A stretch of 64,000 bases of DNA from Isoptericola sp. BMS4 (GTDB taxonomy: Bacteria > Actinomycetota > Actinomycetes > Actinomycetales > Cellulomonadaceae): assembly GCF_011634835.1 (NCBI RefSeq), contig NZ_SIRP01000001.1, forward strand, positions 3,839,748 to 3,903,747, given 5' to 3'. Positions 1-64,000 of the stretch are shown here, piece by piece (the stretch's first letter is position 1; every line of letters begins with the position of its first letter). The notes under the pieces were generated by a model. It saw nothing but the letters and a program-made list of their open reading frames with translations. It was not told the DNA's origin and did not search any database. The position numbers and the translations under genes were made by a program.

Positions 1-293
1 TCCTCGACACGCGCCTCGGCGACGCCGGGGTCGCCACCTGGACGCGCCCGGACGGCGGCTACTTCGTGTCCGTCGACGTCGTCCCGGGCACCGCGTCGCG
101 GGTCGTGGAGCTCGCGAAGGAGGCCGGCATCGCGCTGACGCCTGCGGGCGCCACCTACCCCTACGGCGAGGACCCGCAGGACCGGAACATCCGTCTCGCG
201 CCGTCCATGCCGCCGCTGGAGGAGGTCCGCGTGGCGATGGACGGCGTCGCCACGTGCATCCTGCTCGCCGCGGCGGAGGCCGCCGCCTCCTGA
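1..293 (+). CDS. MocR-like class I/II aminotransferase, C-terminal end (partial)
   Basis: Only the last 97 or so codons are in the window; the start lies off the left edge and the reading frame begins at base 3. The visible protein has the C-terminal signature of PLP-dependent aminotransferases of the Aminotran_MocR type: a GGYFVSVDV strand, then AKEAGIALTPAGATYPYG, the DRNIRLAPS strand (whose Arg normally binds the substrate carboxylate) and a final helix ending at a TGA. The lysine that carries PLP would lie upstream, so substrate and reaction cannot be judged here. It is followed by a long hairpin, not by a co-directional gene in close contact. Family assignment is from recalled consensus. 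Confidence 0.85.
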   Translation, partial: LDTRLGDAGVATWTRPDGGYFVSVDVVPGTASRVVELAKEAGIALTPAGATYPYGEDPQDRNIRLAPSMPPLEEVRVAMDGVATCILLAAAEAAAS

Positions 294-309
294 GCGCTCC
301 CGCCCACGT

Positions 310-371
310 GTTGTGGGTACGAAGATGACGTGGGATGCGGGCGGATCCCACGCCATCTTCGTACCCACAGC
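310..371. repeat. Palindromic repeat with GTTGTGGG / CCCACAGC ends (interior variant)
   Basis: Inverted repeat with arms 310-336 and 345-371 (25 of 27 positions pair, and the two exceptions could be G-U pairs in RNA) and an 8-nt loop. The outer boxes GTTGTGGG and CCCACAGC are the same as in the two hairpins at 11061-11120 and 12103-12162, and all three are preceded by GT. The interior (TACGAAGATG) is unrelated. It lies 17 nt after the aminotransferase stop, so it could also act as a terminator, but there is no T-tract. The rest of 294-560 holds a possible -10 (TAGGCT, 457-462) for the next gene and nothing else I recognise. Confidence 0.8.
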
Positions 372-560
372 AGCCCTGCGGCGCCGCGCACAAGATCTCC
401 CCGGTTCCTCACGGGAGGGCTCACCGAGGCCCGCTGAGGTGCGCACACGGCGCGTCTAGGCTGCTCGGACGCCCGCGGCCCAAGGCCGGACCCGCGGAGC
501 GCGGCGACGTGCGCCGGCGGGATCTGCGGGCGCACGTTCCCCCGAACCGAGGACGCCGCC

Positions 561-1778
561 GTGACGACTCTGCACCACCGACCCATCCCTCGTGACGCCG
601 CCGAGCAGCGCCCTTCCGACCCCGGCGAGACGCGAGTCTCCCCCGCGGCGGACGCCGAGAAGGAGAGCCGCAAGGAACCCGCGCGCCTCTCCCTGACACA
701 GGTCGTCGCGAGCGGCCTCGCCGCCGTGAGCACCACGGTGCTGCTGTCCGTCTTCGGCGTGGCCGGCACGATCATCGGCGCGGGGCTGGCGAGCGTCCTC
801 ACCGTCGTCGCGAACTTCCTCTACACGCGGTCGATCGAGAAGACGCACGCACAGCTCAAGCCCGTCGTCGGCACCATCCAGGCCAAGACCGCGACCGCTC
901 GCCTGGCGCCGCAGTCCGGCCGGCGCCGCGACACCGCGGTGCTCGGGACGGCGGTGCTCGACCCCGTCGGGCCCGGTACCGCGACGGCCTCGCCGTCCGG
1001 GCCCGCGACCGAGCCCCTGGTCTCGGCTCCGCCCCAGGGCGCCGGTGGTCCGGCCGTACGTCCGTCAGACGAGACCAGGAGCGAGCAGGAGGCACCGCTC
1101 CCGCGCAACGCGTGGCTGCGGCTGATCGAGAAGCACGGCAGGGGCCGCGTGCTCACCGTGTCCGCGCTCGCGGTGTTCCTCGTGGTCATGGGGGTCGTGC
1201 TCGTCGTCGAGCTCGCCCTCGGCAAGCCGATCTCCGACGCGGTCCGCGGCCAGGAGGGCACCGGCACCAGCATCAGCCAGCTGCGTCACAGCACGCCGAC
1301 CGGGTCCGGCACGTCCGACCAGGAGCAGGTCGGGTCCACCCAGGACGTGCCCGCGCAGGACGCCGGCGAGCAGGGCACGACGTCGGGCGGCGCCGGCGGG
1401 CAGACGGAGGATCCCACCACGGGCGGAGCCGCAGGCGCGGAGACGGAGGACACCACGACGTCCGACCCCACCGGCACCACGACGCAGGAGCCCACCACCG
1501 ACCCGACGACGGAGCCCACCGACCCGGCCACGGGCGGCACCGACGGCACCGGCACCGACGGCACCGCGACCGACGGCACCGACACCGGGACGGGCACGGA
1601 CGACGACACCGACGCGAGCACCGGGACCGGCACGGAGGACGACGCGTCCACGGGCGACGTCCAACCCGGGAGCGGCGGAGGAACGTCGGGCGGGACCTCG
1701 GGCGACACGTCAGGCGACACCGAGTCGTCGGGCGGGTCCACCCCCGCCCCGGAGACCACCGGATCCACGACCGGCTGA
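561..1778 (+). CDS. Membrane protein with long Thr/Gly/Asp/Glu-rich tail, unknown function
   Basis: A protein of 405 residues that I cannot assign to a family. Visible parts: a polar N-terminus (1-50); a hydrophobic stretch around 52-88 with small residues and a Gly-rich turn; a soluble linker containing SGRRRDTAVLGTAVLDPVGP; a clear transmembrane helix around 195-220; then from about 235 to the end a low-complexity tail of Thr, Gly, Asp, Glu and Ser with repeated TDGTGTDGT-like units. The acidic Thr-rich tail resembles extracellular linkers of actinobacterial surface proteins. GTG start chosen because it opens the coherent frame; the nearest purine-rich stretch is GAGGAC about 8 nt upstream. 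It stands alone, ending before a hairpin at 1838-1871. Confidence 0.75.
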   Translation: MTTLHHRPIPRDAAEQRPSDPGETRVSPAADAEKESRKEPARLSLTQVVASGLAAVSTTVLLSVFGVAGTIIGAGLASVLTVVANFLYTRSIEKTHAQLKPVVGTIQAKTATARLAPQSGRRRDTAVLGTAVLDPVGPGTATASPSGPATEPLVSAPPQGAGGPAVRPSDETRSEQEAPLPRNAWLRLIEKHGRGRVLTVSALAVFLVVMGVVLVVELALGKPISDAVRGQEGTGTSISQLRHSTPTGSGTSDQEQVGSTQDVPAQDAGEQGTTSGGAGGQTEDPTTGGAAGAETEDTTTSDPTGTTTQEPTTDPTTEPTDPATGGTDGTGTDGTATDGTDTGTGTDDDTDASTGTGTEDDASTGDVQPGSGGGTSGGTSGDTSGDTESSGGSTPAPETTGSTTG

Positions 1779-1837
1779 GCGCTCCGGCGCGGCCGCGGCA
1801 CCGGACCCCGGAGGAGTATCACGGGCTCACGCACGAC

Positions 1838-1871
1838 GACGGCGGCCACCTCCGTGGAGATGGCCGCCGTC
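1838..1871. terminator. Hairpin terminator between convergent genes
   Basis: Perfect 11-bp stem (1838-1848 with 1861-1871) and a 12-nt loop, placed between the convergent membrane protein gene and ehuA. No U-tract, as is common in high-GC actinobacteria, so termination in either direction is inferred. Confidence 0.6.
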
Positions 1872-1991
1872 GGTCGTCCCGCCAGGACCACGAGGAAGTC
1901 CTCAGGCACGCCGTTCTCCGGCTGAACCTGCGGCTCCGCGACGGGGCGGGCGCGCGTCCCTCGATCCTCCGGCCGCGCCCTGCGCTGCTCC

Positions 1992-2780
1992 TCAGCCGAG
2001 GACGGCCTTGAGGAACTCCTTGGTCCGCTCGTGGGACGGGTTGGTGAACATCGTCTCGGGGTCGGCCTCCTCGACGATCTGACCGTGGTCGAACATCAGG
2101 ACGCGGTTCGACACGTCGCGCGCGAACGCCATCTCGTGCGTCACCAGCAGCATCGTGATGTCCGTGGTCTCGGCGATGTTGCGCAGGACTTCGAGCACGT
2201 CCGCGACGATCTCGGGGTCGAGAGCCGACGTGACCTCGTCCAGCAGCAGGATCTCGGGGTCCATCGCCAGAGCTCGCGCGATCGCGACGCGCTGCTGCTG
2301 ACCACCCGAGAGCTGGTTCGTGGCGAAGTCCCGCTTCTCGGTCATGCCGACCTGCTCGAGCAGCTCCTCGGCCCGGGCGGTCGCCTCGGCCTTCGACTTG
2401 CCGAGCACGTGGACGGGCGCCTCGATGATGTTCTGCAGCACCGTCATGTTCGGGAACAGGTTGAACTGCTGGAACACCATCCCCACCCGGTTGCGCACCA
2501 CACGGCGGCGCTTCTCCGGGATCTCGACCCACTTGTCGCCCCGGTACTCGTGTGTGTACGGGTCGCCGTCGATGAGGATGAGCCCGCCGCTGAGCTCCTC
2601 CAGGGTCATGAGCAGGCGCAGGATCGTCGTCTTGCCCGACCCGGACGGGCCGATCAGGGTGACGCGGTCGCCCTTGGCGACCTTGAAGTTGAGCTCGTCC
2701 AGGACCACGTTGTCGCCGAAGCGCTTGACGACGTCCTTGAACTCGATGGCGGGCACGTCGCCCGCGGTGGTACTGGTCAT
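1992..2780 (-). CDS. ehuA: Ectoine/hydroxyectoine-type ABC transporter ATP-binding protein
   Basis: A 262-residue ABC ATPase of the polar amino acid/compatible solute importer class, energising uptake through the two permeases encoded just upstream. Visible motifs: Walker A GPSGSGKTT, Q-loop FQQFNLFPNMT, signature LSGGQQQRVAIARAL, Walker B ILLLDEVTSALD and the switch histidine in VTHEM. The DEVTSALD wording, the phrase EAPVHVLGKSK and the insert YTHEYRGDKW after the first strands match EhuA rather than general GlnQ proteins, as I recall them. The ATG at 2780 is preferred over an upstream TTG at 2813 because GGGAG lies 4 nt before it and the TTG would overlap the ehuD stop. Last gene of a four-gene operon. 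Confidence 0.88.
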   Translation of the reverse strand: MTSTTAGDVPAIEFKDVVKRFGDNVVLDELNFKVAKGDRVTLIGPSGSGKTTILRLLMTLEELSGGLILIDGDPYTHEYRGDKWVEIPEKRRRVVRNRVGMVFQQFNLFPNMTVLQNIIEAPVHVLGKSKAEATARAEELLEQVGMTEKRDFATNQLSGGQQQRVAIARALAMDPEILLLDEVTSALDPEIVADVLEVLRNIAETTDITMLLVTHEMAFARDVSNRVLMFDHGQIVEEADPETMFTNPSHERTKEFLKAVLG

Positions 2781-2805
2781 GTCGCTCCCAGCGGGGGTGT
2801 TCGGG

Positions 2806-3453
2806 TCAGGCAAGGCGGATCTCCATCCTGCGCACCAGCAGCGAGGTCGGATAGCTCACCAGCAGGAAGAGCAGGCCGACCATCGTCAGCGGCTCGATGT
2901 AGGAGAAGGTGTTGGCGCCGAACCTCTGCGCGGCCGAGTACATCTCCACGACCGTGATCGCGAACAGGAACGGCGTCTCCTTGAACATGGAGACCGCGTA
3001 GTTCCCCAGGCCCGGCAGAGTGTTCTTGATGGCCTGCGGCAGGATGATGGCCCGCCAGGTGCGGCCCCGCGGGAGGTTGAGCGCGGTCGCGGCCTCCCAC
3101 TGCCCCGGCGGTACGGCCTCGATGCCCGCGCGGTACACCTCCGACATGTAGGTCGCGTAGTGGACGCCGAGCACGCCGAACCCGATGGCGAGCGGCGGGA
3201 TGTCCACCAGCAGCAGCCACGCGAACACCAGCTGCACCAGCAGAGGCGTCATGCGGACGAAGTCCACGACGAACCGCAGCGGCCCGCGCACCCACCGGGT
3301 CGGCGTCCGCATGGCCAGGGCGATCAGGAGCCCGAGGATCGAGGCGATGATCATGCCGATCACCGTCGCCTCGACGGTGACGACCAACCCTTGGAGGAGA
3401 TCCGGCAGGACCGCCCAGGCGGTGTCCCAGTCCCAGATGCTCTCGTCGTTCAT
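2806..3453 (-). CDS. ehuD: Ectoine/hydroxyectoine-type ABC transporter permease
   Basis: A 215-residue inner-membrane permease of the His/Glu/Gln/Arg-opine family with about five transmembrane helices. The family loop that docks on the ATPase is visible (GIEAVPPGQWEAATALNLP), followed by ILPQAIKNTLPGLGNY and a C-terminal FGANTFSYIEPLTMVGL segment that fits EhuD better than EhuC. Its ATG overlaps the ehuC stop (ATGA), implying translational coupling, and ehuA starts 25 nt after its stop. The C/D assignment of the two permeases is by recalled similarity and could be swapped. Confidence 0.85.
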   Translation of the reverse strand: MNDESIWDWDTAWAVLPDLLQGLVVTVEATVIGMIIASILGLLIALAMRTPTRWVRGPLRFVVDFVRMTPLLVQLVFAWLLLVDIPPLAIGFGVLGVHYATYMSEVYRAGIEAVPPGQWEAATALNLPRGRTWRAIILPQAIKNTLPGLGNYAVSMFKETPFLFAITVVEMYSAAQRFGANTFSYIEPLTMVGLLFLLVSYPTSLLVRRMEIRLA

Positions 3454-4196
3454 GCCACGCCTCCCTTCACGCGCGCGACCTCCGACGGGACGCCCGGCTT
3501 CAGGCCCAGGACGTCACGCAGGCGCGGACGGGTGCCCCGGCCGAGGCGGCGCTTGGCGCGCTCCTCGAGCCAGTTCATGCCCCAGGTGAGGATGTAGGCG
3601 ATGACGAAGTAGATGATGAGGCCGATGCCGAAGCTGAAGAACGTGTCTCGCGTGTCTCGCTGCAGCTCGTCGGTCCACCAGTACACGTCGTGGAGCGTGA
3701 TGTAGAACGCCAGGGCCGACCCCTTGAGGAGCTGGATCAGCAGGTTGGCCAGCTGGGGCAGCATCAGGGCCCACGCCTGGGGGAACACCACGCGACGCAC
3801 CTTGTGGGCCCAGCCCAGGTTGAGCGCCGTCGCGGCCTCCCACTGGCTGGTCGGCACCGACGCGATGGAGCCGCGGACGACCTCGGCGCCGTAGGCGCCG
3901 TAGTTGAGCCCCAGGGCGACGATGGCCACCGCCAGGGCCTCCATCTTGAAGCCGAACTGCGGCAGCACGTAGAAGAGCCAGAAGATCTGGACGACCAGGG
4001 ACGTGCCCCGGAAGAACTCGATCACGACCCGGGACGGCCCGCGCACCCAGAGGGACCGGGTGCGCGCGCCGAACCCGAGCACGAGCGCGACAATCATCGC
4101 CAGGGCGGCGCCGCCCACCGTCATCTCGAGGGTGACGAGGACGGCGCCGCCGAGGTCGGGAAGACTGTCGATCAGTGTCTGGAGATCATCTGACAT
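3450..4196 (-). CDS. ehuC: Ectoine/hydroxyectoine-type ABC transporter permease
   Basis: A 248-residue permease partner of EhuD with about five membrane spans. The ATPase-docking loop reads SIASVPTSQWEAATALNLG, preceded by FFRGTSLVVQIFWLFYVLPQFG and followed by LPQLANLLIQLLKGSAL, wording typical of EhuC. The C-terminus is a basic cytoplasmic tail with WLEERAKRRLGRG. It starts only 4 nt after the ehuB stop and ends in an ATGA overlap with ehuD, so the four genes are almost certainly co-transcribed. No strong Shine-Dalgarno precedes the ATG. Confidence 0.85.
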   Translation of the reverse strand: MSDDLQTLIDSLPDLGGAVLVTLEMTVGGAALAMIVALVLGFGARTRSLWVRGPSRVVIEFFRGTSLVVQIFWLFYVLPQFGFKMEALAVAIVALGLNYGAYGAEVVRGSIASVPTSQWEAATALNLGWAHKVRRVVFPQAWALMLPQLANLLIQLLKGSALAFYITLHDVYWWTDELQRDTRDTFFSFGIGLIIYFVIAYILTWGMNWLEERAKRRLGRGTRPRLRDVLGLKPGVPSEVARVKGGVA

Positions 4197-4200
4197 CTGG

Positions 4201-5139
4201 TCAGGAGTCCAGCCCCAGCTCGCTCTGGATGGCCTCGAGGTCGCCCTCGCAGAGCATGTCGGCGGTCAGACCCTCGGGCGGGTACTCGGCCTCGGTGAAG
4301 CCGAAGGGCTCCATGATCTCGAGCCACTTGTCCTGGTCGCCGTTGATCTTGGCGAGCTCCTCGTTGTAGGCGTCGAGCAGCTCGGTGTCGCCCTTGCGGA
4401 ACACCTCGGCACCCGCGCCGATCTGCGCCACACCGTTGATGGTGGCGACGAACGCCTCGGTCGCCTCGACCGGCTCGTCGGTGCTCTCCGCGAGGGCGCG
4501 GATCGAGATGCCCGTGAGCGCGAAGGCGTCAGCACGGCCCGTGACGACGGCGTTCAGACCGTCGGTCGAGTCGCCGACCGTGATCGTGTCGACGCCCGTG
4601 TCCTGCGCGTAGCCGTCCTCGATCGCCCCGCTCGTGACCGCGAGGGTGAGGTCGGAGCCCTCCACCGACTGCCAGTCGGTGAGGCCGTCCGGGTTGCCCT
4701 CGGGCACGAGGAACGCCGTGGTGTACATGATGGTCGGCTCGGCGAACGCCGCCTGCTCGCACCGGTCGGGCAGGATCGACATCCCCGCGGAGACCGCGTC
4801 GTAACGGTCGGCGTTGAGGCCGGGGATGAGCGAGTTCCACTCGGTCTGGGTGCCCTCGACGTCGTCGACGCCGAGCGCGCCGAAGATCTCCTTGTCGAGC
4901 GCGATCGTCGCGCCGGTGAGCTCGCCACCGTCCTCGTAGCTGTACGGCTCCTCGCCGTTGAAGGCGACGTTCACGGTGCCCGCGTCCTGGATCTGGCTGA
5001 GGGTCGAGCCTCCGCCCTCTCCGTCGCCGCCGTCGCCGCCCGAGTCGGTGCTGGAGCAGCTCGCGAGCGCGGCCATGGCGAGGACGGAGCCGGTGGCGAC
5101 GAGCGCGCGCCGGCGGTTCGTGGTCCTGGTGGACGACAC
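4201..5139 (-). CDS. ehuB: Ectoine/hydroxyectoine-type substrate-binding lipoprotein
   Basis: A 312-residue solute-binding protein of family 3. The N-terminus has basic residues (RTTNRRR), a hydrophobic core and the lipobox LASC with Cys28 as the predicted lipid anchor, followed by a Gly/Asp/Ser linker. The mature domain carries EhuB-like wording: WNSLIPGLNADRYDAVSAGM, DRCEQAAFAEPT, FLVPEGNPDGL and, near the end, EPFGFTEAEYPP and LTADMLCEG. GTG start with GGGAGA 7 nt upstream. First gene of the operon; the promoter must lie in 5140-5480, where a GntR-type palindrome is found. No ectoine degradation genes follow, so uptake for osmoprotection rather than catabolism is my inference. Ligand identity is not proven by sequence. 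Confidence 0.85.
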   Translation of the reverse strand: MSSTRTTNRRRALVATGSVLAMAALASCSSTDSGGDGGDGEGGGSTLSQIQDAGTVNVAFNGEEPYSYEDGGELTGATIALDKEIFGALGVDDVEGTQTEWNSLIPGLNADRYDAVSAGMSILPDRCEQAAFAEPTIMYTTAFLVPEGNPDGLTDWQSVEGSDLTLAVTSGAIEDGYAQDTGVDTITVGDSTDGLNAVVTGRADAFALTGISIRALAESTDEPVEATEAFVATINGVAQIGAGAEVFRKGDTELLDAYNEELAKINGDQDKWLEIMEPFGFTEAEYPPEGLTADMLCEGDLEAIQSELGLDS

Positions 5140-5259
5140 GATGGTCTCCCTTCGGTAGCCCGACGTCGGGGTCCGCCGCCCGGGCCTTTCGGGTACGTGG
5201 TCGATCCGTCACGGTAGCGCTCATGCGGACGTTGCGACAATCAACGTGTCAGCGTGTCT

Positions 5260-5273
5260 GATTGTCTACAATC
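5260..5273. promoter_or_regulatory. Predicted operator GATTGTCTACAATC (FCD GntR type)
   Basis: Palindrome with 6-bp arms GATTGT/ACAATC around CT, matching the TTGT-nn-ACAA form bound by many FadR/FCD-type GntR proteins. It lies 121 nt upstream of ehuB and 207 nt before the divergent GntR gene, so it could control both. Apart from this site and the hairpin at 5404-5430, I see nothing else in the 340-bp gap 5140-5479. Confidence 0.55.
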
Positions 5274-5403
5274 GGGTGGTCCGGGTGAGATACGACCAGG
5301 ACTGGACGGCGACGTCCCAGGTCAGAGGGCCGCACGCCGTCCGGGGAGCCGTTCGGGGGACGTCCGATCCGAGACGTCATGAGCCCGTCACAGTCTGGTC
5401 ACG

Positions 5404-5430
5404 ATCTCGCCGGTGACCGGATCGCGAGAT
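5404..5430. other. Inverted repeat before the GntR gene
   Basis: ATCTCGC (5404-5410) pairs with GCGAGAT (5424-5430), and the interval contains the smaller palindrome CCGGTGACCGG. It could be a second regulator site or a leader hairpin in the GntR transcript; there is no evidence to choose. Confidence 0.35.
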
Positions 5431-5479
5431 GATGTGGACCCGCCGGGGACGCCGGACCGGGTCGCGGAGAGGAGAGCGG

Positions 5480-6250
5480 ATGCACCCGTCGTCGCGGGCG
5501 CGGGTCGGCAGTGCGCCGTCCCTGTCACCGGTGACCAGGCCCTCGACGGTCGACCTCATCGCCGTCGAGCTGCGCAACGCCATCTACTCGGGCGCCCTGC
5601 CGGTCGGCTCTCCGATCCGCGAGGTCGAGATGTCCGGCCAGCTCGGCGTCAGCCGGGGCCCGTTCCGGGAGGCGGCACAGCGCCTCGTGCAGGAGGGCCT
5701 GCTGCTGTCGACGCCCGGGCGGGGGCTGAGCGTGGTCAGCATCGGCCCGGACCGCGCCCGCGCGCTGTACGAGGCACGCACCGTCGTCGAGACGTCCGCC
5801 GCGCGTCTCGCCGTCGAGCGCGCCAACGCCGCCCAGGTCGCGCAGGTGCGCTCCGCCCACGACGCCCTGGTCGCCGCCGAGCGCAGCGAGGACGCGCGCC
5901 GCGTGGGCGACGCCGACCTCAACGTGCACTGGACGCTGGTCGCGGCGAGCGGCAGCCCGTGGCTGCTGCGGTGGATGACCACCCTCATCGTGGAGGTCCG
6001 GGTGGCCACGTTCACCGCGAGCGAGGAGTATGCGGTGCGCACCGACGGCGCGCACTCCCACCTGCCGCTCGTGGAGCGCCTCGAGGCCCGCGACGCCGAC
6101 GGCCTCGTCGCGGCGGTCCGCGAGATCCTCGACGAGGCGCTGGTCCGGCTGCTGCGCCCCGAGGCCGTGGAGGTCGAGACGTTCGACGAGCCGCGCCCGG
6201 GCCCCGGGGCACGTCTCGAGCCGATCTCCCCCACCATCCCCGGCCGCTGA
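5480..6250 (+). CDS. GntR-family regulator, FCD subfamily
   Basis: A 256-residue transcription factor. N-terminal winged helix (about 20-85) includes AVELRNAIYSGALPVGSPIREVEMSGQLGVSRGPFREAAQRLVQEGLL, of which SGQLGVSRGPFREA is the recognition helix. The C-terminal all-helical FCD ligand domain begins with ALYEARTVVETSAARLAVERA and continues with DADLNVHWTLVAASGSPWL and HLPLVERLEARDADG; the Asp and His residues in these helices are where FCD proteins bind a metal or carboxylate ligand. ATG at 5480 chosen for the strong GAGAGGAGAG 3-12 nt upstream; longer in-frame starts lack one. Divergent from the ehu operon, which it may control through the palindrome at 5260-5273. Confidence 0.88.
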   Translation: MHPSSRARVGSAPSLSPVTRPSTVDLIAVELRNAIYSGALPVGSPIREVEMSGQLGVSRGPFREAAQRLVQEGLLLSTPGRGLSVVSIGPDRARALYEARTVVETSAARLAVERANAAQVAQVRSAHDALVAAERSEDARRVGDADLNVHWTLVAASGSPWLLRWMTTLIVEVRVATFTASEEYAVRTDGAHSHLPLVERLEARDADGLVAAVREILDEALVRLLRPEAVEVETFDEPRPGPGARLEPISPTIPGR

Positions 6251-6262
6251 CCCCGCCGGGCC

Positions 6263-7675
6263 TCAGACCGTCCGGCCGAGGTGCGCCCGCCGCTGCGCCT
6301 CGTACTCCGCGAGCGGCCAGGACGTCATCCCGCCGACGACGATCGCGGCGACGCGGTCGCCGCCGGGGTCGCGGACCACCTCGACGGGTTCCCCGACCGG
6401 ACCGAACCCGCCGTGCGGGAGCGGGCGGAGCACGTCGCCGTCGACGACGAGCTCCTCGGCCCCCGCCAGCGGGTCCGCCTGACGCGGGTCGATCATCCAC
6501 AGGCGGCGCCCGAGCCGCACCAGGTCGGTCTGGCCCCACAGGTTCGCGAACCGCCCAGTCCACCGGTCCGGGTCCTCCGGCGCGCCCGCCGCCGGATCCG
6601 CGTCGTCGACCGCGGTGGCGACCAGCGAGAACAGGCCGGTGGCCAGCGCGTCGGCCGGCCCGTCGACGGCGTTCGTCAGGACACTCACCACGACCCGCCC
6701 GTCGACGCCGGCCCACGTGCGCGTGAGCTGCCCCGGGAACCCGCCCGAGTGCCCCACGACGTCGTGGCCCTCGATCCGGCGCACCTCCAGGCCGAGCCCG
6801 TAGGCCCGTCGCCGTGCGCGCGGGCGCTCGACGACCGACTCCGTGCGCCGCAGCAGCCGGCGGGTCTCCGGCCGCAGCAGGCTCTCGTCACCGACGAGCG
6901 CCGCGAACCAGCGCACGAGGTCGCGTGCCGTCGAGCAGAACCCGGTCGCGGCGGCGAGCGCCCCCGTCGTCACGGCGGCCACGGGCAGGCGGCCGTCGTC
7001 GTCCACGCCGCGCGCCGAGTGCCCGACGACGGACCGGCCGGCGACGGCGTCGTCCAGCTCGGGCGCCGTGTCGCGCAGCCCGAGCGGCTCGACCACGGCC
7101 GCGCGCACGTGCTCGGCGTACGACCGTCCCGTGACGACCTCGACGACGAGGCCGAGCAGCCCGTAGCCGAGGTTCGAGTACTTGAAGCGCTCGCCGCGGC
7201 CGAAGACCTCACCGTCGGCGCGGACCGAGGGCAGGAGGGCAGCGCGGTCCGGGAACGGCGCGCCGAGCTGCCAGTGGTCCGCGTCGCGGCCGTCGCGCAG
7301 CACCCCACCCGTGTGGCCGAGCGCCTCGCGCAGGGTGACGCGGCCGACCGGCGCTCCCGCCAGCTCGGGCAGGTGCTGCTCGAACGGGTCGTCGAACCGG
7401 AGCACCCCCTCCTCGACCAGCCGCGCGACGGCCACCGCGGTGAACGTCTTGGAGTGCGACGCCACGCGGAAGACGTGGTCGGCACGCAGGGGCTCACCGC
7501 TCGTGACGTCGGCGACGCCCCAGGCGCCGTCGAGCACCGGCTCGCCGTCGACGAGCACGGCGTACTGCACGCCCGGCACCCGAGCGAGGCCTGCCTGGGT
7601 GGCCACCCACGCCGCGAGCTGGTCGGGGTCGAGGACGGCGTCCTGCACGGGGACGGGGGCGGTGGGTGGCGTCAT
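6263..7675 (-). CDS. Serine hydrolase, beta-lactamase/DD-peptidase (class C) family
   Basis: A 470-residue member of the PF00144 family with all three active-site motifs: SxxK as S73-H-S-K76 in RVASHSKTFTA, YxN as Y166-S-N168 in KYSNLGYGLLG, and the HxG element in VVGHSGGFPG. A roughly 120-residue C-terminal extension follows the catalytic domain. No signal peptide is visible, so it is probably cytoplasmic and more likely an esterase or peptidase than a secreted beta-lactamase. The ATG at 7675 is chosen over an upstream one at 7732 because a TACGGT -10 box sits 8 nt before it and homology begins here. Ends 12 nt from the convergent GntR gene. Confidence 0.85.
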   Translation of the reverse strand: MTPPTAPVPVQDAVLDPDQLAAWVATQAGLARVPGVQYAVLVDGEPVLDGAWGVADVTSGEPLRADHVFRVASHSKTFTAVAVARLVEEGVLRFDDPFEQHLPELAGAPVGRVTLREALGHTGGVLRDGRDADHWQLGAPFPDRAALLPSVRADGEVFGRGERFKYSNLGYGLLGLVVEVVTGRSYAEHVRAAVVEPLGLRDTAPELDDAVAGRSVVGHSARGVDDDGRLPVAAVTTGALAAATGFCSTARDLVRWFAALVGDESLLRPETRRLLRRTESVVERPRARRRAYGLGLEVRRIEGHDVVGHSGGFPGQLTRTWAGVDGRVVVSVLTNAVDGPADALATGLFSLVATAVDDADPAAGAPEDPDRWTGRFANLWGQTDLVRLGRRLWMIDPRQADPLAGAEELVVDGDVLRPLPHGGFGPVGEPVEVVRDPGGDRVAAIVVGGMTSWPLAEYEAQRRAHLGRTV

Positions 7676-7683
7676 GGGCACAC

Positions 7684-7689
7684 ACCGTA
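7684..7689 (-). promoter_or_regulatory. Predicted -10 box (TACGGT), leaderless start of the serine hydrolase
   Basis: On the minus strand TACGGT lies 8 nt before the ATG at 7675 and no Shine-Dalgarno is present, so transcription and translation probably start together. Confidence 0.5.
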
Positions 7690-7722
7690 GCCACGGTTGT
7701 CGTGCGACACGGCCCCTGATTG

Positions 7723-7746
7723 AATGAACCAACTCATTGATTCATT
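7723..7746. promoter_or_regulatory. Predicted YtrA/GntR operator
   Basis: Inverted repeat AATGAACCAA (7723-7732) / TTGATTCATT (7737-7746), 9 of 10 positions matched, 4-nt spacer. It abuts the GGAGG ribosome binding site of the operon at 7756, so binding there could block the operon that encodes its own GntR regulator. It is AT-rich against a 75% GC background. Confidence 0.6.
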
Positions 7747-7755
7747 GGAGGTCCT

Positions 7756-8703
7756 GTGGCAGTCCCCTTCGTCGTCGTGCTCGCCGCCGCGGCACTCGCC
7801 GTGCCCGCCGTCGCCGCCGCACTCGTGCTGTGGCTCGCGGGCCGGCGCGGCAGCCGCCCCGGCGCCGGCGGCGCACCGCCCGCCCTCGCCCTCGCCCGCC
7901 GGCACGAGACGTCCATCGCGGTCGCGAGCGCCGCCGCGGCCGTCCTGACCGCGGTCGCCGTGCTGCGGCTGCCCCTCACCTGGACCGCGCCCTGGCTCCC
8001 GGCCGGCACGCCCCCGGGCGTGGCCTGGTCGCTGGCCCCGTTCGCGGCCGCCGTCGCCTGCGGCGCGGTGCGGGCGGCCGGCGAGCGCACGTGGCCCCGG
8101 CCCTCCGGCGTCGTGCGCACCGCGCCCCTGGCGCGGCGCACCGTGCGCGACCTCGGCGGGCGTCGCCTGGCACGGCTGCTCGCGACATCCGCCCTGCTCG
8201 CCCTGGCCCTCGTCGCCACCGGCCTGACCGCCACGCCGGACGGCACCGCCGTCCCCCACCCGGTGCGGGTCGCCGCCGACGGCGCCGTCACCACCGGGGC
8301 CAGCGGCCCGTACCCCGGCTGGCCGTATGGCGTCCCGATCCTCGCCGGCCTCGCGGTGACGCTGCTCGTCACCGTCGCGACGCTGCGCGCCGTGGCCCGC
8401 CGGGCGCCCCTCAGCGGTCTCCCGCGCGGCGACGACGAAGCCGTCCGCCAGACGTCGGCGGACCGCGTGGTAGCCGGCGTCCAGCTGTGCGTCGGCGGCG
8501 CGACGGCGCTGGTGCTCCTCGTGACGGCCACCGCCCTCGCCGGCGCGGCCACCACGACGACGGCGCCCGACGAGGTCGCCCGGACCCCCGCGCTCGTGGC
8601 GCTGGCCCTCCTCCTCGGGCTCCTGGCCGTCGCCGCCGCCGCGACATCGCTGGCGGGCACGGTGACCGCCGCCGCGGGCCGGGTCCCCGCGACCGCCCGA
8701 TGA
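7756..8703 (+). CDS. Multi-pass membrane protein of a YtrA-type operon
   Basis: A 315-residue hydrophobic protein with about seven predicted membrane helices (roughly 1-24, 50-72, 87-103, 135-155, 190-214, 240-265 and 275-305) and basic loops. I do not recognise a family or catalytic motif. GTG start with GGAGG 4 nt upstream. Its stop overlaps the ATG of the GntR regulator (ATGA), so the two are translationally coupled, and a DrrAB-like exporter follows. In this kind of operon the unknown membrane protein usually accompanies the transporter, which is all the context allows. Confidence 0.75.
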   Translation: MAVPFVVVLAAAALAVPAVAAALVLWLAGRRGSRPGAGGAPPALALARRHETSIAVASAAAAVLTAVAVLRLPLTWTAPWLPAGTPPGVAWSLAPFAAAVACGAVRAAGERTWPRPSGVVRTAPLARRTVRDLGGRRLARLLATSALLALALVATGLTATPDGTAVPHPVRVAADGAVTTGASGPYPGWPYGVPILAGLAVTLLVTVATLRAVARRAPLSGLPRGDDEAVRQTSADRVVAGVQLCVGGATALVLLVTATALAGAATTTTAPDEVARTPALVALALLLGLLAVAAAATSLAGTVTAAAGRVPATAR

Positions 8704-9125
8704 GCGACATCACGGTCGACCTCACCTCGGCCACCCCGGTGTACGAGCAGCTCCGCAGCCAGGTGGCCGGTCTCGTGGCGCTCGGCGACCTCGCGCCGGG
8801 TGACCGGCTCCCCGCCTCGCGCGCACTCGCGCGCGACCTCGGCATCGCCGTCGGGACGGTGCAGCGCGCCTACCGGGAGCTCGAGGCCGCGGGGGTGGTG
8901 GTCTCGCGCCGCCGGTCCGGGACGGTGGTCGCCGGCGCCCCGGGCGCCCCCGCCACGCCCGACCGGCCGGCGCCGCACGCCGCACAGGCACGCGTGGTCG
9001 ACGACGTCCGGGCGCTCGTCGCCCGCGCACGAGAGGCCGGCATGTCCGACGACCTGCTGCTGGACGTGGTCCGCCGGGCACTGCGCGAGCGGAGCGATGA
9101 ATTCGGTGTCGGAGGCCCGTCCTAG
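8700..9125 (+). CDS. GntR-family regulator, YtrA subfamily
   Basis: A 141-residue regulator made of a winged-helix domain and a short C-terminal helical tail, the size typical of YtrA proteins that lack a large ligand domain. Visible: PVYEQLRSQVAGLVALGDLAPGDRLPASRALARDLGIAVGTVQRAYRELEAAGVVVSRRRSGTVV, in which the last helix-turn-wing makes base contacts; the tail LVARAREAGMSDDLLLDVVRRAL probably dimerises. ATG overlaps the upstream stop. The inverted repeat at 7723-7746 is its likely autoregulatory site. Downstream ABC exporter genes start 41 nt after its stop. Confidence 0.9.
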   Translation: MSDITVDLTSATPVYEQLRSQVAGLVALGDLAPGDRLPASRALARDLGIAVGTVQRAYRELEAAGVVVSRRRSGTVVAGAPGAPATPDRPAPHAAQARVVDDVRALVARAREAGMSDDLLLDVVRRALRERSDEFGVGGPS

Positions 9126-9166
9126 CGTCGTAACGTGACCCGTACCACCGTTCCCCAGGGGTACCC

Positions 9167-10219
9167 ATGACCGAGCACGTCGACCATGTCCCGGCCCACG
9201 ACCCGCCCGACACGCCCGGCCTCGCCGTCGAGGCGACCGGGCTCGTCAAGCACTTCTCCACCCGCAAACAGGTGACCAAGGCGGTCGACGGCGTCGACCT
9301 GCGGATCCCGACCGGCACGGTCTTCGGCCTGCTCGGGCCGAACGGCGCCGGCAAGACGACCGTGGTCCGGATGCTCGCCACCCTGCTGCGGCCCGACGCG
9401 GGCACGGCCCGGGTGCTCGGCCACGACGTCGTGACCGACGCCGACGCCGTCCGGGCCGCCGTCGGGCTCACCGGCCAGTACGCGTCCGTCGACGAGGACC
9501 TCACCGGCACCGAGAACCTGCTCATGCTCGCCCGCCTCTACGGGTTCACCGGGCAGCGGGCACGGCAGCGCGTCGAGAGCCTGCTCGACGCGTTCAGCCT
9601 CTCGGACGCCGGCGGCCGGCAGGTGAAGACGTACTCCGGCGGCATGCGCCGCCGCATCGACCTCGCCGCGTCCCTGGTCCTGGCTCCCCGCGTGCTGTTC
9701 CTGGACGAGCCGACGACGGGCCTCGACCCGCGCAGCCGCAACCAGGTGTGGGACATCGTGCGGGTGCTCGTGGCCGACGGCGCCACGGTGCTGCTGACCA
9801 CGCAGTACCTCGAGGAGGCCGACCAGCTCGCCGACCGGATCGCGGTGATCGACCACGGCAAGGTCATCGCCCAGGGCACCCCGTCGGAGCTCAAGCGCTC
9901 CGTCGGCGAGGGTGCTGTGACGATCCGGCTCGCGGACACCGGCCGACGGGCCGAGGCCGCCGGCCTCGTGGAGAAGGTCCTGGGCACCGAGCCGACGCTG
10001 GCGTCCGACCCGTACGCCCTGTCCGCGCGGGTCCCGGACGACGGGACGGACGCCGTGGCGCGGCTGCTGCCGGCGTTCGGCGAGGCGGGCATCGCCGTGC
10101 CCGAGTTCAGCCTCGGCCAACCGAGCCTGGACGAGGTGTTCCTGACCATCACCGGCAAGCCGCTGCCGGCCGAGGACGCGGAGGCCGCGGAGCCCGCCCC
10201 CGCCGAGGAGGTGTCCTGA
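9167..10219 (+). CDS. ABC exporter ATP-binding protein, daunorubicin-resistance (DrrA) type
   Basis: A 350-residue ATPase for a drug/antibiotic-type exporter. Motifs: Walker [13 protein letters not shown]-loop [14 protein letters not shown], signature [16 protein letters not shown], Walker [18 protein letters not shown] and the switch [16 protein letters not shown]. The [10 protein letters not shown] wording and the roughly 100-residue C-terminal extension ending [14 protein letters not shown] are typical of DrrA-like proteins. AGGGG lies 5 nt before the ATG. The stop overlaps the permease start by one base, giving a coupled pair. Probably induced through the YtrA regulator encoded just upstream; substrate unknown. 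Confidence 0.9.
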
Positions 10220-11049
10220 TGAGCACGGAGAGCCCGACCATCACGACCTCGGCGCTGCGTGACGCCGTCGCGCTTCCGGAGCGTCCGTCCCGGCCGTCGC
10301 CGGTCTCGATGACGTTGACGTTCGCGTGGCGCGCGCTGCTGAAGATCAAGCACGTCCCGGAGCAGCTCTTCGACGTGCTGGTCTCCCCCGTGATCTTCAC
10401 GCTGATGTTCACGTACCTGTTCGGCGGGGCGCTGGCGGGGTCGACGTCGGCCTACATCCAGTTCCTGCTGCCCGGCATCCTCGTGCAGACGATCGTCTTC
10501 GTGACGGTGTACACCGGCTACACCCTCAACACCGACATCACCAAGGGGGTGTTCGACAGGTTCCGGTCGCTCCCCATCTGGCGCCCGGCGCCCATCGTCG
10601 GCGCGCTGCTGGGCGACACCGTGCGGTACACGATCGCGTCGATCGTGTGCATCGGGCTGGGCCTGCTCATCGGGTTCCGCCCCGACGGCGGGTTCGTCGG
10701 GGTCGTGCTCGGCGTGCTGCTCCTGCTGGTGTTCGCGTTCTCGCTGAGCTGGATCTTCACGATCCTGGGTCTGCTGCTGCGCACCCCGAACTCCGTCATG
10801 GGCGTGTCGATGATGGTCCTGATGCCGCTCACGTTCGCGTCGAACATCTTCGTGGACCCGTCCACGATGCCGACGGCCCTGCAGCGGTTCGTCGACGTGA
10901 ACCCGGTGTCCCACCTGGTCACCGCCGTCCGCGCCCTCATGGGTGGACAGCCCGTGGGCAGCGAGATCGTCTGGGTGCTCGTCGCCTCCGTGGCCCTGAC
11001 CGCCGTGTTCGGCCCGATCACCATGCGTCTCTACCGCACCCGCCACTGA
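10219..11049 (+). CDS. ABC-2 type exporter permease, DrrB type
   Basis: A 276-residue permease with a soluble N-terminus of about 45 residues and six predicted membrane helices. The region FRSLPIWRPAPIVGALLGDTVRY and the C-terminal helix after NPVSHLVTAVRALMGG are typical of DrrB/ABC-2 permeases. ATG overlaps the stop of the ATPase gene (TGATG). Together with the preceding gene it forms the exporter regulated by the YtrA repressor. The operon ends 11 nt before a long palindromic repeat. Confidence 0.9.
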   Translation: MSTESPTITTSALRDAVALPERPSRPSPVSMTLTFAWRALLKIKHVPEQLFDVLVSPVIFTLMFTYLFGGALAGSTSAYIQFLLPGILVQTIVFVTVYTGYTLNTDITKGVFDRFRSLPIWRPAPIVGALLGDTVRYTIASIVCIGLGLLIGFRPDGGFVGVVLGVLLLLVFAFSLSWIFTILGLLLRTPNSVMGVSMMVLMPLTFASNIFVDPSTMPTALQRFVDVNPVSHLVTAVRALMGGQPVGSEIVWVLVASVALTAVFGPITMRLYRTRH

Positions 11050-11060
11050 CCCGCCGACGT

Positions 11061-11120
11061 GTTGTGGGCGTGAGTTTGGCGCTATTCCTGACGGAATAGC
11101 GCCAAACTCACGCCCACAGC
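11061..11120. repeat. 60-nt palindromic hairpin, left copy flanking the DUF559 gene
   Basis: Arms 11061-11088 and 11093-11120 form a 28-bp stem (27 Watson-Crick, one T/G) with the 4-nt loop TGAC. The arms are identical base for base to those of the hairpin at 12103-12162; only the loops differ. Ends are GTTGTGGG and CCCACAGC. The right arm contains the stop codon and last codons of the DUF559 gene. Confidence 0.9.
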
Positions 11121-12037
11121 GTTCGGGCAGCGGGCCGGAGCACGGCACGCACCCGGGCCACCAGCCCGCGCGGGTCCCGGAGGTCGTCGGCCACGACGAC
11201 GATGACGTGCCACCCCAGTGCCTCCAGCGTGCGGCGGCGGCGCACGTCGTCACGCCACTGCTCCTTGTCGGTACGGTGCTGGTCGCCGTCGTACTCGATC
11301 GCGACGTGGTGCCGGCGGTAGAGCATGTCGACACGCTTCACGTAGCTCCCGTCGGGCGCCAGGACGACCCCGTTGACCTCGGGACATGGCAGGTTCGCGG
11401 CAATCAGGGCCAAGCGCGTGCGCGTCTCGGTCGACGAGTCGGTCCCCGGCCGCATCCTCTCGACCTGCTCACGCACCTGCGCGATCCCCTTGACCTTGTG
11501 GGTGCGGTCCGCGACGTCCTGCAGCTCGGCACGGCTGACGAGGCAGTGCTCGCGCCGCATCAGCGCGTCCCCGAGCACGACGACGTCGTCCGGTCGGCGG
11601 AGCCCGACGGCGACGTGCACGAACGTCTGGGCCGGCGCGGTCACGAGGAGCCCACCGACCTCGATCGTGTCGAGCCGCACCTGCCGCGATCGGTGTGCCA
11701 CGACGGCTTCGCGCTCCCGCTGCGGCCGGTCCTGCGGGCGTGTCGTCACGACATGGATCCGGTCGTCATGCTCGAGCGTCCAGGGAACCTCGACCCCGAG
11801 CAGCCGCAGCGCGGTCCCGTGACCGAAGGCCACACCCTCGTCCAGCACTGTCGCGAGCGCGCCGCACCGTGCCCGGAGGTCGTCGGTCCATCCCGCCGGG
11901 ACTCGGACACCGGTGAACGGCGCCTCGAACGCAGCGGTGCGCAGGTGGCCGCTGTCGATGCCCGACACTCTCGCCGCGGCGACGGGGAACGGGCCGGACG
12001 GAAGCCGGGCGTCGGCGATCGGCGTGGGGCGGGGCAT
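11108..12037 (-). CDS. DUF559 (Vsr-like PD-(D/E)xK) endonuclease-domain protein
   Basis: A 309-residue protein of the abundant but uncharacterised actinobacterial type with an AbiEi-like N-terminal part and a C-terminal DUF559 domain. N-terminal half: ARVSGIDSGHLRTAAF, then GHGTALRLLGVEVPW. C-terminal nuclease core: E204 in STETRTR, D237 in KRVDMLYRRHH, E248 and D250 in VAIEYDGDQHR, then RRRTLEALGWHVIVV, which match the expected acidic active site. ATG at 12037 with GAGGG upstream. The last codons (Thr-Leu-Trp-Ala) and the TGA lie in or at the edge of the right arm of the hairpin at 11061-11120. Unrelated in function to its neighbours, which suggests independent insertion. Confidence 0.85.
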   Translation of the reverse strand: MPRPTPIADARLPSGPFPVAAARVSGIDSGHLRTAAFEAPFTGVRVPAGWTDDLRARCGALATVLDEGVAFGHGTALRLLGVEVPWTLEHDDRIHVVTTRPQDRPQREREAVVAHRSRQVRLDTIEVGGLLVTAPAQTFVHVAVGLRRPDDVVVLGDALMRREHCLVSRAELQDVADRTHKVKGIAQVREQVERMRPGTDSSTETRTRLALIAANLPCPEVNGVVLAPDGSYVKRVDMLYRRHHVAIEYDGDQHRTDKEQWRDDVRRRRTLEALGWHVIVVVADDLRDPRGLVARVRAVLRPAARTLWA

Positions 12038-12102
12038 GGAACGACCCTCGCAAGGCCGGCGTCTGCGCGCTCTCGTCATCCACAGACCCCACGCCGGGAA
12101 GT

Positions 12103-12162
12103 GTTGTGGGCGTGAGTTTGGCGCTATTCCGTCGGGAATAGCGCCAAACTCACGCCCACAGC
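12103..12162. repeat. 60-nt palindromic hairpin, right copy flanking the DUF559 gene
   Basis: Arms 12103-12130 and 12135-12162, identical in sequence to those at 11061-11120, loop GTCG instead of TGAC. Located 65 bp upstream of the DUF559 start and 23 bp after the end of the universal stress protein gene, for which it could also serve as terminator. Confidence 0.9.
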
Positions 12163-12185
12163 ATGTCGGCAGGTGGCGGTGGCGG

Positions 12186-13145
12186 TCAGGCGGCGGGCTC
12201 GGCGTCCTCCCGCATCTCCTCGTCGCACTTGCGCGTCACGACGAGCACGGGGCACTGGGAGTGGTGCAGCACCGCCTGGCTGGTGGAACCGAGCAGGAGG
12301 CCCCGGAAGCCGCCGCGTCCGCGCGAGCCGACGACGACGAGGTCCGCGCCGGTGGAGAACTCGGTGAGCAGCTCGGCGCCGGTGCCGTCCAGCACGTGGC
12401 GCCTGATCCGCATGCCCGGGTTTTCCGCCTCGAACCGGTCCACGGTCGCGTCGAGGCCGGCCTTCATGTCGGCGAGGACCTGCTCGTGGTCGATCTGAGA
12501 CGGGAGCCAGGCCAGCACCCCCGCGCCGCCGCCGAGGGGCACGCCGGCGACCGCGACGAGCTCCGCGTCCCACACCTTGGCCTGCGCGACGGCATGCCGC
12601 AGGGCCACCTCGGCGGACGGGGACCCGTCGACGCCGACGACGATGCGTCGCACCTCGTGCGCGCCGTCGCCGTCCCGGTGCTCTGCCACGTCGGCGTCAC
12701 CCTCCTCGGCGCCCCGGTAGGGGACCACGACCGTCGGACAGTGGGAGTGCGCCGGCAGCGCCGACGAGACGGTACCGAGCAGGCGCTCCGTGAAGCCGCC
12801 CTTGCCGCGGGTGCCCACCACGGCGAGACCGTGCTCCCGGGACTGCTCCACGAGGACCCCGGCCGCGTCGCCGGTGGCGACGGTGGCGGTCACCTCCACC
12901 CCCGTGCGTTCGACGCGTTCCTGCGCCTCCGCCAGGACGGCCTTCGCGCCCTCCTGGATCGCGGTGTCGTCGAGCGCCGCGTAGCCGCCGTCGAGCGAGG
13001 CGGCGGTGAAGGACGGCAGCGAGTAGCTGCAGACGACGTGGAGTCCCCACCCTGTCCGCCGGGCGTAGCCGGCGGCCCAGTCGAGGGCGTGGAGGCTCGC
13101 AGCGGAGCCGTCGACGCCCACCAGGACGACCTCGGGACGAGTCAT
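12186..13145 (-). CDS. Tandem-domain universal stress protein
   Basis: A 319-residue protein with two Usp domains (about 1-150 and 165-310), cytoplasmic. Each domain has the N-terminal VGVDGS strand (VLVGVDGSAAS and IVVGVDGSPSA) and the ATP-binding G-2x-G-9x-G-S/T segment (VVGTRGKGGFTERLLGTVSS and VVGSRGRGGFRGLLLGSTSQ), so both probably bind ATP. A 15-residue acidic linker separates them. A very good AGGAGG sits 6 nt before the ATG. Such proteins respond to hypoxia or starvation in actinobacteria; the AT-rich stretch 13204-13245 upstream probably contains its promoter, but I cannot fix the hexamers. Confidence 0.93.
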   Translation of the reverse strand: MTRPEVVLVGVDGSAASLHALDWAAGYARRTGWGLHVVCSYSLPSFTAASLDGGYAALDDTAIQEGAKAVLAEAQERVERTGVEVTATVATGDAAGVLVEQSREHGLAVVGTRGKGGFTERLLGTVSSALPAHSHCPTVVVPYRGAEEGDADVAEHRDGDGAHEVRRIVVGVDGSPSAEVALRHAVAQAKVWDAELVAVAGVPLGGGAGVLAWLPSQIDHEQVLADMKAGLDATVDRFEAENPGMRIRRHVLDGTGAELLTEFSTGADLVVVGSRGRGGFRGLLLGSTSQAVLHHSQCPVLVVTRKCDEEMREDAEPAA

Positions 13146-13300
13146 GTCGCGCCTCCTGTCGGACGAGCCCGTTGCGCCGTCTCTCCGTCGAGACGACCGG
13201 ACGGTTCAAGCCTAACGAAAGAGCCGCGCAAGTCATAGCAAAACAGGCCTGGTCGCCGGGGCGCGTCGGGAGGCGCCCCGCCACGACGTCCCGGAGACGC

Positions 13301-13336
13301 GGACGGCGCCCGCTCGCGATCGAGCGGACGCCGTCC
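13301..13336 (-). terminator. Terminator hairpin of the first NlpC/P60 gene
   Basis: Two-part stem (13301-13308 with 13329-13336, and 13311-13316 with 13321-13326) separated by 2-nt internal loops, 4-nt apical loop, 29 bp past the stop of the minus-strand hydrolase gene. Confidence 0.65.
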
Positions 13337-13365
13337 GTGAGTTCCGTGCCCGAGAGGGCGACGCG

Positions 13366-14178
13366 TCAGCCGGTGACGCGGATGTAGGTCGGGTTGGACT
13401 GCCACATGTCGCGGTAGCCGACCTCCCAGCCGAGCGGGCGTGAGGCCTCGACGACCTTGCCGTCGCCGGCGTAGATGGCGATGTGGCCCGGGGTCCACAC
13501 GAGGTCGCCCGGCTGCGCCTCGGACGCCGAGACGACGGTGCCGGCGTAGCGCTGGTCCGAGGAGGTGCGCGGCAGGTCGATGCCCAGCTGCGAGTAGACG
13601 TACGAGGTGAGGCCCGAGCAGTCCATGCCGGACGGGCTCGCGCCGCCCACGACGTACGGGGTGCCCACGTACCGCATCGCGATGGACACGGCCTGGGCGC
13701 CGAGCGACGACGCGACGGGCGCCTCCGTGCGCTCCTCGGTCCGCGACGCGGCCTCGGTGGTCTCGGTGGTCTCGGTGGTCGTCTCCTCGACGACGGGCTC
13801 CGGCTCCGGCTCGGGCTCCGGCTCGGGGGCCGGCGTGATCTTGCCCTTGGCGGCGATCTTGGCGGTGACGGCCTCGACGTCGACCTTGGCGTCGGCGTCG
13901 ACGGCGACGGTCGGGGCCGCCTGGAGCGCGCTCTTCGCCTGGTCGGTGAGCGAGCTGAGGTCGACGGTGCTGAGCTTCTTCGCCGCGTCGTGGTCCACCG
14001 GGGCGGCCTGCGCGGCGGTGGCACCGCCGAAGGTCGAGACCAGCAGACCACCGGCGGTGGCGACGACGGCGGCGCGACGGCCGGCCGGCGAAGTCCCGAC
14101 GTTCTTGGCGATCTCGGTGAGCGGCGTCAGGGGGCGGCGTGCGGCTCGGTGCCGGCCGCCCATGATCCGTGCGTTCAC
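13366..14178 (-). CDS. Secreted NlpC/P60 (C40) peptidoglycan hydrolase, copy A
   Basis: A 270-residue secreted cell-wall hydrolase predicted to cut D-Glu-diaminopimelate-type bonds in peptide stems. Parts: basic twin-Arg-rich N-terminus (RHRAARRP), signal helix ending near AAQAAP, a linker with PEPEPEPEPEP and a Thr/Glu-rich stretch, then the catalytic domain with Cys in GMDCSGLTSYVY, His in TPGHIAIYAG and the domain end SNPTYIRVTG. The GTG at 14178 is chosen because GGAGAGGGA precedes it and it aligns with the start of the neighbouring paralogue. A c-di-AMP riboswitch occupies its leader, so expression should fall when c-di-AMP is high. Confidence 0.92.
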   Translation of the reverse strand: MNARIMGGRHRAARRPLTPLTEIAKNVGTSPAGRRAAVVATAGGLLVSTFGGATAAQAAPVDHDAAKKLSTVDLSSLTDQAKSALQAAPTVAVDADAKVDVEAVTAKIAAKGKITPAPEPEPEPEPEPVVEETTTETTETTEAASRTEERTEAPVASSLGAQAVSIAMRYVGTPYVVGGASPSGMDCSGLTSYVYSQLGIDLPRTSSDQRYAGTVVSASEAQPGDLVWTPGHIAIYAGDGKVVEASRPLGWEVGYRDMWQSNPTYIRVTG

Positions 14179-14194
14179 GTGTTCCCTCTCCTGT

Positions 14195-14367
14195 CGCCTA
14201 CGAGGTGAGCTGTCGGGTTCGGGTGGGAGAAACACCCGGCCGTCCGCGCCGGCGCCGTGCGCCAACCCGTCCGGCTTCACCCCAAGGACTCCGTCACCGG
14301 TGCCCGGAAGTGGGTCCCCCGCCCCTGCCTTCGGGTCTGGTTGCTCGACCGGCGGCAGGGCTCGGCG
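14195..14367 (-). promoter_or_regulatory. Cyclic di-AMP (ydaO/yuaA) riboswitch, copy A
   Basis: Minus-strand leader of the hydrolase gene. It carries the conserved blocks of the actinobacterial ydaO element in order: GGGGACCCA, GGGGTGAAGCC, GGGTGTTTCTCCCACCCG, AACCCGACAGCTCACCTCG and the closing GTAGGCGAC. The same blocks recur before the second hydrolase. Boundaries are estimated from the outer CGCCGAG / AGGCG pairing. Confidence 0.85.
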
Positions 14368-14408
14368 TTCCGGTCGAGACTCGGCGGTCGACCCGTCGAG
14401 TGGTTGAA

Positions 14409-14437
14409 ACCGTAGCGGACCCGCGAGGCGATGTCAC
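14409..14437 (-). promoter_or_regulatory. Promoter of hydrolase copy A (GTGACA-N17-TACGGT)
   Basis: -35 at 14432-14437 and -10 at 14409-14414 on the minus strand, 17-nt spacer, about 40 nt before the riboswitch. The same two hexamers with the same spacing occur before copy B, and they fit a housekeeping sigma factor. Confidence 0.75.
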
Positions 14438-14451
14438 GTTTCGATCACAGG

Positions 14452-14465
14452 CGTTGTGGACAACG
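14452..14465. promoter_or_regulatory. Palindrome CGTTGTGGACAACG upstream of copy A promoter
   Basis: Arms CGTTGT/ACAACG around GG, 15 bp beyond the -35 box of copy A and absent from copy B, so a possible regulator site unique to this paralogue. The rest of 14466-14590 shows no feature. Confidence 0.35.
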
Positions 14466-14590
14466 GCCCTGACCTGGGGAAACGTCACCGTCTCGGGCGA
14501 CACGCGTGTCTCGGTGAGGTCCCACCGCCCCGTCACGCACCGCTCCGCCAGCACGGTCGGACCCGTCCAGGACACCGGCGCCGGACACGA

Positions 14591-14629
14591 CGAGGCCCCA
14601 CCGCGCGGACTGCACGGTGGGGCCTCGTG
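14591..14629 (-). terminator. Terminator hairpin of the second NlpC/P60 gene
   Basis: Perfect 14-bp GC-rich stem (14591-14604 with 14616-14629), 11-nt loop, 18 nt after the copy B stop on the minus strand. Confidence 0.8.
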
Positions 14630-14646
14630 GAACGTTCGGGTCTGGC

Positions 14647-15426
14647 TCAGGAAACCCGGATGAACGTGGGGTTCGACTGCCAGATGGCGCGGTACTGGAC
14701 GACGTCGCCCGGCTTCGGGGCGTCGATCTGCATCCCGTCGCCGGCGTAGATCGCCACGTGCCCAGGGGTCCAGATCAGGTCGCCCGGCTGCGGGTCCGAC
14801 ACGACGGTGCCGGCGTAGCGCTGGGCCGAGGAGCTGCGCGGCAGGTCGATGCCGACCTGGGCGTAGACGTACGAGGTCAGGCCCGAGCAGTCGAAGCCCG
14901 ACGGCGAGGTGCCGCCGGTGACGTAGGGGACGCCGACGTAGCGCATGGCGATCGAGACGATCTCCGACCCGTTGGCGGAAGCGGGCGCCGAGATCTCCTC
15001 GCGCTCCGTGGACCGCGAGGCGGTGTCCGTCGTCGTGCTGGCGGTCTCCTCGACCGTCTCCGTCACCGTCTCGACGACGACGGGCTCCGGCTCGGGCGCC
15101 GGCGTGATCTCCGCCTTGGCGGCGATCTTCGCGGTGACGGCCTCGACGTCGACCTTGGCCTTGGCGTCGACGGCGACGACCGGGGCCGCCTCGAGCGACT
15201 GGCGAGCCTGGTCGGTGAGGGCGCCGAGGTCGACGGTGCTGAGCTTCTTGGCCGCATCGTTGTCGACGGGGGCGGCCTGCGCGGCGCCGGCGGTCGCGAA
15301 GCTCGAGACGAGCAGACCACCGGCGGTCGCGACGACGGCGGCGCGGCGGCCCGCGGTGCCGTTCGTGGCGAGAGCGATCGGACGTCGGGCGGCGCGGTGC
15401 CGGCCGCGAGTCGTACGTGCGGTCAC
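14647..15426 (-). CDS. Secreted NlpC/P60 (C40) peptidoglycan hydrolase, copy B
   Basis: A 259-residue paralogue of the hydrolase at 13366-14178, clearly from a tandem duplication: the start region (RGRHRAARRP), signal helix (AAVVATAGGLLVSSF), DHDAAKKLSTVDL-like segment and catalytic domain (GFDCSGLTSYVYAQVGIDLP, TPGHVAIYAG, SNPTFIRVS) are nearly the same. The linker is shorter and has fewer Pro-Glu repeats. GTG start with GGAGAGG upstream. It has its own promoter and c-di-AMP riboswitch and its own terminator, so the two copies are independent transcription units, not an operon. Confidence 0.92.
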   Translation of the reverse strand: MTARTTRGRHRAARRPIALATNGTAGRRAAVVATAGGLLVSSFATAGAAQAAPVDNDAAKKLSTVDLGALTDQARQSLEAAPVVAVDAKAKVDVEAVTAKIAAKAEITPAPEPEPVVVETVTETVEETASTTTDTASRSTEREEISAPASANGSEIVSIAMRYVGVPYVTGGTSPSGFDCSGLTSYVYAQVGIDLPRSSSAQRYAGTVVSDPQPGDLIWTPGHVAIYAGDGMQIDAPKPGDVVQYRAIWQSNPTFIRVS

Positions 15427-15443
15427 GTGTCAACCTCTCCTGT

Positions 15444-15615
15444 CGCCTGCGAGGTCAGCTGTCGGGTTCGGGTGGGAGAAACACCCGGCCACCGGGACGG
15501 CGTGCCGTTCCTGCGACTTCACCCCGAGGGCGCCGTCGTCGACGCCCGAAGTTGGGTCCCCCGCCCCTGCCGTGCGGATGATCCGTGGGAGCTCGGCCGG
15601 TGGCAGGGTTCGGCG
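15444..15615 (-). promoter_or_regulatory. Cyclic di-AMP (ydaO/yuaA) riboswitch, copy B
   Basis: Second ydaO-type leader with the same blocks as copy A: GGGGACCCAACTTCGGG, GGGGTGAAG, GGGTGTTTCTCCCACCCG, AACCCGACAGCTGACCTCG and CAGGCGAC. Differences are concentrated in the variable stems, as expected for a duplicated but functional aptamer. Confidence 0.85.
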
Positions 15616-15659
15616 CCCGGTCGAGCACCCGCCGGAGGGTTCTCCGGCGAGCGAGACCG

Positions 15660-15688
15660 ACCGTACCGGAACGACACAGCGATGTCAC
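15660..15688 (-). promoter_or_regulatory. Promoter of hydrolase copy B (GTGACA-N17-TACGGT)
   Basis: -35 at 15683-15688 and -10 at 15660-15665, minus strand, spacer 17, identical hexamers to copy A. Upstream of the -35 the two copies also share GTGATCG. Nothing else is seen between here and the DtxR-type gene. Confidence 0.75.
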
Positions 15689-15750
15689 GCTCCGATCACG
15701 ATCGGCGTGTGGCCTGCGGCCCGACCGCCGCGGCCGGCGCCCCGGGCCGG

Positions 15751-16473
15751 TCAGCCCGCCGCGACGAACAGGTGCTTCGCGACGTCCTCGGGGAGCTCGA
15801 GCGCCGCCTCCCGGCCGTCGACCTCCACGACGAAGTCCCCGCCCTCGACGCGCGCGCGCAGCCGGGCCCCGGGGACGACGCCGGCCTCGGCCAGCCGCGT
15901 CAGCAGGTCGATGTCCACCTGCAGCGGCTCCGCGATGCGCTGCAGCACCAGCGCCACGCCGTCGGCGCCGCCGTCCTGCGACGCCCGGCCCAGCGGGCCC
16001 AGGACCGTGGGCAGCGACCGCACGCCCTCGAGGAAGGGCACGTCCTGGTACTGCTCCCCGAGCTCCGAGAGCCCCGGGATCGGGTTGCCGTACGGGTCCA
16101 TGTGGGGGTGGTCGAGGAGGGTGACGAGCCGCTTCTCGACCAGGTCGCTCATCACGTGCTCCCAGCGGCACGCCTCGGTGTGCACGTGCTCCCAGTCCAG
16201 CTTGATGACGTCCGTCAGGAGGCGCTCCGCGAGCCGGTGCTTGCGCATGACGCGGGTCGCCTTCGCCTGCCCCGCCTCCGTGAGCTCCAGGTGCCGGTCC
16301 CCGGTGACGACGACCAGGCCGTCCCGCTCCATCCGCGCCACCGTCTGCGACACCGTCGGGCCGGAATGGCCCAGACGCTCGGCGATACGGGCCCGCAGCG
16401 CCGGGATCCCCTCTTCACCGAGCTCGTAGATCGTCTTGAGATACATCTCGGTGGTGTCGATCAGGTCGGTCAC
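15751..16473 (-). CDS. DtxR/IdeR-type metal-dependent repressor
   Basis: A 240-residue iron (or manganese)-responsive repressor. Order: winged helix with LIDTTEMYLKTIYELGEEGIP and recognition helix SGPTVSQTVARMERDGLV (1-70); dimerisation/metal domain with HRLAERLL, HTEACRWEHVMSD and HPHMDPYGNPIP (75-140), which holds the His, Cys, Glu and Met residues of the two metal sites; and a C-terminal SH3-like FeoA domain (about 165-240). Length fits IdeR rather than the shorter MntR. GTG start with GGGAG about 8 nt before. Divergent from serC across 196 bp; I found no clear 19-bp iron box there. Confidence 0.9.
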   Translation of the reverse strand: MTDLIDTTEMYLKTIYELGEEGIPALRARIAERLGHSGPTVSQTVARMERDGLVVVTGDRHLELTEAGQAKATRVMRKHRLAERLLTDVIKLDWEHVHTEACRWEHVMSDLVEKRLVTLLDHPHMDPYGNPIPGLSELGEQYQDVPFLEGVRSLPTVLGPLGRASQDGGADGVALVLQRIAEPLQVDIDLLTRLAEAGVVPGARLRARVEGGDFVVEVDGREAALELPEDVAKHLFVAAG

Positions 16474-16630
16474 GTCCCACTCCCGTCTTTCGGCCCGGCC
16501 CTAGTCTATTCGCACGGGCGACCGCCGGGCCGCGCCCTGCCCGCCCTCTCGCCGCCGGACGCCGGCGGCGAGATGCGACCCGTCATCCTGCATCATCGGT
16601 CCGACAACGCCGCACAGCATTTCCCCGCAC

Positions 16631-16657
16631 CCGAGCACCCCGAGCACCCCGAGCACC
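16631..16657 (+). repeat. Three tandem 9-bp repeats before serC
   Basis: CCGAGCACC occurs three times in a row and ends 1 nt before the GGAGAG ribosome binding site of serC. Unit slippage would change the distance from promoter to ribosome site, though not the spacing to the start codon. Confidence 0.7.
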
Positions 16658-16669
16658 CGGAGAGACGCC

Positions 16670-17836
16670 ATGCCCGACGCGCCGACCGCGACCATCCCCT
16701 CGTCGATGCTGCCCACCGACGGGCGGTTCGGCTCCGGCCCGTCCAAGGTCCGTCCCGCGCAGGTCGCGGCGCTGGCGGCGGCCGGCGACCCCGCGGCGCC
16801 CGTGCTCGGCACCTCGCACCGCCAGCCCCCGGTCAAGAACGTCGTGCGGCGCGTGCGCCGCGGCGTCGCGGAACTCTTCGCCCTCCCGGCCGGCTACGAG
16901 GTCGCCCTCGGCAACGGCGGGTCGACGGCGTTCTGGGAGGTCGCGACCGCCTCCCTGGTGCGCCGGCGCGCCCAGCACGCCGTCTTCGGGGAGTTCGGCG
17001 GCAAGTTCGCGGCGGCGACCGCCCGCGCGCCCTTCCTCGAGGACCCGCAGGTCGTCGAGGCCGCGCCCGGCACGGTCGCGCGCCTCGACGGCGCCCTGGG
17101 CGCCTCGGGCGGCGTCGACGTCTACGCCACCCCGCACAACGAGACGTCGACCGGGGCGGTGGCCCCGGTCGCGCAGGTTCCCGGCGCGCGGGCCGACGGC
17201 GCCCTGCTGCTCGTCGACGCCACCTCGGGCGCCGGGGGGCTGCCGGTCGACGTCGCCGACACCGACGTCTACTACTTCGGGCCGCAGAAGGCGTTCGCGG
17301 CCGACGGCGGCCTGTGGCTGGCGCTGTGCTCCCCCGCGGCGGTGGAGCGGGCCGCCACCGTCGAGGCCGGCGCCGGGCCCGACGGCCGGTGGGTCCCCGA
17401 GTTCCTCTCGCTGACGACGGCCCTGGCCAACTCGCGCGCCGACCAGACGCTCAACACACCGGCCGTGGCGACACTGGTGATGCTCGCCGACCAGGTCGAG
17501 TGGCTGCTCGAGCGGGGCGGGCTGGCCTGGTCGACGGCGCGGTGCGCGGAGTCCGCGGGCGTCCTGTACGACTGGGCGACGACGCGCGACTGGGCCTCCC
17601 CGTTCGTCACGGACGCCGCCGAGCGCTCGACCGTCGTGGTGACCGTCGACCTCGACGACGCGATCGACGCCTCGGCGGTCGTCGCGGTGCTGCGCGCGCA
17701 CGGGATCCTCGACGTGTTCCCGTACCGCAAGCTGAACCGCAACCAGCTGCGCGTGGGGGTGTTCCCCGCCGTCGAGCCGGACGACGTGCGGGCCCTGGTC
17801 GCGTGCGTGGACCACGTCGTCGCGCAGCTGTCCTGA
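16670..17836 (+). CDS. serC: Phosphoserine aminotransferase
   Basis: A 388-residue class V PLP enzyme making 3-phosphoserine from 3-phosphohydroxypyruvate and glutamate in serine biosynthesis. It is of the actinobacterial/archaeal SerC form: RFGSGPSKVRP at the N-terminus, LGTSHRQPPVKNVVRRVRRG, the cofactor-binding GNGGSTAFWE, the HNETSTGAV loop, LLVDATSGAGG and the PLP lysine K207 in DVYYFGPQKAFA. The C-terminal half includes LNTPAVATLVMLADQ and YRKLNRNQLRVGVFP. ATG with GGAGAG 6 nt upstream. Divergent from the metal regulator; no operon partner. Confidence 0.95.
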   Translation: MPDAPTATIPSSMLPTDGRFGSGPSKVRPAQVAALAAAGDPAAPVLGTSHRQPPVKNVVRRVRRGVAELFALPAGYEVALGNGGSTAFWEVATASLVRRRAQHAVFGEFGGKFAAATARAPFLEDPQVVEAAPGTVARLDGALGASGGVDVYATPHNETSTGAVAPVAQVPGARADGALLLVDATSGAGGLPVDVADTDVYYFGPQKAFAADGGLWLALCSPAAVERAATVEAGAGPDGRWVPEFLSLTTALANSRADQTLNTPAVATLVMLADQVEWLLERGGLAWSTARCAESAGVLYDWATTRDWASPFVTDAAERSTVVVTVDLDDAIDASAVVAVLRAHGILDVFPYRKLNRNQLRVGVFPAVEPDDVRALVACVDHVVAQLS

Positions 17837-17996
17837 CTCCCCCGCGGCGGCTCCCGGCGGCCGCCCGCGACACGGCGTCGTCGCAGGCCATACCGTGACT
17901 CGCCACGCCGAGTGTGACCCGTTTCATCCTTCGGACGTGCTCTGATAGCGTCCGTGCTCGTCCAGTTCGGGCGATCAAGACGGCGGAGGTTCGCGC

Positions 17997-18830
17997 GTGC
18001 CGGAGATGCACCACTTCACCTACGGGATCATCACCCCGGTCCTGGCCTACGTGGCCTCGTGCGTCGGTGCAGCCACCGGACTGTCCGCGACCTCGCGTGC
18101 CCGTGCCGCCACGGACACCAGGACGCGCGCGGTCTGGCTGCTCGTCGGGGCGTTGTCCATCGGCTGCACGGGCGTGTGGGTCATGCACTTCGTGGCCATG
18201 CTCGGCTTCACCGTGACGGGCATGCCCATCAACTACGACGTCCCGGAGACGATCCTCAGCGCCGTGCTGGCGGTCGTCGTGGTCGCGATCGCCCTGTTCC
18301 TCGTCGGCTTCGGCGGCGACCGCCCGGTCCCCCTGCTCGGCGGTGGCCTCGTGGCCGGCGTGGGCGTGGCGATCATGCACTACATGGGCATGGCGGCCAT
18401 GCGGATGACCGGGCACATGAACTACACACCATGGATCGTCGCGGTGTCGATCGTCATCGCCCTCGTGGCGGCCACGGCGGCGCTGTGGCTCTCCGTCAAC
18501 GTCAAGGGCTGGCTGGCCACGACGGGCGCCGCGCTGATCATGGGCGCCGCGGTGAGCGGGATGCACTACACAGGCATGGCCGCGCTGACGATCAGCGGCC
18601 CCCTCGGCAAGCCGTCCGAGGGCACGAGCGCGGTCGACCTGCTCGGGCCGCTGATCCTCGGGATCGTCGCCCTCACCGTGGCCCTTGTGTTCGTCGTGGC
18701 GATGTGGCCGACCGAGAGCGAGATGCGCGAGCGGCAGGCCTTCGACGAGCGCCGTCGCCGCCACCTGGAGCGCCAGCGCGCGCGCCAGGAGGAGGACCGG
18801 GAGCGTCAGGCCGCGAGCCGCGGCTTCTGA
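17997..18830 (+). CDS. Stand-alone MHYT-domain membrane sensor
   Basis: A 277-residue protein with seven predicted transmembrane helices and the three MHYT-type motifs at helix ends: MHFVAML, MHYMGMAAM and MHYTGMAAL. In other bacteria these Met/His clusters are proposed to bind copper and sense O2, CO or NO. Unlike most MHYT proteins it has no GGDEF, EAL or kinase output domain; the C-terminus is a basic, Arg/Glu-rich cytoplasmic helix ([21 protein letters not shown]). GTG start with GGAGG 7 nt upstream. It overlaps the convergent MFS gene by 25 bp. Confidence 0.9.
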   Translation: MPEMHHFTYGIITPVLAYVASCVGAATGLSATSRARAATDTRTRAVWLLVGALSIGCTGVWVMHFVAMLGFTVTGMPINYDVPETILSAVLAVVVVAIALFLVGFGGDRPVPLLGGGLVAGVGVAIMHYMGMAAMRMTGHMNYTPWIVAVSIVIALVAATAALWLSVNVKGWLATTGAALIMGAAVSGMHYTGMAALTISGPLGKPSEGTSAVDLLGPLILGIVALTVALVFVVAMWPTESEMRERQAFDERRRRHLERQRARQEEDRERQAASRGF

Positions 18831-20116
18831 GCCGCGGCGCGGCCGGCGCCGGCCGTCCCGTCGAGGTAGACGACCTCCAGGTGCGGGCGCCGCAGCACGC
18901 GGTACCGCACCCGCAGGTGCCAGCGCCGGACCGCCCACACGGTCGCGCCCGCCGCGACGAGGAACGTCGCGATCGAGCCCACGAGGATCGACCAGCGAGG
19001 GCCGAACGCCTCGCCGATCCACCCCACGATCGGGGCGCCGACGGGCGTCGCGCCCTGGAAGATCATCACGTAGAGGGCCATCACCCGGCCCCGCATCACC
19101 GGGTCGGTCGAGACCTGCAGCGCGCTGTTCGCCGCCGTCATCATCGTGAGGGACGCCAGCCCGACGGGGATGCAGGCGACGACGAACGCCGGGTAGCCGG
19201 GCATGAGGCCCAGCACCGCCGTCGAGACCGCGAACGCGAACGCCGAGCCGATGACGAGCCGGACGCGCGGGCGCTCCCGCCGGGCGGCCAGCAGCGCGCC
19301 GGTGAGCGACCCGATCGCGAGCACCGAGCCGAGGATGCCGTACTCCCCCGCGCCACGACCGAACTCGACCTTCGCCATGAGGGCCGACGTGAGCTGGAAG
19401 TTCAGGCCGAACGTGGAGACCACGAACATCACGACCATGATCACGACGATGTCTGACCGCCCGCGCACGTAGCGGATCCCCTCGCGGATCTGCCCCTTGG
19501 CCCGCGGCGCGACGGCCTGGGCGCGGAGCGCACCGGTGCGCATCGCCGCGAGGGCGGCGATCGTCGCGGCGAAGGAGACGCCGTTGATGACGAAGACCCA
19601 GCCGGCGCCGACGGCCGCGATGAGCAGGCCGGCCACACCCGGGCCGACGAGGCGGGCGGCGTTGAACGACGCGCTGTTGAGCCCGATGGCGTTCGGCAGC
19701 CGGTGCGCCGGGACCATGTCGGCGACGAAGGTCTGCCGCGCGGGGTTGTCCAGCGCGGAGACCACTCCGAGGAGCAGCGCGAATCCGTAGACGTGCCACA
19801 GCTCGGCCCGCCCGGACAGCACGAGGGCGCCGAGCCCGAGCGCGAGCACACCCTGGGCGCCTTGCGTGATCATGAGGAGCTGGCGGCGCGGCAGCCGGTC
19901 GGCGAGCACGCCCGCCCACGGCGACAGCAGCAGGAACGGGACGAACTGCAGCGCGGTGGTGATGCCGACCGCGACACCGGACTCGTCGGACAGGTCGGTC
20001 AGGACGATCCAGTCCTGCGCCACGCGCTGCATCCACGTGCCGACGTTGGCGACGAGGGCGGCGGCGAACCAGAGGCGGTAGTTCGGGTACTTCAGCGAGG
20101 AGAAGGTGGCGCTCAT
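18806..20116 (-). CDS. MFS transporter (enterobactin/drug exporter-like MFS_3)
   Basis: A 436-residue major facilitator with about 12 membrane helices. Visible: [25 protein letters not shown] in the first helix region, [11 protein letters not shown] in the cytoplasmic loop 2-3 (the MFS motif A position), [25 protein letters not shown] after helix 4 and [27 protein letters not shown] in the second half. These match the EntS/MefA-like MFS_3 group of proton-driven exporters; substrate unknown. ATG start with CGGAG about 9 nt upstream. No regulator is adjacent. Confidence 0.88.
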
Positions 20117-20316
20117 CGGGCGATGCTCCGGATGGGTTCGTCGCTCGCGGGGGCCACGGGTCTCCTCTCCTCGGCACAGCTGGTCGCTCAGGTCAACAGT
20201 CTATCGAATCGTTCTATTCCGACTGCGGGCCGCGGTTCCGGGCCGCCCTGCTCCGCGGGGTGAACTGCACCGGCGCCCGCTGCCGCGACGACCGGCGCGT
20301 GGCATCATCGACGAGC

Positions 20317-21180
20317 ATGAGGGGGATCGTCCTGGCCGGCGGCTCGGGCACCCGGCTGCACCCGATCACGCTGGGCGTGAGCAAGCAGCTCGTGCCGGTC
20401 TACGACAAGCCGATGATCTACTACCCGCTGTCGACGCTGATCCTGGCGGGCATCCGGGACATCCTCGTCATCACGACCCCGCACGACGCCGAGCAGTTCC
20501 GGCGGCTGCTGGGCGACGGCTCGCAGTTCGGGGTGTCGATCGAGTACACGGTCCAGGCGGAGCCGAACGGGCTGGCGCAGGCGTTCGTGCTCGGTGAGGA
20601 CTTCCTCGGCTCGGAGCCCGCCGCCCTGGTGCTGGGCGACAACATCTTCTACGGCCCCGGGCTCGGCTCCCAGCTCGGCCGCTTCGAGCACCTCGACGGC
20701 GGCGCCGTCTTCGCGTACCGGGTCGCCGACCCGACGGCGTACGGCGTCGTGGAGTTCGACGCGCAGGGGCGGGCCCTGTCCCTCGAGGAGAAGCCGGCCC
20801 GACCGAGGTCGAGCTACGCCGTGCCGGGGCTCTACTTCTACGACAACGACGTGGTGGAGATCGCGAAGCACCTCGAGCCGTCGGCGCGCGGCGAGTACGA
20901 GATCACCGACGTCAACCGGGAGTACCTGGGCCGCGGCACCCTGCAGGTGGAGGTGCTGCCCCGCGGGACCGCCTGGCTGGACACCGGGACGTTCGACTCC
21001 CTGCTGGAGGCGTCCGACTACGTCCGCACCATCGAGCGCCGGCAGGGACTGAAGATCGGCGCACCCGAGGAGGTCGCCTGGCGGCGCGGGTTCCTGTCGG
21101 ACGACGAGCTGCGTGCACGGGCCGAGAAGCTCATCAAGTCCGGCTACGGCTCCTACCTGCTGGGGCTGCTCGGCGAGTAG
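20317..21180 (+). CDS. rfbA: Glucose-1-phosphate thymidylyltransferase
   Basis: A 287-residue nucleotidyltransferase forming dTDP-glucose, the first step of dTDP-L-rhamnose synthesis. Motifs: [18 protein letters not shown] (nucleotide binding and catalytic Arg), [31 protein letters not shown] and VLGDNIFYG with the metal-binding Asp. The ATG at 20317 is chosen because the RfbA fold starts exactly there; there is no Shine-Dalgarno, and CATCAT 8 nt upstream could be the -10 of a leaderless message. One base separates its stop from the convergent rfbD. Confidence 0.95.
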
Positions 21181-21181
21181 C

Positions 21182-22069
21182 TCAGGTGAGCACCTGCCGG
21201 GCCGCTCTCTCCCAGCGCTCCGCCCAGTGCCCGATGGGGGCGACGCCGGCGGCGCGCAGCGCGTCGTGGCCCAGCACCGAGTACGCGGGCCGCGGGGCAG
21301 GCCGCACGAACGCGTCGCTGGTGACCGGCTCCAGCGGGATGTCGAGGCCCGCGGACGCGAGGATCCGGCGCGTGAACCCGTACCAGGACGTCCGTCCCGA
21401 CGACGTGCCGTGGTAGGTGCCGGACAGCGCGCCCGCCTCGACCAGCCGCACGATCAGGTCGGCCAGGTCGGCGGTCCAGGTGGGCTGCCCGACCTGGTCG
21501 TCGACGACCGCGAGGCGGTCCTTCTCGGCACCGAGCCTCGCCATCGTCTTCGGGAAGCACCCGCCGTGCGCGCCGTACAGCCACGCGGTGCGCACGATCA
21601 GGTGGTCGGGCGCCTCGGCCCGCACGGCCCACTCCCCGGCCGCCTTGGTGCGTCCGTAGGCGGACCTCGGCGCGACGGCGGCGTCCTCGGCGTACGGGAC
21701 GTCGGCGTCGCCGTCGAACACGTAGTCGGTGGAGACCTGCACCAGCCGCGCCCCCGCGGCGTGCGTGGCCCGGGCGAGGTTCGCCGCACCGGTCGCGTTG
21801 GCGGCGAACGCCTCGGGCTCGTGCGTCTCCGCGTCGTCGACGGCGGTCCACGCGGCCGCGTTGACGACCACGTCGAACCCGCGGACGGCCGCGCGGGCAG
21901 CACTCGGGTCGGTGACGTCGAGGTCCGCCCGGCGTAGCCCGACGACGTCGGCCCCAGCCGCGCGCAACCGTGCCACCATGTCGGTGCCCAGCATCCCGGC
22001 GGCGCCGGTGACGAGCCAGCGACGAGGACCGGTGGAGGACACGGGCGCTGTGGTCGTCGTCGCGGTCAC
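21182..22069 (-). CDS. rfbD: dTDP-4-dehydrorhamnose reductase
   Basis: A 295-residue short-chain dehydrogenase catalysing the last, NAD(P)H-dependent step to dTDP-L-rhamnose. Visible: the Rossmann motif WLVTGAAGMLGTDMV, the AAWTAVDDAETHEPEAFAANATG segment, STDYVFDG and the catalytic Tyr/Lys in YGRTKAAGEW. C-terminal substrate domain: YHGTSSGRTSWYGF. The GTG at 22069 sits 6 nt after a TAGGAT -10 box, so the message is probably leaderless; a later start would still retain the fold. Divergent from rfbC. Confidence 0.93.
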   Translation of the reverse strand: MTATTTTAPVSSTGPRRWLVTGAAGMLGTDMVARLRAAGADVVGLRRADLDVTDPSAARAAVRGFDVVVNAAAWTAVDDAETHEPEAFAANATGAANLARATHAAGARLVQVSTDYVFDGDADVPYAEDAAVAPRSAYGRTKAAGEWAVRAEAPDHLIVRTAWLYGAHGGCFPKTMARLGAEKDRLAVVDDQVGQPTWTADLADLIVRLVEAGALSGTYHGTSSGRTSWYGFTRRILASAGLDIPLEPVTSDAFVRPAPRPAYSVLGHDALRAAGVAPIGHWAERWERAARQVLT

Positions 22070-22083
22070 CGTAGGATCCTACG
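22070..22083. promoter_or_regulatory. Perfect palindrome forming overlapping divergent -10 boxes
   Basis: CGTAGGATCCTACG contains TAGGAT on both strands. On the minus strand it ends 6 nt before the rfbD GTG (leaderless spacing); on the plus strand it would give rfbC a leader of about 30 nt including its AAGGAG site. The two promoters would compete for polymerase. -35 matches are poor. Confidence 0.5.
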
Positions 22084-22113
22084 GGTCTCCACCTCGACCC
22101 CGAAGGAGCACCC

Positions 22114-22731
22114 GTGCAGATCCGCGAGCTGACCGTCCCCGGCGCGTTCGAGATCACCCCGAAGCAGCTCGGCGACCCGCGGGGCGTGTTCCTCGAGTGG
22201 TTCAAGGCCGAGCCGTTCGCGGACGCCGTCGGCCACCCGCTGGACCTGCGGCAGGCCAACTGCTCCGTGTCGGCCGCCGGTGTGCTCCGCGGCATCCACT
22301 TCGCGGACGTGCCGCCCGGGCAGGCCAAGTACGTCACCTGCCCGAAGGGTGCCGTCCTGGACGTCGTCGTGGACGTCCGGGTCGGCTCCCCCACGTTCGG
22401 GGGGTGGGACTCGGTGCTGCTCGACGACGTCGACCGGCGCGCCATCTACCTCGGGGAGGGCCTGGGGCACGCGTTCTGCTCGCTCGAGGACGGCTCGACC
22501 GTGCAGTACCTCTGCTCGACCGGCTACGCCCCCGAGCGCGAGCACGGCATCCACCCGCTCGACCCGACCGTCGGCATCGAGTGGCCGACGACCGCGCGCG
22601 ACGGGTCCGCCCTGACGGCCCTGCTGTCCGAGAAGGACACCGCCGCCCCGTCGCTCGCGGAGGCGCGGCAGCAGGGGCTCCTGCCGACCCTCGACGGTGT
22701 CGAGGAGTACCTGGCGTCGCTGCGCGCCTGA
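22114..22731 (+). CDS. rfbC: dTDP-4-dehydrorhamnose 3,5-epimerase
   Basis: A 205-residue cupin-fold epimerase that inverts C3 and C5 of dTDP-4-keto-6-deoxyglucose. Conserved: QANCSVSAAGVLRGIHFAD with the catalytic His, KYVTCPKGAVLDVVVDVRVGSPTFG, and IYLGEGLGHAFCSLEDGSTVQYLCS with the Tyr position. GTG start with AAGGAG 6 nt upstream. Divergent from rfbD over 44 bp and convergent with rfbB 10 bp downstream. Confidence 0.95.
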   Translation: MQIRELTVPGAFEITPKQLGDPRGVFLEWFKAEPFADAVGHPLDLRQANCSVSAAGVLRGIHFADVPPGQAKYVTCPKGAVLDVVVDVRVGSPTFGGWDSVLLDDVDRRAIYLGEGLGHAFCSLEDGSTVQYLCSTGYAPEREHGIHPLDPTVGIEWPTTARDGSALTALLSEKDTAAPSLAEARQQGLLPTLDGVEEYLASLRA

Positions 22732-22741
22732 GCCCGCCGAC

Positions 22742-23779
<1,038 letters not shown>

Positions 23780-25093
23780 TCAACGACGGCCGAGAGCACG
23801 ATACTGCCAGCCCGCCGCCTGCCAGACCGAACGGTCCAGGGCGTTCCGGCCGTCGAGCACGGTGCGCTGCGCGACGAGCGACCCCGCCCGCTCCGCGTCG
23901 AGCTCCTTGTACTGCCGCCACTCGGTCAGCACCAGGACGGCGTCGGCGCCGGCCAGGGCGGCCTCCAGGTCGTGCTCGTAACGGAGGTCCGGCGCCTTGA
24001 CCCGCGCGTTGTCGATCGCCTGCGGGTCGTGCACGGTGACGACGGCGCCCATCTCGCTCAGGCGCGCGGCAACCGCGAGCGCCGGCGAGTCGCGGACGTC
24101 GTCGCTGTCGGGCTTGAACGCCGCGCCCAGCACGGTGATCTCGGCGCCGTCGACGGACCCGCCGAGCACCTCGACCGCGAGCTCGACCATGCGCGCGCGG
24201 CGGCGGGTGTTGATCGCGTCGACCTCGCCGAGGAACGCGACCGCCTCCCCCGCGCCCAGCTCGTCCGCGCGGGCCATGAAGGCGCGGATGTCCTTGGGCA
24301 GGCACCCGCCCCCGAACCCGAGACCGGCGTTGAGGAACCGGCGGCCGATGCGCACGTCGTGGCCGATGGCGTCCGCCAGCCGGGTGACGTCGCCGCCGGC
24401 GACCTCGCACAGCTCGGCCATGGCGTTGATGAACGAGATCTTCGTGGCGAGGAACGAGTTGGCGGCGACCTTGACCAGCTCCGCCGTCGGATAGTCCGTG
24501 ACGATCCGCGGGACGCCCTCGGCGAGCGGCGACGCGTACACCTCGTCGAGGACGGAGACCGCACTCTCGCCCGCGGCGCCGTCGGGCACACCGTAGACCA
24601 GCCGGTCGGGGTGGAGCGTGTCCTTGACCGCCAACCCCTCGCGGAGGAACTCGGGGTTCCAGGCGAGGACGGCGCCCGGCCGCGCCGCCGCGACCCGGTC
24701 CGCGAGACGGGACGCGGTGCCGACGGGCACCGTGGACTTGCCGACCACGACCGCACCCGTGCCGACGTGCGGGACGAGGGAGTCCACGGCCGCGTCGACG
24801 AACGCCAGGTCTGCCGCGAACCCGTCGGCGCGCTGCGGGGTACCGACACAGAGGAAGTGCACCTCCGCGCCGGCGACGTCCTCGATCCGGGTCGACACCG
24901 TGAGCCTGCCGGTCGCCGCCACCTCGGCGAGCAGCTCGTCGAGGCCGGGCTCGAAGAAGGGCGACCTGCCCGCTGCCAGGGCTTCCACCTTCGCGGGGTC
25001 GACGTCGACTCCCACGACGTCGTGCCCGAGCCTGGCCATGCACGCGGCGTGCACTGCTCCGAGGTACCCGAGCCCGACCACCGAGATCTTCAC
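23780..25093 (-). CDS. ugd: UDP-glucose 6-dehydrogenase family
   Basis: A 437-residue UDP-glucose/GDP-mannose dehydrogenase producing UDP-glucuronate for surface polysaccharides. Order: NAD domain with KISVVGLGYLGAVHAACMA, FFEPGLDELL, VGKSTVPVGTA; central helix; catalytic Cys in GFGGGCLPKDIRAF (the usual family wording is GGSCFPKD); and the UDP-binding C-terminal domain with GAAFKPDSDDVRDSPAL and VLTEWRQYKELD. Those C-terminal motifs are intact. The GTG at 25093 is chosen for GGAGGG 8 nt upstream and because the Rossmann motif begins here; no earlier start has homology. Confidence 0.92.
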   Translation of the reverse strand: MKISVVGLGYLGAVHAACMARLGHDVVGVDVDPAKVEALAAGRSPFFEPGLDELLAEVAATGRLTVSTRIEDVAGAEVHFLCVGTPQRADGFAADLAFVDAAVDSLVPHVGTGAVVVGKSTVPVGTASRLADRVAAARPGAVLAWNPEFLREGLAVKDTLHPDRLVYGVPDGAAGESAVSVLDEVYASPLAEGVPRIVTDYPTAELVKVAANSFLATKISFINAMAELCEVAGGDVTRLADAIGHDVRIGRRFLNAGLGFGGGCLPKDIRAFMARADELGAGEAVAFLGEVDAINTRRRARMVELAVEVLGGSVDGAEITVLGAAFKPDSDDVRDSPALAVAARLSEMGAVVTVHDPQAIDNARVKAPDLRYEHDLEAALAGADAVLVLTEWRQYKELDAERAGSLVAQRTVLDGRNALDRSVWQAAGWQYRALGRR

Positions 25094-25167
25094 GCTGCCT
25101 GCCCTCCGACGGGAACCTGAGTGCGACGCTAGTGCAATCGCGTGCTCTGGCGCCCCCGGAGCGGTGC

Positions 25168-26631
25168 TCAGAGCCCCAGGGCCTCCTGGATCGGGCCGAG
25201 CGTGAAGTACAGGAGGAAGGCCAGGGACGCGATCCACATGAGCGGGTGGATCTGGCGCACCTTGCCCAGCGCGAGCTTGATGATCACGAACGCGATGAAC
25301 CCGGCGCCGATGCCGTCGGCGATGGAGTAGGTGAAGGGCATGACGACGATCGTGAGGAACGCGGGGATCGCGATCTCGACGTTGCGCCACGAGATGCCGG
25401 CGACCTGCGCCATCATCAGGTAGCCGACGAACACCAGCGCGGGTGCGGCCGCCTCGTAGGGGACGAGTGCGACGACGGGCGACAGGAAGGTCGCCAGCAG
25501 GAACGCGACGCCGGTGACGACGGACGCGAACCCGGTGCGGGCGCCGGACCCGACGCCGGTCGTCGACTCCACGTACGCGGTGTTCGACGACGTGCTGCCG
25601 ACGCCGCCGGCGACGGCCGCCAGGGAGTCGACGGCGAGGATGGCGCGCGAGCGCGGCGGGTTGCCCTCGGCGTCGAGGAGCTTGCCCTCGGCCCCGACGG
25701 CGACCATCGTGCCCATGGTGTCGAAGAAGTCGGCGATCATCAGCGAGAAGATCAGCAGCACCACGGTGACCGCCGCGATGTTCTCGAAGGAGCCGAGCAG
25801 CGAGAACTGGCCGAGCAGGCCGAGGTCCGGCACCGTGACGACGCCGTCGAAGGCGGGCGCGTTGAGGTTGAAGCCGTTCGGGTTGTCCTCGGACCTGACG
25901 CCGATGTGCAGGGTGTTCTCCAGGACGACGGCGAGCGCCGTCGCGGTGAGGATCGCGACCAGCATCGCGCCGCGCACCTTGCGCACGAACAGCACGATGG
26001 TCAGCACCAGGCCGACGACGAACACGAGGATCGGCCAGGTGCCGAGGTTGCCGAGCGCGACGATGGTGCCCTCGCCCGGGACCACGAAGCCGGCGTTGAC
26101 GAAGCCGACGAGGGCGATGAACATGCCGATGCCGACGCTGATCGCCGTCTTGAGCTCCATGGGCACGGCCTTGAAGACCGCCTCGCGGAACCCGGTGAGG
26201 ACGAGCACCAGGATGACGAGGCCCTCGATCACGATGAGGCCCATCGCGTCGGCCCAGGTGACGTCGGGCAGGCCGGCGATCGAGTACGCCACGACGGCGT
26301 TGAGCCCGAGCCCGGCGGCCAGGCCCAGCGGGTAGTTCGCGAACACGCCCATCGACACGGTGACGAGGCCGGCGACGAACGCCGTCGCGGCGGCGACCAT
26401 GCCGAGCGTCTCGGGCGTCGCCTCCGCGCCGCCACCGAGCACCTGGCCCGTCCCGTCCTGGACGGTGCCGATGATGAGCGGGTTAAGCACGATGATGTAG
26501 CTCATCGCGAAGAAGGTGACCAGGCCACCGCGGACCTCGGCGCCGATCGTGGAGCCGCGCTCGGTGATCCGGAAGAAGCGGTCGATCGCGCTCGGCTCGC
26601 TCGACGGCGGCGCGCTGGTCTGGTTCGCCAT
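25168..26631 (-). CDS. NCS2-family purine (AzgA/GhxP-like) permease
   Basis: A 487-residue proton-coupled nucleobase transporter with about 12-14 membrane spans. Visible: RFFRITERGSTIGAEVRGGLVTFFAMSYIIVLNPLIIG at the N-terminus, GMVAAATAFVAGLVTVSMGVFANYPLGLAAGLGLNAVVA, LMIADFFDTMGTMVAVG and STTGVGSGARTGFASVVTG. This set is the adenine/guanine/hypoxanthine (AzgA) branch rather than the uracil/xanthine branch. ATG at 26631 chosen because it directly precedes the conserved start; upstream alternatives encode non-conserved residues. No ribosome site is obvious. Confidence 0.92.
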   Translation of the reverse strand: MANQTSAPPSSEPSAIDRFFRITERGSTIGAEVRGGLVTFFAMSYIIVLNPLIIGTVQDGTGQVLGGGAEATPETLGMVAAATAFVAGLVTVSMGVFANYPLGLAAGLGLNAVVAYSIAGLPDVTWADAMGLIVIEGLVILVLVLTGFREAVFKAVPMELKTAISVGIGMFIALVGFVNAGFVVPGEGTIVALGNLGTWPILVFVVGLVLTIVLFVRKVRGAMLVAILTATALAVVLENTLHIGVRSEDNPNGFNLNAPAFDGVVTVPDLGLLGQFSLLGSFENIAAVTVVLLIFSLMIADFFDTMGTMVAVGAEGKLLDAEGNPPRSRAILAVDSLAAVAGGVGSTSSNTAYVESTTGVGSGARTGFASVVTGVAFLLATFLSPVVALVPYEAAAPALVFVGYLMMAQVAGISWRNVEIAIPAFLTIVVMPFTYSIADGIGAGFIAFVIIKLALGKVRQIHPLMWIASLAFLLYFTLGPIQEALGL

Positions 26632-26731
26632 GGGCAGAATCATCGCAGACGGCGTGGAGGTGTCGTGCGGTCCGGAGCGTCGCGACGACGAGACGCTCGC
26701 CACGCCGGGCGCCGGCGCCGCCTGCCCGGGC

Positions 26732-28240
26732 TCAGTACGCCCCGCGCCCGGTGACGACGGCCTTGGCGGTGCGCAGCAGGATGAGCAGGTCCCCGGACAG
26801 GGTCCAGTTCTCCGCGTAGTAGACGTCGAGGCGGACGGTCTCCTCCCAGGGCAGGGTGGAGCGCCCGCCCACCTGCCACAACCCCGTGATCCCCGGCTTC
26901 ACGCGCAGGCGGCGCCGCATCCGTGCCTCGTAGGCGGACACCTCGCGCGGCAGGGACGGCCGTGGCCCGACGAGCGACATCTGCCCGGCGAGCACGTTGA
27001 GCAGCTGGGGCAGCTCGTCGACCGAGTACCGGCGCAGCACCCGGCCGAGGGCGGTGACCCGCGGGTCGCGCTGCAGCTTGAACAGGACGCCGGCGCCGTC
27101 GCTCGGCCCGCCCAGGACGGTCCCCTCGCGGTCCGCTCCCGGGCGCATCGTGCGGAACTTCAGCAGGCGGAAGGTGCGGCCGTCGCGGCCGACGCGGTCC
27201 TGCCGGAACAGGACGGGCCCCCGGCTGGTGCAGGCGACGGCGAGCGCCACGAGCACCAGGACGGGCGCCACGAGCAGGGTGATGACGGCGGCACCGAGCC
27301 AGTCCGCCACGGATTTGAGCGCGTACCGGGGCCCGGTGAACCGGGGGGCGTCGACGTGCAGCAGCGACACGGAGTGCTCGGGGGTGACGGTGATGCGCGG
27401 CCCGGCGACGTCGGCGAGCTCCGCGGTGAGCATGAGGTCGACGCCGGCGGGCTCGAGCTCCCACCCGAGCCGGCGCACGACGTCGGCCGTCACGGCGCCC
27501 GACCCGCACACGGCGACGCAGTCGGCGCCGACGACGGCCGCCATCGTGCCGGCGGAGCGCAGGTCGCCGAGGACGGGGGCGCCGTGGATCTCCTCGCCCG
27601 GCCGCACGTCGTCCGCCGTCGGCACGCACACGCCGACGACCCGGTACCCGGACGGCCGGTCGTTGAGCTCGTGCACGAGCCGCTCGACCTGCTCGCGCAG
27701 CCCGACGGCGAGGACGACGGTGACGCAGCCGCCGTCCTGCCGCCGGCGGTGCAGCCAGGCCCGGCTCGCCCAGCGGCCCACGAGCAGCGCGACGACGCCG
27801 GCCGGCACGGCGGTGAGCAGGAACGTGCGAGCCCCGGGCCAGGTCGTCAGCAGGGCCAGGAGCGCGAGGGGCGTCACGAGCCGCCACGTCGCGTCCAGCA
27901 CCCGCTGGTACTCCGCGGGCCCGGAGGCGAAGACCCGCACGTCGTAGGCGCGGGCGAGGGCGAGGCTGCACGTCCACGCGACGACCAGCACGACGACGAG
28001 GAGCGCCTGGTCGCCGAGCACCCGACCGGTGATGGTCTCGCCGCCTTCGAACCCCCGCACCAGGGCCGCGAACGTCGCCGCGGACGCGACGACGAGCACG
28101 TCCGTGGCCACGAGCCGGCGCCGGTAGGCGGCCTGCCACGGCACGGTGCGGAAGGTGTCGCGCACCTCGCGCAGGTGCGCGGCGCGCACGGTGGCGAGGC
28201 GCGACCGCAGGGCCTGCCCGGCGTCGGGGACGGTGATCAC
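26732..28240 (-). CDS. Polyprenyl-phosphate sugar-1-phosphate transferase (WbaP/CpsE-like)
   Basis: A 502-residue membrane enzyme that transfers a sugar-phosphate to undecaprenyl phosphate to start exopolysaccharide or cell-wall glycan assembly. N-terminal half: four to five membrane helices and a CoA-binding-like Rossmann domain (CVTVVLAVGLREQVERLVHEL). C-terminal catalytic domain (about 290-502): LFRQDRVGRDGRTFRLLKFRTMRPGAD, the DP pair in LQRDPRVTALG, RRYSVDELPQLLNVLAGQMSLVGPRP and VKPGITGLWQVGGRS. GTG start with GGAGGAGGG upstream. Its neighbours supply dTDP-rhamnose and UDP-glucuronate, consistent with a polysaccharide locus. Confidence 0.92.
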   Translation of the reverse strand: MITVPDAGQALRSRLATVRAAHLREVRDTFRTVPWQAAYRRRLVATDVLVVASAATFAALVRGFEGGETITGRVLGDQALLVVVLVVAWTCSLALARAYDVRVFASGPAEYQRVLDATWRLVTPLALLALLTTWPGARTFLLTAVPAGVVALLVGRWASRAWLHRRRQDGGCVTVVLAVGLREQVERLVHELNDRPSGYRVVGVCVPTADDVRPGEEIHGAPVLGDLRSAGTMAAVVGADCVAVCGSGAVTADVVRRLGWELEPAGVDLMLTAELADVAGPRITVTPEHSVSLLHVDAPRFTGPRYALKSVADWLGAAVITLLVAPVLVLVALAVACTSRGPVLFRQDRVGRDGRTFRLLKFRTMRPGADREGTVLGGPSDGAGVLFKLQRDPRVTALGRVLRRYSVDELPQLLNVLAGQMSLVGPRPSLPREVSAYEARMRRRLRVKPGITGLWQVGGRSTLPWEETVRLDVYYAENWTLSGDLLILLRTAKAVVTGRGAY

Positions 28241-28372
28241 GGCGGCCCTCCTCCCCTGTCCGTGGCGTGCGCCTCACCACACTGTGAGGCCTGGGAGGCC
28301 GCGGATGACGGGACCGGGAGGGATTCACCCCGGTCTTCACCCGGCGCACGGGGCGGCGTGCCGCGGCGCTCG

Positions 28373-28378
28373 TAGACT
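28373..28378 (+). promoter_or_regulatory. Predicted -10 box (TAGACT), leaderless
   Basis: TAGACT ends 6 nt before the GTG of the DUF2530 gene, which has no Shine-Dalgarno. Confidence 0.5.
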
Positions 28379-28384
28379 GGCGGC

Positions 28385-28642
28385 GTGCCCTCGATCATGA
28401 CCGTGCTGACGCGTCCCGAGCGCCGGCGCCCGGCGCCGCCTCCGCTGCGGGTGGACCTGCGGCGCGTGCTGCTCGCCGGGATCGTGCTGTGGGCGGTGGC
28501 GCTCGTCGTCTCCGTGGTGCTCCTCACGCTCGGCCGGGACGCGTCCCAGACGGCTGTGACCTGCGCCGTCGGCATCCTGCTGGGCGGGCTGGGGCTCCTG
28601 TGGGAGCGTTCGCACCGCGCGGCGTACCGCGGGGAGGAGTGA
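28385..28642 (+). CDS. DUF2530-like small membrane protein
   Basis: An 85-residue protein with a basic N-terminus (RPERRRPAPPPLRVDLRR) and two transmembrane helices (about 28-47 and 57-72: VLLAGIVLWAVALVVSVVLL and TCAVGILLGGLGLLW) ending in a basic ERSHRAAYRGEE tail. The PPLRVD-RRV start and the C-terminal glycine-rich helix fit DUF2530, an actinobacterial family of unknown function often located near NCS2 permease genes. GTG start inferred from the leaderless -10 box at 28373. Confidence 0.75.
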   Translation: MPSIMTVLTRPERRRPAPPPLRVDLRRVLLAGIVLWAVALVVSVVLLTLGRDASQTAVTCAVGILLGGLGLLWERSHRAAYRGEE

Positions 28643-28702
28643 CCGCCCGCAGGTGTGACCGGACGCACCGTGTTCTCGCAGGACGCGGGCGGTCCGGCAC
28701 GT

Positions 28703-28708
28703 CACCAT
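28703..28708 (+). promoter_or_regulatory. Predicted -10 box (CACCAT), leaderless
   Basis: CACCAT ends 6 nt before the ATG of the lipoprotein gene at 28715; no ribosome binding site is visible. Confidence 0.4.
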
Positions 28709-28714
28709 AGGGCC

Positions 28715-29323
28715 ATGCGCTCCTCTCGCCGTCGCTTCGCCCTGCCCACGACCGCCCTGGCCGTCACCCTCGCCCTCGCCGCCTGCGGAGGGGACGACCC
28801 CGCCGACCGGGCGGACGCCCCGGAGGCGACGGACGCCGGGACGGCGCCCGAGGACGGCGAGCCGGACGGCGACGGGCAGGACGACGCGACGGGAGCGAAC
28901 GGCGTCGTCACGGTGCCGGGGCTGCACGCCGTCGAGACCGCGCTCGAGGAGGTCGACGGCGTCGCCTTCGCGATCAGCAGGTCCGGCGACTACAGCACCT
29001 GGGACGTCGACGTCGCGACCGGCGACGGCGCCGTCGAGGTCAGCCTCGACGCGACCGGGAGCACCGTCCGGGGCACCGATACCGAGGAGGACCTCGCCCC
29101 GGAGCTCCGGAAGGCGGTGGAGGACGCGCCGGTCTCGCTCGCCGAGGCGATCGACGTCGCGATCGCCGAGGTCCCGGGGGACCTCGACGAGGCCGAGCTC
29201 GACGACGAGACCACCGGCTACCTGTGGACGGTCGCGATCGACGACGGGAGCGGCGTCGTGGACGTGGACGTGGCGCGGACCTCCGGCGCGGTCGTGGGGA
29301 TCACCGAGCGCTCCGGGAACTGA
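28715..29323 (+). CDS. PepSY-like lipoprotein
   Basis: A 202-residue exported lipoprotein. Signal peptide with RSSRRRF basic start, hydrophobic core and lipobox LAAC (Cys24), followed by an acidic Asp/Glu/Gly linker to about residue 65. The mature part contains two repeats resembling PepSY units: GLHAVETALEEVDGVAFAI with DYSTWDVDVATGDGAVEVSLD, and SLAEAIDVAIAEVPGDLDEAELDDE with YLWTVAIDDGSGVVDVDVARTSGAV. PepSY domains are thought to bind or inhibit extracellular proteases or act as periplasmic structural units. ATG at 28715 is the only start that gives a proper signal sequence. Convergent with the sacsin-like gene. Confidence 0.82.
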   Translation: MRSSRRRFALPTTALAVTLALAACGGDDPADRADAPEATDAGTAPEDGEPDGDGQDDATGANGVVTVPGLHAVETALEEVDGVAFAISRSGDYSTWDVDVATGDGAVEVSLDATGSTVRGTDTEEDLAPELRKAVEDAPVSLAEAIDVAIAEVPGDLDEAELDDETTGYLWTVAIDDGSGVVDVDVARTSGAVVGITERSGN

Positions 29324-29359
29324 CCGGGCGCCCCGGCGGGGCGGTCCGTCCCGCCGGGC

Positions 29360-32300
29360 TCAGCCCCAGGCCGTCGTGACCCACAGCGACGTGACGCGCT
29401 CCGGGTCGGCGAGCACCGTCGCCAGCAGGGCTGCGCGGTCGGGACGGCCGAGCAGGTCCGCGAGCGCGGCTGCGAGGCCGGCCCGGTCCCGCGCGTGGGC
29501 GCGCCCGTCGGCGTCGACCCACCACGGCACCGGGCTGCCCGCGACGGAGAGCCGCTCGTGACGGAACCAGGTGGCGGGCAGCCGAGGGTCGAGGCCCGCG
29601 ACGCGGGCGTCCAGCGGCGTCTCGGTGCCGTGCCCGTCGGGGGCCGGCAGGCCGTCCTCCCCCACGACCGCCAGGTCGAGCAGGTCGGCCACGGCCGCGA
29701 CCTCGGGCGCGGGGACGGGCAGCACGGGCCCGAGCACGGCCCAGCGCGCCGTGCCGGCCACCTCGACGTCGTCGGCGCGCCGCACGACGACGTCGCTCGC
29801 GTCGAGCGCGGGCAGCCGGTCCGGCAGCGGGTCGAGCGCCTCGGCACGCGCGGCGGGCCCGAGCCGCACGGCGAGGCCCGCGATCCCCCGCCACACGACG
29901 AGCGCGACGGGCAGCGGCACCGGCGTGCCGACGTCAGGCAGGCGGTCGAGGGCGGCCGGCCAGTCCGCGGCCGACAGCTCTTCGAGGCGCCCGACTGCGC
30001 CGAGGGCCCGCAGCACCTCGTCGTCCAGGTCGGCCGCGGCGGGCGGCACGGCCGGCAGGAGCGGCACGTCGTCGCGGCGGGCGAAGGGGGCGCCGAGACG
30101 CCGGCGCAGCCACCACGCCGTGTACGACGGCGCCCCGGCGACGGGCGTCACCAGCGCGCGGCGGGCGTCGGGGTCGGCGGCCGTCCGGGTCAGCACCTCG
30201 CGCCACCGGGCGTCGTCGTCCGCACCGGGGACGTCCTCGTCGGCGTCGCCGACGGCGTCGAGGTCGGCGACGGCCTCCACCTCGCCGACGTCGACGCCCG
30301 GCCCGAGCCGGTCGGCCAGGAAGCGCAGGTAGTCGGTCCACCCGGCGAGCCAGCCGGCCGGGTCGTCGGGCCCGTGGTCCGGCTCGGCGTCGTCCGCCAG
30401 GTCGTGGTCGGGCGTGAAGACGCCCGGGACCCGGTACACGGCGAGCTCCGCGTGCGCGCCGACGGCCCGCAGCAGCTCGACGCCGTGCCGCGCCGCCGCG
30501 GTGCGGGTCACCGGGACCAGGCCGTCCATCGCCCCGGCCGCCCACGACCCGGGGACCGCCGTCTCCCGCGCGGGGGCGAGGACGCCGTCGACGGTCGGCA
30601 GCGGCAGCTCGCCGAGCCAGAAGGGGAACCCCTCGGGGCCGGCCGGCAGTGCGAGCCGGGCGAGCGCGAGCGCCGTCTCGACGATCTCGCGGGGGCGCGC
30701 CTCCACGCGGCCGACGAAGGTCGTCGGCTCGGGCCACCCGTCGACGGGCGGCAGCTCGTCCGCCCCGTCGAGGAGAGCCTCGGCGGCCGCGAGGGCGAGG
30801 GCGCGCACGCCGTCGTCGTCGAGCAGGTCGCGCGCGCTGGTCGGCGTGGCGCCGGCGCGCACGAGCAGCGGGTGGGCGGCGTCGGGGTGCACGACGCGCA
30901 CGCCGAGCGTGCGGGTGATCGCCGCGAGCGCGGGGTCGTCGTCGTCCTCGGGGAGCACGACCGTGCCCCGCACCCCCGACGCGGTGCGCCCGTCCACGAG
31001 CGGCACGCGGGCGCCCGCGAGCGCCTCCAGCACGCCGGGGTCCGAGGCGTGCGGCTCGAGGGCGTCGCACAGGGCCCACCACCGGGTGGGCGGCAGGCCG
31101 CCGGGCAGGTCGGTGACGACGTCGGCGAGCGGCAGCACCGTGACGCCCAGGCTGCGGGCCACGCCCTGGCGCTCGGCGGGCACGCAGACGAGGCCGGGCA
31201 CGGTGGTCGCGAGCGCCGCGACCAGGGTGGCGTCGTCCCCGGCGTCACCGGCCAGCACCGCCGCGTCCGCCGGGGCGACGAGGCCGTGCGGCCGAGGGCC
31301 CTCGGCGACGGCCGGCCCGGTGGCGTCGTCCCCGGTCCCCGGGGCGGGCAGCAGCGGCGTGGCGCGCAGCGCGTCGAGCGCTGCGTCGCGGACGGCGGCG
31401 TCGAGCTCCCCCGCCGGCAGGTCGGTGGGCACGAGGTCGAGGACGCCGGCGCCGTGGTCACCGGCGAGCGCGGCCAGGGCGTCGGCGAACGCCTGCCCGG
31501 CCTCGGCGGCGAGCAGGTCCGTCAGCGTGCCGGGCAGCACGCGGCGCCGGCCGGGGTCCACCGGGAACGTCGCGACGAGCAGGCCGGGCAGGCTCAGCGG
31601 CACGTCGGTGGGGGTGGGCGCGTGCAGCACCGGCGGGGCGCCGTCCGTGGGGCGCGCGCCCGCGCGCGGCAGCGCCCAGGCGACGGTCCAGTCGGTGCGG
31701 CGCTGCTCCCGGGGCAGGTCGGCGACGGCGTCCTCGTCGACCGTCCCGGAGCGGCGACGCACCAGCCAGCGGTCCTCGACGTCGCGCAGCACGCGGGTCC
31801 GCGGCTCGGCGGGCGCGTCCCCGTCGTCGTCCTGGACGGTGACCGTCACCTCGGCGAGCGCGGGCAGCGCCAGCAGCAGCGCGTCGTCGATCCCGGCGAG
31901 CTGCGCGCGCACCGCCTCGACCGCGTCGTCGCGCAGCTCGAGCTCGACGACCGTCGCGACGGCGTCGGGCCCGTCGGGCTCGAGCGCCGGCGCGGGGAAC
32001 GGCAGGCGCAGCACGGGCAGGTCGTCGCCGCGCTCGGCGACGACGTCGCGCAGCCGGGCCGCCCCCGCACCGCCGTCGCCGTCGGCGTGCGCGGGCACCG
32101 CGGCGGTCACCTCGGCGAGCAGGTCGCGCGTGCGCGCGAGGGAGAAGCGGACGCCACCGGTCGTGGAGCGCACCGCGACGTCGTCGGCGACGGAGCGGGT
32201 CGCGGCGAAGCCGACGCCGAAGCGGCCCGCCTGCCCGGCCGGCGAGGCCTGGCCGGGGGCCTTCGCCGAGGCGCGCAGCGACGCGAGCGACGCGACCCCG

Positions 32301-32665
32301 GCGGCGTCCAGCGGCGCCCCGGAGTTGGCGGCCACCAGGCGCCAGCGGCCGCCCGCGGGGCCGGTGTCGCCGGTGCCGCGGCCATCGGCCGCGGCGACGC
32401 GCTCGAGCCGCAGGTCGAGGCGGCCCGGGACGTGCGCGCGGGCGGCCGCGTCGGCGGCGTTCTGCGCCAGCTCGACGACCACCCGGTCGCGGTAGTAGCC
32501 GCGGGCGTGGTCCTCCTCGCTGTTCGCGTCCTCGCGCAGGCGCGTGCCGGAGGCCGACCAGGCGTGCACGACGGCGTCCCGCAGGGCGCGGGTGTCGAAC
32601 GGGTCGGCGGACGTTCCCGTCGGGGCCTCGCGCGGAGGCTCGACGGGCTGGGAGGCGCCCGTCAC
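29360..32665 (-). CDS. Sacsin/Hsp90-like ATPase-domain protein (large, conserved, unknown)
   Basis: A 1101-residue protein. The N-terminal 250 residues form a GHKL ATPase: VVVELAQNAADAA (N-box, about 63-75), AANSGAPLDAAG (about 112-123) and QAGRFGVGFAATRSVADD (about 145-162), the pattern of sacsin N-terminal ATPase domains. The remaining 850 residues are Ala/Asp-rich with segments such as STEV-free beta/alpha units, LPLADVVTDLPGGLPPTRWWALCDAL and LPTVDGVLAPA, unassigned by me. The GTG at 32665 overlaps the DUF3027 stop (GTGA), so the two are translationally coupled. Probably cytoplasmic chaperone-like; the family has no proven role in bacteria. Confidence 0.82.
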   Translation of the reverse strand: MTGASQPVEPPREAPTGTSADPFDTRALRDAVVHAWSASGTRLREDANSEEDHARGYYRDRVVVELAQNAADAAARAHVPGRLDLRLERVAAADGRGTGDTGPAGGRWRLVAANSGAPLDAAGVASLASLRASAKAPGQASPAGQAGRFGVGFAATRSVADDVAVRSTTGGVRFSLARTRDLLAEVTAAVPAHADGDGGAGAARLRDVVAERGDDLPVLRLPFPAPALEPDGPDAVATVVELELRDDAVEAVRAQLAGIDDALLLALPALAEVTVTVQDDDGDAPAEPRTRVLRDVEDRWLVRRRSGTVDEDAVADLPREQRRTDWTVAWALPRAGARPTDGAPPVLHAPTPTDVPLSLPGLLVATFPVDPGRRRVLPGTLTDLLAAEAGQAFADALAALAGDHGAGVLDLVPTDLPAGELDAAVRDAALDALRATPLLPAPGTGDDATGPAVAEGPRPHGLVAPADAAVLAGDAGDDATLVAALATTVPGLVCVPAERQGVARSLGVTVLPLADVVTDLPGGLPPTRWWALCDALEPHASDPGVLEALAGARVPLVDGRTASGVRGTVVLPEDDDDPALAAITRTLGVRVVHPDAAHPLLVRAGATPTSARDLLDDDGVRALALAAAEALLDGADELPPVDGWPEPTTFVGRVEARPREIVETALALARLALPAGPEGFPFWLGELPLPTVDGVLAPARETAVPGSWAAGAMDGLVPVTRTAAARHGVELLRAVGAHAELAVYRVPGVFTPDHDLADDAEPDHGPDDPAGWLAGWTDYLRFLADRLGPGVDVGEVEAVADLDAVGDADEDVPGADDDARWREVLTRTAADPDARRALVTPVAGAPSYTAWWLRRRLGAPFARRDDVPLLPAVPPAAADLDDEVLRALGAVGRLEELSAADWPAALDRLPDVGTPVPLPVALVVWRGIAGLAVRLGPAARAEALDPLPDRLPALDASDVVVRRADDVEVAGTARWAVLGPVLPVPAPEVAAVADLLDLAVVGEDGLPAPDGHGTETPLDARVAGLDPRLPATWFRHERLSVAGSPVPWWVDADGRAHARDRAGLAAALADLLGRPDRAALLATVLADPERVTSLWVTTAWG

Positions 32666-33597
32666 CGCGCGTCGTCGGCGGGCTCGGCGCGCTCCTCGTC
32701 GTCGTGGCCCGACTCGGCGTCCCCCGGCGCGGCGCTGCCCGTGCCGGTGCTGTCCTGCTCGCTGCCGCCCTGCCCGGTGCCGCCCTGCCCGGTCTCGGCG
32801 GGCTCGACGCTCACCGGCTCGATGCCGACCTCGTCGATCAGCGGAGCGTCGGCGGGCCACTCGCTCGCCGGCTGCTCGACGTCCGTCTCGGAGTGCGCGC
32901 CGCACCCGTGGTCGAGCGACACCACCTTGCCGTCGTCGGGCGACCACTCGTTCGCGCACACCGCGAACAGCTGGCCGAGGGGGCCGGCCAGCGGCACGAG
33001 GAACCCGCAGGTGCCGCACTCCGCCTTGGAGGCCACCGCCCCGCGCGACGTCGGCCCGCGGGACCCGCGGTACCAGCGCTCGGCCGCCTCGTCCCGGCCC
33101 TGCGGGGACAGGACGCGCTCGCGCGCCAGCGCCAGCTCGTCGATCGCGACGGAGTCGAGCTCCTCGTCCCCGGTCGGCGTCCAGCCCGGCTCCAGGCGCG
33201 GGTCGTCGGCGCGGAACGGCAGCGTGTCGCCCGGCCCGACGTCGCCGGGGCGCAGACGCTCCGACCACGGCAGCCACGCGGGCGCGAGCAGCGCGTCGTC
33301 GCCCGGCAGCAGCTCGACCTCGCACACGGTCGCCGTGCGGCCGCGGGGCACGCGGGCGAGCGTGACGGTCCAGTGCCAGCCACGGTAGCCCTTCATCGTC
33401 GCCGCGAAGCGGTGCGACATGAGTCGCTCGCCCTCGGCGACCGCGCCCAGGTGCTCCCCGACGTCCGACGGCGACGCCGCGAGCTCCTGCGCCGCGTCCC
33501 GGGCGAGGTCGACAGCCCCCAGCAGCACCGCGTCCTTGCGGGCGCGCGAGCTGATCCGCGGTGTTCGCGCGGGCGCCGAAGCGGCAGCAGTCACCAT
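32662..33597 (-). CDS. DUF3027 protein
   Basis: A 311-residue cytoplasmic protein conserved in actinobacteria. It starts with a helical segment (SRARKDAVLLGAVDLARDAAQELA), continues with HRFAATMKGYRGWHWTVTLARVPRGRTATVCEVELLPGDDALLAPAWLPWSERL, and then a zinc-ribbon-like part AECGTCGFLVPLAG and LFAVCANEWSPDDGKVVSLDHGCGAH with four or five Cys and two His that could bind a metal. The tail from about 245 is acidic low-complexity sequence. ATG at 33597 chosen for the CAGGA 5 nt upstream; an ATG six codons earlier has none. Coupled to the sacsin-like gene by a 4-nt overlap. Confidence 0.85.
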   Translation of the reverse strand: MVTAAASAPARTPRISSRARKDAVLLGAVDLARDAAQELAASPSDVGEHLGAVAEGERLMSHRFAATMKGYRGWHWTVTLARVPRGRTATVCEVELLPGDDALLAPAWLPWSERLRPGDVGPGDTLPFRADDPRLEPGWTPTGDEELDSVAIDELALARERVLSPQGRDEAAERWYRGSRGPTSRGAVASKAECGTCGFLVPLAGPLGQLFAVCANEWSPDDGKVVSLDHGCGAHSETDVEQPASEWPADAPLIDEVGIEPVSVEPAETGQGGTGQGGSEQDSTGTGSAAPGDAESGHDDEERAEPADDAR

Positions 33598-33694
33598 GTG
33601 CGTCCTGGTCCCCATCTCACGGGTGTCGGGTTCTTCCACTGTTGCGGCCGGTCCGTGCCGGTCGGCTCTGGCCGGACCACGCCCGGCCGGTTCG

Positions 33695-34078
33695 TCAGCC
33701 GTCGAGGTCGTCGGCAACGGCGCGCAGGAGCGTCGCCACGCGCTTGGCCGTCGCCCCCTCAGGGTACTTGCCACGCTTGAGCTGGTCGCCCGTGCGGTCG
33801 AGCACGGTGATGAGGTCCTCGACGATGCCGGCCATCTCCGACGGCGCTTTGCGCTTGGCCTTCGCGACCGACGGCGCCGGGTCGAGCAGCGTCACCGACA
33901 GCGCGGACGGCCCACGACGCCCGTCCGCGACGCCGAAGTCGACGCGCGTGCCGGGCTTGGGGCTCGGCGCGTCGGCCGGCAGCGCGGACGCGTGCAGGAA
34001 GATCTCACCGCCGTCGTCGCCGGCGATGAATCCGAAACCGCGCTCCGCGTCGTACCACTTGACCTTGCCGGTGGGCAC
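33695..34078 (-). CDS. Cold-shock-domain protein with C-terminal extension
   Basis: A 127-residue protein: a CspA-type OB fold (1-68) with the RNP motifs KWYDAERGFGFIAGD and EIFLHAS, then a helical C-terminal extension (about 75-127) APSVAKAKRKAPSEMAGIVEDLITVLDRTG that ordinary 67-residue cold-shock proteins lack. Binds single-stranded nucleic acid. The GTG at 34078 is chosen because GAGG precedes it and VPTGKVKWYD is the family start. It sits upstream of DUF3027 on the same strand, a neighbourhood conserved in many actinobacteria as far as I recall. Confidence 0.92.
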   Translation of the reverse strand: MPTGKVKWYDAERGFGFIAGDDGGEIFLHASALPADAPSPKPGTRVDFGVADGRRGPSALSVTLLDPAPSVAKAKRKAPSEMAGIVEDLITVLDRTGDQLKRGKYPEGATAKRVATLLRAVADDLDG

Positions 34079-34146
34079 CTGAACCTCTTCGTGCTCGTCG
34101 TTGCTCGGGACGGGCGCGGGCGTGCGCCCGGCCGGAAGGACACAGA

Positions 34147-34932
34147 TTACCGGCCGCGACGGCCGGGCGCCGCATCCCCGCCGTCGCCCGCGCCGGCGGG
34201 CGCCATCCCGAGGTCGGCGCCGAGCCGCACGGCCACGGCGTCGAACCACGCCGCGCCGTCGTCCACCGACCCGACGAGGTGGCCGAACAGCTCGAACGAG
34301 ACGGCGCCGAACAGGGTGGACCAGGCCATGAGGACGCGCAGCGTGGTCTCCCCCGGCGCCCGTCCGGGGAAGAGGCCCTCGGCCGCGACGTACTCGCGCG
34401 CCCGGGCCACGACCGTCTCGACGGGCGCGTCGACGCCGGGCCAGGCCGCGGGGGCGACGGGTCGCGCGCCGGCGTCGTGGGCGTCGGCGGCGACGCGCAC
34501 GAGCACGCGCACCACCCGGGTCGCGGGGACCACCGTGTCGCGCGGCGCGGCGTACCCGGGCACGGGGGTGCCGTAGAGCAGGGAGAACTCGCCGGGGTGG
34601 GCCACGGACCAGGTGCGCACGGCGCGGCAGGCGGCGAGCCAGCGGGCGGCGAGGCCGTGCTCGCGCTGCGCCGCCTCGGCGTCCTCGACGGCGGCGCCGA
34701 GCTCGTCGTAGCACTCGACGAGGAGCGCGGTGAGCAGGGCGTCGCGGCTCGGGAAGTAGCGGTAGACGGCCGAGGAGACCATGCCGACGTCGCGGGCGAC
34801 GGCCCGGAGCGACAGGGCCGCGGGGCCGTCCTGCGCGAGGCGGGCGCGGGCCGCGCCGACGATGTCGCGGGTCAGGGTCTCGCGGGCCAGGGCGCGGGCC
34901 GTGCGAGGCGCGGGGGCCGGTCGGTCGGTCAT
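34147..34932 (-). CDS. TetR-family repressor
   Basis: A 261-residue regulator. N-terminal helix-turn-helix: RDIVGAARARLAQDGPAALSLRAVARDVGMVSSAVYRYFPSRDALLTALLVECYDELG. The ligand domain contains a TetR_C-type stretch RTWSVAHPGEFSLLYGTPVPGY and LFGAVSFELFGHLVGS, as in the TetR_C_13/WHG groups. ATG at 34932 lies 6 nt after a CATGCT -10-like box and lacks a ribosome site. Divergent from the dehydrogenase at 35054 across a 121-bp region with repeated GAGAGC operators, which it most likely binds. Confidence 0.92.
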   Translation of the reverse strand: MTDRPAPAPRTARALARETLTRDIVGAARARLAQDGPAALSLRAVARDVGMVSSAVYRYFPSRDALLTALLVECYDELGAAVEDAEAAQREHGLAARWLAACRAVRTWSVAHPGEFSLLYGTPVPGYAAPRDTVVPATRVVRVLVRVAADAHDAGARPVAPAAWPGVDAPVETVVARAREYVAAEGLFPGRAPGETTLRVLMAWSTLFGAVSFELFGHLVGSVDDGAAWFDAVAVRLGADLGMAPAGAGDGGDAAPGRRGR

Positions 34933-34938
34933 GCGGCC

Positions 34939-34944
34939 AGCATG
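34939..34944 (-). promoter_or_regulatory. Predicted -10 box (CATGCT) of the TetR gene, leaderless
   Basis: On the minus strand CATGCT ends 6 nt before the ATG at 34932. The operator half-site at 34951 lies just behind it. Confidence 0.4.
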
Positions 34945-34950
34945 CCTTCC

Positions 34951-35036
34951 GAGAGCGGTTCACACCAACGAGAGCACCGATCTTGCTTCGTGCGCACCGC
35001 CGTGCCATGCTCGACATCCTTGAGAGCACCGCTCTC
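34951..35036. promoter_or_regulatory. TetR operator cluster (GAGAGC-n3-GCTCTC and degenerate copies)
   Basis: A perfect operator GAGAGCACCGCTCTC lies at 35022-35036, 17 bp before the dehydrogenase start. A copy with two mismatches, GAGAGCACCGATCTT, is at 34970-34984, and a half-matching GAGAGCGGTTC at 34951. The centres of the two better sites are 52 bp apart, so one could serve each divergent promoter. Confidence 0.7.
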
Positions 35037-35053
35037 GGATTGGAGCACCAGTC

Positions 35054-35977
35054 ATGACTGATCGTCACCTCGTCGTCGGCGCCGGCCCCGTCGGCCACCA
35101 CGTCGCCGCGCTGCTGGCCGCCCGCGGATCCGACGTCACCGTCGCCACCCGCTCGGGACGGAGCACCGGGCTCGAGGGCGTCCGCCACGTCGCCCTCGAC
35201 GCCTCGGACGCCGACGCCCTCACCCGCACCGCCGAGGGCGCCGACGTGCTGTACAACTGCGCCAACCCGGGCGACTACACGCAGTGGGACCGGGTGTGGC
35301 CGCCGTTGGCCACCGCGCTGCTCACGGCGGCGGAGCGCACCGGCACCGTCTACGCGATCACCGGCAACCTCTACCCCTACGGCCCCGTCGACGGGCCCAT
35401 GACCGAGGACCTGCCGGACGCCGCCACCGACCACAAGGGCCGGCTGCGCACCCGGATGTGGGCCGACGCCCGCGCCGCGTTCGAGGCCGGGCGCCTGCGG
35501 GGCGTGGTCGAGGTGCGCGGCTCGGACTACATGGGTCCCGGCGTCGGCGCCAACGGGCACGTGTCCCGCGTCGCCCCGGCGGCCCTGCGCGGCCGGAGCG
35601 TCACCATGCTCGGCCGCACCGACCAGCCGCACACCTTCACCGACGTCGGCGACGTCGCCCGCACGCTGGTCGCCGCCGCCGAGGACCCGGGCGCCCACGG
35701 CCGGGCCTGGCACGTGCCGAGCAACGCCCCGCGCACGCAGGCACAGGCCCTGACCGACGTGCTCGCCGCCGCCGGCCGGCCGGCGGTGCGCGTCCGCTCC
35801 CTGCAGGGGCCCGCGCTCGCCGCCGTCGGGCTGTTCTCCCCGCTGATGCGCGAGCTGCGCCAGCTCTCCTACCAGTGGGACCGCCCGTACGTGCTCGACT
35901 CCACCGCCGCGCAGGAGCGCTTCGGCATCACGCCCACACCGTGGGAGGAGGTCTGCCGCCGCACGGCGGACGGGTAG
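35054..35977 (+). CDS. NAD-dependent epimerase/dehydratase (atypical SDR)
   Basis: A 307-residue NAD(P)-binding protein of the extended/atypical SDR type. Rossmann start: HLVVGAGPVGHHVAALLAARGSDVTVATRSG, in which the glycine motif GAGPVGHHV replaces the usual GxxGxxG wording. Further: YNCANPGDYTQWDRVWPPL, YAITGNLYPYGPVDGPMTEDLP and GSDYMGPGVGANGH. The catalytic Tyr-x3-Lys is not evident, so it may be a reductase or isomerase of the NmrA-like side of the family. ATG with GGAG nearby. Likely the main target of the divergent TetR repressor. Confidence 0.85.
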   Translation: MTDRHLVVGAGPVGHHVAALLAARGSDVTVATRSGRSTGLEGVRHVALDASDADALTRTAEGADVLYNCANPGDYTQWDRVWPPLATALLTAAERTGTVYAITGNLYPYGPVDGPMTEDLPDAATDHKGRLRTRMWADARAAFEAGRLRGVVEVRGSDYMGPGVGANGHVSRVAPAALRGRSVTMLGRTDQPHTFTDVGDVARTLVAAAEDPGAHGRAWHVPSNAPRTQAQALTDVLAAAGRPAVRVRSLQGPALAAVGLFSPLMRELRQLSYQWDRPYVLDSTAAQERFGITPTPWEEVCRRTADG

Positions 35978-35988
35978 ATGATCGGACG

Positions 35989-36507
35989 ATGGACGCCACC
36001 GAGCTGCGCACCCGCCAGGCCCCGCTCAAGGAGCGCTACCGCGCCGACCCGGCGGCGGCGCGCACCGTCGTCTCGGCGCGCGGCGACCTCCGCGACCCGG
36101 GGGTGACGGCGACCGTCGAGGGGTTCGCCGGGCCGGTGCGCGCCGGGCTGCACCCCGCCACCGGCGGCGACGGCTCCGACGCCTGCTCCGGCGACATGCT
36201 GCTCGAGGCGCTCCTGGCCTGCGCCGGCGTCACCCTGCGCAGCGTCGCCACCGCGATGGGCCTGACCGTCCGCTCGGCCACGCTGTCGGCGCGGGGCGAG
36301 TTCGACGCCCGCGGCACGCTGGGCGTCGACAGGTCCGTCCCGGTGGGCGTCACGGGCGTGACCGTCACGGCGACCCTCGACACCGACGCCGACGACGCCG
36401 CCCTCGACCGCCTCGCCCGCTCCACGGAGCGGTACTGCGTGGTCGGGCGGTCCCTCGCGCAGCCCCCGACGTTCCGGGTGCTCCGCGCCCCGGGCGACGG
36501 CGCGTAG
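35989..36507 (+). CDS. OsmC-family protein
   Basis: A 172-residue OsmC/Ohr-superfamily protein, possibly a thiol peroxidase. Visible: GRTVDA-like opening LRTRQAPLKERYRADPAAART, the central helix SGDMLLEALLACAGVTLRSVATAMGL with one conserved Cys, and STERYCVVGRSLAQPPTFRV with the second Cys. The two cysteines are in the positions of the OsmC redox pair. Starts 11 bp after the dehydrogenase stop and may be in its operon under TetR control. Confidence 0.88.
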   Translation: MDATELRTRQAPLKERYRADPAAARTVVSARGDLRDPGVTATVEGFAGPVRAGLHPATGGDGSDACSGDMLLEALLACAGVTLRSVATAMGLTVRSATLSARGEFDARGTLGVDRSVPVGVTGVTVTATLDTDADDAALDRLARSTERYCVVGRSLAQPPTFRVLRAPGDGA

Positions 36508-36510
36508 CAT
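36505..36510 (+). promoter_or_regulatory. Predicted -10 box (TAGCAT), leaderless
   Basis: TAGCAT includes the TAG stop of the OsmC gene and ends 7 nt before the ATG of the helicase-associated protein. No ribosome site is present. Confidence 0.5.
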
Positions 36511-36517
36511 CGAGCAG

Positions 36518-38935
36518 ATGGCCAGCACGTCGCCCGAGCGCACGGCAGAGGCCGCCGGCACCGCCGGCGCCCCGGCCGGCCCGCGCACGTTCACCGAGGC
36601 GGTCCGGTCGCTCGACGACGCGGGGCTGCTGGCCCTGCTGCGGGCCCGGCCCGACCTCACCGCACCGTCGCCGTCCACGCTGCGCTCGCTCGCCGCCCGC
36701 GCGTCGAGCCGCACCAGCACGGAGCGCGCCGTCGCCCACGCCGACGCCCGCACGCTGCAGGTGCTCGAGTCCGTGCTGGTCCTGGCCGACGGTGACGCCC
36801 CGGTGACGCCCGACGCGGTCGCCACCGCGATCGGCGCGGACGACGAGAGCGGAGGCGCCGTCGTCGCGCGGACCCTGGCCGAGGTGCTCGCCGCGGGGCT
36901 CGCCTGGGACGCCGGCGCGCCCGGCGACCCCGACCTGCGACCCGCGCCCGGGCTCGACGAGGCGCTGGGCCCGCACCCCGCGGGCCTGGGCCCCGCCCGG
37001 CCCGCCGACGAGCGTCTCGGTTCGTCAGGAAAGGCGCCCGGGAGGCTGACGGACGGAGACGCACGATCGCTCGGCGAGCTCCCGCCGGGTGGCCGCGAGG
37101 TGCTCGACGCGCTCGCCTGGGGGCCGCCCGTCGGCGTCGTCCCGGCGCCGGGCACCCCGGCCCGCGCCGCCGTGGACGGACTCGTCTCCGCCGGCCTGCT
37201 CGTGCGCACCGACGCGCGGCACGTCGTGCTGCCCCGCGACGTCGCCCTGGTCCTGCGGGACGGTCGCACCCACCGCACCCCCGAGCTCGCGCCGCCGCGG
37301 CCGGAGGGTCGGGGCGTCCGGCCCGAGATCGCGGACGCCGAGTCCGCGAGCGCCGCGCTCGACCTGGTCCGGTACGTCGACCTGCTGGTCGCCGCGTGGG
37401 AGGAGACGTCGCCGTCCGTGCTGCGCAGCGGCGGGCTCGGCGTGCGGGACCTGCGCCGCACCGCGCAGGCGCTGGGCTGCGACGAGGCGACGGCGGCGTT
37501 CGTCGTCGAGCTGGCCGCGGCGGCCGGCGTCGTCGCGGACGACGGTGACGCCCCGCCGTCGTACCGGCCCACGACCGTGGCCGACGCCTGGGACGAGCTG
37601 GACGACGCCGCCCGCTGGGCGATGCTCGCGGCCGCCTGGGCCCCGTCGCGCCGCACGCCGTGGCTGGTCGGCTCCCGCGACGAGAAGGGCACGGTGCGCG
37701 CGGCGCTGTCGCCCGACCTGCACCGCGGCTGGGTGCCGCGGCTGCGCGGCGACATCCTCGGCGTGCTCGACGCCCAGCCGGGCACGGCGCTCGGGGCGGA
37801 CGCGGTGATGACGGTGCTGCGGTGGCGCAGCCCGCGCACGGTGCCGCCGGAGCAGGCGGTGTCCGGGCTGCTGACCGAGGCGGCGCTGCTGGGCGTCACG
37901 GGTGCGGGCGCGATGTCCGGCCCCGGGAGGGCGCTGCGCGCCGCGCTGACCGAGGGCGCGGGCGACGAGGCGCTGGCCGCCGCGATGCGCGCGGCGCTCC
38001 CGGACGAGGTGGACGAGGTGCTGCTGCAGGGCGACCTCACGGGCATCGTGCCCGGGCGCCCGTCGCAGTCGCTGGCCCGGCTCCTGGACCGGGCGGCGGA
38101 CGTCGAGTCCCGCGGGGCGGCGACGACGGTCCGGTTCACGACGTCGTCGGTCACCCGCGCGCTCGATCACGGCTGGACGGCGGACGAGCTGCTGGGTGAG
38201 CTGTCGGGGCGGTCCCGGGTGCCGGTGCCGCAGCCGCTGGAGTACCTGGTGCGCGACACGGCGCGCCGCCACGAGGCGGTGCGGGTGGGCTCGGCCGGGT
38301 CGTACGTGCGGGCCGCGGACCCGACGACGCTCGCGGGGCTGGCCGAGGACCCGCGGCTGGCGCACCTCGGGCTGGTCCGCCTGGCCCCGACGGTGCTGGC
38401 CGCGTCGGTGCCGGCGGCCGAGCTGCACGACGCCCTGCGCGAGCGAGGCCTGCTGTCCGCCCTGGAGGGGCCCGACGGGCGTGTGCTCGGCACCCGGTGG
38501 CGGCGCCCGCCGCGCCTGGAGCGCGACGCGGCCCGCCGGGGGGCGGCCACCGTCGAGACGCCGTCGGACGAGTCCCGGCTGGCGCTCGTGGCGAGTCTGC
38601 GGGCGGCCGAGAACGGTGACCCGACCGCCGTCGACCGGCTCGCGGCGCGGGCGCGCGACGGGGCGCGACCCACGGCGCCGGGGGCCCCGGCGCGCCCGCC
38701 GGCCGCGCACCCGCCCGCCGCCCGTCCCGGGGACGCGGTGGCGGTGCTCGGCGACGCGCTCCGCGACGGCCGCCGGGTGTGGGTCGAGATGGTGGGGCGC
38801 AGCGGGTCACTGGAGCGGCGCCGGCTCAAGCCCCTGCGTCTCGACGGCGGCCGCCTGCGCGCCCTGGACCCCGACCGCGAGGCGGAGCTGACGATCGCGG
38901 TGCACCGCATCGCCGGCGTCGAGCCGGCGGACTGA
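36518..38935 (+). CDS. Helicase_C_3 / WYL-like protein, XPB partner
   Basis: An 805-residue protein of the actinobacterial family that accompanies bacterial XPB. Parts I can see: N-terminal helical region (RTFTEAVRSLDDAGLLALLRARPDL); Pro/Ala-rich middle with winged-helix-like stretches (AVDGLVSAGLLVRTDARHVVLP and DILGVLDAQPGTALGADAVMTVL); a Helicase_C_3-type domain around 500-670 (EVLLQGDLTGIVPGRPSQSLARLL); and a C-terminal WYL-like module (RVWVEMVGRSGSLERRRLKPLRLDGGRLRALD). It has no Walker A and so is not a helicase itself. Start taken at the ATG following the leaderless -10 box. Confidence 0.88.
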   Translation: MASTSPERTAEAAGTAGAPAGPRTFTEAVRSLDDAGLLALLRARPDLTAPSPSTLRSLAARASSRTSTERAVAHADARTLQVLESVLVLADGDAPVTPDAVATAIGADDESGGAVVARTLAEVLAAGLAWDAGAPGDPDLRPAPGLDEALGPHPAGLGPARPADERLGSSGKAPGRLTDGDARSLGELPPGGREVLDALAWGPPVGVVPAPGTPARAAVDGLVSAGLLVRTDARHVVLPRDVALVLRDGRTHRTPELAPPRPEGRGVRPEIADAESASAALDLVRYVDLLVAAWEETSPSVLRSGGLGVRDLRRTAQALGCDEATAAFVVELAAAAGVVADDGDAPPSYRPTTVADAWDELDDAARWAMLAAAWAPSRRTPWLVGSRDEKGTVRAALSPDLHRGWVPRLRGDILGVLDAQPGTALGADAVMTVLRWRSPRTVPPEQAVSGLLTEAALLGVTGAGAMSGPGRALRAALTEGAGDEALAAAMRAALPDEVDEVLLQGDLTGIVPGRPSQSLARLLDRAADVESRGAATTVRFTTSSVTRALDHGWTADELLGELSGRSRVPVPQPLEYLVRDTARRHEAVRVGSAGSYVRAADPTTLAGLAEDPRLAHLGLVRLAPTVLAASVPAAELHDALRERGLLSALEGPDGRVLGTRWRRPPRLERDAARRGAATVETPSDESRLALVASLRAAENGDPTAVDRLAARARDGARPTAPGAPARPPAAHPPAARPGDAVAVLGDALRDGRRVWVEMVGRSGSLERRRLKPLRLDGGRLRALDPDREAELTIAVHRIAGVEPAD

Positions 38936-39031
38936 GGTCGGGGGCAGGCCGACCGCTCGGCCGGGCCCGGAACACACGGCCGGCGCGCGGTGTTGGCATG
39001 CTGGAACCCGACCACTCGCGAGAGGAACCGC

Positions 39032-40711
39032 ATGCCCGACGGCCCGCTCATCGTGCAGAGCGACAAGTCCATCCTGCTGGAGGTGGACCACCCGCGCGCC
39101 GACGACGCGCGCCGCGCCATCGCGCCGTTCGCCGAGCTGGAGCGGGCGCCGGAGCACGTGCACACCTACCGGCTGACGAACCTCGGGCTGTGGAACGCGC
39201 GCGCCGCGGGGCACGACGCGGAGCAGGTCGTCGACACGCTCATCGAGTACTCCCGCTACCCGGTGCCGCAGGCGCTGCTCATCGACGTCGCCGAGACGAT
39301 GGGGCGGTACGGGCGGCTCACGCTCGCGAGTCACCCGTCGCACGGGCTGGTGCTGCAGGCCGCGGACCGGGCGGTGCTCGCGGAGGTGCTCAAGTCCAAG
39401 CGGACCGCGGGCCTGGTCGGCGAGCGGGTCGACGACGAGACCGTGGCCGTGCACCCGTCCGAGCGCGGCCACCTCAAGCAGGTGCTCGTGAAGCTCGGCT
39501 GGCCGGCGGAGGACCTGGCCGGGTACGTCGACGGGGAGAAGCACCCGATCGACCTGACCTCCCCCACCATCCCGCGCACGGAGACCGAGGAGCCGCACAC
39601 CTGGGAGATGCGGCCGTACCAGGCACAGGCCGTGGACGGCTTCTGGCACGGCGGCTCCGGCGTCGTCGTACTGCCGTGCGGCGCCGGCAAGACGATCGTC
39701 GGCGCGGGCGCGATGGCCAAGAGCGGAACGACCACGCTCATCCTCGTGACCAACACGGTCTCGGCACGCCAGTGGCGGGACGAGCTGGTGCGGCGCACCA
39801 CCCTCACCGAGGAGGAGATCGGCGAGTACTCGGGCTCCCGCAAGGAGATCAAGCCCGTCACGATCGCCACCTACCAGGTGCTCACGACCAAGCGGAAGGG
39901 CGTCTACACGCACCTGGAGCTGCTGGACGCGCGCGACTGGGGCCTCGTCGTCTACGACGAGGTGCACCTGCTGCCCGCGCCGATCTTCCGCATGACGGCG
40001 GACCTGCAGGCCCGCCGCCGCCTCGGCCTCACCGCGACCCTCGTGCGCGAGGACGGCCGCGAGGACGAGGTGTTCTCCCTCATCGGCCCCAAGCGGTACG
40101 ACGCGCCGTGGAAGGACATCGAGGCGCAGGGCTACATCGCCCCCGCGGACTGCGTCGAGGTCCGCCTCACGCTGCCGGAGCACGAGCGGATGCTCTACGC
40201 GACGGCGGAACCGGAGGACAAGTACCGCCTCGCCGCGTGCGCACCGGGCAAGAACCGCGTCGTCGAGCGGATCGTCGCCGACCACCCGGACGACCAGGTG
40301 CTCGTCATCGGGCAGTACCTCGACCAGCTGGAGGAGCTGAGCGAGCACCTGGACGCGCCGCTCATCACCGGAGCGACGACCGTCCGCGAGCGGCAGCGCC
40401 TGTTCGAGGCGTTCCGCTCGGGCGAGATCAGCCGGCTCGTCGTGTCGAAGGTCGCGAACTTCTCCATCGACCTGCCGGAGGCGTCCGTGGCGATCCAGGT
40501 GTCCGGGTCGTTCGGGTCGCGCCAGGAGGAGGCACAGCGGCTGGGGCGCGTCATGCGGCCCAAGGCGGACGGCCGGACGGCGCACTTCTACGCCGTCGTC
40601 GCCCGCGACACCGTGGACCAGGACTTCGCCGCCCACCGCCAGCGCTTCCTGGCCGAGCAGGGGTACGCCTACCGCATCGTCGACGCGGAGGACCTCGACA
40701 CGGTCGCCTGA
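39032..40711 (+). CDS. DNA repair helicase, XPB/Rad25 type
   Basis: A 559-residue superfamily 2 helicase moving 3' to 5' on DNA. N-terminal damage-recognition-like domain (1-185), then RecA-like domain 1 with Q-like MRPYQAQAVDGF, Walker A LPCGAGKT (214-221), DEVH box (309-312) and LGLTATLVRED, which includes the RED motif (R339-E340-D341) diagnostic of XPB; domain 2 has ITGATTVRERQRLFEAF and GSRQEEAQRLGRVMRPK. ATG at 39032 has AGAGGA 7 nt upstream. The Helicase_C_3 protein gene lies just before it, and the pairing is seen across actinobacteria. Confidence 0.95.
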   Translation: MPDGPLIVQSDKSILLEVDHPRADDARRAIAPFAELERAPEHVHTYRLTNLGLWNARAAGHDAEQVVDTLIEYSRYPVPQALLIDVAETMGRYGRLTLASHPSHGLVLQAADRAVLAEVLKSKRTAGLVGERVDDETVAVHPSERGHLKQVLVKLGWPAEDLAGYVDGEKHPIDLTSPTIPRTETEEPHTWEMRPYQAQAVDGFWHGGSGVVVLPCGAGKTIVGAGAMAKSGTTTLILVTNTVSARQWRDELVRRTTLTEEEIGEYSGSRKEIKPVTIATYQVLTTKRKGVYTHLELLDARDWGLVVYDEVHLLPAPIFRMTADLQARRRLGLTATLVREDGREDEVFSLIGPKRYDAPWKDIEAQGYIAPADCVEVRLTLPEHERMLYATAEPEDKYRLAACAPGKNRVVERIVADHPDDQVLVIGQYLDQLEELSEHLDAPLITGATTVRERQRLFEAFRSGEISRLVVSKVANFSIDLPEASVAIQVSGSFGSRQEEAQRLGRVMRPKADGRTAHFYAVVARDTVDQDFAAHRQRFLAEQGYAYRIVDAEDLDTVA

Positions 40712-40743
40712 CCCGTCCGCGCCCGCGGCGGACCCCGTCAGAC

Positions 40744-40777
40744 TCAAACGTTTGAAGCCTTGCCTCAAACGTTTGAG
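40744..40777. promoter_or_regulatory. Twin LacI-type operators TCAAACGTTTGA
   Basis: Two palindromes, TCAAACGTTTGA at 40744-40755 and CTCAAACGTTTGAG at 40764-40777, share the core CAAACGTTTG with central CG typical of LacI sites. Their centres are 21 bp apart, two helical turns, so two dimers can bind the same face. They lie immediately upstream of the -10 of the LacI-sulfatase operon. Confidence 0.85.
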
Positions 40778-40782
40778 TTCTC

Positions 40783-40788
40783 TAGCGT
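40783..40788 (+). promoter_or_regulatory. Predicted -10 box (TAGCGT), leaderless LacI gene
   Basis: TAGCGT ends 7 nt before the GTG at 40796; the -35 region would fall inside the twin operators, so bound repressor would block polymerase. Confidence 0.5.
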
Positions 40789-40795
40789 CGCCGTC

Positions 40796-41893
40796 GTGAC
40801 CACCCGGGTGACCCTCAAGGACGTGGCGGCGCGGGCCGGCGTCTCGATCTCCACGGTCTCGTACGCCCTCAACGACGCCAGCACCGTCCAGCTGGCCGAG
40901 GAGACGCGCGCCCGCGTGCGCCGCATCGCCGACGAGCTCGGCTACCTGCCGAACGGCATGGCGCGGGCGCTGCAGGCACGGTCGAGCCGCGCGATCGGCG
41001 TCGTCCTCACCATGCCGCTGACGATCCCGCGTTACGCGGCGATCGTCGAGGGCGCCAGCGCCGGCCTGGCCGCACGGGGCTTCCGCCTGTCGGTCGTGGC
41101 CGACCCGACCGGCCAGACCTACCTCGACGACTGCCGGAGCGGCCTGCTCGACGGGCTGGTGTTCGTCGGGCACGACGACGAGTCCGTGCCCGCCGACATG
41201 GCCGACGCCGTGCGCCGCCACGACATCCCGTTCGTCGCGCTCGACTGCGGGAGCGGCGGCACCTCCGTGCCGTACTCGACCGTCGACTTCGACTACCCCG
41301 CGGGGGCACGACAGATGGTCGAGCACCTGGTCGCGCAGGGGACGCGCACCCTGCTCTACACGCGGCCCGACGTCGCAGCCCGCTCCGAACGACTGCGCGA
41401 GGCCGCGGTCGTGGCCGCCCTGACCGCGCACCCCGACGTCACCCTCCACGTGGTCCCGACCGGACTCACCGACACCCCGCCGGAGCGGCAGGACCGCGAT
41501 CCGGGCGCCGTGCTGGCCGAGCGGCTCGACGCCGCGCTCGGCCAGGTCCTCCGCGGCCGGGCCGACGCCTCGCGCACGGCCGTGCTGTGCAGCTGGGGCC
41601 CGGACTCCGAGCACGCGTACCGCGTCGCCCGGCGCCACGACGCCGGCATCGAGGTCGCGGCGCTGGCCGCGGGACCGCTGGACGAGAACGCGTGGCCCGG
41701 TCTGTGCTGCTCACGGCTGCCGCTGCAGGAGGCGGGCCGCGAGTGCGCGCGCCTGGTCGTGGCCGCGCTCGATCCGGACGCCGGCCACGAGCACGTCCTG
41801 CTGGCGCCGACGCTGAGCGGGACCGCGCCGACGACCGAGGCCGCAGCGCCCGCGGCCCGCAGCACGCGAAGCGACGAAGGAGAGCGCCCATGA
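40796..41893 (+). CDS. LacI-family repressor of the sulfatase operon
   Basis: A 365-residue repressor. DNA-binding domain: VTLKDVAARAGVSISTVSYALNDASTVQLAEETRARVRRIADELGYLPNGMARAL with the hinge helix at its end; ligand domain with IGVVLTMPLTIPRYAAIVEGAS, DGLVFVGHDDESV and a type I periplasmic-binding fold to about 345. The GTG at 40796 is chosen because it fits the leaderless -10 box and the HTH begins within five residues; earlier starts would translate through the operators. Overlaps the sulfatase ATG (ATGA). Presumably autorepressed through the twin sites; inducer probably a (sulfated) sugar. Confidence 0.92.
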   Translation: MTTRVTLKDVAARAGVSISTVSYALNDASTVQLAEETRARVRRIADELGYLPNGMARALQARSSRAIGVVLTMPLTIPRYAAIVEGASAGLAARGFRLSVVADPTGQTYLDDCRSGLLDGLVFVGHDDESVPADMADAVRRHDIPFVALDCGSGGTSVPYSTVDFDYPAGARQMVEHLVAQGTRTLLYTRPDVAARSERLREAAVVAALTAHPDVTLHVVPTGLTDTPPERQDRDPGAVLAERLDAALGQVLRGRADASRTAVLCSWGPDSEHAYRVARRHDAGIEVAALAAGPLDENAWPGLCCSRLPLQEAGRECARLVVAALDPDAGHEHVLLAPTLSGTAPTTEAAAPAARSTRSDEGERP

Positions 41894-43416
41894 CCGTCCC
41901 TGCCGGCTCCACGGACCGTCCGACGAACATCGTGTTCGTGATGTCCGACGACCACGCCGCGCACGCCATCTCGGCGTACGGCAGCCGGGTCAACCGCACC
42001 CCGCACCTGGACCGCCTCGCCCGCGAGGGCGCGCGCATGGACGCCGTGTACTGCACGAACTCCATCTGCTCGCCGTCGCGGGCGTCGATCCTCACCGGCA
42101 CGTACAGCCACGTCAACGGCGTGGCGTCGATCTGGACCGAGATCGACCACCGCCTGCCCACGTTCGTCGACGTGCTGCACGACGCCGGCTACCGCACCGC
42201 CCTGTTCGGCAAGTGGCACCTCGGCGAGTCCGAGCAGGCCCGGCCCCGCGGCTTCGACGACTGGAAGATCTTCCCCGGGCAGGGCGACTACGTGGATCCC
42301 GAGATGTACGGGCCCGACGGCCGCGAGACCGTCCCCGGGTACGCCACCGACATCGTCACCGACCAGGCCCTCGACTGGCTCGATCAGCACGGCGACGACC
42401 CGTTCTGCCTGCTCGTGCACCACAAGGCCCCGCACCGCCCCTGGGTCCCGGACTCCAAGCACGCCCACCTGTACGCCGACGGGACCATCCCCGAGCCGGA
42501 GACGTTCTTCGACGACCACACCACCCGGTCCAAGGCCGTGCGCGGCGTGCACATGACCATCGCCGACGACATGGGCGCCGAGGACCTCAAGACCGACGTC
42601 CCCGACCACCTGCGCGGCGAGGAGAACCGCGAGGCGCGGATGCGGTGGAAGTACCAGATCTACATGCGCGACTACCTGCAGTGCATCCAGTCGATCGACG
42701 ACAACGTCGGCCGCCTGCTGGACCACCTCGACGAGCGCGGCCTCGCCGAGAACACCCTCGTCGTCTACACGTCCGACCAGGGCTTCTTCCTCGGCGACCA
42801 CGGCTGGTTCGACAAGCGCCTCATGTACGACCAGTCCCTGCAGATGCCCATGCTGATGCGATGGCCCGGGAACGTCACCGCGGGCAGCCGCTGCGACGCG
42901 ACCATCACCAACGTCGACTTCGCCGCCACGTTCCTCGACGCCTGCGGCATCGACCCCGGCGCCCTGCCCACGTCGCAGGGCCGCAGCTTCCTGCCCCTGC
43001 TGCGCGGCGAGGACGTCCCCGACTGGCCCGACGCCGTCTACTACCGGTACTGGGAGCACGACGACCCCATCCACCACGCCCCTGCGCACTACGGCATCCG
43101 CACCCGCGACCACAAGCTCATCTGCTACTACGGCGCCGGCCTGGGCGTCCCCGGCGCCTCGGACCGCGTCTTCGAGACCGAGTGGGAGCTGTTCGACCTG
43201 CGGGCCGACCCCACCGAGGTCACCAACGTCGCCGACGACCCCGCCTACGCCGGCGTCCGCGCCGAGCTCGAGGCCAGGCTCGCCGAGTGCCAGCGGCACT
43301 ACGCCGACCACCCCTACACCGGTCCGGACACCCCCCGACCCGTCTGGGGACCCCACGACGAGGAGGTCCTCGCGCAGGTCGAGCACTACGTGGCCCAGGT
43401 CCGGGCGACCAGCTGA
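41890..43416 (+). CDS. Cytoplasmic sulfatase (formylglycine type)
   Basis: A 508-residue type I sulfatase. Metal ligands start with FVMSDDHAAHA; the signature NSICSPSRASILTG carries C60-S-P-S-R, where Cys60 must be converted to formylglycine; also KWHLGESEQARPRGFDDW, HHKAPHRPW and YTSDQGFFLGDHGWFDKRLMYDQS, with Asp/Asn metal ligands and Lys/His substrate contacts. No signal peptide, so it acts inside the cell, probably on imported sulfated sugars. Coupled by ATGA to the LacI gene. The modifying enzyme FGE is encoded convergently 85 bp away. Confidence 0.93.
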   Translation: MTVPAGSTDRPTNIVFVMSDDHAAHAISAYGSRVNRTPHLDRLAREGARMDAVYCTNSICSPSRASILTGTYSHVNGVASIWTEIDHRLPTFVDVLHDAGYRTALFGKWHLGESEQARPRGFDDWKIFPGQGDYVDPEMYGPDGRETVPGYATDIVTDQALDWLDQHGDDPFCLLVHHKAPHRPWVPDSKHAHLYADGTIPEPETFFDDHTTRSKAVRGVHMTIADDMGAEDLKTDVPDHLRGEENREARMRWKYQIYMRDYLQCIQSIDDNVGRLLDHLDERGLAENTLVVYTSDQGFFLGDHGWFDKRLMYDQSLQMPMLMRWPGNVTAGSRCDATITNVDFAATFLDACGIDPGALPTSQGRSFLPLLRGEDVPDWPDAVYYRYWEHDDPIHHAPAHYGIRTRDHKLICYYGAGLGVPGASDRVFETEWELFDLRADPTEVTNVADDPAYAGVRAELEARLAECQRHYADHPYTGPDTPRPVWGPHDEEVLAQVEHYVAQVRATS

Positions 43417-43437
43417 CCGGGGACGGGCGGCGGCCGA

Positions 43438-43500
43438 CGGCGACCGTCCCGCTCGTGCGTGCTTCCGGCGGGATATCCCGCAGCACCGGGACGGTCGCCG
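43438..43500. terminator. Bidirectional terminator between sulfatase and FGE genes
   Basis: Perfect 14-bp stem (43438-43451 with 43487-43500) with a 35-nt loop that contains the small palindrome GGGATATCCC (43470-43479). Lies between convergent genes and touches the FGE stop. Confidence 0.75.
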
Positions 43501-43501
43501 G

Positions 43502-44428
43502 TCAGGAGTCGGCCACCACCCGGAACCCGGTGTTCCCGGACGACGAGTCGCCGGTGTTGCGGGTGCGCGCCGCGACCCGGTAGCGGTTGCAGTACGACTC
43601 GTGGCACAGGTACGAGCCGCCGCGCACCACCCACACGTCGTACGCCTCGGGCGCCCAGGCCGTGGCGGTCCACTCCCACACGTTCCCCGCGACGTCGTAC
43701 AGCCCGTACCCGTTCGCCGGGAACGACCCGACGGGCGCCGTGCCGACGTACCCGTCCTCGGCCGTGTTGACGCGCGGGAACGTGCCCTGCCAGATGTTGC
43801 ACATGTGCTCACCGCCGGGGGTGAGCTCGTCGCCCCACGCGTACCGCTGCCGGTGCAGCCCGCCGCGGGCCGCGTACTCCCACTCGACCTCGGTAGGCAG
43901 CCGGGTGCCCGACCACGAGCAGTACGCCAGGGCGTCCTCGCGCGAGACGTGCACCACCGGGTGGTCGGCACGGTCGTCCACGGACGAGCCCGGGCCCTCG
44001 GGGTGGTTCCAGTCGGCGCCGTCGACGGCGAGCCACCACGGCGTGCCCGCCGCCGAGCCGCGCACCTGGACGCCTTCCGCCACGAACAGGTGGAACACGA
44101 AGCTCCACCCGAACTCCTCGGCCTGCGTGCGGTACCCCGTCGCCTCGACGAACCGGGCGAACTCGGCGTTGGTCACCGCCGTCGGCGCCACGCGGAACGG
44201 GTCGACCGGAACCGGCCGGATCGGGCCCTCCCCGTCGCCCGGGTTGACGTCCGCGTCCTCGCTGCCCATGTCGAACGTGCCGCCGGGGAGCGCCACCAGG
44301 CCCCCGACGACGCTCCGCGCCGCGTCGCCGTCACGGTCGGGCCGCTCCTGCGCCGACGGCGTCGACAGCCGCAGCGGGGCGGGCGAGGGGGCGCAGCAGG
44401 CGGGAAGGTTGGCGTCGTCGTCCGTCAC
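43502..44428 (-). CDS. Formylglycine-generating enzyme (FGE/SUMF1)
   Basis: A 308-residue copper-dependent oxidase that converts the Cys of the CxPxR motif in sulfatases to formylglycine. Visible: LVALPGGTFDMGSEDADVNPGDGEGPIRPV, FRVAPTAVTNAEFARFVEATGYRTQAEEFGWSFVF, HPVVHVSREDALAYCSWSGTRLPTEVEWEYAARGG, NGYGLYDVAGNVWEW and the active-site pair C275 and C280 in GGSYLCHESYCNRYR. Length and cysteine positions agree with the Streptomyces coelicolor enzyme. The GTG at 44428 has GAGGGC upstream. Its natural client is the sulfatase next door. Confidence 0.95.
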   Translation of the reverse strand: MTDDDANLPACCAPSPAPLRLSTPSAQERPDRDGDAARSVVGGLVALPGGTFDMGSEDADVNPGDGEGPIRPVPVDPFRVAPTAVTNAEFARFVEATGYRTQAEEFGWSFVFHLFVAEGVQVRGSAAGTPWWLAVDGADWNHPEGPGSSVDDRADHPVVHVSREDALAYCSWSGTRLPTEVEWEYAARGGLHRQRYAWGDELTPGGEHMCNIWQGTFPRVNTAEDGYVGTAPVGSFPANGYGLYDVAGNVWEWTATAWAPEAYDVWVVRGGSYLCHESYCNRYRVAARTRNTGDSSSGNTGFRVVADS

Positions 44429-44561
44429 GCCCTCGATCGTACGACGAGGGCGAGACGACCCGACCCGCGTCACCAGGCCCGCCTCCCGCCGCCCGAGGGC
44501 GGGCGGACGGCGACGCTCGGACGGCCGGCACCGCACCTCTGGCCGCGACTCGTCATCGTGT

Positions 44562-44599
44562 GTAAGTTCTTACTGCAACATCCAGCAACTCCGTGCAAC
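44562..44599 (+). promoter_or_regulatory. Predicted promoter/regulatory repeats of the amylase gene
   Basis: GTAAGTTCTTAC (44562-44573) is an imperfect palindrome containing TAAGTT, a plausible -10. Downstream, TGCAAC occurs at 44574-44579 and 44594-44599 with GCAAC at 44585-44589, at 10-11 bp steps. Similar TGCAA-type repeats precede maltose-regulated amylase genes in Streptomyces, so repressor binding just after the transcription start is possible. Nothing else is seen in 44429-44636. Confidence 0.4.
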
Positions 44600-44636
44600 G
44601 ACGTCCGGAGAAGCCCGAGCGACAGGAGCAGCAACG

Positions 44637-46400
44637 ATGCGCGTCCTTCCACAAGCCCGCCCCCGCCACGCGTTCCTCGCCGTGGTCGGAGCCGCCCTCG
44701 CCGCGGCCCTCGCGATCCTCCCGGGGGCACCACCCGTCCACGCCTCGACGCCACCGCCGGCGTCGCCGGTCGTCGACTCACCGAACGGACGCGGCTCCGT
44801 GATCCTCAACCTCTTCCAGTGGACCTGGGACTCCGTCGCCGCCGAGTGCACCTCGACCATCGGGCCGGCCGGTTTCGGCTACGTCCAGGTCTCACCGCCG
44901 GCCGAGCACGTCCCCGGCACGCAGTGGTGGACCTCCTACCAGCCGGTGAGCTACCAGGTCGAGTCCAAGCTCGGCACCCGCGCCGAGTTCGCCGCCATGG
45001 TCCAGGCGTGCGACACGGCCGGCGTCGGCGTCATCGCGGACGCCGTCGTCAACCACATGGCGGGGGCGGACTCGTCGGGCTACGGCGTCGCCGGCAGCGA
45101 GTACGCCGAGGACTCCTTCCCCGGTACCTACTCGTCCTGGGACTTCAACGACTGCCGCACCGACATCAGCGACTACACCGACCGTTGGGAGGTGCAGCAC
45201 TGCCGTCTGGTCGGCCTGCAGGATCTGCGCACGTCGAGCACCTACGTGCGGGACACCATCGCGGACTACCTCGACGACCTCGTGTCGCTCGGCGTCGCCG
45301 GCTTCCGCATCGACGCCGCGAAGCATGTCCCGGCCGAGGACCTCGAGGCGATCAAGGCCGCGATGACCCATTCCGACGTCTACTGGGTGCACGAGGTCAT
45401 CGGGGCGGCCGGCGAGCCGATCCAGCCGTCCGAGTACCTCGGCAGCGGCGACTCGTACGAGTTCGACTACGCCCGCCGCCTCAAGGCCCGGTTCGACGGG
45501 CAGATCAAGGACCTGCGCGACATCGCCGACGGTCTGCTGCCGAGCGACCGGGCGGGCGTCTTCGTCGACAACCACGACACCGAGCGCAACGGCGAGACGA
45601 TGAACGAGACGTGGGGGGCCAAGTACACGCTCGCCAACGTGTTCCTGCTCTCCTGGCCGTACGGATCGCCCACCGTCTACTCCGGCTACCGCTTCTCCGA
45701 CTACGACGCCGGCGCGCCGGGGGCCACGTCGAACCAGGTGCCCGACGCCGACTGCTCGGCCACCTCGTGGACGTGCACCCAGCGGTGGACCGAGATCCGG
45801 GGCATGGTCGGGTTCCGCAACACCGTCGGTGACGCGGCGGTCACCCGCTGGTGGGACGACGGCGGCAACCACGTCGCGTACGGCCGCGGCTCGTCCGGGT
45901 ACGTCACCCTCAACAACACCGGGTCGGCCGTGACCCGCACCTACGCCACCGACCTGCCCGCCGGCACGTACTGCGACGTCGTGGCGGCCGACGACTGCTC
46001 CCGGACGGTCGCCGTCGCCGCCGACGGGACGTTCACCGCGACGGTCCCCGCGTACGGGGCGCTCGCGCTGCACGTCGGCGCGACCTCCGGCACCACACCC
46101 CCGCCGGCCGACGGTGACGTCGACGTCGCGGTGAACGCCACGACCGCCTGGGGCCAGGACGTGCGGATCGTCGGGAACCAGCCCGGGCTCGGCTCCTGGG
46201 ACCCCGCCTCGGGCGTGGTGCTGTCGCCCGACACCTACCCCGTGTGGCACGGGACCGTCGACCTGCCGGCCGGTACGACGTTCGAGTACAAGTACGTCAA
46301 GGTCGACGGCAGCGAGGTCGTGTGGGAGTCCGGCGCCAACCGGACCGCCACGGTCGGCGCCGACGGATCGCTGACGCTCGACGACACCTGGCGGTCGTAG
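44637..46400 (+). CDS. Secreted alpha-amylase (GH13_32) with CBM20
   Basis: A 587-residue starch hydrolase. Signal peptide 1-36 (cut near VHA-ST). GH13 catalytic barrel: VILNLFQWTWDSVAAEC at the start, DAVVNHM (134-140), nucleophile D226 in GFRIDAAKH, acid/base E253 in VYWVHEVIG and D314 in FVDNHDTER; then the C-domain to about 475. A CBM20 starch-binding domain closes the protein (about 492-587: VDVAVNATTAWGQDVRIVGN, LGSWDP, EYKYVKVDGSEVVWESG). ATG at 44637 with AGGAG 8 nt upstream. Order and wording are close to Streptomyces amylases. Confidence 0.95.
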   Translation: MRVLPQARPRHAFLAVVGAALAAALAILPGAPPVHASTPPPASPVVDSPNGRGSVILNLFQWTWDSVAAECTSTIGPAGFGYVQVSPPAEHVPGTQWWTSYQPVSYQVESKLGTRAEFAAMVQACDTAGVGVIADAVVNHMAGADSSGYGVAGSEYAEDSFPGTYSSWDFNDCRTDISDYTDRWEVQHCRLVGLQDLRTSSTYVRDTIADYLDDLVSLGVAGFRIDAAKHVPAEDLEAIKAAMTHSDVYWVHEVIGAAGEPIQPSEYLGSGDSYEFDYARRLKARFDGQIKDLRDIADGLLPSDRAGVFVDNHDTERNGETMNETWGAKYTLANVFLLSWPYGSPTVYSGYRFSDYDAGAPGATSNQVPDADCSATSWTCTQRWTEIRGMVGFRNTVGDAAVTRWWDDGGNHVAYGRGSSGYVTLNNTGSAVTRTYATDLPAGTYCDVVAADDCSRTVAVAADGTFTATVPAYGALALHVGATSGTTPPPADGDVDVAVNATTAWGQDVRIVGNQPGLGSWDPASGVVLSPDTYPVWHGTVDLPAGTTFEYKYVKVDGSEVVWESGANRTATVGADGSLTLDDTWRS

Positions 46401-46486
46401 CGCGGCGCTCGTGGCGGCCCGGGCTCGTCGCCGCGCCCCGTCGTGCCTCACCCCGGCTGAGTCGGAGCGTGGCGCGTGCCCGGGTC

Positions 46487-46541
46487 GGTTCGGTCGCACG
46501 TCGCCGGTTCGGTCGCACGTCGCCGGTTCGGTCGTTCGCCG
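46487..46541. repeat. 19-bp tandem repeats (2 full copies plus a partial)
   Basis: GGTTCGGTCGCACGTCGCC at 46487-46505 and 46506-46524, then a degenerate third copy from 46525. They lie in the 382-bp gap 46401-46782 between the amylase and bioY genes. I see no operator for BirA or BioQ, no riboswitch and no gene in this gap. Confidence 0.75.
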
Positions 46542-46782
46542 GACCGCCCCGGTGCATGGCGTCGAACCGACCGGGGTGTCCCGCGGACGGGGCATCCTTG
46601 GCCGGAAGCACAGTCAGGGACGCGGCGGGTTTGGCGGTTCCCGCAACGGCTTGTGGGATTCGTGCACGACGGCCGCGCGCGACTGGGCGCGGGGACCGGC
46701 GCCCCGGCCCGGCCGCGGCGGCCAGAGTGGTGGCGACCGAGCACCGGGCCCGGACGATCCCGGGACGAGCACGAGGAGCAGG

Positions 46783-47394
46783 ATGACCGACGCGACCGCG
46801 ACCACCGCCGAGGACGACCACGCCGGCGCCCGCCCCGGCCTCACGGCGACCGACGCCGCCCGCGTCGCCACGTTCGCGGCCCTGATCGCCGTCCTCGGCA
46901 TGCCCGGGTCGGTCAGCCTGCTCGGCGGGGCGGTGCCCGTCACGCTGCAGACCTTCGGGGTGATGCTCGCCGGGGCGGTGCTCGGCGCCCGGCGCGGGGC
47001 GCTGGCGGTGCTGACCCTGCTGGCCCTGGTCGCCGCCGGGCTGCCGCTCCTGGCCGGCGGCCGCGGGGGGCTCGGCGTGTTCGTCGGCCCGTCCGCGGGG
47101 TACCTGGTCGGCTGGGTCGCGGGCGCGGCCGTGGTGGGCCTGCTGGTCGGGCGGCTGCGACGGGTGTCGTTCCTCGGGGTGCTCGGCGCCGCGCTCGCCG
47201 GCGGCGTCGTGGTGGTCTACGCGGTCGGCGTGCCCGTGCAGGCGCTGGTCACGGGGGTCCCGCTCGCGGAGACGGCGCTGCTGTCCACGGTGTTCCTGCC
47301 GGGCGACGTCGCCAAGGCGCTCGCCTGCGCCGGCATCACGGTCGCCGTGGCCCGCGCCTACCCGGCCGCGCTGCGGTACCGCCGGGAGGGCTGA
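46783..47394 (+). CDS. bioY: Biotin ECF transporter substrate-binding subunit
   Basis: A 203-residue membrane protein with six predicted helices, the S-component that binds biotin. Visible BioY features: GSVSLLGGAVPVTLQTFGVMLAGAVLGARRGALAVLTLLALVAAGLPLLAGGRGGLGVFVGPSAGYLVGW, and FLPGDVAKALACAGI near the end. Start chosen at the ATG with GAGGAGCAGG upstream. First gene of a five-gene operon that ends with bioM and bioN; the stop is 2 bp from the next start. Confidence 0.95.
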   Translation: MTDATATTAEDDHAGARPGLTATDAARVATFAALIAVLGMPGSVSLLGGAVPVTLQTFGVMLAGAVLGARRGALAVLTLLALVAAGLPLLAGGRGGLGVFVGPSAGYLVGWVAGAAVVGLLVGRLRRVSFLGVLGAALAGGVVVVYAVGVPVQALVTGVPLAETALLSTVFLPGDVAKALACAGITVAVARAYPAALRYRREG

Positions 47395-47396
47395 GC

Positions 47397-48824
47397 GTGC
47401 CGGTCGCCCACCACGTCCTCGTCCGCGGGGCCGGTCCCGACCGGGACCGGCCCGCGCTGAGCCACGCCGAGCGGACCCGCACCTACGCGGAGCTCGCCGC
47501 CGACGTGCGCGCCGGTGCCGACCACCTGGTCGCCACGGGCACCCGGCCGGGCGACCTCGTCGCGCTGACGCTCGACGACCCGCTCGACACCCTCGTCGCG
47601 CTGCTCGCCGTCGACCTCGCCGGCGCCGTCGGGCTCGTCGGCGACCCCGCCTGGCCGGTGCACCAGCGCGCCGAGGTGCTGCGCGCCCTCTCCCCCGCCA
47701 CCGTCCTGCCCCTGCCGCTCCCGCGCGGCCACGGTGCCGCGTCGCCGCCGGGCCCCACCCCCGACGACGACGCCCCCGCCTGGGCGGGCTTCTCGTCCGG
47801 CAGCACGGGGCGGCCCCGCGCGGTGCTGCGGACCCGCGGGTCGTGGACGCGGTCCTTCGACCACGTCACCGCGCTGACCGGCACCCGGGCCGGGGACACC
47901 GTGCTCGTCACCGGCCCGCTCGCGAGCTCGCTGCACTGCTTCGCCGCCGTGCACGCGCTCGCCGCCGGGGCGTGCGCCCACCTCACCCCCGGCCGCACCG
48001 CGACCACGGAGGCCCTCGCCGGCGGCGACGTCGCGCACCTGGTGCCGTCCCGCCTCGACGACGTGCTCGACGCCCTCGAGGCCGGGGTGCCGTCCGTGCT
48101 GCGGACCGTCGTCGTCGGCGGCGCGGGCACGGACGCCGACCAGCGGGTGCGGGCCGCGGCCCTCGGAGTCGACGTCGTCGCCTACTACGGCGCGGTCGAG
48201 CTGAGCTTCGTCGCCGTCGACACCGGGGACGGGCTGCGCCCCTTCCCCGAGGTGGACGTCCAGGTGCGCCCGCAGCCCGGCACCAGCCTGGGCGAGGTGT
48301 GGGTGCGCTCGCCGTGGACGTCGCTCGGCTACCTCGCCGGAGCCCGCGGGCCGCTGCGCCGCGACGGCGACTGGTGCACCGTCGGGGACCTGGCCGACGT
48401 CCCCGACCCGGCCGGCGCCGACGGCTCCGGCACGGGGACGGGGACCGCCGCGCCGCTCGTGCTGCGCGGCCGCGGCGACGGCGCCGTCCTCACCGCCGGC
48501 GCCACCGTCGTGCCCGAGGACGTCGAGGCGGCCCTGCGGCCCGTGCCCGGCGTGCGCGACGTCGTCGTCGCGGGGGCGCCCCACCGGCGGCTCGGCGCCG
48601 TGGTCGTGGCGGTCGTCGAGGCGGACGACCGGCCCGGGCTGCGCGCGCACCTCGAACGCGTCGCGCGCGCCACCCTCGCCCCCGCGCAGCGGCCCCGCCG
48701 CTGGTACCGGCTCGACACCCTGCCCCGGACCTCCAACGGCAAGGTCCACCGCGCTGCCCTCGGCGCCGCCGTCGCCGGCACCGACCCCGCCGCCGAGGTC
48801 GGCCGCCTCGGGGTCCTGTCGTGA
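47397..48824 (+). CDS. AMP-binding acyl-CoA ligase-like protein (YhfT-like context)
   Basis: A 475-residue ANL-superfamily enzyme. Visible: phosphate loop GFSSGSTGRPRAVLRT (131-146, with Arg in place of the usual Lys), AYYGAVELSFVA (A5-like), GDWCTVGDLAD (A7) and the C-terminal catalytic Lys (about 449) in RTSNGKVHR. It is shorter than typical fatty-acid ligases (about 500-550). Starts 2 bp after bioY and overlaps the thiolase gene. Bacillus subtilis has a BioY paralogue beside an acyl-CoA ligase and a thiolase (yhfU-yhfT-yhfS), so I infer a role in handling a biotin precursor or pimelate-like acid; not proven. Confidence 0.85.
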   Translation: MPVAHHVLVRGAGPDRDRPALSHAERTRTYAELAADVRAGADHLVATGTRPGDLVALTLDDPLDTLVALLAVDLAGAVGLVGDPAWPVHQRAEVLRALSPATVLPLPLPRGHGAASPPGPTPDDDAPAWAGFSSGSTGRPRAVLRTRGSWTRSFDHVTALTGTRAGDTVLVTGPLASSLHCFAAVHALAAGACAHLTPGRTATTEALAGGDVAHLVPSRLDDVLDALEAGVPSVLRTVVVGGAGTDADQRVRAAALGVDVVAYYGAVELSFVAVDTGDGLRPFPEVDVQVRPQPGTSLGEVWVRSPWTSLGYLAGARGPLRRDGDWCTVGDLADVPDPAGADGSGTGTGTAAPLVLRGRGDGAVLTAGATVVPEDVEAALRPVPGVRDVVVAGAPHRRLGAVVVAVVEADDRPGLRAHLERVARATLAPAQRPRRWYRLDTLPRTSNGKVHRAALGAAVAGTDPAAEVGRLGVLS

Positions 48825-49939
48825 GCGTGGTCGTCGCGGCCCGCCGCACCTGGGTCGGCGTGCCCGGGCGCGGGCACGCGCGCCACGACGAGACCCGGCT
48901 CGCCGCCGCCGTGCTGTCCGCCGCCGCCCGCGACGCCCACGGTGCCCGCGGCACACGCGGCCCGGCCGTCGACGACGTCGTCCTCGGCAACGCCGCCGGC
49001 CACGGCGGCAACGTGGCGCGGCGCGCCGCCCTCGCCGCCGGGTTCGGCCCGAGCGTGCCCGGGCTGACCGTCGACCGGCAGTGCGCCTCCGGGCTGGCCG
49101 CCGTCGCCGTCGGCGCGTCCCTCGTCGACGCGGGCCAGGCGGACACCGTCGTGGCGGGCGGCGTCGAGTCCGCCTCCCGCGCCCCCGCCCGCGCGCACGG
49201 GCCGCTGGCCTACGACCGGGCGTCCTTCGCCCCGCCGCCGTGGGCCGACCCCGGGCTCGGCGCCGCCGCCGACGCGCTCGCCCGCGAGCGCGGGATCACC
49301 CGCCGCCGCCAGCACGGGTACGCCGCCCGCAGCCACGCCCGGGTGCGGGCCGCGCACGCCGCCGGGCGGCTGGCCGGCGAGACCGTCGCCGTCGGCGCCC
49401 TCGACCGCGACGAGCACGCCCGCGACCTGCCGCCCGTGGTGCTCGACCGCCTCCCCGCCGCCTTCGGCACCGGCGGGTCCGTCACCGCCGCGTCCGCCGC
49501 CCCCGCCGCGGACGGGGCGGCCGCCGTCGTCCTGCGCCCCGACGGCGCCCCCGGGCTGCGGGTCCTCGCCGCCACCGCACGCGGGACCGACCCGGCCCGC
49601 CCCGCGCTCGCCCCCGTCGCCGCCGCGCGTGCCGCCTGCGAGCGGGCCGGCGCCCGGCTCGACGACGTCGCCGCGATCGAGCTCGTGGAGGCGTTCGCCG
49701 TGCAGGCGCTCGCCGTCGCCCACGACCTGGGCGTGGATCCTTTGGACGACGACCGTTGGTGCCCCGACGGCGGCGCCCTCGGGTACGGGCACCCGTTCGG
49801 CGCGAGCGGGGCCGTCGCCGTCGTGCGGCTGTACGCCCGGCTCGTGGCCGGTGGGGCCCCCGCGGGGGCGCTCGGCCTCGCGACGGCCGCCGCCGCGGGC
49901 GGGGTCGGCGTCGCCCTGCTGGTGGAGGTGGTCCGGTGA
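48821..49939 (+). CDS. Thiolase-like protein with altered active site (YhfS-like context)
   Basis: A 372-residue thiolase-fold protein. The acyl-carrier cysteine is kept (Cys88 in DRQCASGLAAV) and so is the histidine (His324 in GGALGYGHPFGASGA). But the usual NEAF motif reads VEAF (Val289) and the second cysteine of the CxGGGxG loop is Ala357 in GLATAAAAGGVG. Loss of the base cysteine argues against normal acetyl-CoA condensation or cleavage. Length is slightly below the usual 390. GTG overlaps the ligase stop (GTGA), and bioM overlaps its own stop, so it is embedded in the biotin transport operon. Confidence 0.85.
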   Translation: MSVVVAARRTWVGVPGRGHARHDETRLAAAVLSAAARDAHGARGTRGPAVDDVVLGNAAGHGGNVARRAALAAGFGPSVPGLTVDRQCASGLAAVAVGASLVDAGQADTVVAGGVESASRAPARAHGPLAYDRASFAPPPWADPGLGAAADALARERGITRRRQHGYAARSHARVRAAHAAGRLAGETVAVGALDRDEHARDLPPVVLDRLPAAFGTGGSVTAASAAPAADGAAAVVLRPDGAPGLRVLAATARGTDPARPALAPVAAARAACERAGARLDDVAAIELVEAFAVQALAVAHDLGVDPLDDDRWCPDGGALGYGHPFGASGAVAVVRLYARLVAGGAPAGALGLATAAAAGGVGVALLVEVVR

Positions 49940-50616
49940 GGGTCGCTCTGGACGACGTGCACGTGCGGCTCGGCGGCCGCGACGTGCTGCGCGGCGTCAC
50001 GCTGGAGATCACCGAGCGGCGCGTCGCGGTGATCGGGGCCAACGGCTCCGGCAAGTCCACGCTCGCGCGGCTACTCAACGGGCTGGTGCTGCCGACGTCG
50101 GGCCGCGTGCTCGTCGACGGCCTCGACACCCGGCGCCGGGGCCGGGACGTGCGCCGCCGCGTCGGGTTCGTGTTCGCCGACCCCGACGCCCAGATCGTCA
50201 TGCCCACCGTCGCCGAGGACGTCGCCTACTCGCTGCGCCGCTCCGGGCTGTCGAAGCGGCAGGTCGCCGCCCGGGTCGTCGCCGAGCTGGAGCGGCAGGG
50301 CCTCGCCGACCACGCCGACCACCCGGCCCACCTGCTCTCCGGCGGCCAGAAGCAGCTCCTCGCGCTGAGCAGCGTGCTCGCCGCGGACCCGCGGCTGGTC
50401 GTCGCGGACGAGCCGACAACCCTGCTCGACCTGCGTCACGCCCGGGCCGTCACCGAGCGGTTCGCCGCCCTGGAGCAGCACGTCGTGCTCGTCACCCACG
50501 CCCTGGACCTCGTCGCCGGCTTCGACCGGGTGCTCGTCGTCGACGACGGCCGCGTCGCCGTCGACGACGTGCCCGAGGTCGCGGTGCCCGCCTACCGCCG
50601 GCTGATGGGCTGCTGA
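49936..50616 (+). CDS. bioM: Biotin ECF transporter ATPase
   Basis: A 226-residue energy-coupling ATPase. Motifs: Walker A VIGANGSGKST, Q-loop FVFADPDAQIVMPTVAEDVAYSL (the DPDAQ wording is typical of ECF A-components), signature LLSGGQKQLLALSSVL, Walker B LVVADEPTTLLDLRHA and the switch LVTHALD. GTG start overlaps the thiolase stop, with GGAGG 9 nt upstream. Works with BioN and BioY. Confidence 0.95.
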   Translation: MRVALDDVHVRLGGRDVLRGVTLEITERRVAVIGANGSGKSTLARLLNGLVLPTSGRVLVDGLDTRRRGRDVRRRVGFVFADPDAQIVMPTVAEDVAYSLRRSGLSKRQVAARVVAELERQGLADHADHPAHLLSGGQKQLLALSSVLAADPRLVVADEPTTLLDLRHARAVTERFAALEQHVVLVTHALDLVAGFDRVLVVDDGRVAVDDVPEVAVPAYRRLMGC

Positions 50617-51230
50617 TGGCCGCCCTCGCGCCGCCCGCGACGACGGGCGCCGCCGTGCTGCACCGGATCGGCGCCGGGCCGAAGCTGCTCGGGCTGTGCG
50701 CGTGCTCCGTCGCGCTGCTCGCGGTGCGCTCCCCCGCCGGGATCGCCGCCGCCGTCGCGGGCGTCGCCGCCCTGTACGCCCTGGCCGGCCTCGGCCCGCG
50801 CGCCCTGTGGTCGCAGGTGCGGCCGCTGCGCTGGTTCGTCCCCGCCGTCGCCGCCGTCGCCGCCGTGCAGTGGTGGCTGGTCGGGCCGCTCGCCGCCGGG
50901 GTGCTGACCACCCGGCTCGTCGTGCTGGTCGCGCTGGCCGGGCTCGTCACGCTCACCACGGCCACGACGGCCGTCCTGGGCGCGCTCGAACGGGCGCTCG
51001 GGCCGTCGCGGCGGGTCGGCGCCGACCCGGAACGGGCCGCACTCGTGCTGGCGCTGGCCGTCCGGACGGTGCCGGTGCTCGGCGCCCTGGCCACGCGCGT
51101 GCGCGAGGCGCAGCGCGCCCGCGGCCGCGAGCGCGACCTGCGGGCGTTCGCCGTGCCGCTGGTCGTCGGGGCGCTGCGGCAGGCCGACGCGCTGGGCGAG
51201 GCCCTGCGCGCCCGCGGCCTCGACGACTGA
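50616..51230 (+). CDS. bioN: Biotin ECF transporter transmembrane (T) component
   Basis: A 204-residue CbiQ-family membrane protein with four to five helices. The cytoplasmic coupling helices carry the T-component signatures: TRVREAQRARGRERDLRA and a closing ALGEALRARGLDD, both Ala-Arg-Gly type motifs that grip the ATPase. ATG overlaps the bioM stop by one base. Last gene of the operon. Its stop codon lies within the first copy of a 42-bp direct repeat. Confidence 0.93.
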   Translation: MAALAPPATTGAAVLHRIGAGPKLLGLCACSVALLAVRSPAGIAAAVAGVAALYALAGLGPRALWSQVRPLRWFVPAVAAVAAVQWWLVGPLAAGVLTTRLVVLVALAGLVTLTTATTAVLGALERALGPSRRVGADPERAALVLALAVRTVPVLGALATRVREAQRARGRERDLRAFAVPLVVGALRQADALGEALRARGLDD

Positions 51231-51496
51231 ACGGAACCGCAGACCCAGGCGTCGACAGGATCGACTGAGGCGGAGGTGCGGTGAAGGGTGGGGGCCGAGG
51301 GTGAAGCCTGCCCGTAGTGACGTGCAGGGTGGAGGCCGAGGAACGAGGCATCCGCCCGAAACAGAACGCAGGGACAGGCTGACCACCAGCACGAGGCACC
51401 CGCCCGAAACAGAACGCAGGGACAGGCTGACCACCAGCACGAGGCACCCGCCCGGAACGGAACCGCAGGCTCAGGCGCCAACAGGATCGACTGAGG
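51229..51496. repeat. 42-bp direct repeat pair bracketing a repeat array
   Basis: The sequence at 51229-51270 recurs at 51455-51496 with 38 of 42 bases identical (it ends GGATCGACTGAGG in both). The first copy covers the bioN stop. Between them is the 48-bp tandem array, whose units share parts of the same motif (GAAC-nGAAC-CGCAGG). Together this fills most of the 328-bp gap 51231-51558, which holds no gene. Confidence 0.8.
51343..51438. repeat. 48-bp tandem direct repeat, two full copies
   Basis: Units 51343-51390 and 51391-51438 differ at one base; a diverged third unit follows from 51439. They run head to tail without spacers. The unit length is a multiple of three and the frame through them is open (16-residue repeat), but I regard them as non-coding because the likely start of the next gene is at 51559. 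Confidence 0.85.
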
Positions 51497-51546
51497 TACC
51501 GGGCGGCGACGTCGGAAGTCGCGGCGACAACGCCGCGCCGAGGCAA

Positions 51547-51552
51547 TACGGT
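51547..51552 (+). promoter_or_regulatory. Predicted -10 box (TACGGT), leaderless
   Basis: TACGGT ends 6 nt before the ATG at 51559; no ribosome binding site. Confidence 0.55.
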
Positions 51553-51558
51553 GCGAGC

Positions 51559-54500
51559 ATGGCCGACGACGTCGCCCCGCCCGCCGACCCGCGCGGCACC
51601 ACCGCGGACGAGGCCGAGGGGCGCCCCGTCCTGCACGACTCGCGACGCCCGCCCCGCTGGGTGCCGCGCGTGCTGGTCATGGGCGCCGTCGCGGTCTTCG
51701 TCGCCGCGTGGACGTGGGAGGCGCTGGGCCAGCTCACGACGCTGTTCGTCTACCTGCTGATCTCGTTCTTCGTCGCGCTCGCCCTGGAGCCGGTCGTCGT
51801 GTGGCTGGTGCGGCACGGCTGGCGGCGCGGGGCCGCGGCGGCGGTGGCGCTGTTCGGCTCCGTGATCGTCGGCGTGGTCGTCCTGGCGATGTTCGGCAAC
51901 CTGTTCGTCCAGCAGCTGATCCAGCTCCTCCGCGCCCTGCCGGAGATGTACGCCCGGCTCCGGGAGACCGTCCAGGGCAGCCTCGACGTCGACCTGCCGC
52001 CGTCGGACGAGCTGGTGTCCCAGCTCGTGTCCCGGTACGGCACGGACGTCGCCTCGGGCACGGTCGCGATCGGCACCACGGTGGTCGGGCTGGTCTTCGC
52101 CGCCCTGACGATCGGCCTGGTCACCTACTACCTCATGGCGGCGGGGCCGCGGTTCCGGGCGGCCGTGTGCCGCTGGCTCAGCCCGTCCAAGCAGACCGAG
52201 GTGCTGCGCCTGTGGGAGATCACGCAGGTGAAGGTGTCGGACTTCATCAGCTCGCGCGTGGTGCTCGCCGCGCTGTCCGCGGCGTTCACCGCCGTCTTCC
52301 TCATGATCCTGCAGACGCCGTACGCGCTGCCGCTGGCGCTGTTCACGGGCGTCGTGTCCCAGTTCGTCCCGACGATCGGCACCTACATCGGCGGGGCGCT
52401 GCCCGTCGCGGTCGCCCTCACGTCGCAGGGCCTGCCGCAGGCCGTGGGCGTGCTCGCGTTCGTCATCGCGTACCAACAGCTCGAGAACCTGTACTTCTCC
52501 CCCAAGGTGTCCGCCCGGGCCCTGGAGATGAACCCGGCGGTGAGCTTCGTGGCCGTCCTCGCGTTCGGGGCGGTGTTCGGGGCGCTCGGCGCCTTCCTGG
52601 CGCTGCCGATCGCGGCCACGATCCAGGCGGTGGGCAACACCTACCTGCAGCGGCACGAGCTGGTCGAGTCCCACCTGCTGCACGACCCGGAGGCGCCGGA
52701 GAGCGGGTCCGGGGGCGGCGCGCGGCCCGCGCGGCACGCCGGGACCGGCCCGCCGCCAACCGTCGTGCCGCGCGCGAGGCCGCCCGCACCGTGGACCGGC
52801 GCCACCAGGACGGCGTCGAGTGAGCACGCGCCGGGCGCATCTCGGCGCGTGGGCGCGATTGCGTCGGCAGCCACCACGCGGCACCATCACCTCGTGAATC
52901 CCGCCGGACAGGCCGCACCTCTCCGCACGCCGAGAGCCGTCGGCGCCGCCCTGCTGCTGGTGCTCGCGCTGGTGGTCACGATCGCGGCGACGACGGCCGC
53001 CCGCGCCGCCGCGCCGCTGACGGAGCTGGACGGCGAGATCACGGACGTCGCGGGCGTCCTCGGCGACGACCGGGCGGAGGTCCAGGAGTCCCTCGACCGG
53101 CTCGCCGACGAGACGCCGTACCAGCTCTTCGTCGTCTTCGTCGACACGTTCGACGGGTCCTCCGGCCGCGACTGGGCGAACGCCACGGCCAACCGGGCCG
53201 CGCTCGGCGCGGACGACCTCCTCCTCGCCGTCGCCGTCGAGGACGGCCTGTACGGGCTGTCGGTCGACTCCGGCGTCGGGCTGAGCGACGCCCGGCTCGA
53301 CGCCGTGGAGTCCGCCGCGGAGGACGAGCTGCGCGACGGCGACTGGGGCGGCGCGGTCGTCGCGGCGGTCGACGCGGCGCTCGGGGACGGCGGGACGAGC
53401 GGCGGCCCCGGCGGCCTCCTCGTCGTCCTGGTCGTCGCGGTCCTCGTGGGTGCCGGCTGGCTCTGGCTGCGGGCGCGACGGCGACGCGCGACGACGTCCG
53501 GGGGCGGCGGGCCGGCGACGGTCGGCCGGCACGGGGTGGCGCACGCCGGCGCCGAGCCGGTCGAGGACCCGCTGGACGCGCTCGACCTCGACGAGCTCGC
53601 CCGGCGCGCCGGCACCGCACTCGTCGCCGTCGACGACGCCGTCCGCACGGGCGAGCAGGAGCTCGCGTTCGCCCGGGCGGAGTTCGGCGACGACGCCACG
53701 CGCGACCTCGCCGCGGCGCTGCGCGCGGCACGCGAGGACGCGACCGCAGCGTTCCACAGCCAGCAGGAGCTCGACGACACGGGCGGGACGCCCGCGCGGC
53801 ACGGTGCCGACGACGCCCGCCGCCGGACCCTGCTGCGCGAGATCCTCACCCGCTGCGAGCGCGCGACCGAGACCCTGGAGGCGCAGGTCGCGGCGCTCGA
53901 CGACCTGCGGGACCTGCACGACCGGGCCCCCGAGCTGCTGACCGCGACGCTGGAGCGTGCCGACGAGGTCGCCGACCGCGTCGAGGTGGCCCGCGAGCGC
54001 CTCGCGACCCTCGCCGCCACCTACCCGGCGTCCGCGCTCGGGTCCGTGCGCGGCAACCCCGACCAGGCGGGCGCCCTCGTCTCCCAGGCGCGCGACGCCG
54101 TCACCGCGGGCCGCGGCGCCCTGGACGAGCGCACGCGCACCAGCGCGGTGGGGCACCTGCGCACCGCGCGCTACGCGCTGGAGCAGGCGACCGTGCTGCT
54201 CGACGCCGTCGAGCGGGCCGGCGGCGACCTCGCGTCCGCGGGCTCCGACCTCGTCAAGGGCATCGCCTCGATCAGCCAGGACATCTCCGACGCCGGCCGC
54301 CTCAGCCTTCCCGAGGACGCCGGCCCCGCGGCGGTGGGCGCCGTCGAGGCCGCGGTGGCCGAGGCACGCGCTGCCGTCGACCAGGCGCGCGACGCGCAGC
54401 GCGGCGGCGACCCCCTGGCCGCCGTGCACCGGCTCACCGCCGCGGAGGCGTCGCTGGACGCCGCCCTGGCCCCCGCACGGCAGCGCGCCGAGGCCGACGC

Positions 54501-55017
54501 CCGCGCGAACGCGCTGCTGCGCGACGTGCTCGGCCGCGTGGACGCCCAGGTCGCCGCCACCCAGGACTACGTGTCGACCCGGCGCGGCGCCGTCGGCCCG
54601 CAGGCGCGCACCCGGCTGGCGGAGGCCGTCCGCCTCGCCGACGAGGCCCGCCGCCTGCGGCCGCAGGACCCCGCGGCCGCGCTCGACGCCGCACGGCGCG
54701 CCGAGGGCCGCGCCCGCGCCGCCGCGGACCTCGCGCGGCAGGACACCGCGACCTGGGAGATGCGGCAGGGCGGCTCCGGCAGCGGCACGACCGGGATGGT
54801 GCTCGGCGGGATCCTGCTCGACACCGTCCTGCGGTCCTCCGGGCGCGGCTCGCGCCGGCGGCGGTCGCGCGGCATGCCCGCCGGTCTCGGCGGGTTCGGC
54901 CTCGGCGGCTCCGGGGGCGCCCGCGGCGGCCACCGCGCCGGGCGGGGCTCCCGGCGGTCCGGCGGGCGCGGGAACCGGACGGGGCGCGGCGGACGTTCCC
55001 GGGGTGGGCGGTTCTGA
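51559..55017 (+). CDS. AI-2E family transporter reading in frame into a TPM-domain protein
   Basis: An unbroken frame of 1152 codons. Residues 1-385 are an AI-2E (PF01594) exporter-like membrane protein with about eight helices: WTWEALGQLTTLFVYLLISFFVALALEPVVVWL, LPEMYARLRETV, VSQFVPTIGTYIGGALPVAV and LPIAATIQAVGNTYLQRHEL. After a Gly/Pro/Ala linker and a second signal-like helix near 450-475 comes a TPM domain (PF04536) with VFVDTFDGSSGRDWAN and LLAVAVEDGLYGLSVDSGVGL, a membrane helix, long coiled-coil helices and a Gly/Arg-rich tail. It may be one fusion or two genes missing a stop; a TGA in another frame occurs at 52821-52823. Start set by the leaderless -10 box. Confidence 0.7.
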   Translation: MADDVAPPADPRGTTADEAEGRPVLHDSRRPPRWVPRVLVMGAVAVFVAAWTWEALGQLTTLFVYLLISFFVALALEPVVVWLVRHGWRRGAAAAVALFGSVIVGVVVLAMFGNLFVQQLIQLLRALPEMYARLRETVQGSLDVDLPPSDELVSQLVSRYGTDVASGTVAIGTTVVGLVFAALTIGLVTYYLMAAGPRFRAAVCRWLSPSKQTEVLRLWEITQVKVSDFISSRVVLAALSAAFTAVFLMILQTPYALPLALFTGVVSQFVPTIGTYIGGALPVAVALTSQGLPQAVGVLAFVIAYQQLENLYFSPKVSARALEMNPAVSFVAVLAFGAVFGALGAFLALPIAATIQAVGNTYLQRHELVESHLLHDPEAPESGSGGGARPARHAGTGPPPTVVPRARPPAPWTGATRTASSEHAPGASRRVGAIASAATTRHHHLVNPAGQAAPLRTPRAVGAALLLVLALVVTIAATTAARAAAPLTELDGEITDVAGVLGDDRAEVQESLDRLADETPYQLFVVFVDTFDGSSGRDWANATANRAALGADDLLLAVAVEDGLYGLSVDSGVGLSDARLDAVESAAEDELRDGDWGGAVVAAVDAALGDGGTSGGPGGLLVVLVVAVLVGAGWLWLRARRRRATTSGGGGPATVGRHGVAHAGAEPVEDPLDALDLDELARRAGTALVAVDDAVRTGEQELAFARAEFGDDATRDLAAALRAAREDATAAFHSQQELDDTGGTPARHGADDARRRTLLREILTRCERATETLEAQVAALDDLRDLHDRAPELLTATLERADEVADRVEVARERLATLAATYPASALGSVRGNPDQAGALVSQARDAVTAGRGALDERTRTSAVGHLRTARYALEQATVLLDAVERAGGDLASAGSDLVKGIASISQDISDAGRLSLPEDAGPAAVGAVEAAVAEARAAVDQARDAQRGGDPLAAVHRLTAAEASLDAALAPARQRAEADARANALLRDVLGRVDAQVAATQDYVSTRRGAVGPQARTRLAEAVRLADEARRLRPQDPAAALDAARRAEGRARAAADLARQDTATWEMRQGGSGSGTTGMVLGGILLDTVLRSSGRGSRRRRSRGMPAGLGGFGLGGSGGARGGHRAGRGSRRSGGRGNRTGRGGRSRGGRF
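52882..52887 (+). promoter_or_regulatory. Predicted internal -10 box (CACCAT)
   Basis: CACCAT ends 6 nt before an in-frame GTG at 52894 that opens a normal signal peptide; this supports separate expression of the TPM part. Confidence 0.35.
52894..55017 (+). CDS. TPM-domain protein, alternative internal start
   Basis: The TPM half as a separate 707-residue product. From the GTG it has a classic signal peptide (TPRAVGAALLLVLALVVTIAATTAARAAA), then the TPM domain (about 35-170), a transmembrane helix (about 175-195: LLVVLVVAVLVGAGWLWL), long Ala/Arg/Glu-rich helices likely to form coiled coils (about 220-590) and a Gly/Arg tail (RRSRGMPAGLGGFGLGGSGG). This layout is what most actinobacterial TPM proteins look like as stand-alone genes. 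Followed by pspA 70 bp downstream, a known pairing in membrane-stress systems. Nested in the longer frame above. Confidence 0.55.
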   Translation: MNPAGQAAPLRTPRAVGAALLLVLALVVTIAATTAARAAAPLTELDGEITDVAGVLGDDRAEVQESLDRLADETPYQLFVVFVDTFDGSSGRDWANATANRAALGADDLLLAVAVEDGLYGLSVDSGVGLSDARLDAVESAAEDELRDGDWGGAVVAAVDAALGDGGTSGGPGGLLVVLVVAVLVGAGWLWLRARRRRATTSGGGGPATVGRHGVAHAGAEPVEDPLDALDLDELARRAGTALVAVDDAVRTGEQELAFARAEFGDDATRDLAAALRAAREDATAAFHSQQELDDTGGTPARHGADDARRRTLLREILTRCERATETLEAQVAALDDLRDLHDRAPELLTATLERADEVADRVEVARERLATLAATYPASALGSVRGNPDQAGALVSQARDAVTAGRGALDERTRTSAVGHLRTARYALEQATVLLDAVERAGGDLASAGSDLVKGIASISQDISDAGRLSLPEDAGPAAVGAVEAAVAEARAAVDQARDAQRGGDPLAAVHRLTAAEASLDAALAPARQRAEADARANALLRDVLGRVDAQVAATQDYVSTRRGAVGPQARTRLAEAVRLADEARRLRPQDPAAALDAARRAEGRARAAADLARQDTATWEMRQGGSGSGTTGMVLGGILLDTVLRSSGRGSRRRRSRGMPAGLGGFGLGGSGGARGGHRAGRGSRRSGGRGNRTGRGGRSRGGRF

Positions 55018-55087
55018 CCACGGCGGCCCCGCCGGCCGGGACGACGTCCCCACGACGACTGTGACCAGGTGGAAGGAAGCACGAACC

Positions 55088-55843
55088 ATGACCCAGAAGC
55101 AGAGCATCCTCGGACGGATCAGCCAGCTCGCGAAGGCGAACATCAACGCCCTGCTGGACCGGGCCGAGGACCCGCAGAAGATGCTGGACCAGCTCGTGCG
55201 CGACTACACCAACAACATCGCGGAGGCCGAGCAGGCGATCGCGCAGACGATCGGCAACCTGCGGCTCGCGGAGCAGGACTACCACGAGGACGTCGAGTCG
55301 GTGCGCGAGTGGGGCGCCAAGGCGCTCGCGGCGTCGCGCAAGGCCGACGAGTACCGCGCGGCGGGCAACTCGAGCGAGGCCGACCGGTTCGACCAGCTCA
55401 CCAAGATCGCGCTGCGCAAGCAGATGGACCACGAGTCCGAGGCCAAGCAGGCGCAGCCGATGATCGAGTCGCAGCGCGCGACCGTCGAGCAGCTCAAGAC
55501 GGGCCTGGCCGCGATGAAGGACAAGCTGGTCCAGCTCAAGTCGAAGCGTGACCAGCTCGTCGCCCGGCAGAAGGCCGCCGAGGCGCAGCAGACGGTGCAG
55601 GGCGCCATCGCCTCGATCAACGTCCTGGACCCCACGAGCGAGCTGTCCCGCTTCGAGGAGACGGTGCGCCGCGAGGAGGCGCTCGCGATGGGCCAGGCCG
55701 AGATCGCCGCGTCGTCGCTCGAGTCGCAGTTCGCCGAGCTCGAGTCGGCGGGCGAGGAGCTCGAGCTCGAGGCCCGGCTCGCCGCGCTGAAGTCCGGCAA
55801 CGCCCCCGCCCCCCAGATCGCCCCGTCCTCCGACGAGGCCTGA
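55088..55843 (+). CDS. pspA: PspA/IM30 family membrane-stress protein
   Basis: A 251-residue, almost entirely helical coiled-coil protein of the ESCRT-III-like PspA/Vipp1 family, which binds stressed membranes from the inside. Visible: SILGRISQLAKANINALLDRAEDPQKMLDQLVRDYTNNIAEAEQAIAQTIG at the N-terminus, long heptad helices through 200 and AEIAASSLESQFAELESAGEELELEARLAALK near the end. AAGGAAG sits about 9 nt before the ATG. The upstream TPM protein is its probable membrane partner. Confidence 0.93.
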   Translation: MTQKQSILGRISQLAKANINALLDRAEDPQKMLDQLVRDYTNNIAEAEQAIAQTIGNLRLAEQDYHEDVESVREWGAKALAASRKADEYRAAGNSSEADRFDQLTKIALRKQMDHESEAKQAQPMIESQRATVEQLKTGLAAMKDKLVQLKSKRDQLVARQKAAEAQQTVQGAIASINVLDPTSELSRFEETVRREEALAMGQAEIAASSLESQFAELESAGEELELEARLAALKSGNAPAPQIAPSSDEA

Positions 55844-55855
55844 CCGCCGCGAGGC

Positions 55856-55888
55856 GGCGCGCTCGCCCCGGCCAGCGGGGAGCGCGCC
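55856..55888 (+). terminator. Terminator hairpin after pspA
   Basis: GC-rich stem GGCGCGCT-CCCC / GGGG-AGCGCGCC with a 2-nt bulge and 7-nt loop, 13 nt after the pspA stop. Confidence 0.65.
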
Positions 55889-55900
55889 CCCTCGGGCGGA

Positions 55901-55906
55901 TACCCT
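55901..55906 (+). promoter_or_regulatory. Predicted -10 box (TACCCT), leaderless
   Basis: TACCCT ends 6 nt before the ATG of the NYN gene, which lacks a ribosome site. Confidence 0.55.
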
Positions 55907-55912
55907 GAGCCC

Positions 55913-56539
55913 ATGACCCCCTCCTTCGCCGGCCCGACGCCGTCGGCGTCCGCTGTTCCCCCGCCGTCGTCCCCGCACGCCTCCGCACGGCGGACGTACC
56001 TGCTGGTCGACGGGGAGAACATCGACGCGACGCTCGGCATGAACGTGCTGAACCGGCGTCCCAACCCGGAGGAGCGGCCCCGCTGGGACCGGATCTCCGC
56101 CTTCGCGCAGAAGCTGTGGGACCAGGACGTCGTCCCGCTGTTCTTCCTCAACGCCAGCAGCGGCCAGATGCCGATGCCGTTCATCCAGGCGCTTCTCGCC
56201 ATGGGCTACCGGCCCATCCCGCTGTCGTCGTCGGGCACGGAGAAGGTCGTCGACGTCGGTATCCAGCGCACGCTGGAGGCGCTCGCCGAGCGCGACGGTG
56301 ACGTGCTGCTCGCCAGCCACGACGGCGACTTCCTGCCGCAGATCACCGAGCTGCTCGGCCACGACCGCCGGGTCGGGCTGCTGGCGTTCCGCGAGTTCGT
56401 CAACGCGCAGTTCAGCCAGCTCGCCGAGCAGGGGCTGGAGATGTTCGACCTCGAGGGCGACGCCGACGCCTTCACGACGCCGCTGCCGCGCGTGCGGATC
56501 ATCCCCCTCGACGAGTTCGACCCGCTGCGCTACCTCTGA
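55913..56539 (+). CDS. NYN-domain (PIN-like) predicted ribonuclease
   Basis: A 208-residue protein whose residues 27-170 form a NYN/LabA domain: YLLVDGENIDATLG (first Asp), SSGTEKVVDVGIQRTLEALAERDGDVLLASHDGDFLPQITELLGHDRRVGLLAF, with the acidic residues D34, D119 and D134/D136 expected at a metal-dependent RNase centre. A Pro/Ser-rich N-terminus and a C-terminal tail (PRVRIIPLDEFDPLRYL) flank it. Leaderless start. Overlaps the convergent membrane protein gene by 10 bp. Confidence 0.9.
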   Translation: MTPSFAGPTPSASAVPPPSSPHASARRTYLLVDGENIDATLGMNVLNRRPNPEERPRWDRISAFAQKLWDQDVVPLFFLNASSGQMPMPFIQALLAMGYRPIPLSSSGTEKVVDVGIQRTLEALAERDGDVLLASHDGDFLPQITELLGHDRRVGLLAFREFVNAQFSQLAEQGLEMFDLEGDADAFTTPLPRVRIIPLDEFDPLRYL

Positions 56540-57948
56540 GCGGCCGGGGCGGGCGGCTCGTCCGCCCCGGACCCGCCGGGCACCCGTGCCAGGCGGGACG
56601 CGGCCGAGATCCCCCACAGCGCGAGCCCGGCGCCGAGCACCACGAGGACCAGCGCGACCCACGCGAAGCCCGTGACGACCACGACGAGCGCCGCGAGCAC
56701 GGCGACGACGACGCGCAGCAGGTCGGCGCGGGCCGCGACCCAGCGCGGCAGCCGTCCGTCGCGCCCGGTGGCGGTGCGCACCCAGGGGTACCGCCGGGCG
56801 GCGGTGTCGAGCCAGCGGGGGCTCCCGACGAGGAGCGCGGCGACCACGCCCCCGGCCGCGACGATGCCGACCAGCCAGAAGATGTCGTGCAGGCCGCCGG
56901 AGACGGTGTCGAACAGCACGCCGGCGACGTGGCGGCCGTCGGGCTGGCGCGCCACGTCGACCACGAGGCCGCGCAGCTGCCCGATCAGCGCCGTCGTGAG
57001 CAGCAGGCCCGCCAGGACCCCGAGGCCGAGCTGCACGGCGCCGCGGCGGGTGCTCGGCGCGACGGCCAGGGTCGCGGCGGCGAGCAGCACCGTCACCAGG
57101 ACGAGAGCGACCACGGCCCGGTCGGCGACGCGCACGGACTGCTGGACGGTGTCGAACACCTCCCGGTCCATGAGGCGCACCTGGCCGGCATCCGCCGGGA
57201 TCTGCTCGCCCAGAGCCTCGGAGAGCTGGGCGCGCGCGTCGTCGGCGCGCTCGGAGATCACGTCGGGCAGGGTCACGTCCGGCAGCAGGTCACCGAACTC
57301 GCCCACCACCTCGCGCAGCGCGTCCCCGACGATCGGGAGCGTGTCGAGCATGAGCGCGTCGTCGGTGAGGTAGACGTTCGGGTAGTCGGCGACGTCGCCC
57401 CGGGCGAGGCCCATCGCGCCCGCGTGCGCCCGCTCGACGAGCAGGGGAAGCCGCTCGACGAACGCGTCCGAGTGCACGAGGCGGTCCACGATCGTCTCGA
57501 CCCGCCCCTCGAGGCGGTCGACGACGACCGGTGTCAGCGCCGCGAGCGACGGCCGGTCGACGCGGTCCAGGAGGCCCTCGAGCAGCGGGCGGTCGACGTC
57601 GGCCAGCCGCCCGGCCACCGCACCGGCGACGACCTCGTCGAGCTGTTCGAGCCGGGTGGAGACCCGCGTGTCGAGGTCGAGGACGACGAGGGTCTGCTCG
57701 CTGACCGTCTCGCTCAGCGCGTCGTAGAAGGCGGGGTCGTCCAGCACGGGCTCGACGGTGGCCATGAACCGGTCGGTGTCGAGGACGGTGCGGTGCGCCC
57801 ACAGGGCCACCGAGGACCCGACGAACAGGAGGGTGGTGACCACCACGAGCACCCCCGCGACCCAGCGGCGCACCAGGTGCCGCCGGGGCCGGGCGGCGCT
57901 CCCCGCGCCCCGCGGCGCCTCTCCCTGCGTGCCCTGTGCCTGTGCCAC
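56530..57948 (-). CDS. Conserved multi-pass membrane protein, unknown function
   Basis: A 472-residue protein. One membrane helix near 25-48 (WVAGVLVVVTTLLFVGSSVAL), an extracellular region of about 230 residues beginning HRTVLDTDRFMATVEPVLDDPAFYDALSETV and containing IVDRLVHSDAFVERLPLLVERAH, then four to five C-terminal helices. The early wording is typical of an uncharacterised actinobacterial membrane family; no enzymatic motif is visible. The GTG at 57948 is chosen for GGGAGG about 8 nt upstream. Divergent from the two-component operon. Confidence 0.8.
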   Translation of the reverse strand: MAQAQGTQGEAPRGAGSAARPRRHLVRRWVAGVLVVVTTLLFVGSSVALWAHRTVLDTDRFMATVEPVLDDPAFYDALSETVSEQTLVVLDLDTRVSTRLEQLDEVVAGAVAGRLADVDRPLLEGLLDRVDRPSLAALTPVVVDRLEGRVETIVDRLVHSDAFVERLPLLVERAHAGAMGLARGDVADYPNVYLTDDALMLDTLPIVGDALREVVGEFGDLLPDVTLPDVISERADDARAQLSEALGEQIPADAGQVRLMDREVFDTVQQSVRVADRAVVALVLVTVLLAAATLAVAPSTRRGAVQLGLGVLAGLLLTTALIGQLRGLVVDVARQPDGRHVAGVLFDTVSGGLHDIFWLVGIVAAGGVVAALLVGSPRWLDTAARRYPWVRTATGRDGRLPRWVAARADLLRVVVAVLAALVVVVTGFAWVALVLVVLGAGLALWGISAASRLARVPGGSGADEPPAPAAQR

Positions 57949-58099
57949 GCGCGACGTCCTCCCTGCGTACCCGACGAGCACCGCGGATCCGCGGACGCTG
58001 CCGAGTGTAGGGAGGCGGGGGGCGTCGCGCCCGGCGAGCGGGGGCGGACGTCCAGGGAACGTCCGAGGCTTCTCCCAGGCGCCTCTCAGGCCTGCGTCC

Positions 58100-58105
58100 C
58101 ACACT
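58100..58105 (+). promoter_or_regulatory. Predicted -10 box (CACACT), leaderless response regulator
   Basis: CACACT ends 7 nt before the ATG at 58113, and no ribosome site is present. Confidence 0.4.
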
Positions 58106-58112
58106 GGACGAC

Positions 58113-58850
58113 ATGAGCACACCAGAGGCACGTCTCGTCGTGGTCGACGACGAGCCCAACATCCGTGAGCTGCTGTCCACCTCCCTGCGGTTCGCGGGGT
58201 TCGAGGTGCACGCGGCGGCCGACGGCAACGGTGCCCTGCAGCTGGTGCGCGACACCGAGCCGGACCTGGTGGTGCTCGACGTCATGCTGCCGGACATGGA
58301 CGGCTTCACCGTCACGCGGCGCATGCGGTCCACCGGCCGGCACACGCCCGTGCTCTTCCTCACCGCGCGGGACGACACGCAGGACAAGATCCAGGGGCTC
58401 ACGGTCGGCGGCGACGACTACGTCACCAAGCCGTTCAGCCTCGAGGAGGTGGTCGCACGCATCCGGGCCGTGCTGCGTCGCACGCACGCCGGGGAGCCCG
58501 AGGACGAAGCCGTGCTGCACGTCGGCGACCTGGAGCTCGACGAGGACTCGCACGAGGTGCGGCGCGCCGGGGTCGAGATCGACCTGTCCCCCACCGAGTT
58601 CAAGCTGCTGCGGTACCTCATGCTCAACGCCGGCCGCGTGCTGTCGAAGTCGCAGATCCTCGACCACGTGTGGCAGTACGACTGGGGCGGGGACGCGAAC
58701 ATCGTCGAGTCGTACATCTCCTACCTGCGGCGCAAGCTCGACAACCTCGTCGTCACGGGGCCGGACGGGGACGACGTGACGCTGCCCGCCATGATCCACA
58801 CGAAGCGTGGCGTGGGCTACCTGCTGCGGGCACCGCAGACGCCGCGATGA
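58113..58850 (+). CDS. OmpR-family response regulator
   Basis: A 245-residue DNA-binding regulator. Receiver domain with acidic pocket VVDDEPN (D12, D13), phospho-acceptor D56 in LVVLDVMLPDMDGF, Thr in FLTARDD and Lys106 in DDYVTKPFSLEE. C-terminal winged helix: IDLSPTEFKLLRYLMLNAGRVLSKSQILDHVWQYDWGGDANIVESYISYLRRKLD. It is close to the TrcR/MprA/PhoP group. Overlaps the kinase start (ATGA), a clear two-component operon; regulon unknown. Confidence 0.95.
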   Translation: MSTPEARLVVVDDEPNIRELLSTSLRFAGFEVHAAADGNGALQLVRDTEPDLVVLDVMLPDMDGFTVTRRMRSTGRHTPVLFLTARDDTQDKIQGLTVGGDDYVTKPFSLEEVVARIRAVLRRTHAGEPEDEAVLHVGDLELDEDSHEVRRAGVEIDLSPTEFKLLRYLMLNAGRVLSKSQILDHVWQYDWGGDANIVESYISYLRRKLDNLVVTGPDGDDVTLPAMIHTKRGVGYLLRAPQTPR

Positions 58851-60310
58851 CGACGCCCTCGCCGCCCGCCGCACCGCGCCGCTGGGGCCTGCTGGAGCGG
58901 GTCCCGCTGCGCACGCGCCTGGTGACGATCACGGTGCTGCTCCTGACGGCGGGCCTGATCCTGGCGACGATCGTGACCCGCACGGTGGTGTCGGACTACC
59001 TGGTAGAACAGGTGGACCAGCAGCTGAAGCGGTCCGCGACGGAGGTCGCGAAGGTCACGCTCCAGCAGCCGGACTCCCCGTCGCCGCGGGTGCCCACGGA
59101 CTACGCCGTGACGATCCGCGACACCGAGGGCGTCGGCGACACGATCGGATGGCCCCAGACGATCGCGCGCTTCGGAACCCCGGCCATTCCTGCCGAGACG
59201 CTGAGCGAGGTCGCCGACCGCCAGGGCGAACCCTTCACCGTCGACGCGACCGGCGGCGAGACGCCGAGCTCGTGGCGCGTCGTGCCGTCCATCTACTCGG
59301 TCGACGGCCAGGTGGAGGGCGAGGTGTACGTCGCGCTGCCGCTGAGCGACGTGGAGCAGACCGTCTCGTTCCTCACCCGGTCGCTGCTGGTCTCCGGCCT
59401 GGGCATCGTGCTGCTCGGCGGCGGGACGGCGCTGCTGCTGGTGCACCGCTCGCTGCGGCCGCTGCGGCGCATCGAGACGACGGCGGCCGCCATCGCGGGC
59501 GGTGACCTCTCCCAGCGCGTCCCCGAGCGTCCGCCGTCGACCGAGGTGGGGTCGCTCTCCGCGTCCCTCAACACGATGCTCGCGCACATCGAGCGGGCGT
59601 TCGCCGCGCAGGAGGAGTCCGAGCAGCGGATGCGCCGGTTCGTCTCCGACGCGAGCCACGAGCTGCGCACGCCGCTCGCGACGGTCAAGGGGTACGGCGA
59701 GCTGTACCGGATGGGCGCGCTCGACACGAGCGACAAGGTCGACGACACGATGGGCCGCATCGAGGACTCCGCCCGCCGGATGAGCACCCTGGTGGGCGAC
59801 CTGCTCGTGCTCGCGCGCCTCGACGAGGGCCGCCCCCTGCGCCGCGACCCCGTGGACCTGGTGGCGATGACCCACGACGCCGCCCAGGACCTGCACGCGC
59901 TCGACCCGGAGCGCGCCGTCGCGGTCACCGGGCTGGACGGCACCGACGTGCCGTCGTCCCTCACCGTGACGGGCGACCAGGACCGGCTGCGCCAGGTCCT
60001 GACGAACCTGGTCGGGAACGTGGCGCGGCACACTCCGGCGGGGTCCCCGGCCGAGCTCGCCGTGGGCGCGGCCGACGGGCAGGCCGTCGTCGAGGTCCGC
60101 GACCACGGCGCGGGGATCACCCCTGAGCAGGCCGAGCGGGTCTTCGAGCGCTTCTACCGGGCCGACTCGTCTCGCAACCGCTCGTCCGGCGGGTCCGGGC
60201 TCGGGATGGCGATCGTGGCCGCCATCGTGGGCGCCCACACGGGCCACGTCTCGGTCCGCGAGACCCCGGGCGGGGGGCTTACCGTCCAGGTGAGGCTGCC
60301 TGCCGACTGA
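58847..60310 (+). CDS. Sensor histidine kinase (HAMP, HisKA, HATPase)
   Basis: A 487-residue membrane kinase. TM1 (about 24-46), an extracellular sensing loop (47-172), TM2 (about 178-200), HAMP domain (about 200-252), dimerisation/phospho-acceptor helix with H271 in FVSDASHELRTPLATVKGY, then the ATP domain with N box LTNLVGNVARHTP, G1 DHGAGIT, F box FERFYRA and G2 GGSGLGMAIV. Pairs with the preceding response regulator. The two-helix topology with a 125-residue loop suggests an envelope signal. Confidence 0.95.
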   Translation: MTTPSPPAAPRRWGLLERVPLRTRLVTITVLLLTAGLILATIVTRTVVSDYLVEQVDQQLKRSATEVAKVTLQQPDSPSPRVPTDYAVTIRDTEGVGDTIGWPQTIARFGTPAIPAETLSEVADRQGEPFTVDATGGETPSSWRVVPSIYSVDGQVEGEVYVALPLSDVEQTVSFLTRSLLVSGLGIVLLGGGTALLLVHRSLRPLRRIETTAAAIAGGDLSQRVPERPPSTEVGSLSASLNTMLAHIERAFAAQEESEQRMRRFVSDASHELRTPLATVKGYGELYRMGALDTSDKVDDTMGRIEDSARRMSTLVGDLLVLARLDEGRPLRRDPVDLVAMTHDAAQDLHALDPERAVAVTGLDGTDVPSSLTVTGDQDRLRQVLTNLVGNVARHTPAGSPAELAVGAADGQAVVEVRDHGAGITPEQAERVFERFYRADSSRNRSSGGSGLGMAIVAAIVGAHTGHVSVRETPGGGLTVQVRLPAD

Positions 60311-60439
60311 CGGGCGTCATCCCTGGTCGTCGCCGTCGCGGGCCGTCCGGAGGAGATGTCGGCGGACGGTCGTAATCTGGCTTGAGGTAGGGCAGAATGC
60401 AGCGGCCGACCCAGTCCGACGACCGAAGGCCTGATTGCC

Positions 60440-61177
60440 ATGGGCGTGATCGACGCCGACGCACCCGCGTGGTTCCTCTCTGCCTTCCTCCGGGCCGCGC
60501 ACGGTGCCGGGGCGACCGCCGACGACGCGGCGCTGCGGGCCGTCGGGGAGGACCTCGTGGCGCGCTGGACCGCGCCGGACCGCCGGTTCCACAACCTGCG
60601 GCACCTCGCCGACGTGCTGCACCGGGTGGACGAGCTCGCGGAGGAGACCCACGAGCCCGACGTGGTGCGCCTGGCGGCCTGGTACCACGGCGCGGTGTTC
60701 GACGCCGACCGCAAGGTCGCGTACGCCACGCAGGGCGGGGAGCAGACCACCGTCAGCGCGGAGCTCGCCCGGACCCAGCTGAACGGGCTCGGGATCCCGG
60801 CGGCCAGGGCGGAGCGGGTGGCACGGCTGGTGGACTCGGTGGCCCGGCACAAGCCGATCGCCGGCGACGTCGACTCCGCGGTGCTCAACGACGCCGACCT
60901 GGGCATGCTGGCCTCCGAGCCGCAGCGCTACCGCGAGTACACCGCGGACGTCCGTGCCGAGTACGCGCACATCCCCCTGCCCGACTACCTCGACGCCCGG
61001 ATCCGGGTGCTGACCAAGCTGCTCCAGCGCCCGTCGCTGTACTGGAGCCCGCTCGGGTCGGCGTGGGAGGAGCCGGCACGGCAGAACGTCGACGCCGAGC
61101 TGCACCGGCTGCTCAAGGAACGCCGGAAGCTCGCCGACCAGACGCCTTCCGGCCCGGAGCGTCGCCCGGAGGACTGA
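60440..61177 (+). CDS. HD-superfamily metal-dependent phosphohydrolase
   Basis: A 245-residue predicted hydrolase of the family with HNLRHLADVL and LAAWYHGAVFD motifs: His53-type metal ligands in RRFHNLRHLADVLHR, the degenerate HD in WYHGAVFDADRK, and Asp in VLNDADLGML. Substrate unknown. ATG at 60440 with GAAGG upstream. A gap of 129 bp separates it from the kinase gene and 143 bp from the WXG100 gene. Confidence 0.85.
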   Translation: MGVIDADAPAWFLSAFLRAAHGAGATADDAALRAVGEDLVARWTAPDRRFHNLRHLADVLHRVDELAEETHEPDVVRLAAWYHGAVFDADRKVAYATQGGEQTTVSAELARTQLNGLGIPAARAERVARLVDSVARHKPIAGDVDSAVLNDADLGMLASEPQRYREYTADVRAEYAHIPLPDYLDARIRVLTKLLQRPSLYWSPLGSAWEEPARQNVDAELHRLLKERRKLADQTPSGPERRPED

Positions 61178-61320
61178 GCCGGGCCGCGACGCGGGGCCCG
61201 CCCCGCCGCCGTCCACAGGGTTGTCCACAGGCCCGGCGGCCGCCCGCCCTCGGTCGTCCTGCGCCGCCTAGCGTCGTCGTCGGCATCCCGGCCACGGGAG
61301 ACGACGACGAAGGAGGGCAC

Positions 61321-61611
61321 GTGCGGTACGAGGTCGACAGCGAGCGGGTGGCACAGGCGAGCGCGGCGGTCAGCGGGTCGGTGGGCGTGATCCGCACCGA
61401 GGTGGGCGCGATGATGCGGCACCTGCAGGACCTGCAGACGAGCTGGCACGGCAGCGCCGCGACGTCGTTCGCGGGCGTGATGGGCCAGTGGCAGGCGACG
61501 CAGACCCAGGTGGAGGCGGCGCTCGACTCGGTGACGGCGGCGCTCTCGGCGGCGTCGAGCACCTACGCGGACGCGGAGGCGCAGGCCACGCGCCTGTTCA
61601 GCACCCGCTGA
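61321..61611 (+). CDS. Orphan WXG100 (EsxA-like) protein
   Basis: A 96-residue helical-hairpin protein with the size and central motif of WXG100 proteins, here W-H-G in LQTSWHGSAATSFAGVMGQW. N-terminal helix about 6-38, C-terminal helix about 52-90 ending ATRLFSTR. GTG start with an excellent AAGGAGGG 6 nt upstream. Such proteins are usually exported by an ESX/type VII system, but no ESX genes are nearby and there is no C-terminal YxxxD/E signal. A terminator follows. Confidence 0.88.
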   Translation: MRYEVDSERVAQASAAVSGSVGVIRTEVGAMMRHLQDLQTSWHGSAATSFAGVMGQWQATQTQVEAALDSVTAALSAASSTYADAEAQATRLFSTR

Positions 61612-61635
61612 GCGTCCGGAGCGAGGCGGGGACGG

Positions 61636-61674
61636 CGAGGGGTCGTGTCGCGAGGCTCGCGTCACGACCCCTCG
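61636..61674 (+). terminator. Terminator hairpin after the WXG100 gene
   Basis: Perfect 12-bp outer stem (61636-61647 with 61663-61674), with inner CGCGAG/CTCGCG pairing extending it, 25 nt after the stop. Confidence 0.75.
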
Positions 61675-61705
61675 TCGTCCCCGCCGGGCCGAGCGGGCGC
61701 ACTTC

Positions 61706-61767
61706 TTGACATCGCCGGCCGACGAGGCGCATAGTCCTCACACGTGTGAGTCCCTGACACGTGTGAG
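61706..61767 (+). promoter_or_regulatory. Promoter and twin LacI-type operators of the GH32 gene
   Basis: -35 TTGACA (61706-61711), 18-nt spacer, -10 CATAGT (61730-61735). Operators CTCACACGTGTGAG (perfect palindrome, 61737-61750) and CTGACACGTGTGAG (61754-61767) follow, centres 17 bp apart, covering the transcription start. The second ends in the GAGGAG ribosome site. Confidence 0.85.
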
Positions 61768-61775
61768 GAGTGAAG

Positions 61776-63080
61776 ATGACCGTGGGCCAGTCGCTCGACC
61801 CGTTCCCCTGCCTGCACGTGCGCCCCGAGCGCGGCTGGGTGAACGACCCCAACGGCCTGCTGCGCGTGGGCGACCGCTACCACGTGTTCTTCCAGCACAA
61901 CCCGGACCGCCCGCGCCACGAGGCGATCTGCTGGGGGCACGTCAGCTCCACCGACCTGCTGCGCTGGGAGCCGGAACCGGTCGCGCTGCGGCCCCGGCCG
62001 GAGGGCCCGGACGCCGTCGGCTGCTGGAGCGGCGTCGCGACGGTGGACGACGGGGTGCCGACACTGGTCTACACGGCGATCCGCGAGACCCCGACCGGCT
62101 CGGCGGTCGTGCTCGCGCCCGCCGACGATCCGGCCGACCCGCACCTGGCCTCCTGGACGGCGGAGCCCGCGCCCGTCGAGGAGATGCCGCCCGTGGACGG
62201 CATCGACCAGGTGCGCGACCCCTTCCTGTTCCGCGCCGGCGGGCACCGCTGGGCGGTCCAGGGCGCCGGCCTGACGGACGGCACCCCGCTCGTGCTCGTC
62301 TACCTCGCCGACGACCTGCACGCGTGGGAGTACCGCGGTGTGCTGGTCGAGGGGCGCCCCGGCTCGACCGCCGCACGGGTCGCCGAGGCCGACGTCTGGG
62401 AGTGCCCGCAGCTGGTGGAGACGGGCGACGCCTGGACGCTGGTGGTCTCGCAGTGGCACCGGGACGGGCCACAGCAGCTGTGCGGGGTCGCCGCGCTCGT
62501 CGGCGACCTCGACCTGTCCGCCGTCGCCGACGGCGGTGGCCCGCGGTTCGTGCCGGCGTCGGGCGGTCCCGTCGACACGGGCCCCGACTTCTACGCCCCG
62601 CAGGTGCTCGCCGAGCCCGGCCGCGGGCTGCTGCTCGGCTGGACGTGGGAGGGCCGCGGCCAGGACGAGGTGGATGCCGCCGGGTGGGCCGGCGCGCTGA
62701 CCTTCCCCCGGGAGGTGTCGCTCGACGGCGGCCGCCTCGCGAGCCGTCCCGCGCGAGAGCTGACCGGCCTGCGCCGCGACGTGCTGCACGACGGCACCGT
62801 GGCCGGCGGGCTGGACGTCGACACGCCCGCGTTCGAGGTCGAGGCCGCCACGGCCGGCCGGGTCTCGGTGTCGCTGTCGGGGCCGGACGGCGTGCGGCCG
62901 GTGTGGTCCGGCGACGTGGCGGCCGGCGGGCGGACACTCGTCGACGGCAGCGTCGTCGAGGTGTTCGCCGGGCCCGTGCCGCACACGCTGCGCGCCTACC
63001 CCGCACGGGGAGAACGCTGGCTCGTCGAGGCGGACGTGCCCGTGGCCGCCTGGCGGCTCGGGCTCCCGGACGCTCGCTGA
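61776..63080 (+). CDS. Glycoside hydrolase family 32 (beta-fructosidase)
   Basis: A 434-residue sucrose/fructan hydrolase, apparently cytoplasmic (no signal peptide). Nucleophile D24 in WVNDPNGL, transition-state Asp148 in QVRDPFLF and acid/base E209 in VWECPQL, the three GH32 signatures, plus VFFQHNP and GCWSGV. C-terminal beta-sandwich from about 330. The ATG at 61776 is preferred over a GTG two codons earlier because GAGGAG is then 5 nt away. Likely repressed by the LacI protein encoded convergently. Confidence 0.93.
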   Translation: MTVGQSLDPFPCLHVRPERGWVNDPNGLLRVGDRYHVFFQHNPDRPRHEAICWGHVSSTDLLRWEPEPVALRPRPEGPDAVGCWSGVATVDDGVPTLVYTAIRETPTGSAVVLAPADDPADPHLASWTAEPAPVEEMPPVDGIDQVRDPFLFRAGGHRWAVQGAGLTDGTPLVLVYLADDLHAWEYRGVLVEGRPGSTAARVAEADVWECPQLVETGDAWTLVVSQWHRDGPQQLCGVAALVGDLDLSAVADGGGPRFVPASGGPVDTGPDFYAPQVLAEPGRGLLLGWTWEGRGQDEVDAAGWAGALTFPREVSLDGGRLASRPARELTGLRRDVLHDGTVAGGLDVDTPAFEVEAATAGRVSVSLSGPDGVRPVWSGDVAAGGRTLVDGSVVEVFAGPVPHTLRAYPARGERWLVEADVPVAAWRLGLPDAR

Positions 63081-63085
63081 GCACT

Positions 63086-63117
63086 GCGCCCGTCACCCCC
63101 GCGGGGGTGACGGGCGC
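63086..63117. terminator. Bidirectional terminator
   Basis: Perfect 15-bp stem (63086-63100 with 63103-63117) around a GC centre, between the convergent GH32 and LacI genes. Confidence 0.8.
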
Positions 63118-63142
63118 GTCGGCGCTCACGGGCGTGCGGCGG

Positions 63143-64000
63143 TCAGCAGGGCGGCGGCGCGACCGACTCCCGTTCCACGAGGTCGCAGGGCACGAGCACC
63201 CGTTCGCGCAGAGGCGTCTCGTCCCCGGTGGCGACGGCGTCGAGCACCATCTCCGCCGCGACGGCGCCGATGCGGGCGTGCGGCAGCGCGACCGTCGTCA
63301 GCGGCGGCACCGCGCGCGACGCGATCCGCTCCTCGTCGTCGTAGCCCACCAGGGTGAGGTCCTGCGGGACGCGCAGCCCGAGCCGCGTCGCGGCGAGCGC
63401 CACCCCCAGGGCGAGGCGGTCGTTCGCGCACAGGATCGCCGTCGGACGGTCGGGGCGCTCCAGCAGGCGGGACGCCACGTGGTAGCCGGTGTCGATGTCC
63501 CACCCGACGCGCTGGACGCGCGACTCCCCCGCGACACGGGTCGACCCCGCCCCGTCGCCGAGCACCTCGGCCAGGGCGCGCTCGAAGCCCTCGACGCGCC
63601 GCGCCACGGCCGGCACCGGCGGGCGCCCGGGCGGCTCCGACCCGGCGAGGTACGTCACGTCCCGGTGCCCGGCGTCGAGGACCGCGCGGGTCGCCGCGTG
63701 CTGGCCGCCGACCTCGTCGGGCACGATGCCGGCACCGCGCTCGTCGAAGCAGTTGGCCAGCACGGTCGGCAGCTCGGCCATGGCGCCGGGGACCGTCGTG
63801 GGTCGCATCGACATCGCCGCGTACACGAAGGCGTCCACCTGCCGCGCCCGGAGCAGCCGCACCGCCTCGTCCTCGCGCTCGAGGTCCGAGCCCGTGTCCA
63901 TGAGGAAGAGCAGGTAGCCGCGCTCGAGGGCCGCGTCGCGGGCGCCCTGGACGAGCCGCCCCCCGAACGGCGAGGTCGCGATCTCGTCGGCGACCAGCCC
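63143..64000 (-). CDS. LacI-family repressor (partial, N-terminus off the right edge)
   Basis: The last 285 residues of a LacI/GalR regulator; the DNA-binding domain lies beyond the window. The visible ligand domain begins GLVADEIATSPFGGRLVQGARDAALERGY and continues with DAFVYAAMSMRP, VLDAGHRDVTYLAGS, PTAILCANDRLALGVALAA, LTLVGYDDEERIASRAVPPLTTV, all standard for the family. Its neighbour GH32 and the twin CACACGTGTG palindromes at 61737-61767 make it the presumed repressor of fructan/sucrose use. Confidence 0.92.
   Translation of the reverse strand, partial: GLVADEIATSPFGGRLVQGARDAALERGYLLFLMDTGSDLEREDEAVRLLRARQVDAFVYAAMSMRPTTVPGAMAELPTVLANCFDERGAGIVPDEVGGQHAATRAVLDAGHRDVTYLAGSEPPGRPPVPAVARRVEGFERALAEVLGDGAGSTRVAGESRVQRVGWDIDTGYHVASRLLERPDRPTAILCANDRLALGVALAATRLGLRVPQDLTLVGYDDEERIASRAVPPLTTVALPHARIGAVAAEMVLDAVATGDETPLRERVLVPCDLVERESVAPPPC

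Follow-up and report, generated by a model that had tools for sequence, protein, structure and literature searches.

The locus analysed here lies in the genome of Isoptericola sp. BMS4 (G000), in a stretch of 64,000 nucleotides that was analysed as a whole (the window), and consists of a single gene for a DUF559-type nuclease placed between two 60-nt hairpins (Table 1); the immediate neighbours of the gene are ABC ATPase/permease and universal stress protein genes. Each hairpin arm of 28 nt comprises 26 perfect base pairs, one T.G mismatch and a closing G-C pair. The arms are the same in both hairpins, the 4-nt loop alone being variable, so that the arms, loops and coordinates of a preliminary description of this DNA proved accurate. 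The two flanking hairpins are the longest in the window (26 bp vs. 14 bp for the next best), their arm core has 4 matches vs. 0.00 by chance, and their DNA folding energy of about −36 kcal/mol (z of about −14.6) was equalled by 0 of 200 shuffles. There is no T tract 3' of either hairpin. The overlap of the stop codon with the downstream hairpin is a layout that recurs in many related units; an alternative start of the gene is the second in-frame ATG, at residue 15.

Table 1 Features of the hairpin-bracketed nuclease gene in the window.
Feature	Coordinates	Strand	Details
Downstream flanking hairpin	11061..11120	.	26-bp perfect stem + T.G + G-C, loop TGAC; dispersed 60-nt palindrome family
Upstream flanking hairpin	12103..12162	.	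arms as in the downstream copy, loop GTCG; dispersed 60-nt palindrome family
AbiEi-like/DUF559 nuclease gene	11108..12079	-	323 aa
AbiEi antitoxin-like fold, residues 20-210, predicted DNA-binding part	11450..12022	-	PADLOC AbiEi E 1.9 × 10−5; 6y8q Z 10.8, 175 residues
Vsr/EDxHD-type nuclease (DUF559/MTES_1575), residues 213-319	11123..11443	-	invariant S215, E218, D251, E262, D264, G289
Nuclease gene stop codon	11108..11110	-	lies within the downstream hairpin's outer arm (...CTG TGG GCG TGA)

The encoded protein matches the Pfam DUF559 model with 26.3 bits (cut-off 20.6), and residues 244–312 match both DUF559 and REase_MTES_1575, the latter below its curated cut-off; residues 60–192 match AbiEi (PADLOC, E = 1.9 × 10−5), and NCBIfam gave no match to the 323-aa protein. 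Profile comparison with solved structures identified NGO0050 (E = 6.6 × 10−11) and the homing endonuclease I-Bth0305I (E = 2 × 10−4). When the predicted model (mean pLDDT 92.5) was compared with structures in the PDB, Foldseek returned nothing at E ≤ 0.001, and the fold assignment therefore rests on a second-look aligner and on the sequence profiles. With this aligner, model residues ~212–319 matched I-Bth0305I (3r3p, Z 12.3), NGO0050 (Z 11.2) and Vsr (1cw0, Z 10.2), and residues 20–210 matched an AbiEi antitoxin (6y8q, Z 10.8 over 175 residues, rmsd 5.3). The nuclease residues given in Table 1 are invariant in 45 of 45 homologs. The DUF559 match, the fold and the invariant acids bear out the original reading of the gene as a Vsr-like nuclease with an acidic core. 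The whole protein is predicted to be an AbiEi-type fold fused to a Vsr/EDxHD homing-endonuclease fold, and its N-terminal part, judged by fold, may bind DNA in the manner of AbiEi.

The hairpin pair at first appeared near-unique, the exact search with a 19-nt arm yielding one further site, but a degenerate pattern revealed about 19 further family members dispersed in the 4.4-Mb genome (whole-genome palindrome counts for G000 combine pattern and model searches). The arm is thus not absent elsewhere in the genome; such an absence was what the preliminary description had named as speaking against its proposal. The 21 aligned copies are 60–61 nt long, all begin with G[TC][TC]GTGGGC and have nearly invariant ends (GTTGTGGGC...GCCCACAAC); the loops vary freely among the dispersed copies. 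In the stems of these 21 copies, 47 double-change cells were counted vs. 13.6 ± 3.2 in shuffles, and 94.6% of the cells are paired; this covariation may reflect structural selection or template-switch correction of quasi-palindromes, as both fit. When palindromes of four families of this genome were mapped with a home-made gene caller, 36 of 36 were intergenic, with 20 located between convergent, 14 between tandem and 2 between divergent gene pairs. Inspection by eye of flanks of the dispersed copies showed no target-site duplication, and scans of sequence collections with the exact arm gave no match in viral contigs. They gave one half-match, in the unrelated bacterium Rhodomicrobium, where the sequence does not form a hairpin; identification through Rfam was rejected because the matches fell below the gathering scores and nearly all were to microRNA models, i.e. 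generic hairpins.

At two dispersed sites, comparison with relatives was informative on how the hairpin relates to its surroundings. At one, a GC-rich terminator whose tail is T-rich immediately precedes the hairpin; seven relatives retain this terminator region but no hairpin, and G011 has its own type of hairpin at that place. At the other, relatives have nothing more than a short terminator, a short spacer or a different palindrome. Since relatives keep an ordinary terminator without the hairpin, the hairpin is an added element and not simply a terminator. At the second site, the G011 ortholog (L265/L280) carries a nested palindrome of more than 100 nt (CGCGAGATAGAGAACCCC...) in place of the G000 hairpin.

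Across the genus, the gene order ABC ATPase, permease, DUF559 gene or nothing, universal stress protein was found in 17 of 17 genomes. The DUF559 gene is present at the locus in 11 of these, and all 11 have a hairpin on both sides, five of them with larger or imperfect loops that the strict hairpin detector missed; orthologous loci with the gene and without hairpins, which had been put forward as evidence against a unit, were not found. The arms match within the locus of one genome and differ between genomes (e.g. GTGAGTTTGGCGC, GAGCGGRCNTTTGGCCC, GGGCATGAAATCTGCAG, GGGCGCGATTTCTGGCC). In G005 and G012, the orientation of the gene between its hairpins is inverted, as recombination between the palindromes would allow. 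No gene was detected in the remaining six genomes (G002, G003, G004, G009, G010 and G011): the gene-free locus of G011 and G009 retains one hairpin of the general unit type, that of G002, G003 and G004 contains an ordinary GC-rich hairpin, and in G010 an assembly gap lies beside a hairpin, so that the gene may yet be present there.

The main clades of the DUF559 tree and of the neighbour-gene tree are concordant, indicating vertical inheritance of the gene together with its hairpins at this locus, with losses. On the same grounds, we rejected a recent spread of the unit by horizontal transfer within the genus, and a recent arrival of this particular unit found no support, since it is vertically inherited and the gene and hairpins change together. 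With regard to homing-type spread at the locus, gene-free sites are present, and the trees indicate vertical inheritance. Close relatives yielded no fresh pair of empty and filled sites showing defined ends or a target duplication. The dN/dS ratio of the DUF559 gene is 0.12–0.24 vs. 0.07–0.10 for the neighbour gene, that is, the DUF559 gene evolves faster, still under purifying selection.

The abundance of the palindromes broadly follows the gene. Pattern counts (both strands summed) are 20–89 in nine near-complete gene-bearing genomes, 14 in the incomplete, gene-bearing G016, and 0–3 in the gene-free G002, G003, G004 and G009; copy number differs significantly between gene-bearing and gene-free genomes (Mann-Whitney p = 0.0024, with relatedness ignored and few gene-free genomes). 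Two genomes depart from the trend: G011, where the gene is missing at the locus, has about nine hairpins, which would fit a recent loss of the gene, and the count of 6 in G012 corresponds to the two flanking hairpins plus chance matches, so that the unit is present there with no matching dispersed copies. Dispersed copies cognate to the unit were found within the genus in G000, G005, G006 (~48), G010, G016 and G017, and, in the other genera where sequences were read, dispersed hairpins match the arms of the genome's own unit in G035, G028, G070, G114 and G119; in G082, the best dispersed hairpins resemble the family of a genus-mate, not its own unit. Using a covariance model derived from hairpins of several genera, with up to 150 candidates scored per genome, we obtained 10–101 matches per genome in other genera with bracketed units vs. 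0–8 in genomes without them, apart from G019, which gave 30 and has another palindrome family, described below, without any PF04480 hit.

Copies also tend to lie near the gene in several genomes. Thus, 5 of 21 copies in G017 are located within 50 kb of the gene vs. 0.63 expected (p = 3 × 10−4), and 5 of 20 in G005 are on the gene's 93-kb contig (p = 7 × 10−5), whereas clustering was marginal in G000 (p = 0.017, 250 kb) and G006 (p = 0.06); several distances were tried, and these p values are uncorrected. The palindromes of G006 at L255–L258 have constant outer 22–23 nt of the arms and an inner ~7 bp that differs in each copy and is nevertheless perfectly paired, a pattern that hints at template switching or at copying by fold-back.

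To assess how general the arrangement is, we surveyed 102 DUF559 genes from 25 genera of the family, with 1.18 Mb of surrounding DNA (relatedness was ignored in the association tests of this survey). Among 32 mutually similar hairpin pairs spaced 500–1900 bp apart, 28 enclose a DUF559 gene and the remaining four directly adjoin one. With the near-gene clustering in several genomes, these counts go against the possibility, raised at the outset as a refutation, that copies show no tendency to lie beside DUF559 genes. A flank-vs-flank match score of at least 24 was reached for 64 of 98 DUF559 genes compared to 48 of 1200 placebo placements (4%), which had identical geometry elsewhere in the surveyed loci; many of these 48 came from loci with known extra copies. 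Not every matching flank is a hairpin: a rough criterion classes 25 of the 66 upstream copies as strongly palindromic. In the protein tree, bracketed members account for 45 of 50 in one clade, and for 15 of 30 and 5 of 15 in two others. The permease/stress-protein locus is common to members of the genus only; thus, the units of other genera lie elsewhere. Some DUF559 genes are surrounded by arrays of short direct repeats in place of hairpins, namely those at L107, L108, L147 and L149 (CGAGGTAGAG...), and further arrays bracket the genes at L098 (TGTGGCATG...) and L115 (GTGGAGCGTTCCCGGCCCAT...).

The hallmarks of RAYTs include two flanking REPs, joint change of gene and repeats, evolution faster than that of the neighbours, correlated abundance and new REPs near the gene (PMC2817692); RAYTs are also single-copy and vertically inherited (PMC8049555). 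The unit described here shares with them the lone gene between two cognate palindromes (11/11 in the genus and matching flanks for 64/98 genes in the family), extragenic dispersed copies of the cognate palindrome, gene presence that tracks palindrome abundance (with G011 and G012 as exceptions), a gene that changes together with its palindromes and outpaces its neighbours, copies near the gene, and a single vertically inherited gene per genome at the locus. However, its enzyme is a predicted Vsr/EDxHD-like nuclease with an AbiEi-like module rather than an HUH/Y1 transposase (PF01797, Y1/RAYT, was detected in 0 of 18 genus genomes, with control genomes positive); its palindrome forms a long hairpin of 60 nt that is mostly perfect, ends in GTTGTG/CACAAC and lacks the GTAG tag; and it occurs in tens of copies, whereas many REP families reach hundreds. 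Given the different enzyme and the missing tag, the unit appears to work like REP/RAYT without being a member of it. The bracketing, the dispersal, the matched change and the abundance that follows the gene all support the REP/RAYT-like unit that had been proposed, and we consider it probable (roughly 0.7) that an unrelated enzyme here forms the core of a REP/RAYT-like system, in which the dispersed intergenic palindromes depend on the gene for their long-term upkeep. Counting against this view, we saw no copying or transposition event, G011, G012 and G082 depart from the pattern, clustering is marginal in G000 and G006, and there are further palindrome families for which no driver was found. 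The association suggests that the nuclease recognises, copies or spreads the palindromes and that the cause runs from the gene to the repeats.

These data could be read in other ways. The protein might be a regulator, an AbiEi-like DNA-binding protein for which the flanking palindromes are operators and the dispersed ones a regulon, the nuclease being otherwise used: antitoxins of the AbiEi family control their own promoters through inverted repeats to which they bind (PMC7319586), the fold match is to AbiEi, and every mapped copy is intergenic. However, with 20 of 36 copies between convergent gene ends and 2 between divergent genes, the palindromes are mainly at 3' ends, the downstream hairpin overlaps the stop codon, all 45 proteins compared keep the nuclease acids unchanged, and in some genomes the copies are concentrated around the gene, all of which makes a regulator unlikely. 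Slightly less likely still is that a freestanding homing-type gene landed in pre-existing palindromic repeats that are spread by something else. Such a passenger would be compatible with I-Bth0305I, a homing endonuclease, as the closest solved nuclease, with the single hairpin at the gene-free site of G011, with the inversion of the gene between its hairpins in G005 and G012, and with the units at other loci in other genera; but the repeats are nearly absent from genomes that lack the gene, one or two exceptions apart, each unit has its matching repeat sequence rather than one common to the species, and the agreement of the gene and neighbour trees implies no recent homing within the genus.

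Finally, the hairpins could be terminators or RNA-level elements homogenised by gene conversion and template switching, with the nuclease uninvolved. Quasi-palindromes are known to undergo template switching, and the hairpins are very stable and mostly located at gene ends. Nevertheless, the two flanking hairpins are not followed by a T tract, one dispersed copy follows a conserved terminator that is also present in relatives lacking the hairpin, and copies track the DUF559 gene across species and pair specifically around DUF559, so that we regard this explanation as quite improbable.

Under the preferred reading, in which the palindromes depend on the gene, the AbiEi-like module would recognise the palindrome, either as a duplex inverted repeat or as an extruded or single-stranded hairpin; the Vsr/EDxHD-like nuclease would then cut or nick the palindrome or a nearby target, and host repair would fill the break with a copy of the hairpin, with a preference for sites close to the gene. 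Recognition, cutting and repair copying are all conjectured from the pattern of association and from the predicted folds; the stems may in addition be re-perfected via template switching. The broader proposition, that these units form an undescribed class convergent with REP/RAYT, in which an AbiEi-guided Vsr/EDxHD nuclease spreads short non-coding hairpins by cut-and-repair copying, and which is widespread in this bacterial family, appears to us to have slightly better than even odds.

Individual parts of the unit have known counterparts. The nuclease shares its fold and acidic core with EDxHD (I-Bth0305I) and Vsr enzymes but is fused to an AbiEi-like domain, lies outside any intron or intein, and is bracketed by dispersed palindromes. 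The fold of residues 20–210 resembles the AbiEi antitoxin of type IV toxin-antitoxin systems; however, the protein carries a nuclease domain, and no AbiEii nucleotidyltransferase toxin gene lies beside the unit in the genus members checked. Caulobacter VsrA (CCNA_02930) is likewise a DUF559 Vsr-like nuclease, responsible for a DNA damage response in vivo; in contrast to the present case, it was studied with a solitary cytosine methyltransferase, and the main text of that report contains no palindromes or hairpins (PMC12907096). Palindromes are not mentioned in another paper on DUF559 (PMC9403480), and we found no earlier account of a DUF559-palindrome system in the open-access literature, a scope that leaves out subscription journals and preprints.

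To our knowledge, HUH tyrosine transposases are so far the one enzyme class to which REP elements with a dedicated enzyme have been tied. If an unrelated nuclease carries the genetic signature of REP/RAYT, partnerships between enzymes and palindromes would have evolved more than once. If the proposed role is correct, it would assign a function to many DUF559 proteins, supply a possible driver of palindromic repeats where RAYTs are missing and yield new sequence- or structure-specific nucleases, the flanks of which would directly show their likely targets.

The genome of G000 contains three other palindrome families with the same outer ends. One is represented in the window by a hairpin at 310–371 (G[CT]TGTGGGTACG...) and has more copies in G000, including one ~280 bp past the window end; this family is also present in G019. 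The other two were found at L244, L250–L253 and L346 (TGTGAGCGCGATTTCGGGG) and at L339 and L340 (GTTGTGGGCGCGAGACACGCCGC). In the loci read around these three families, a small part of the genome, no second, divergent driver was found. Palindromes of other kinds occur near the examined sites, at 2986–3047 of L249 (GTCGGCACTCC...) and at 2714–2773 of L343 (GTCGGCAGTCC...).
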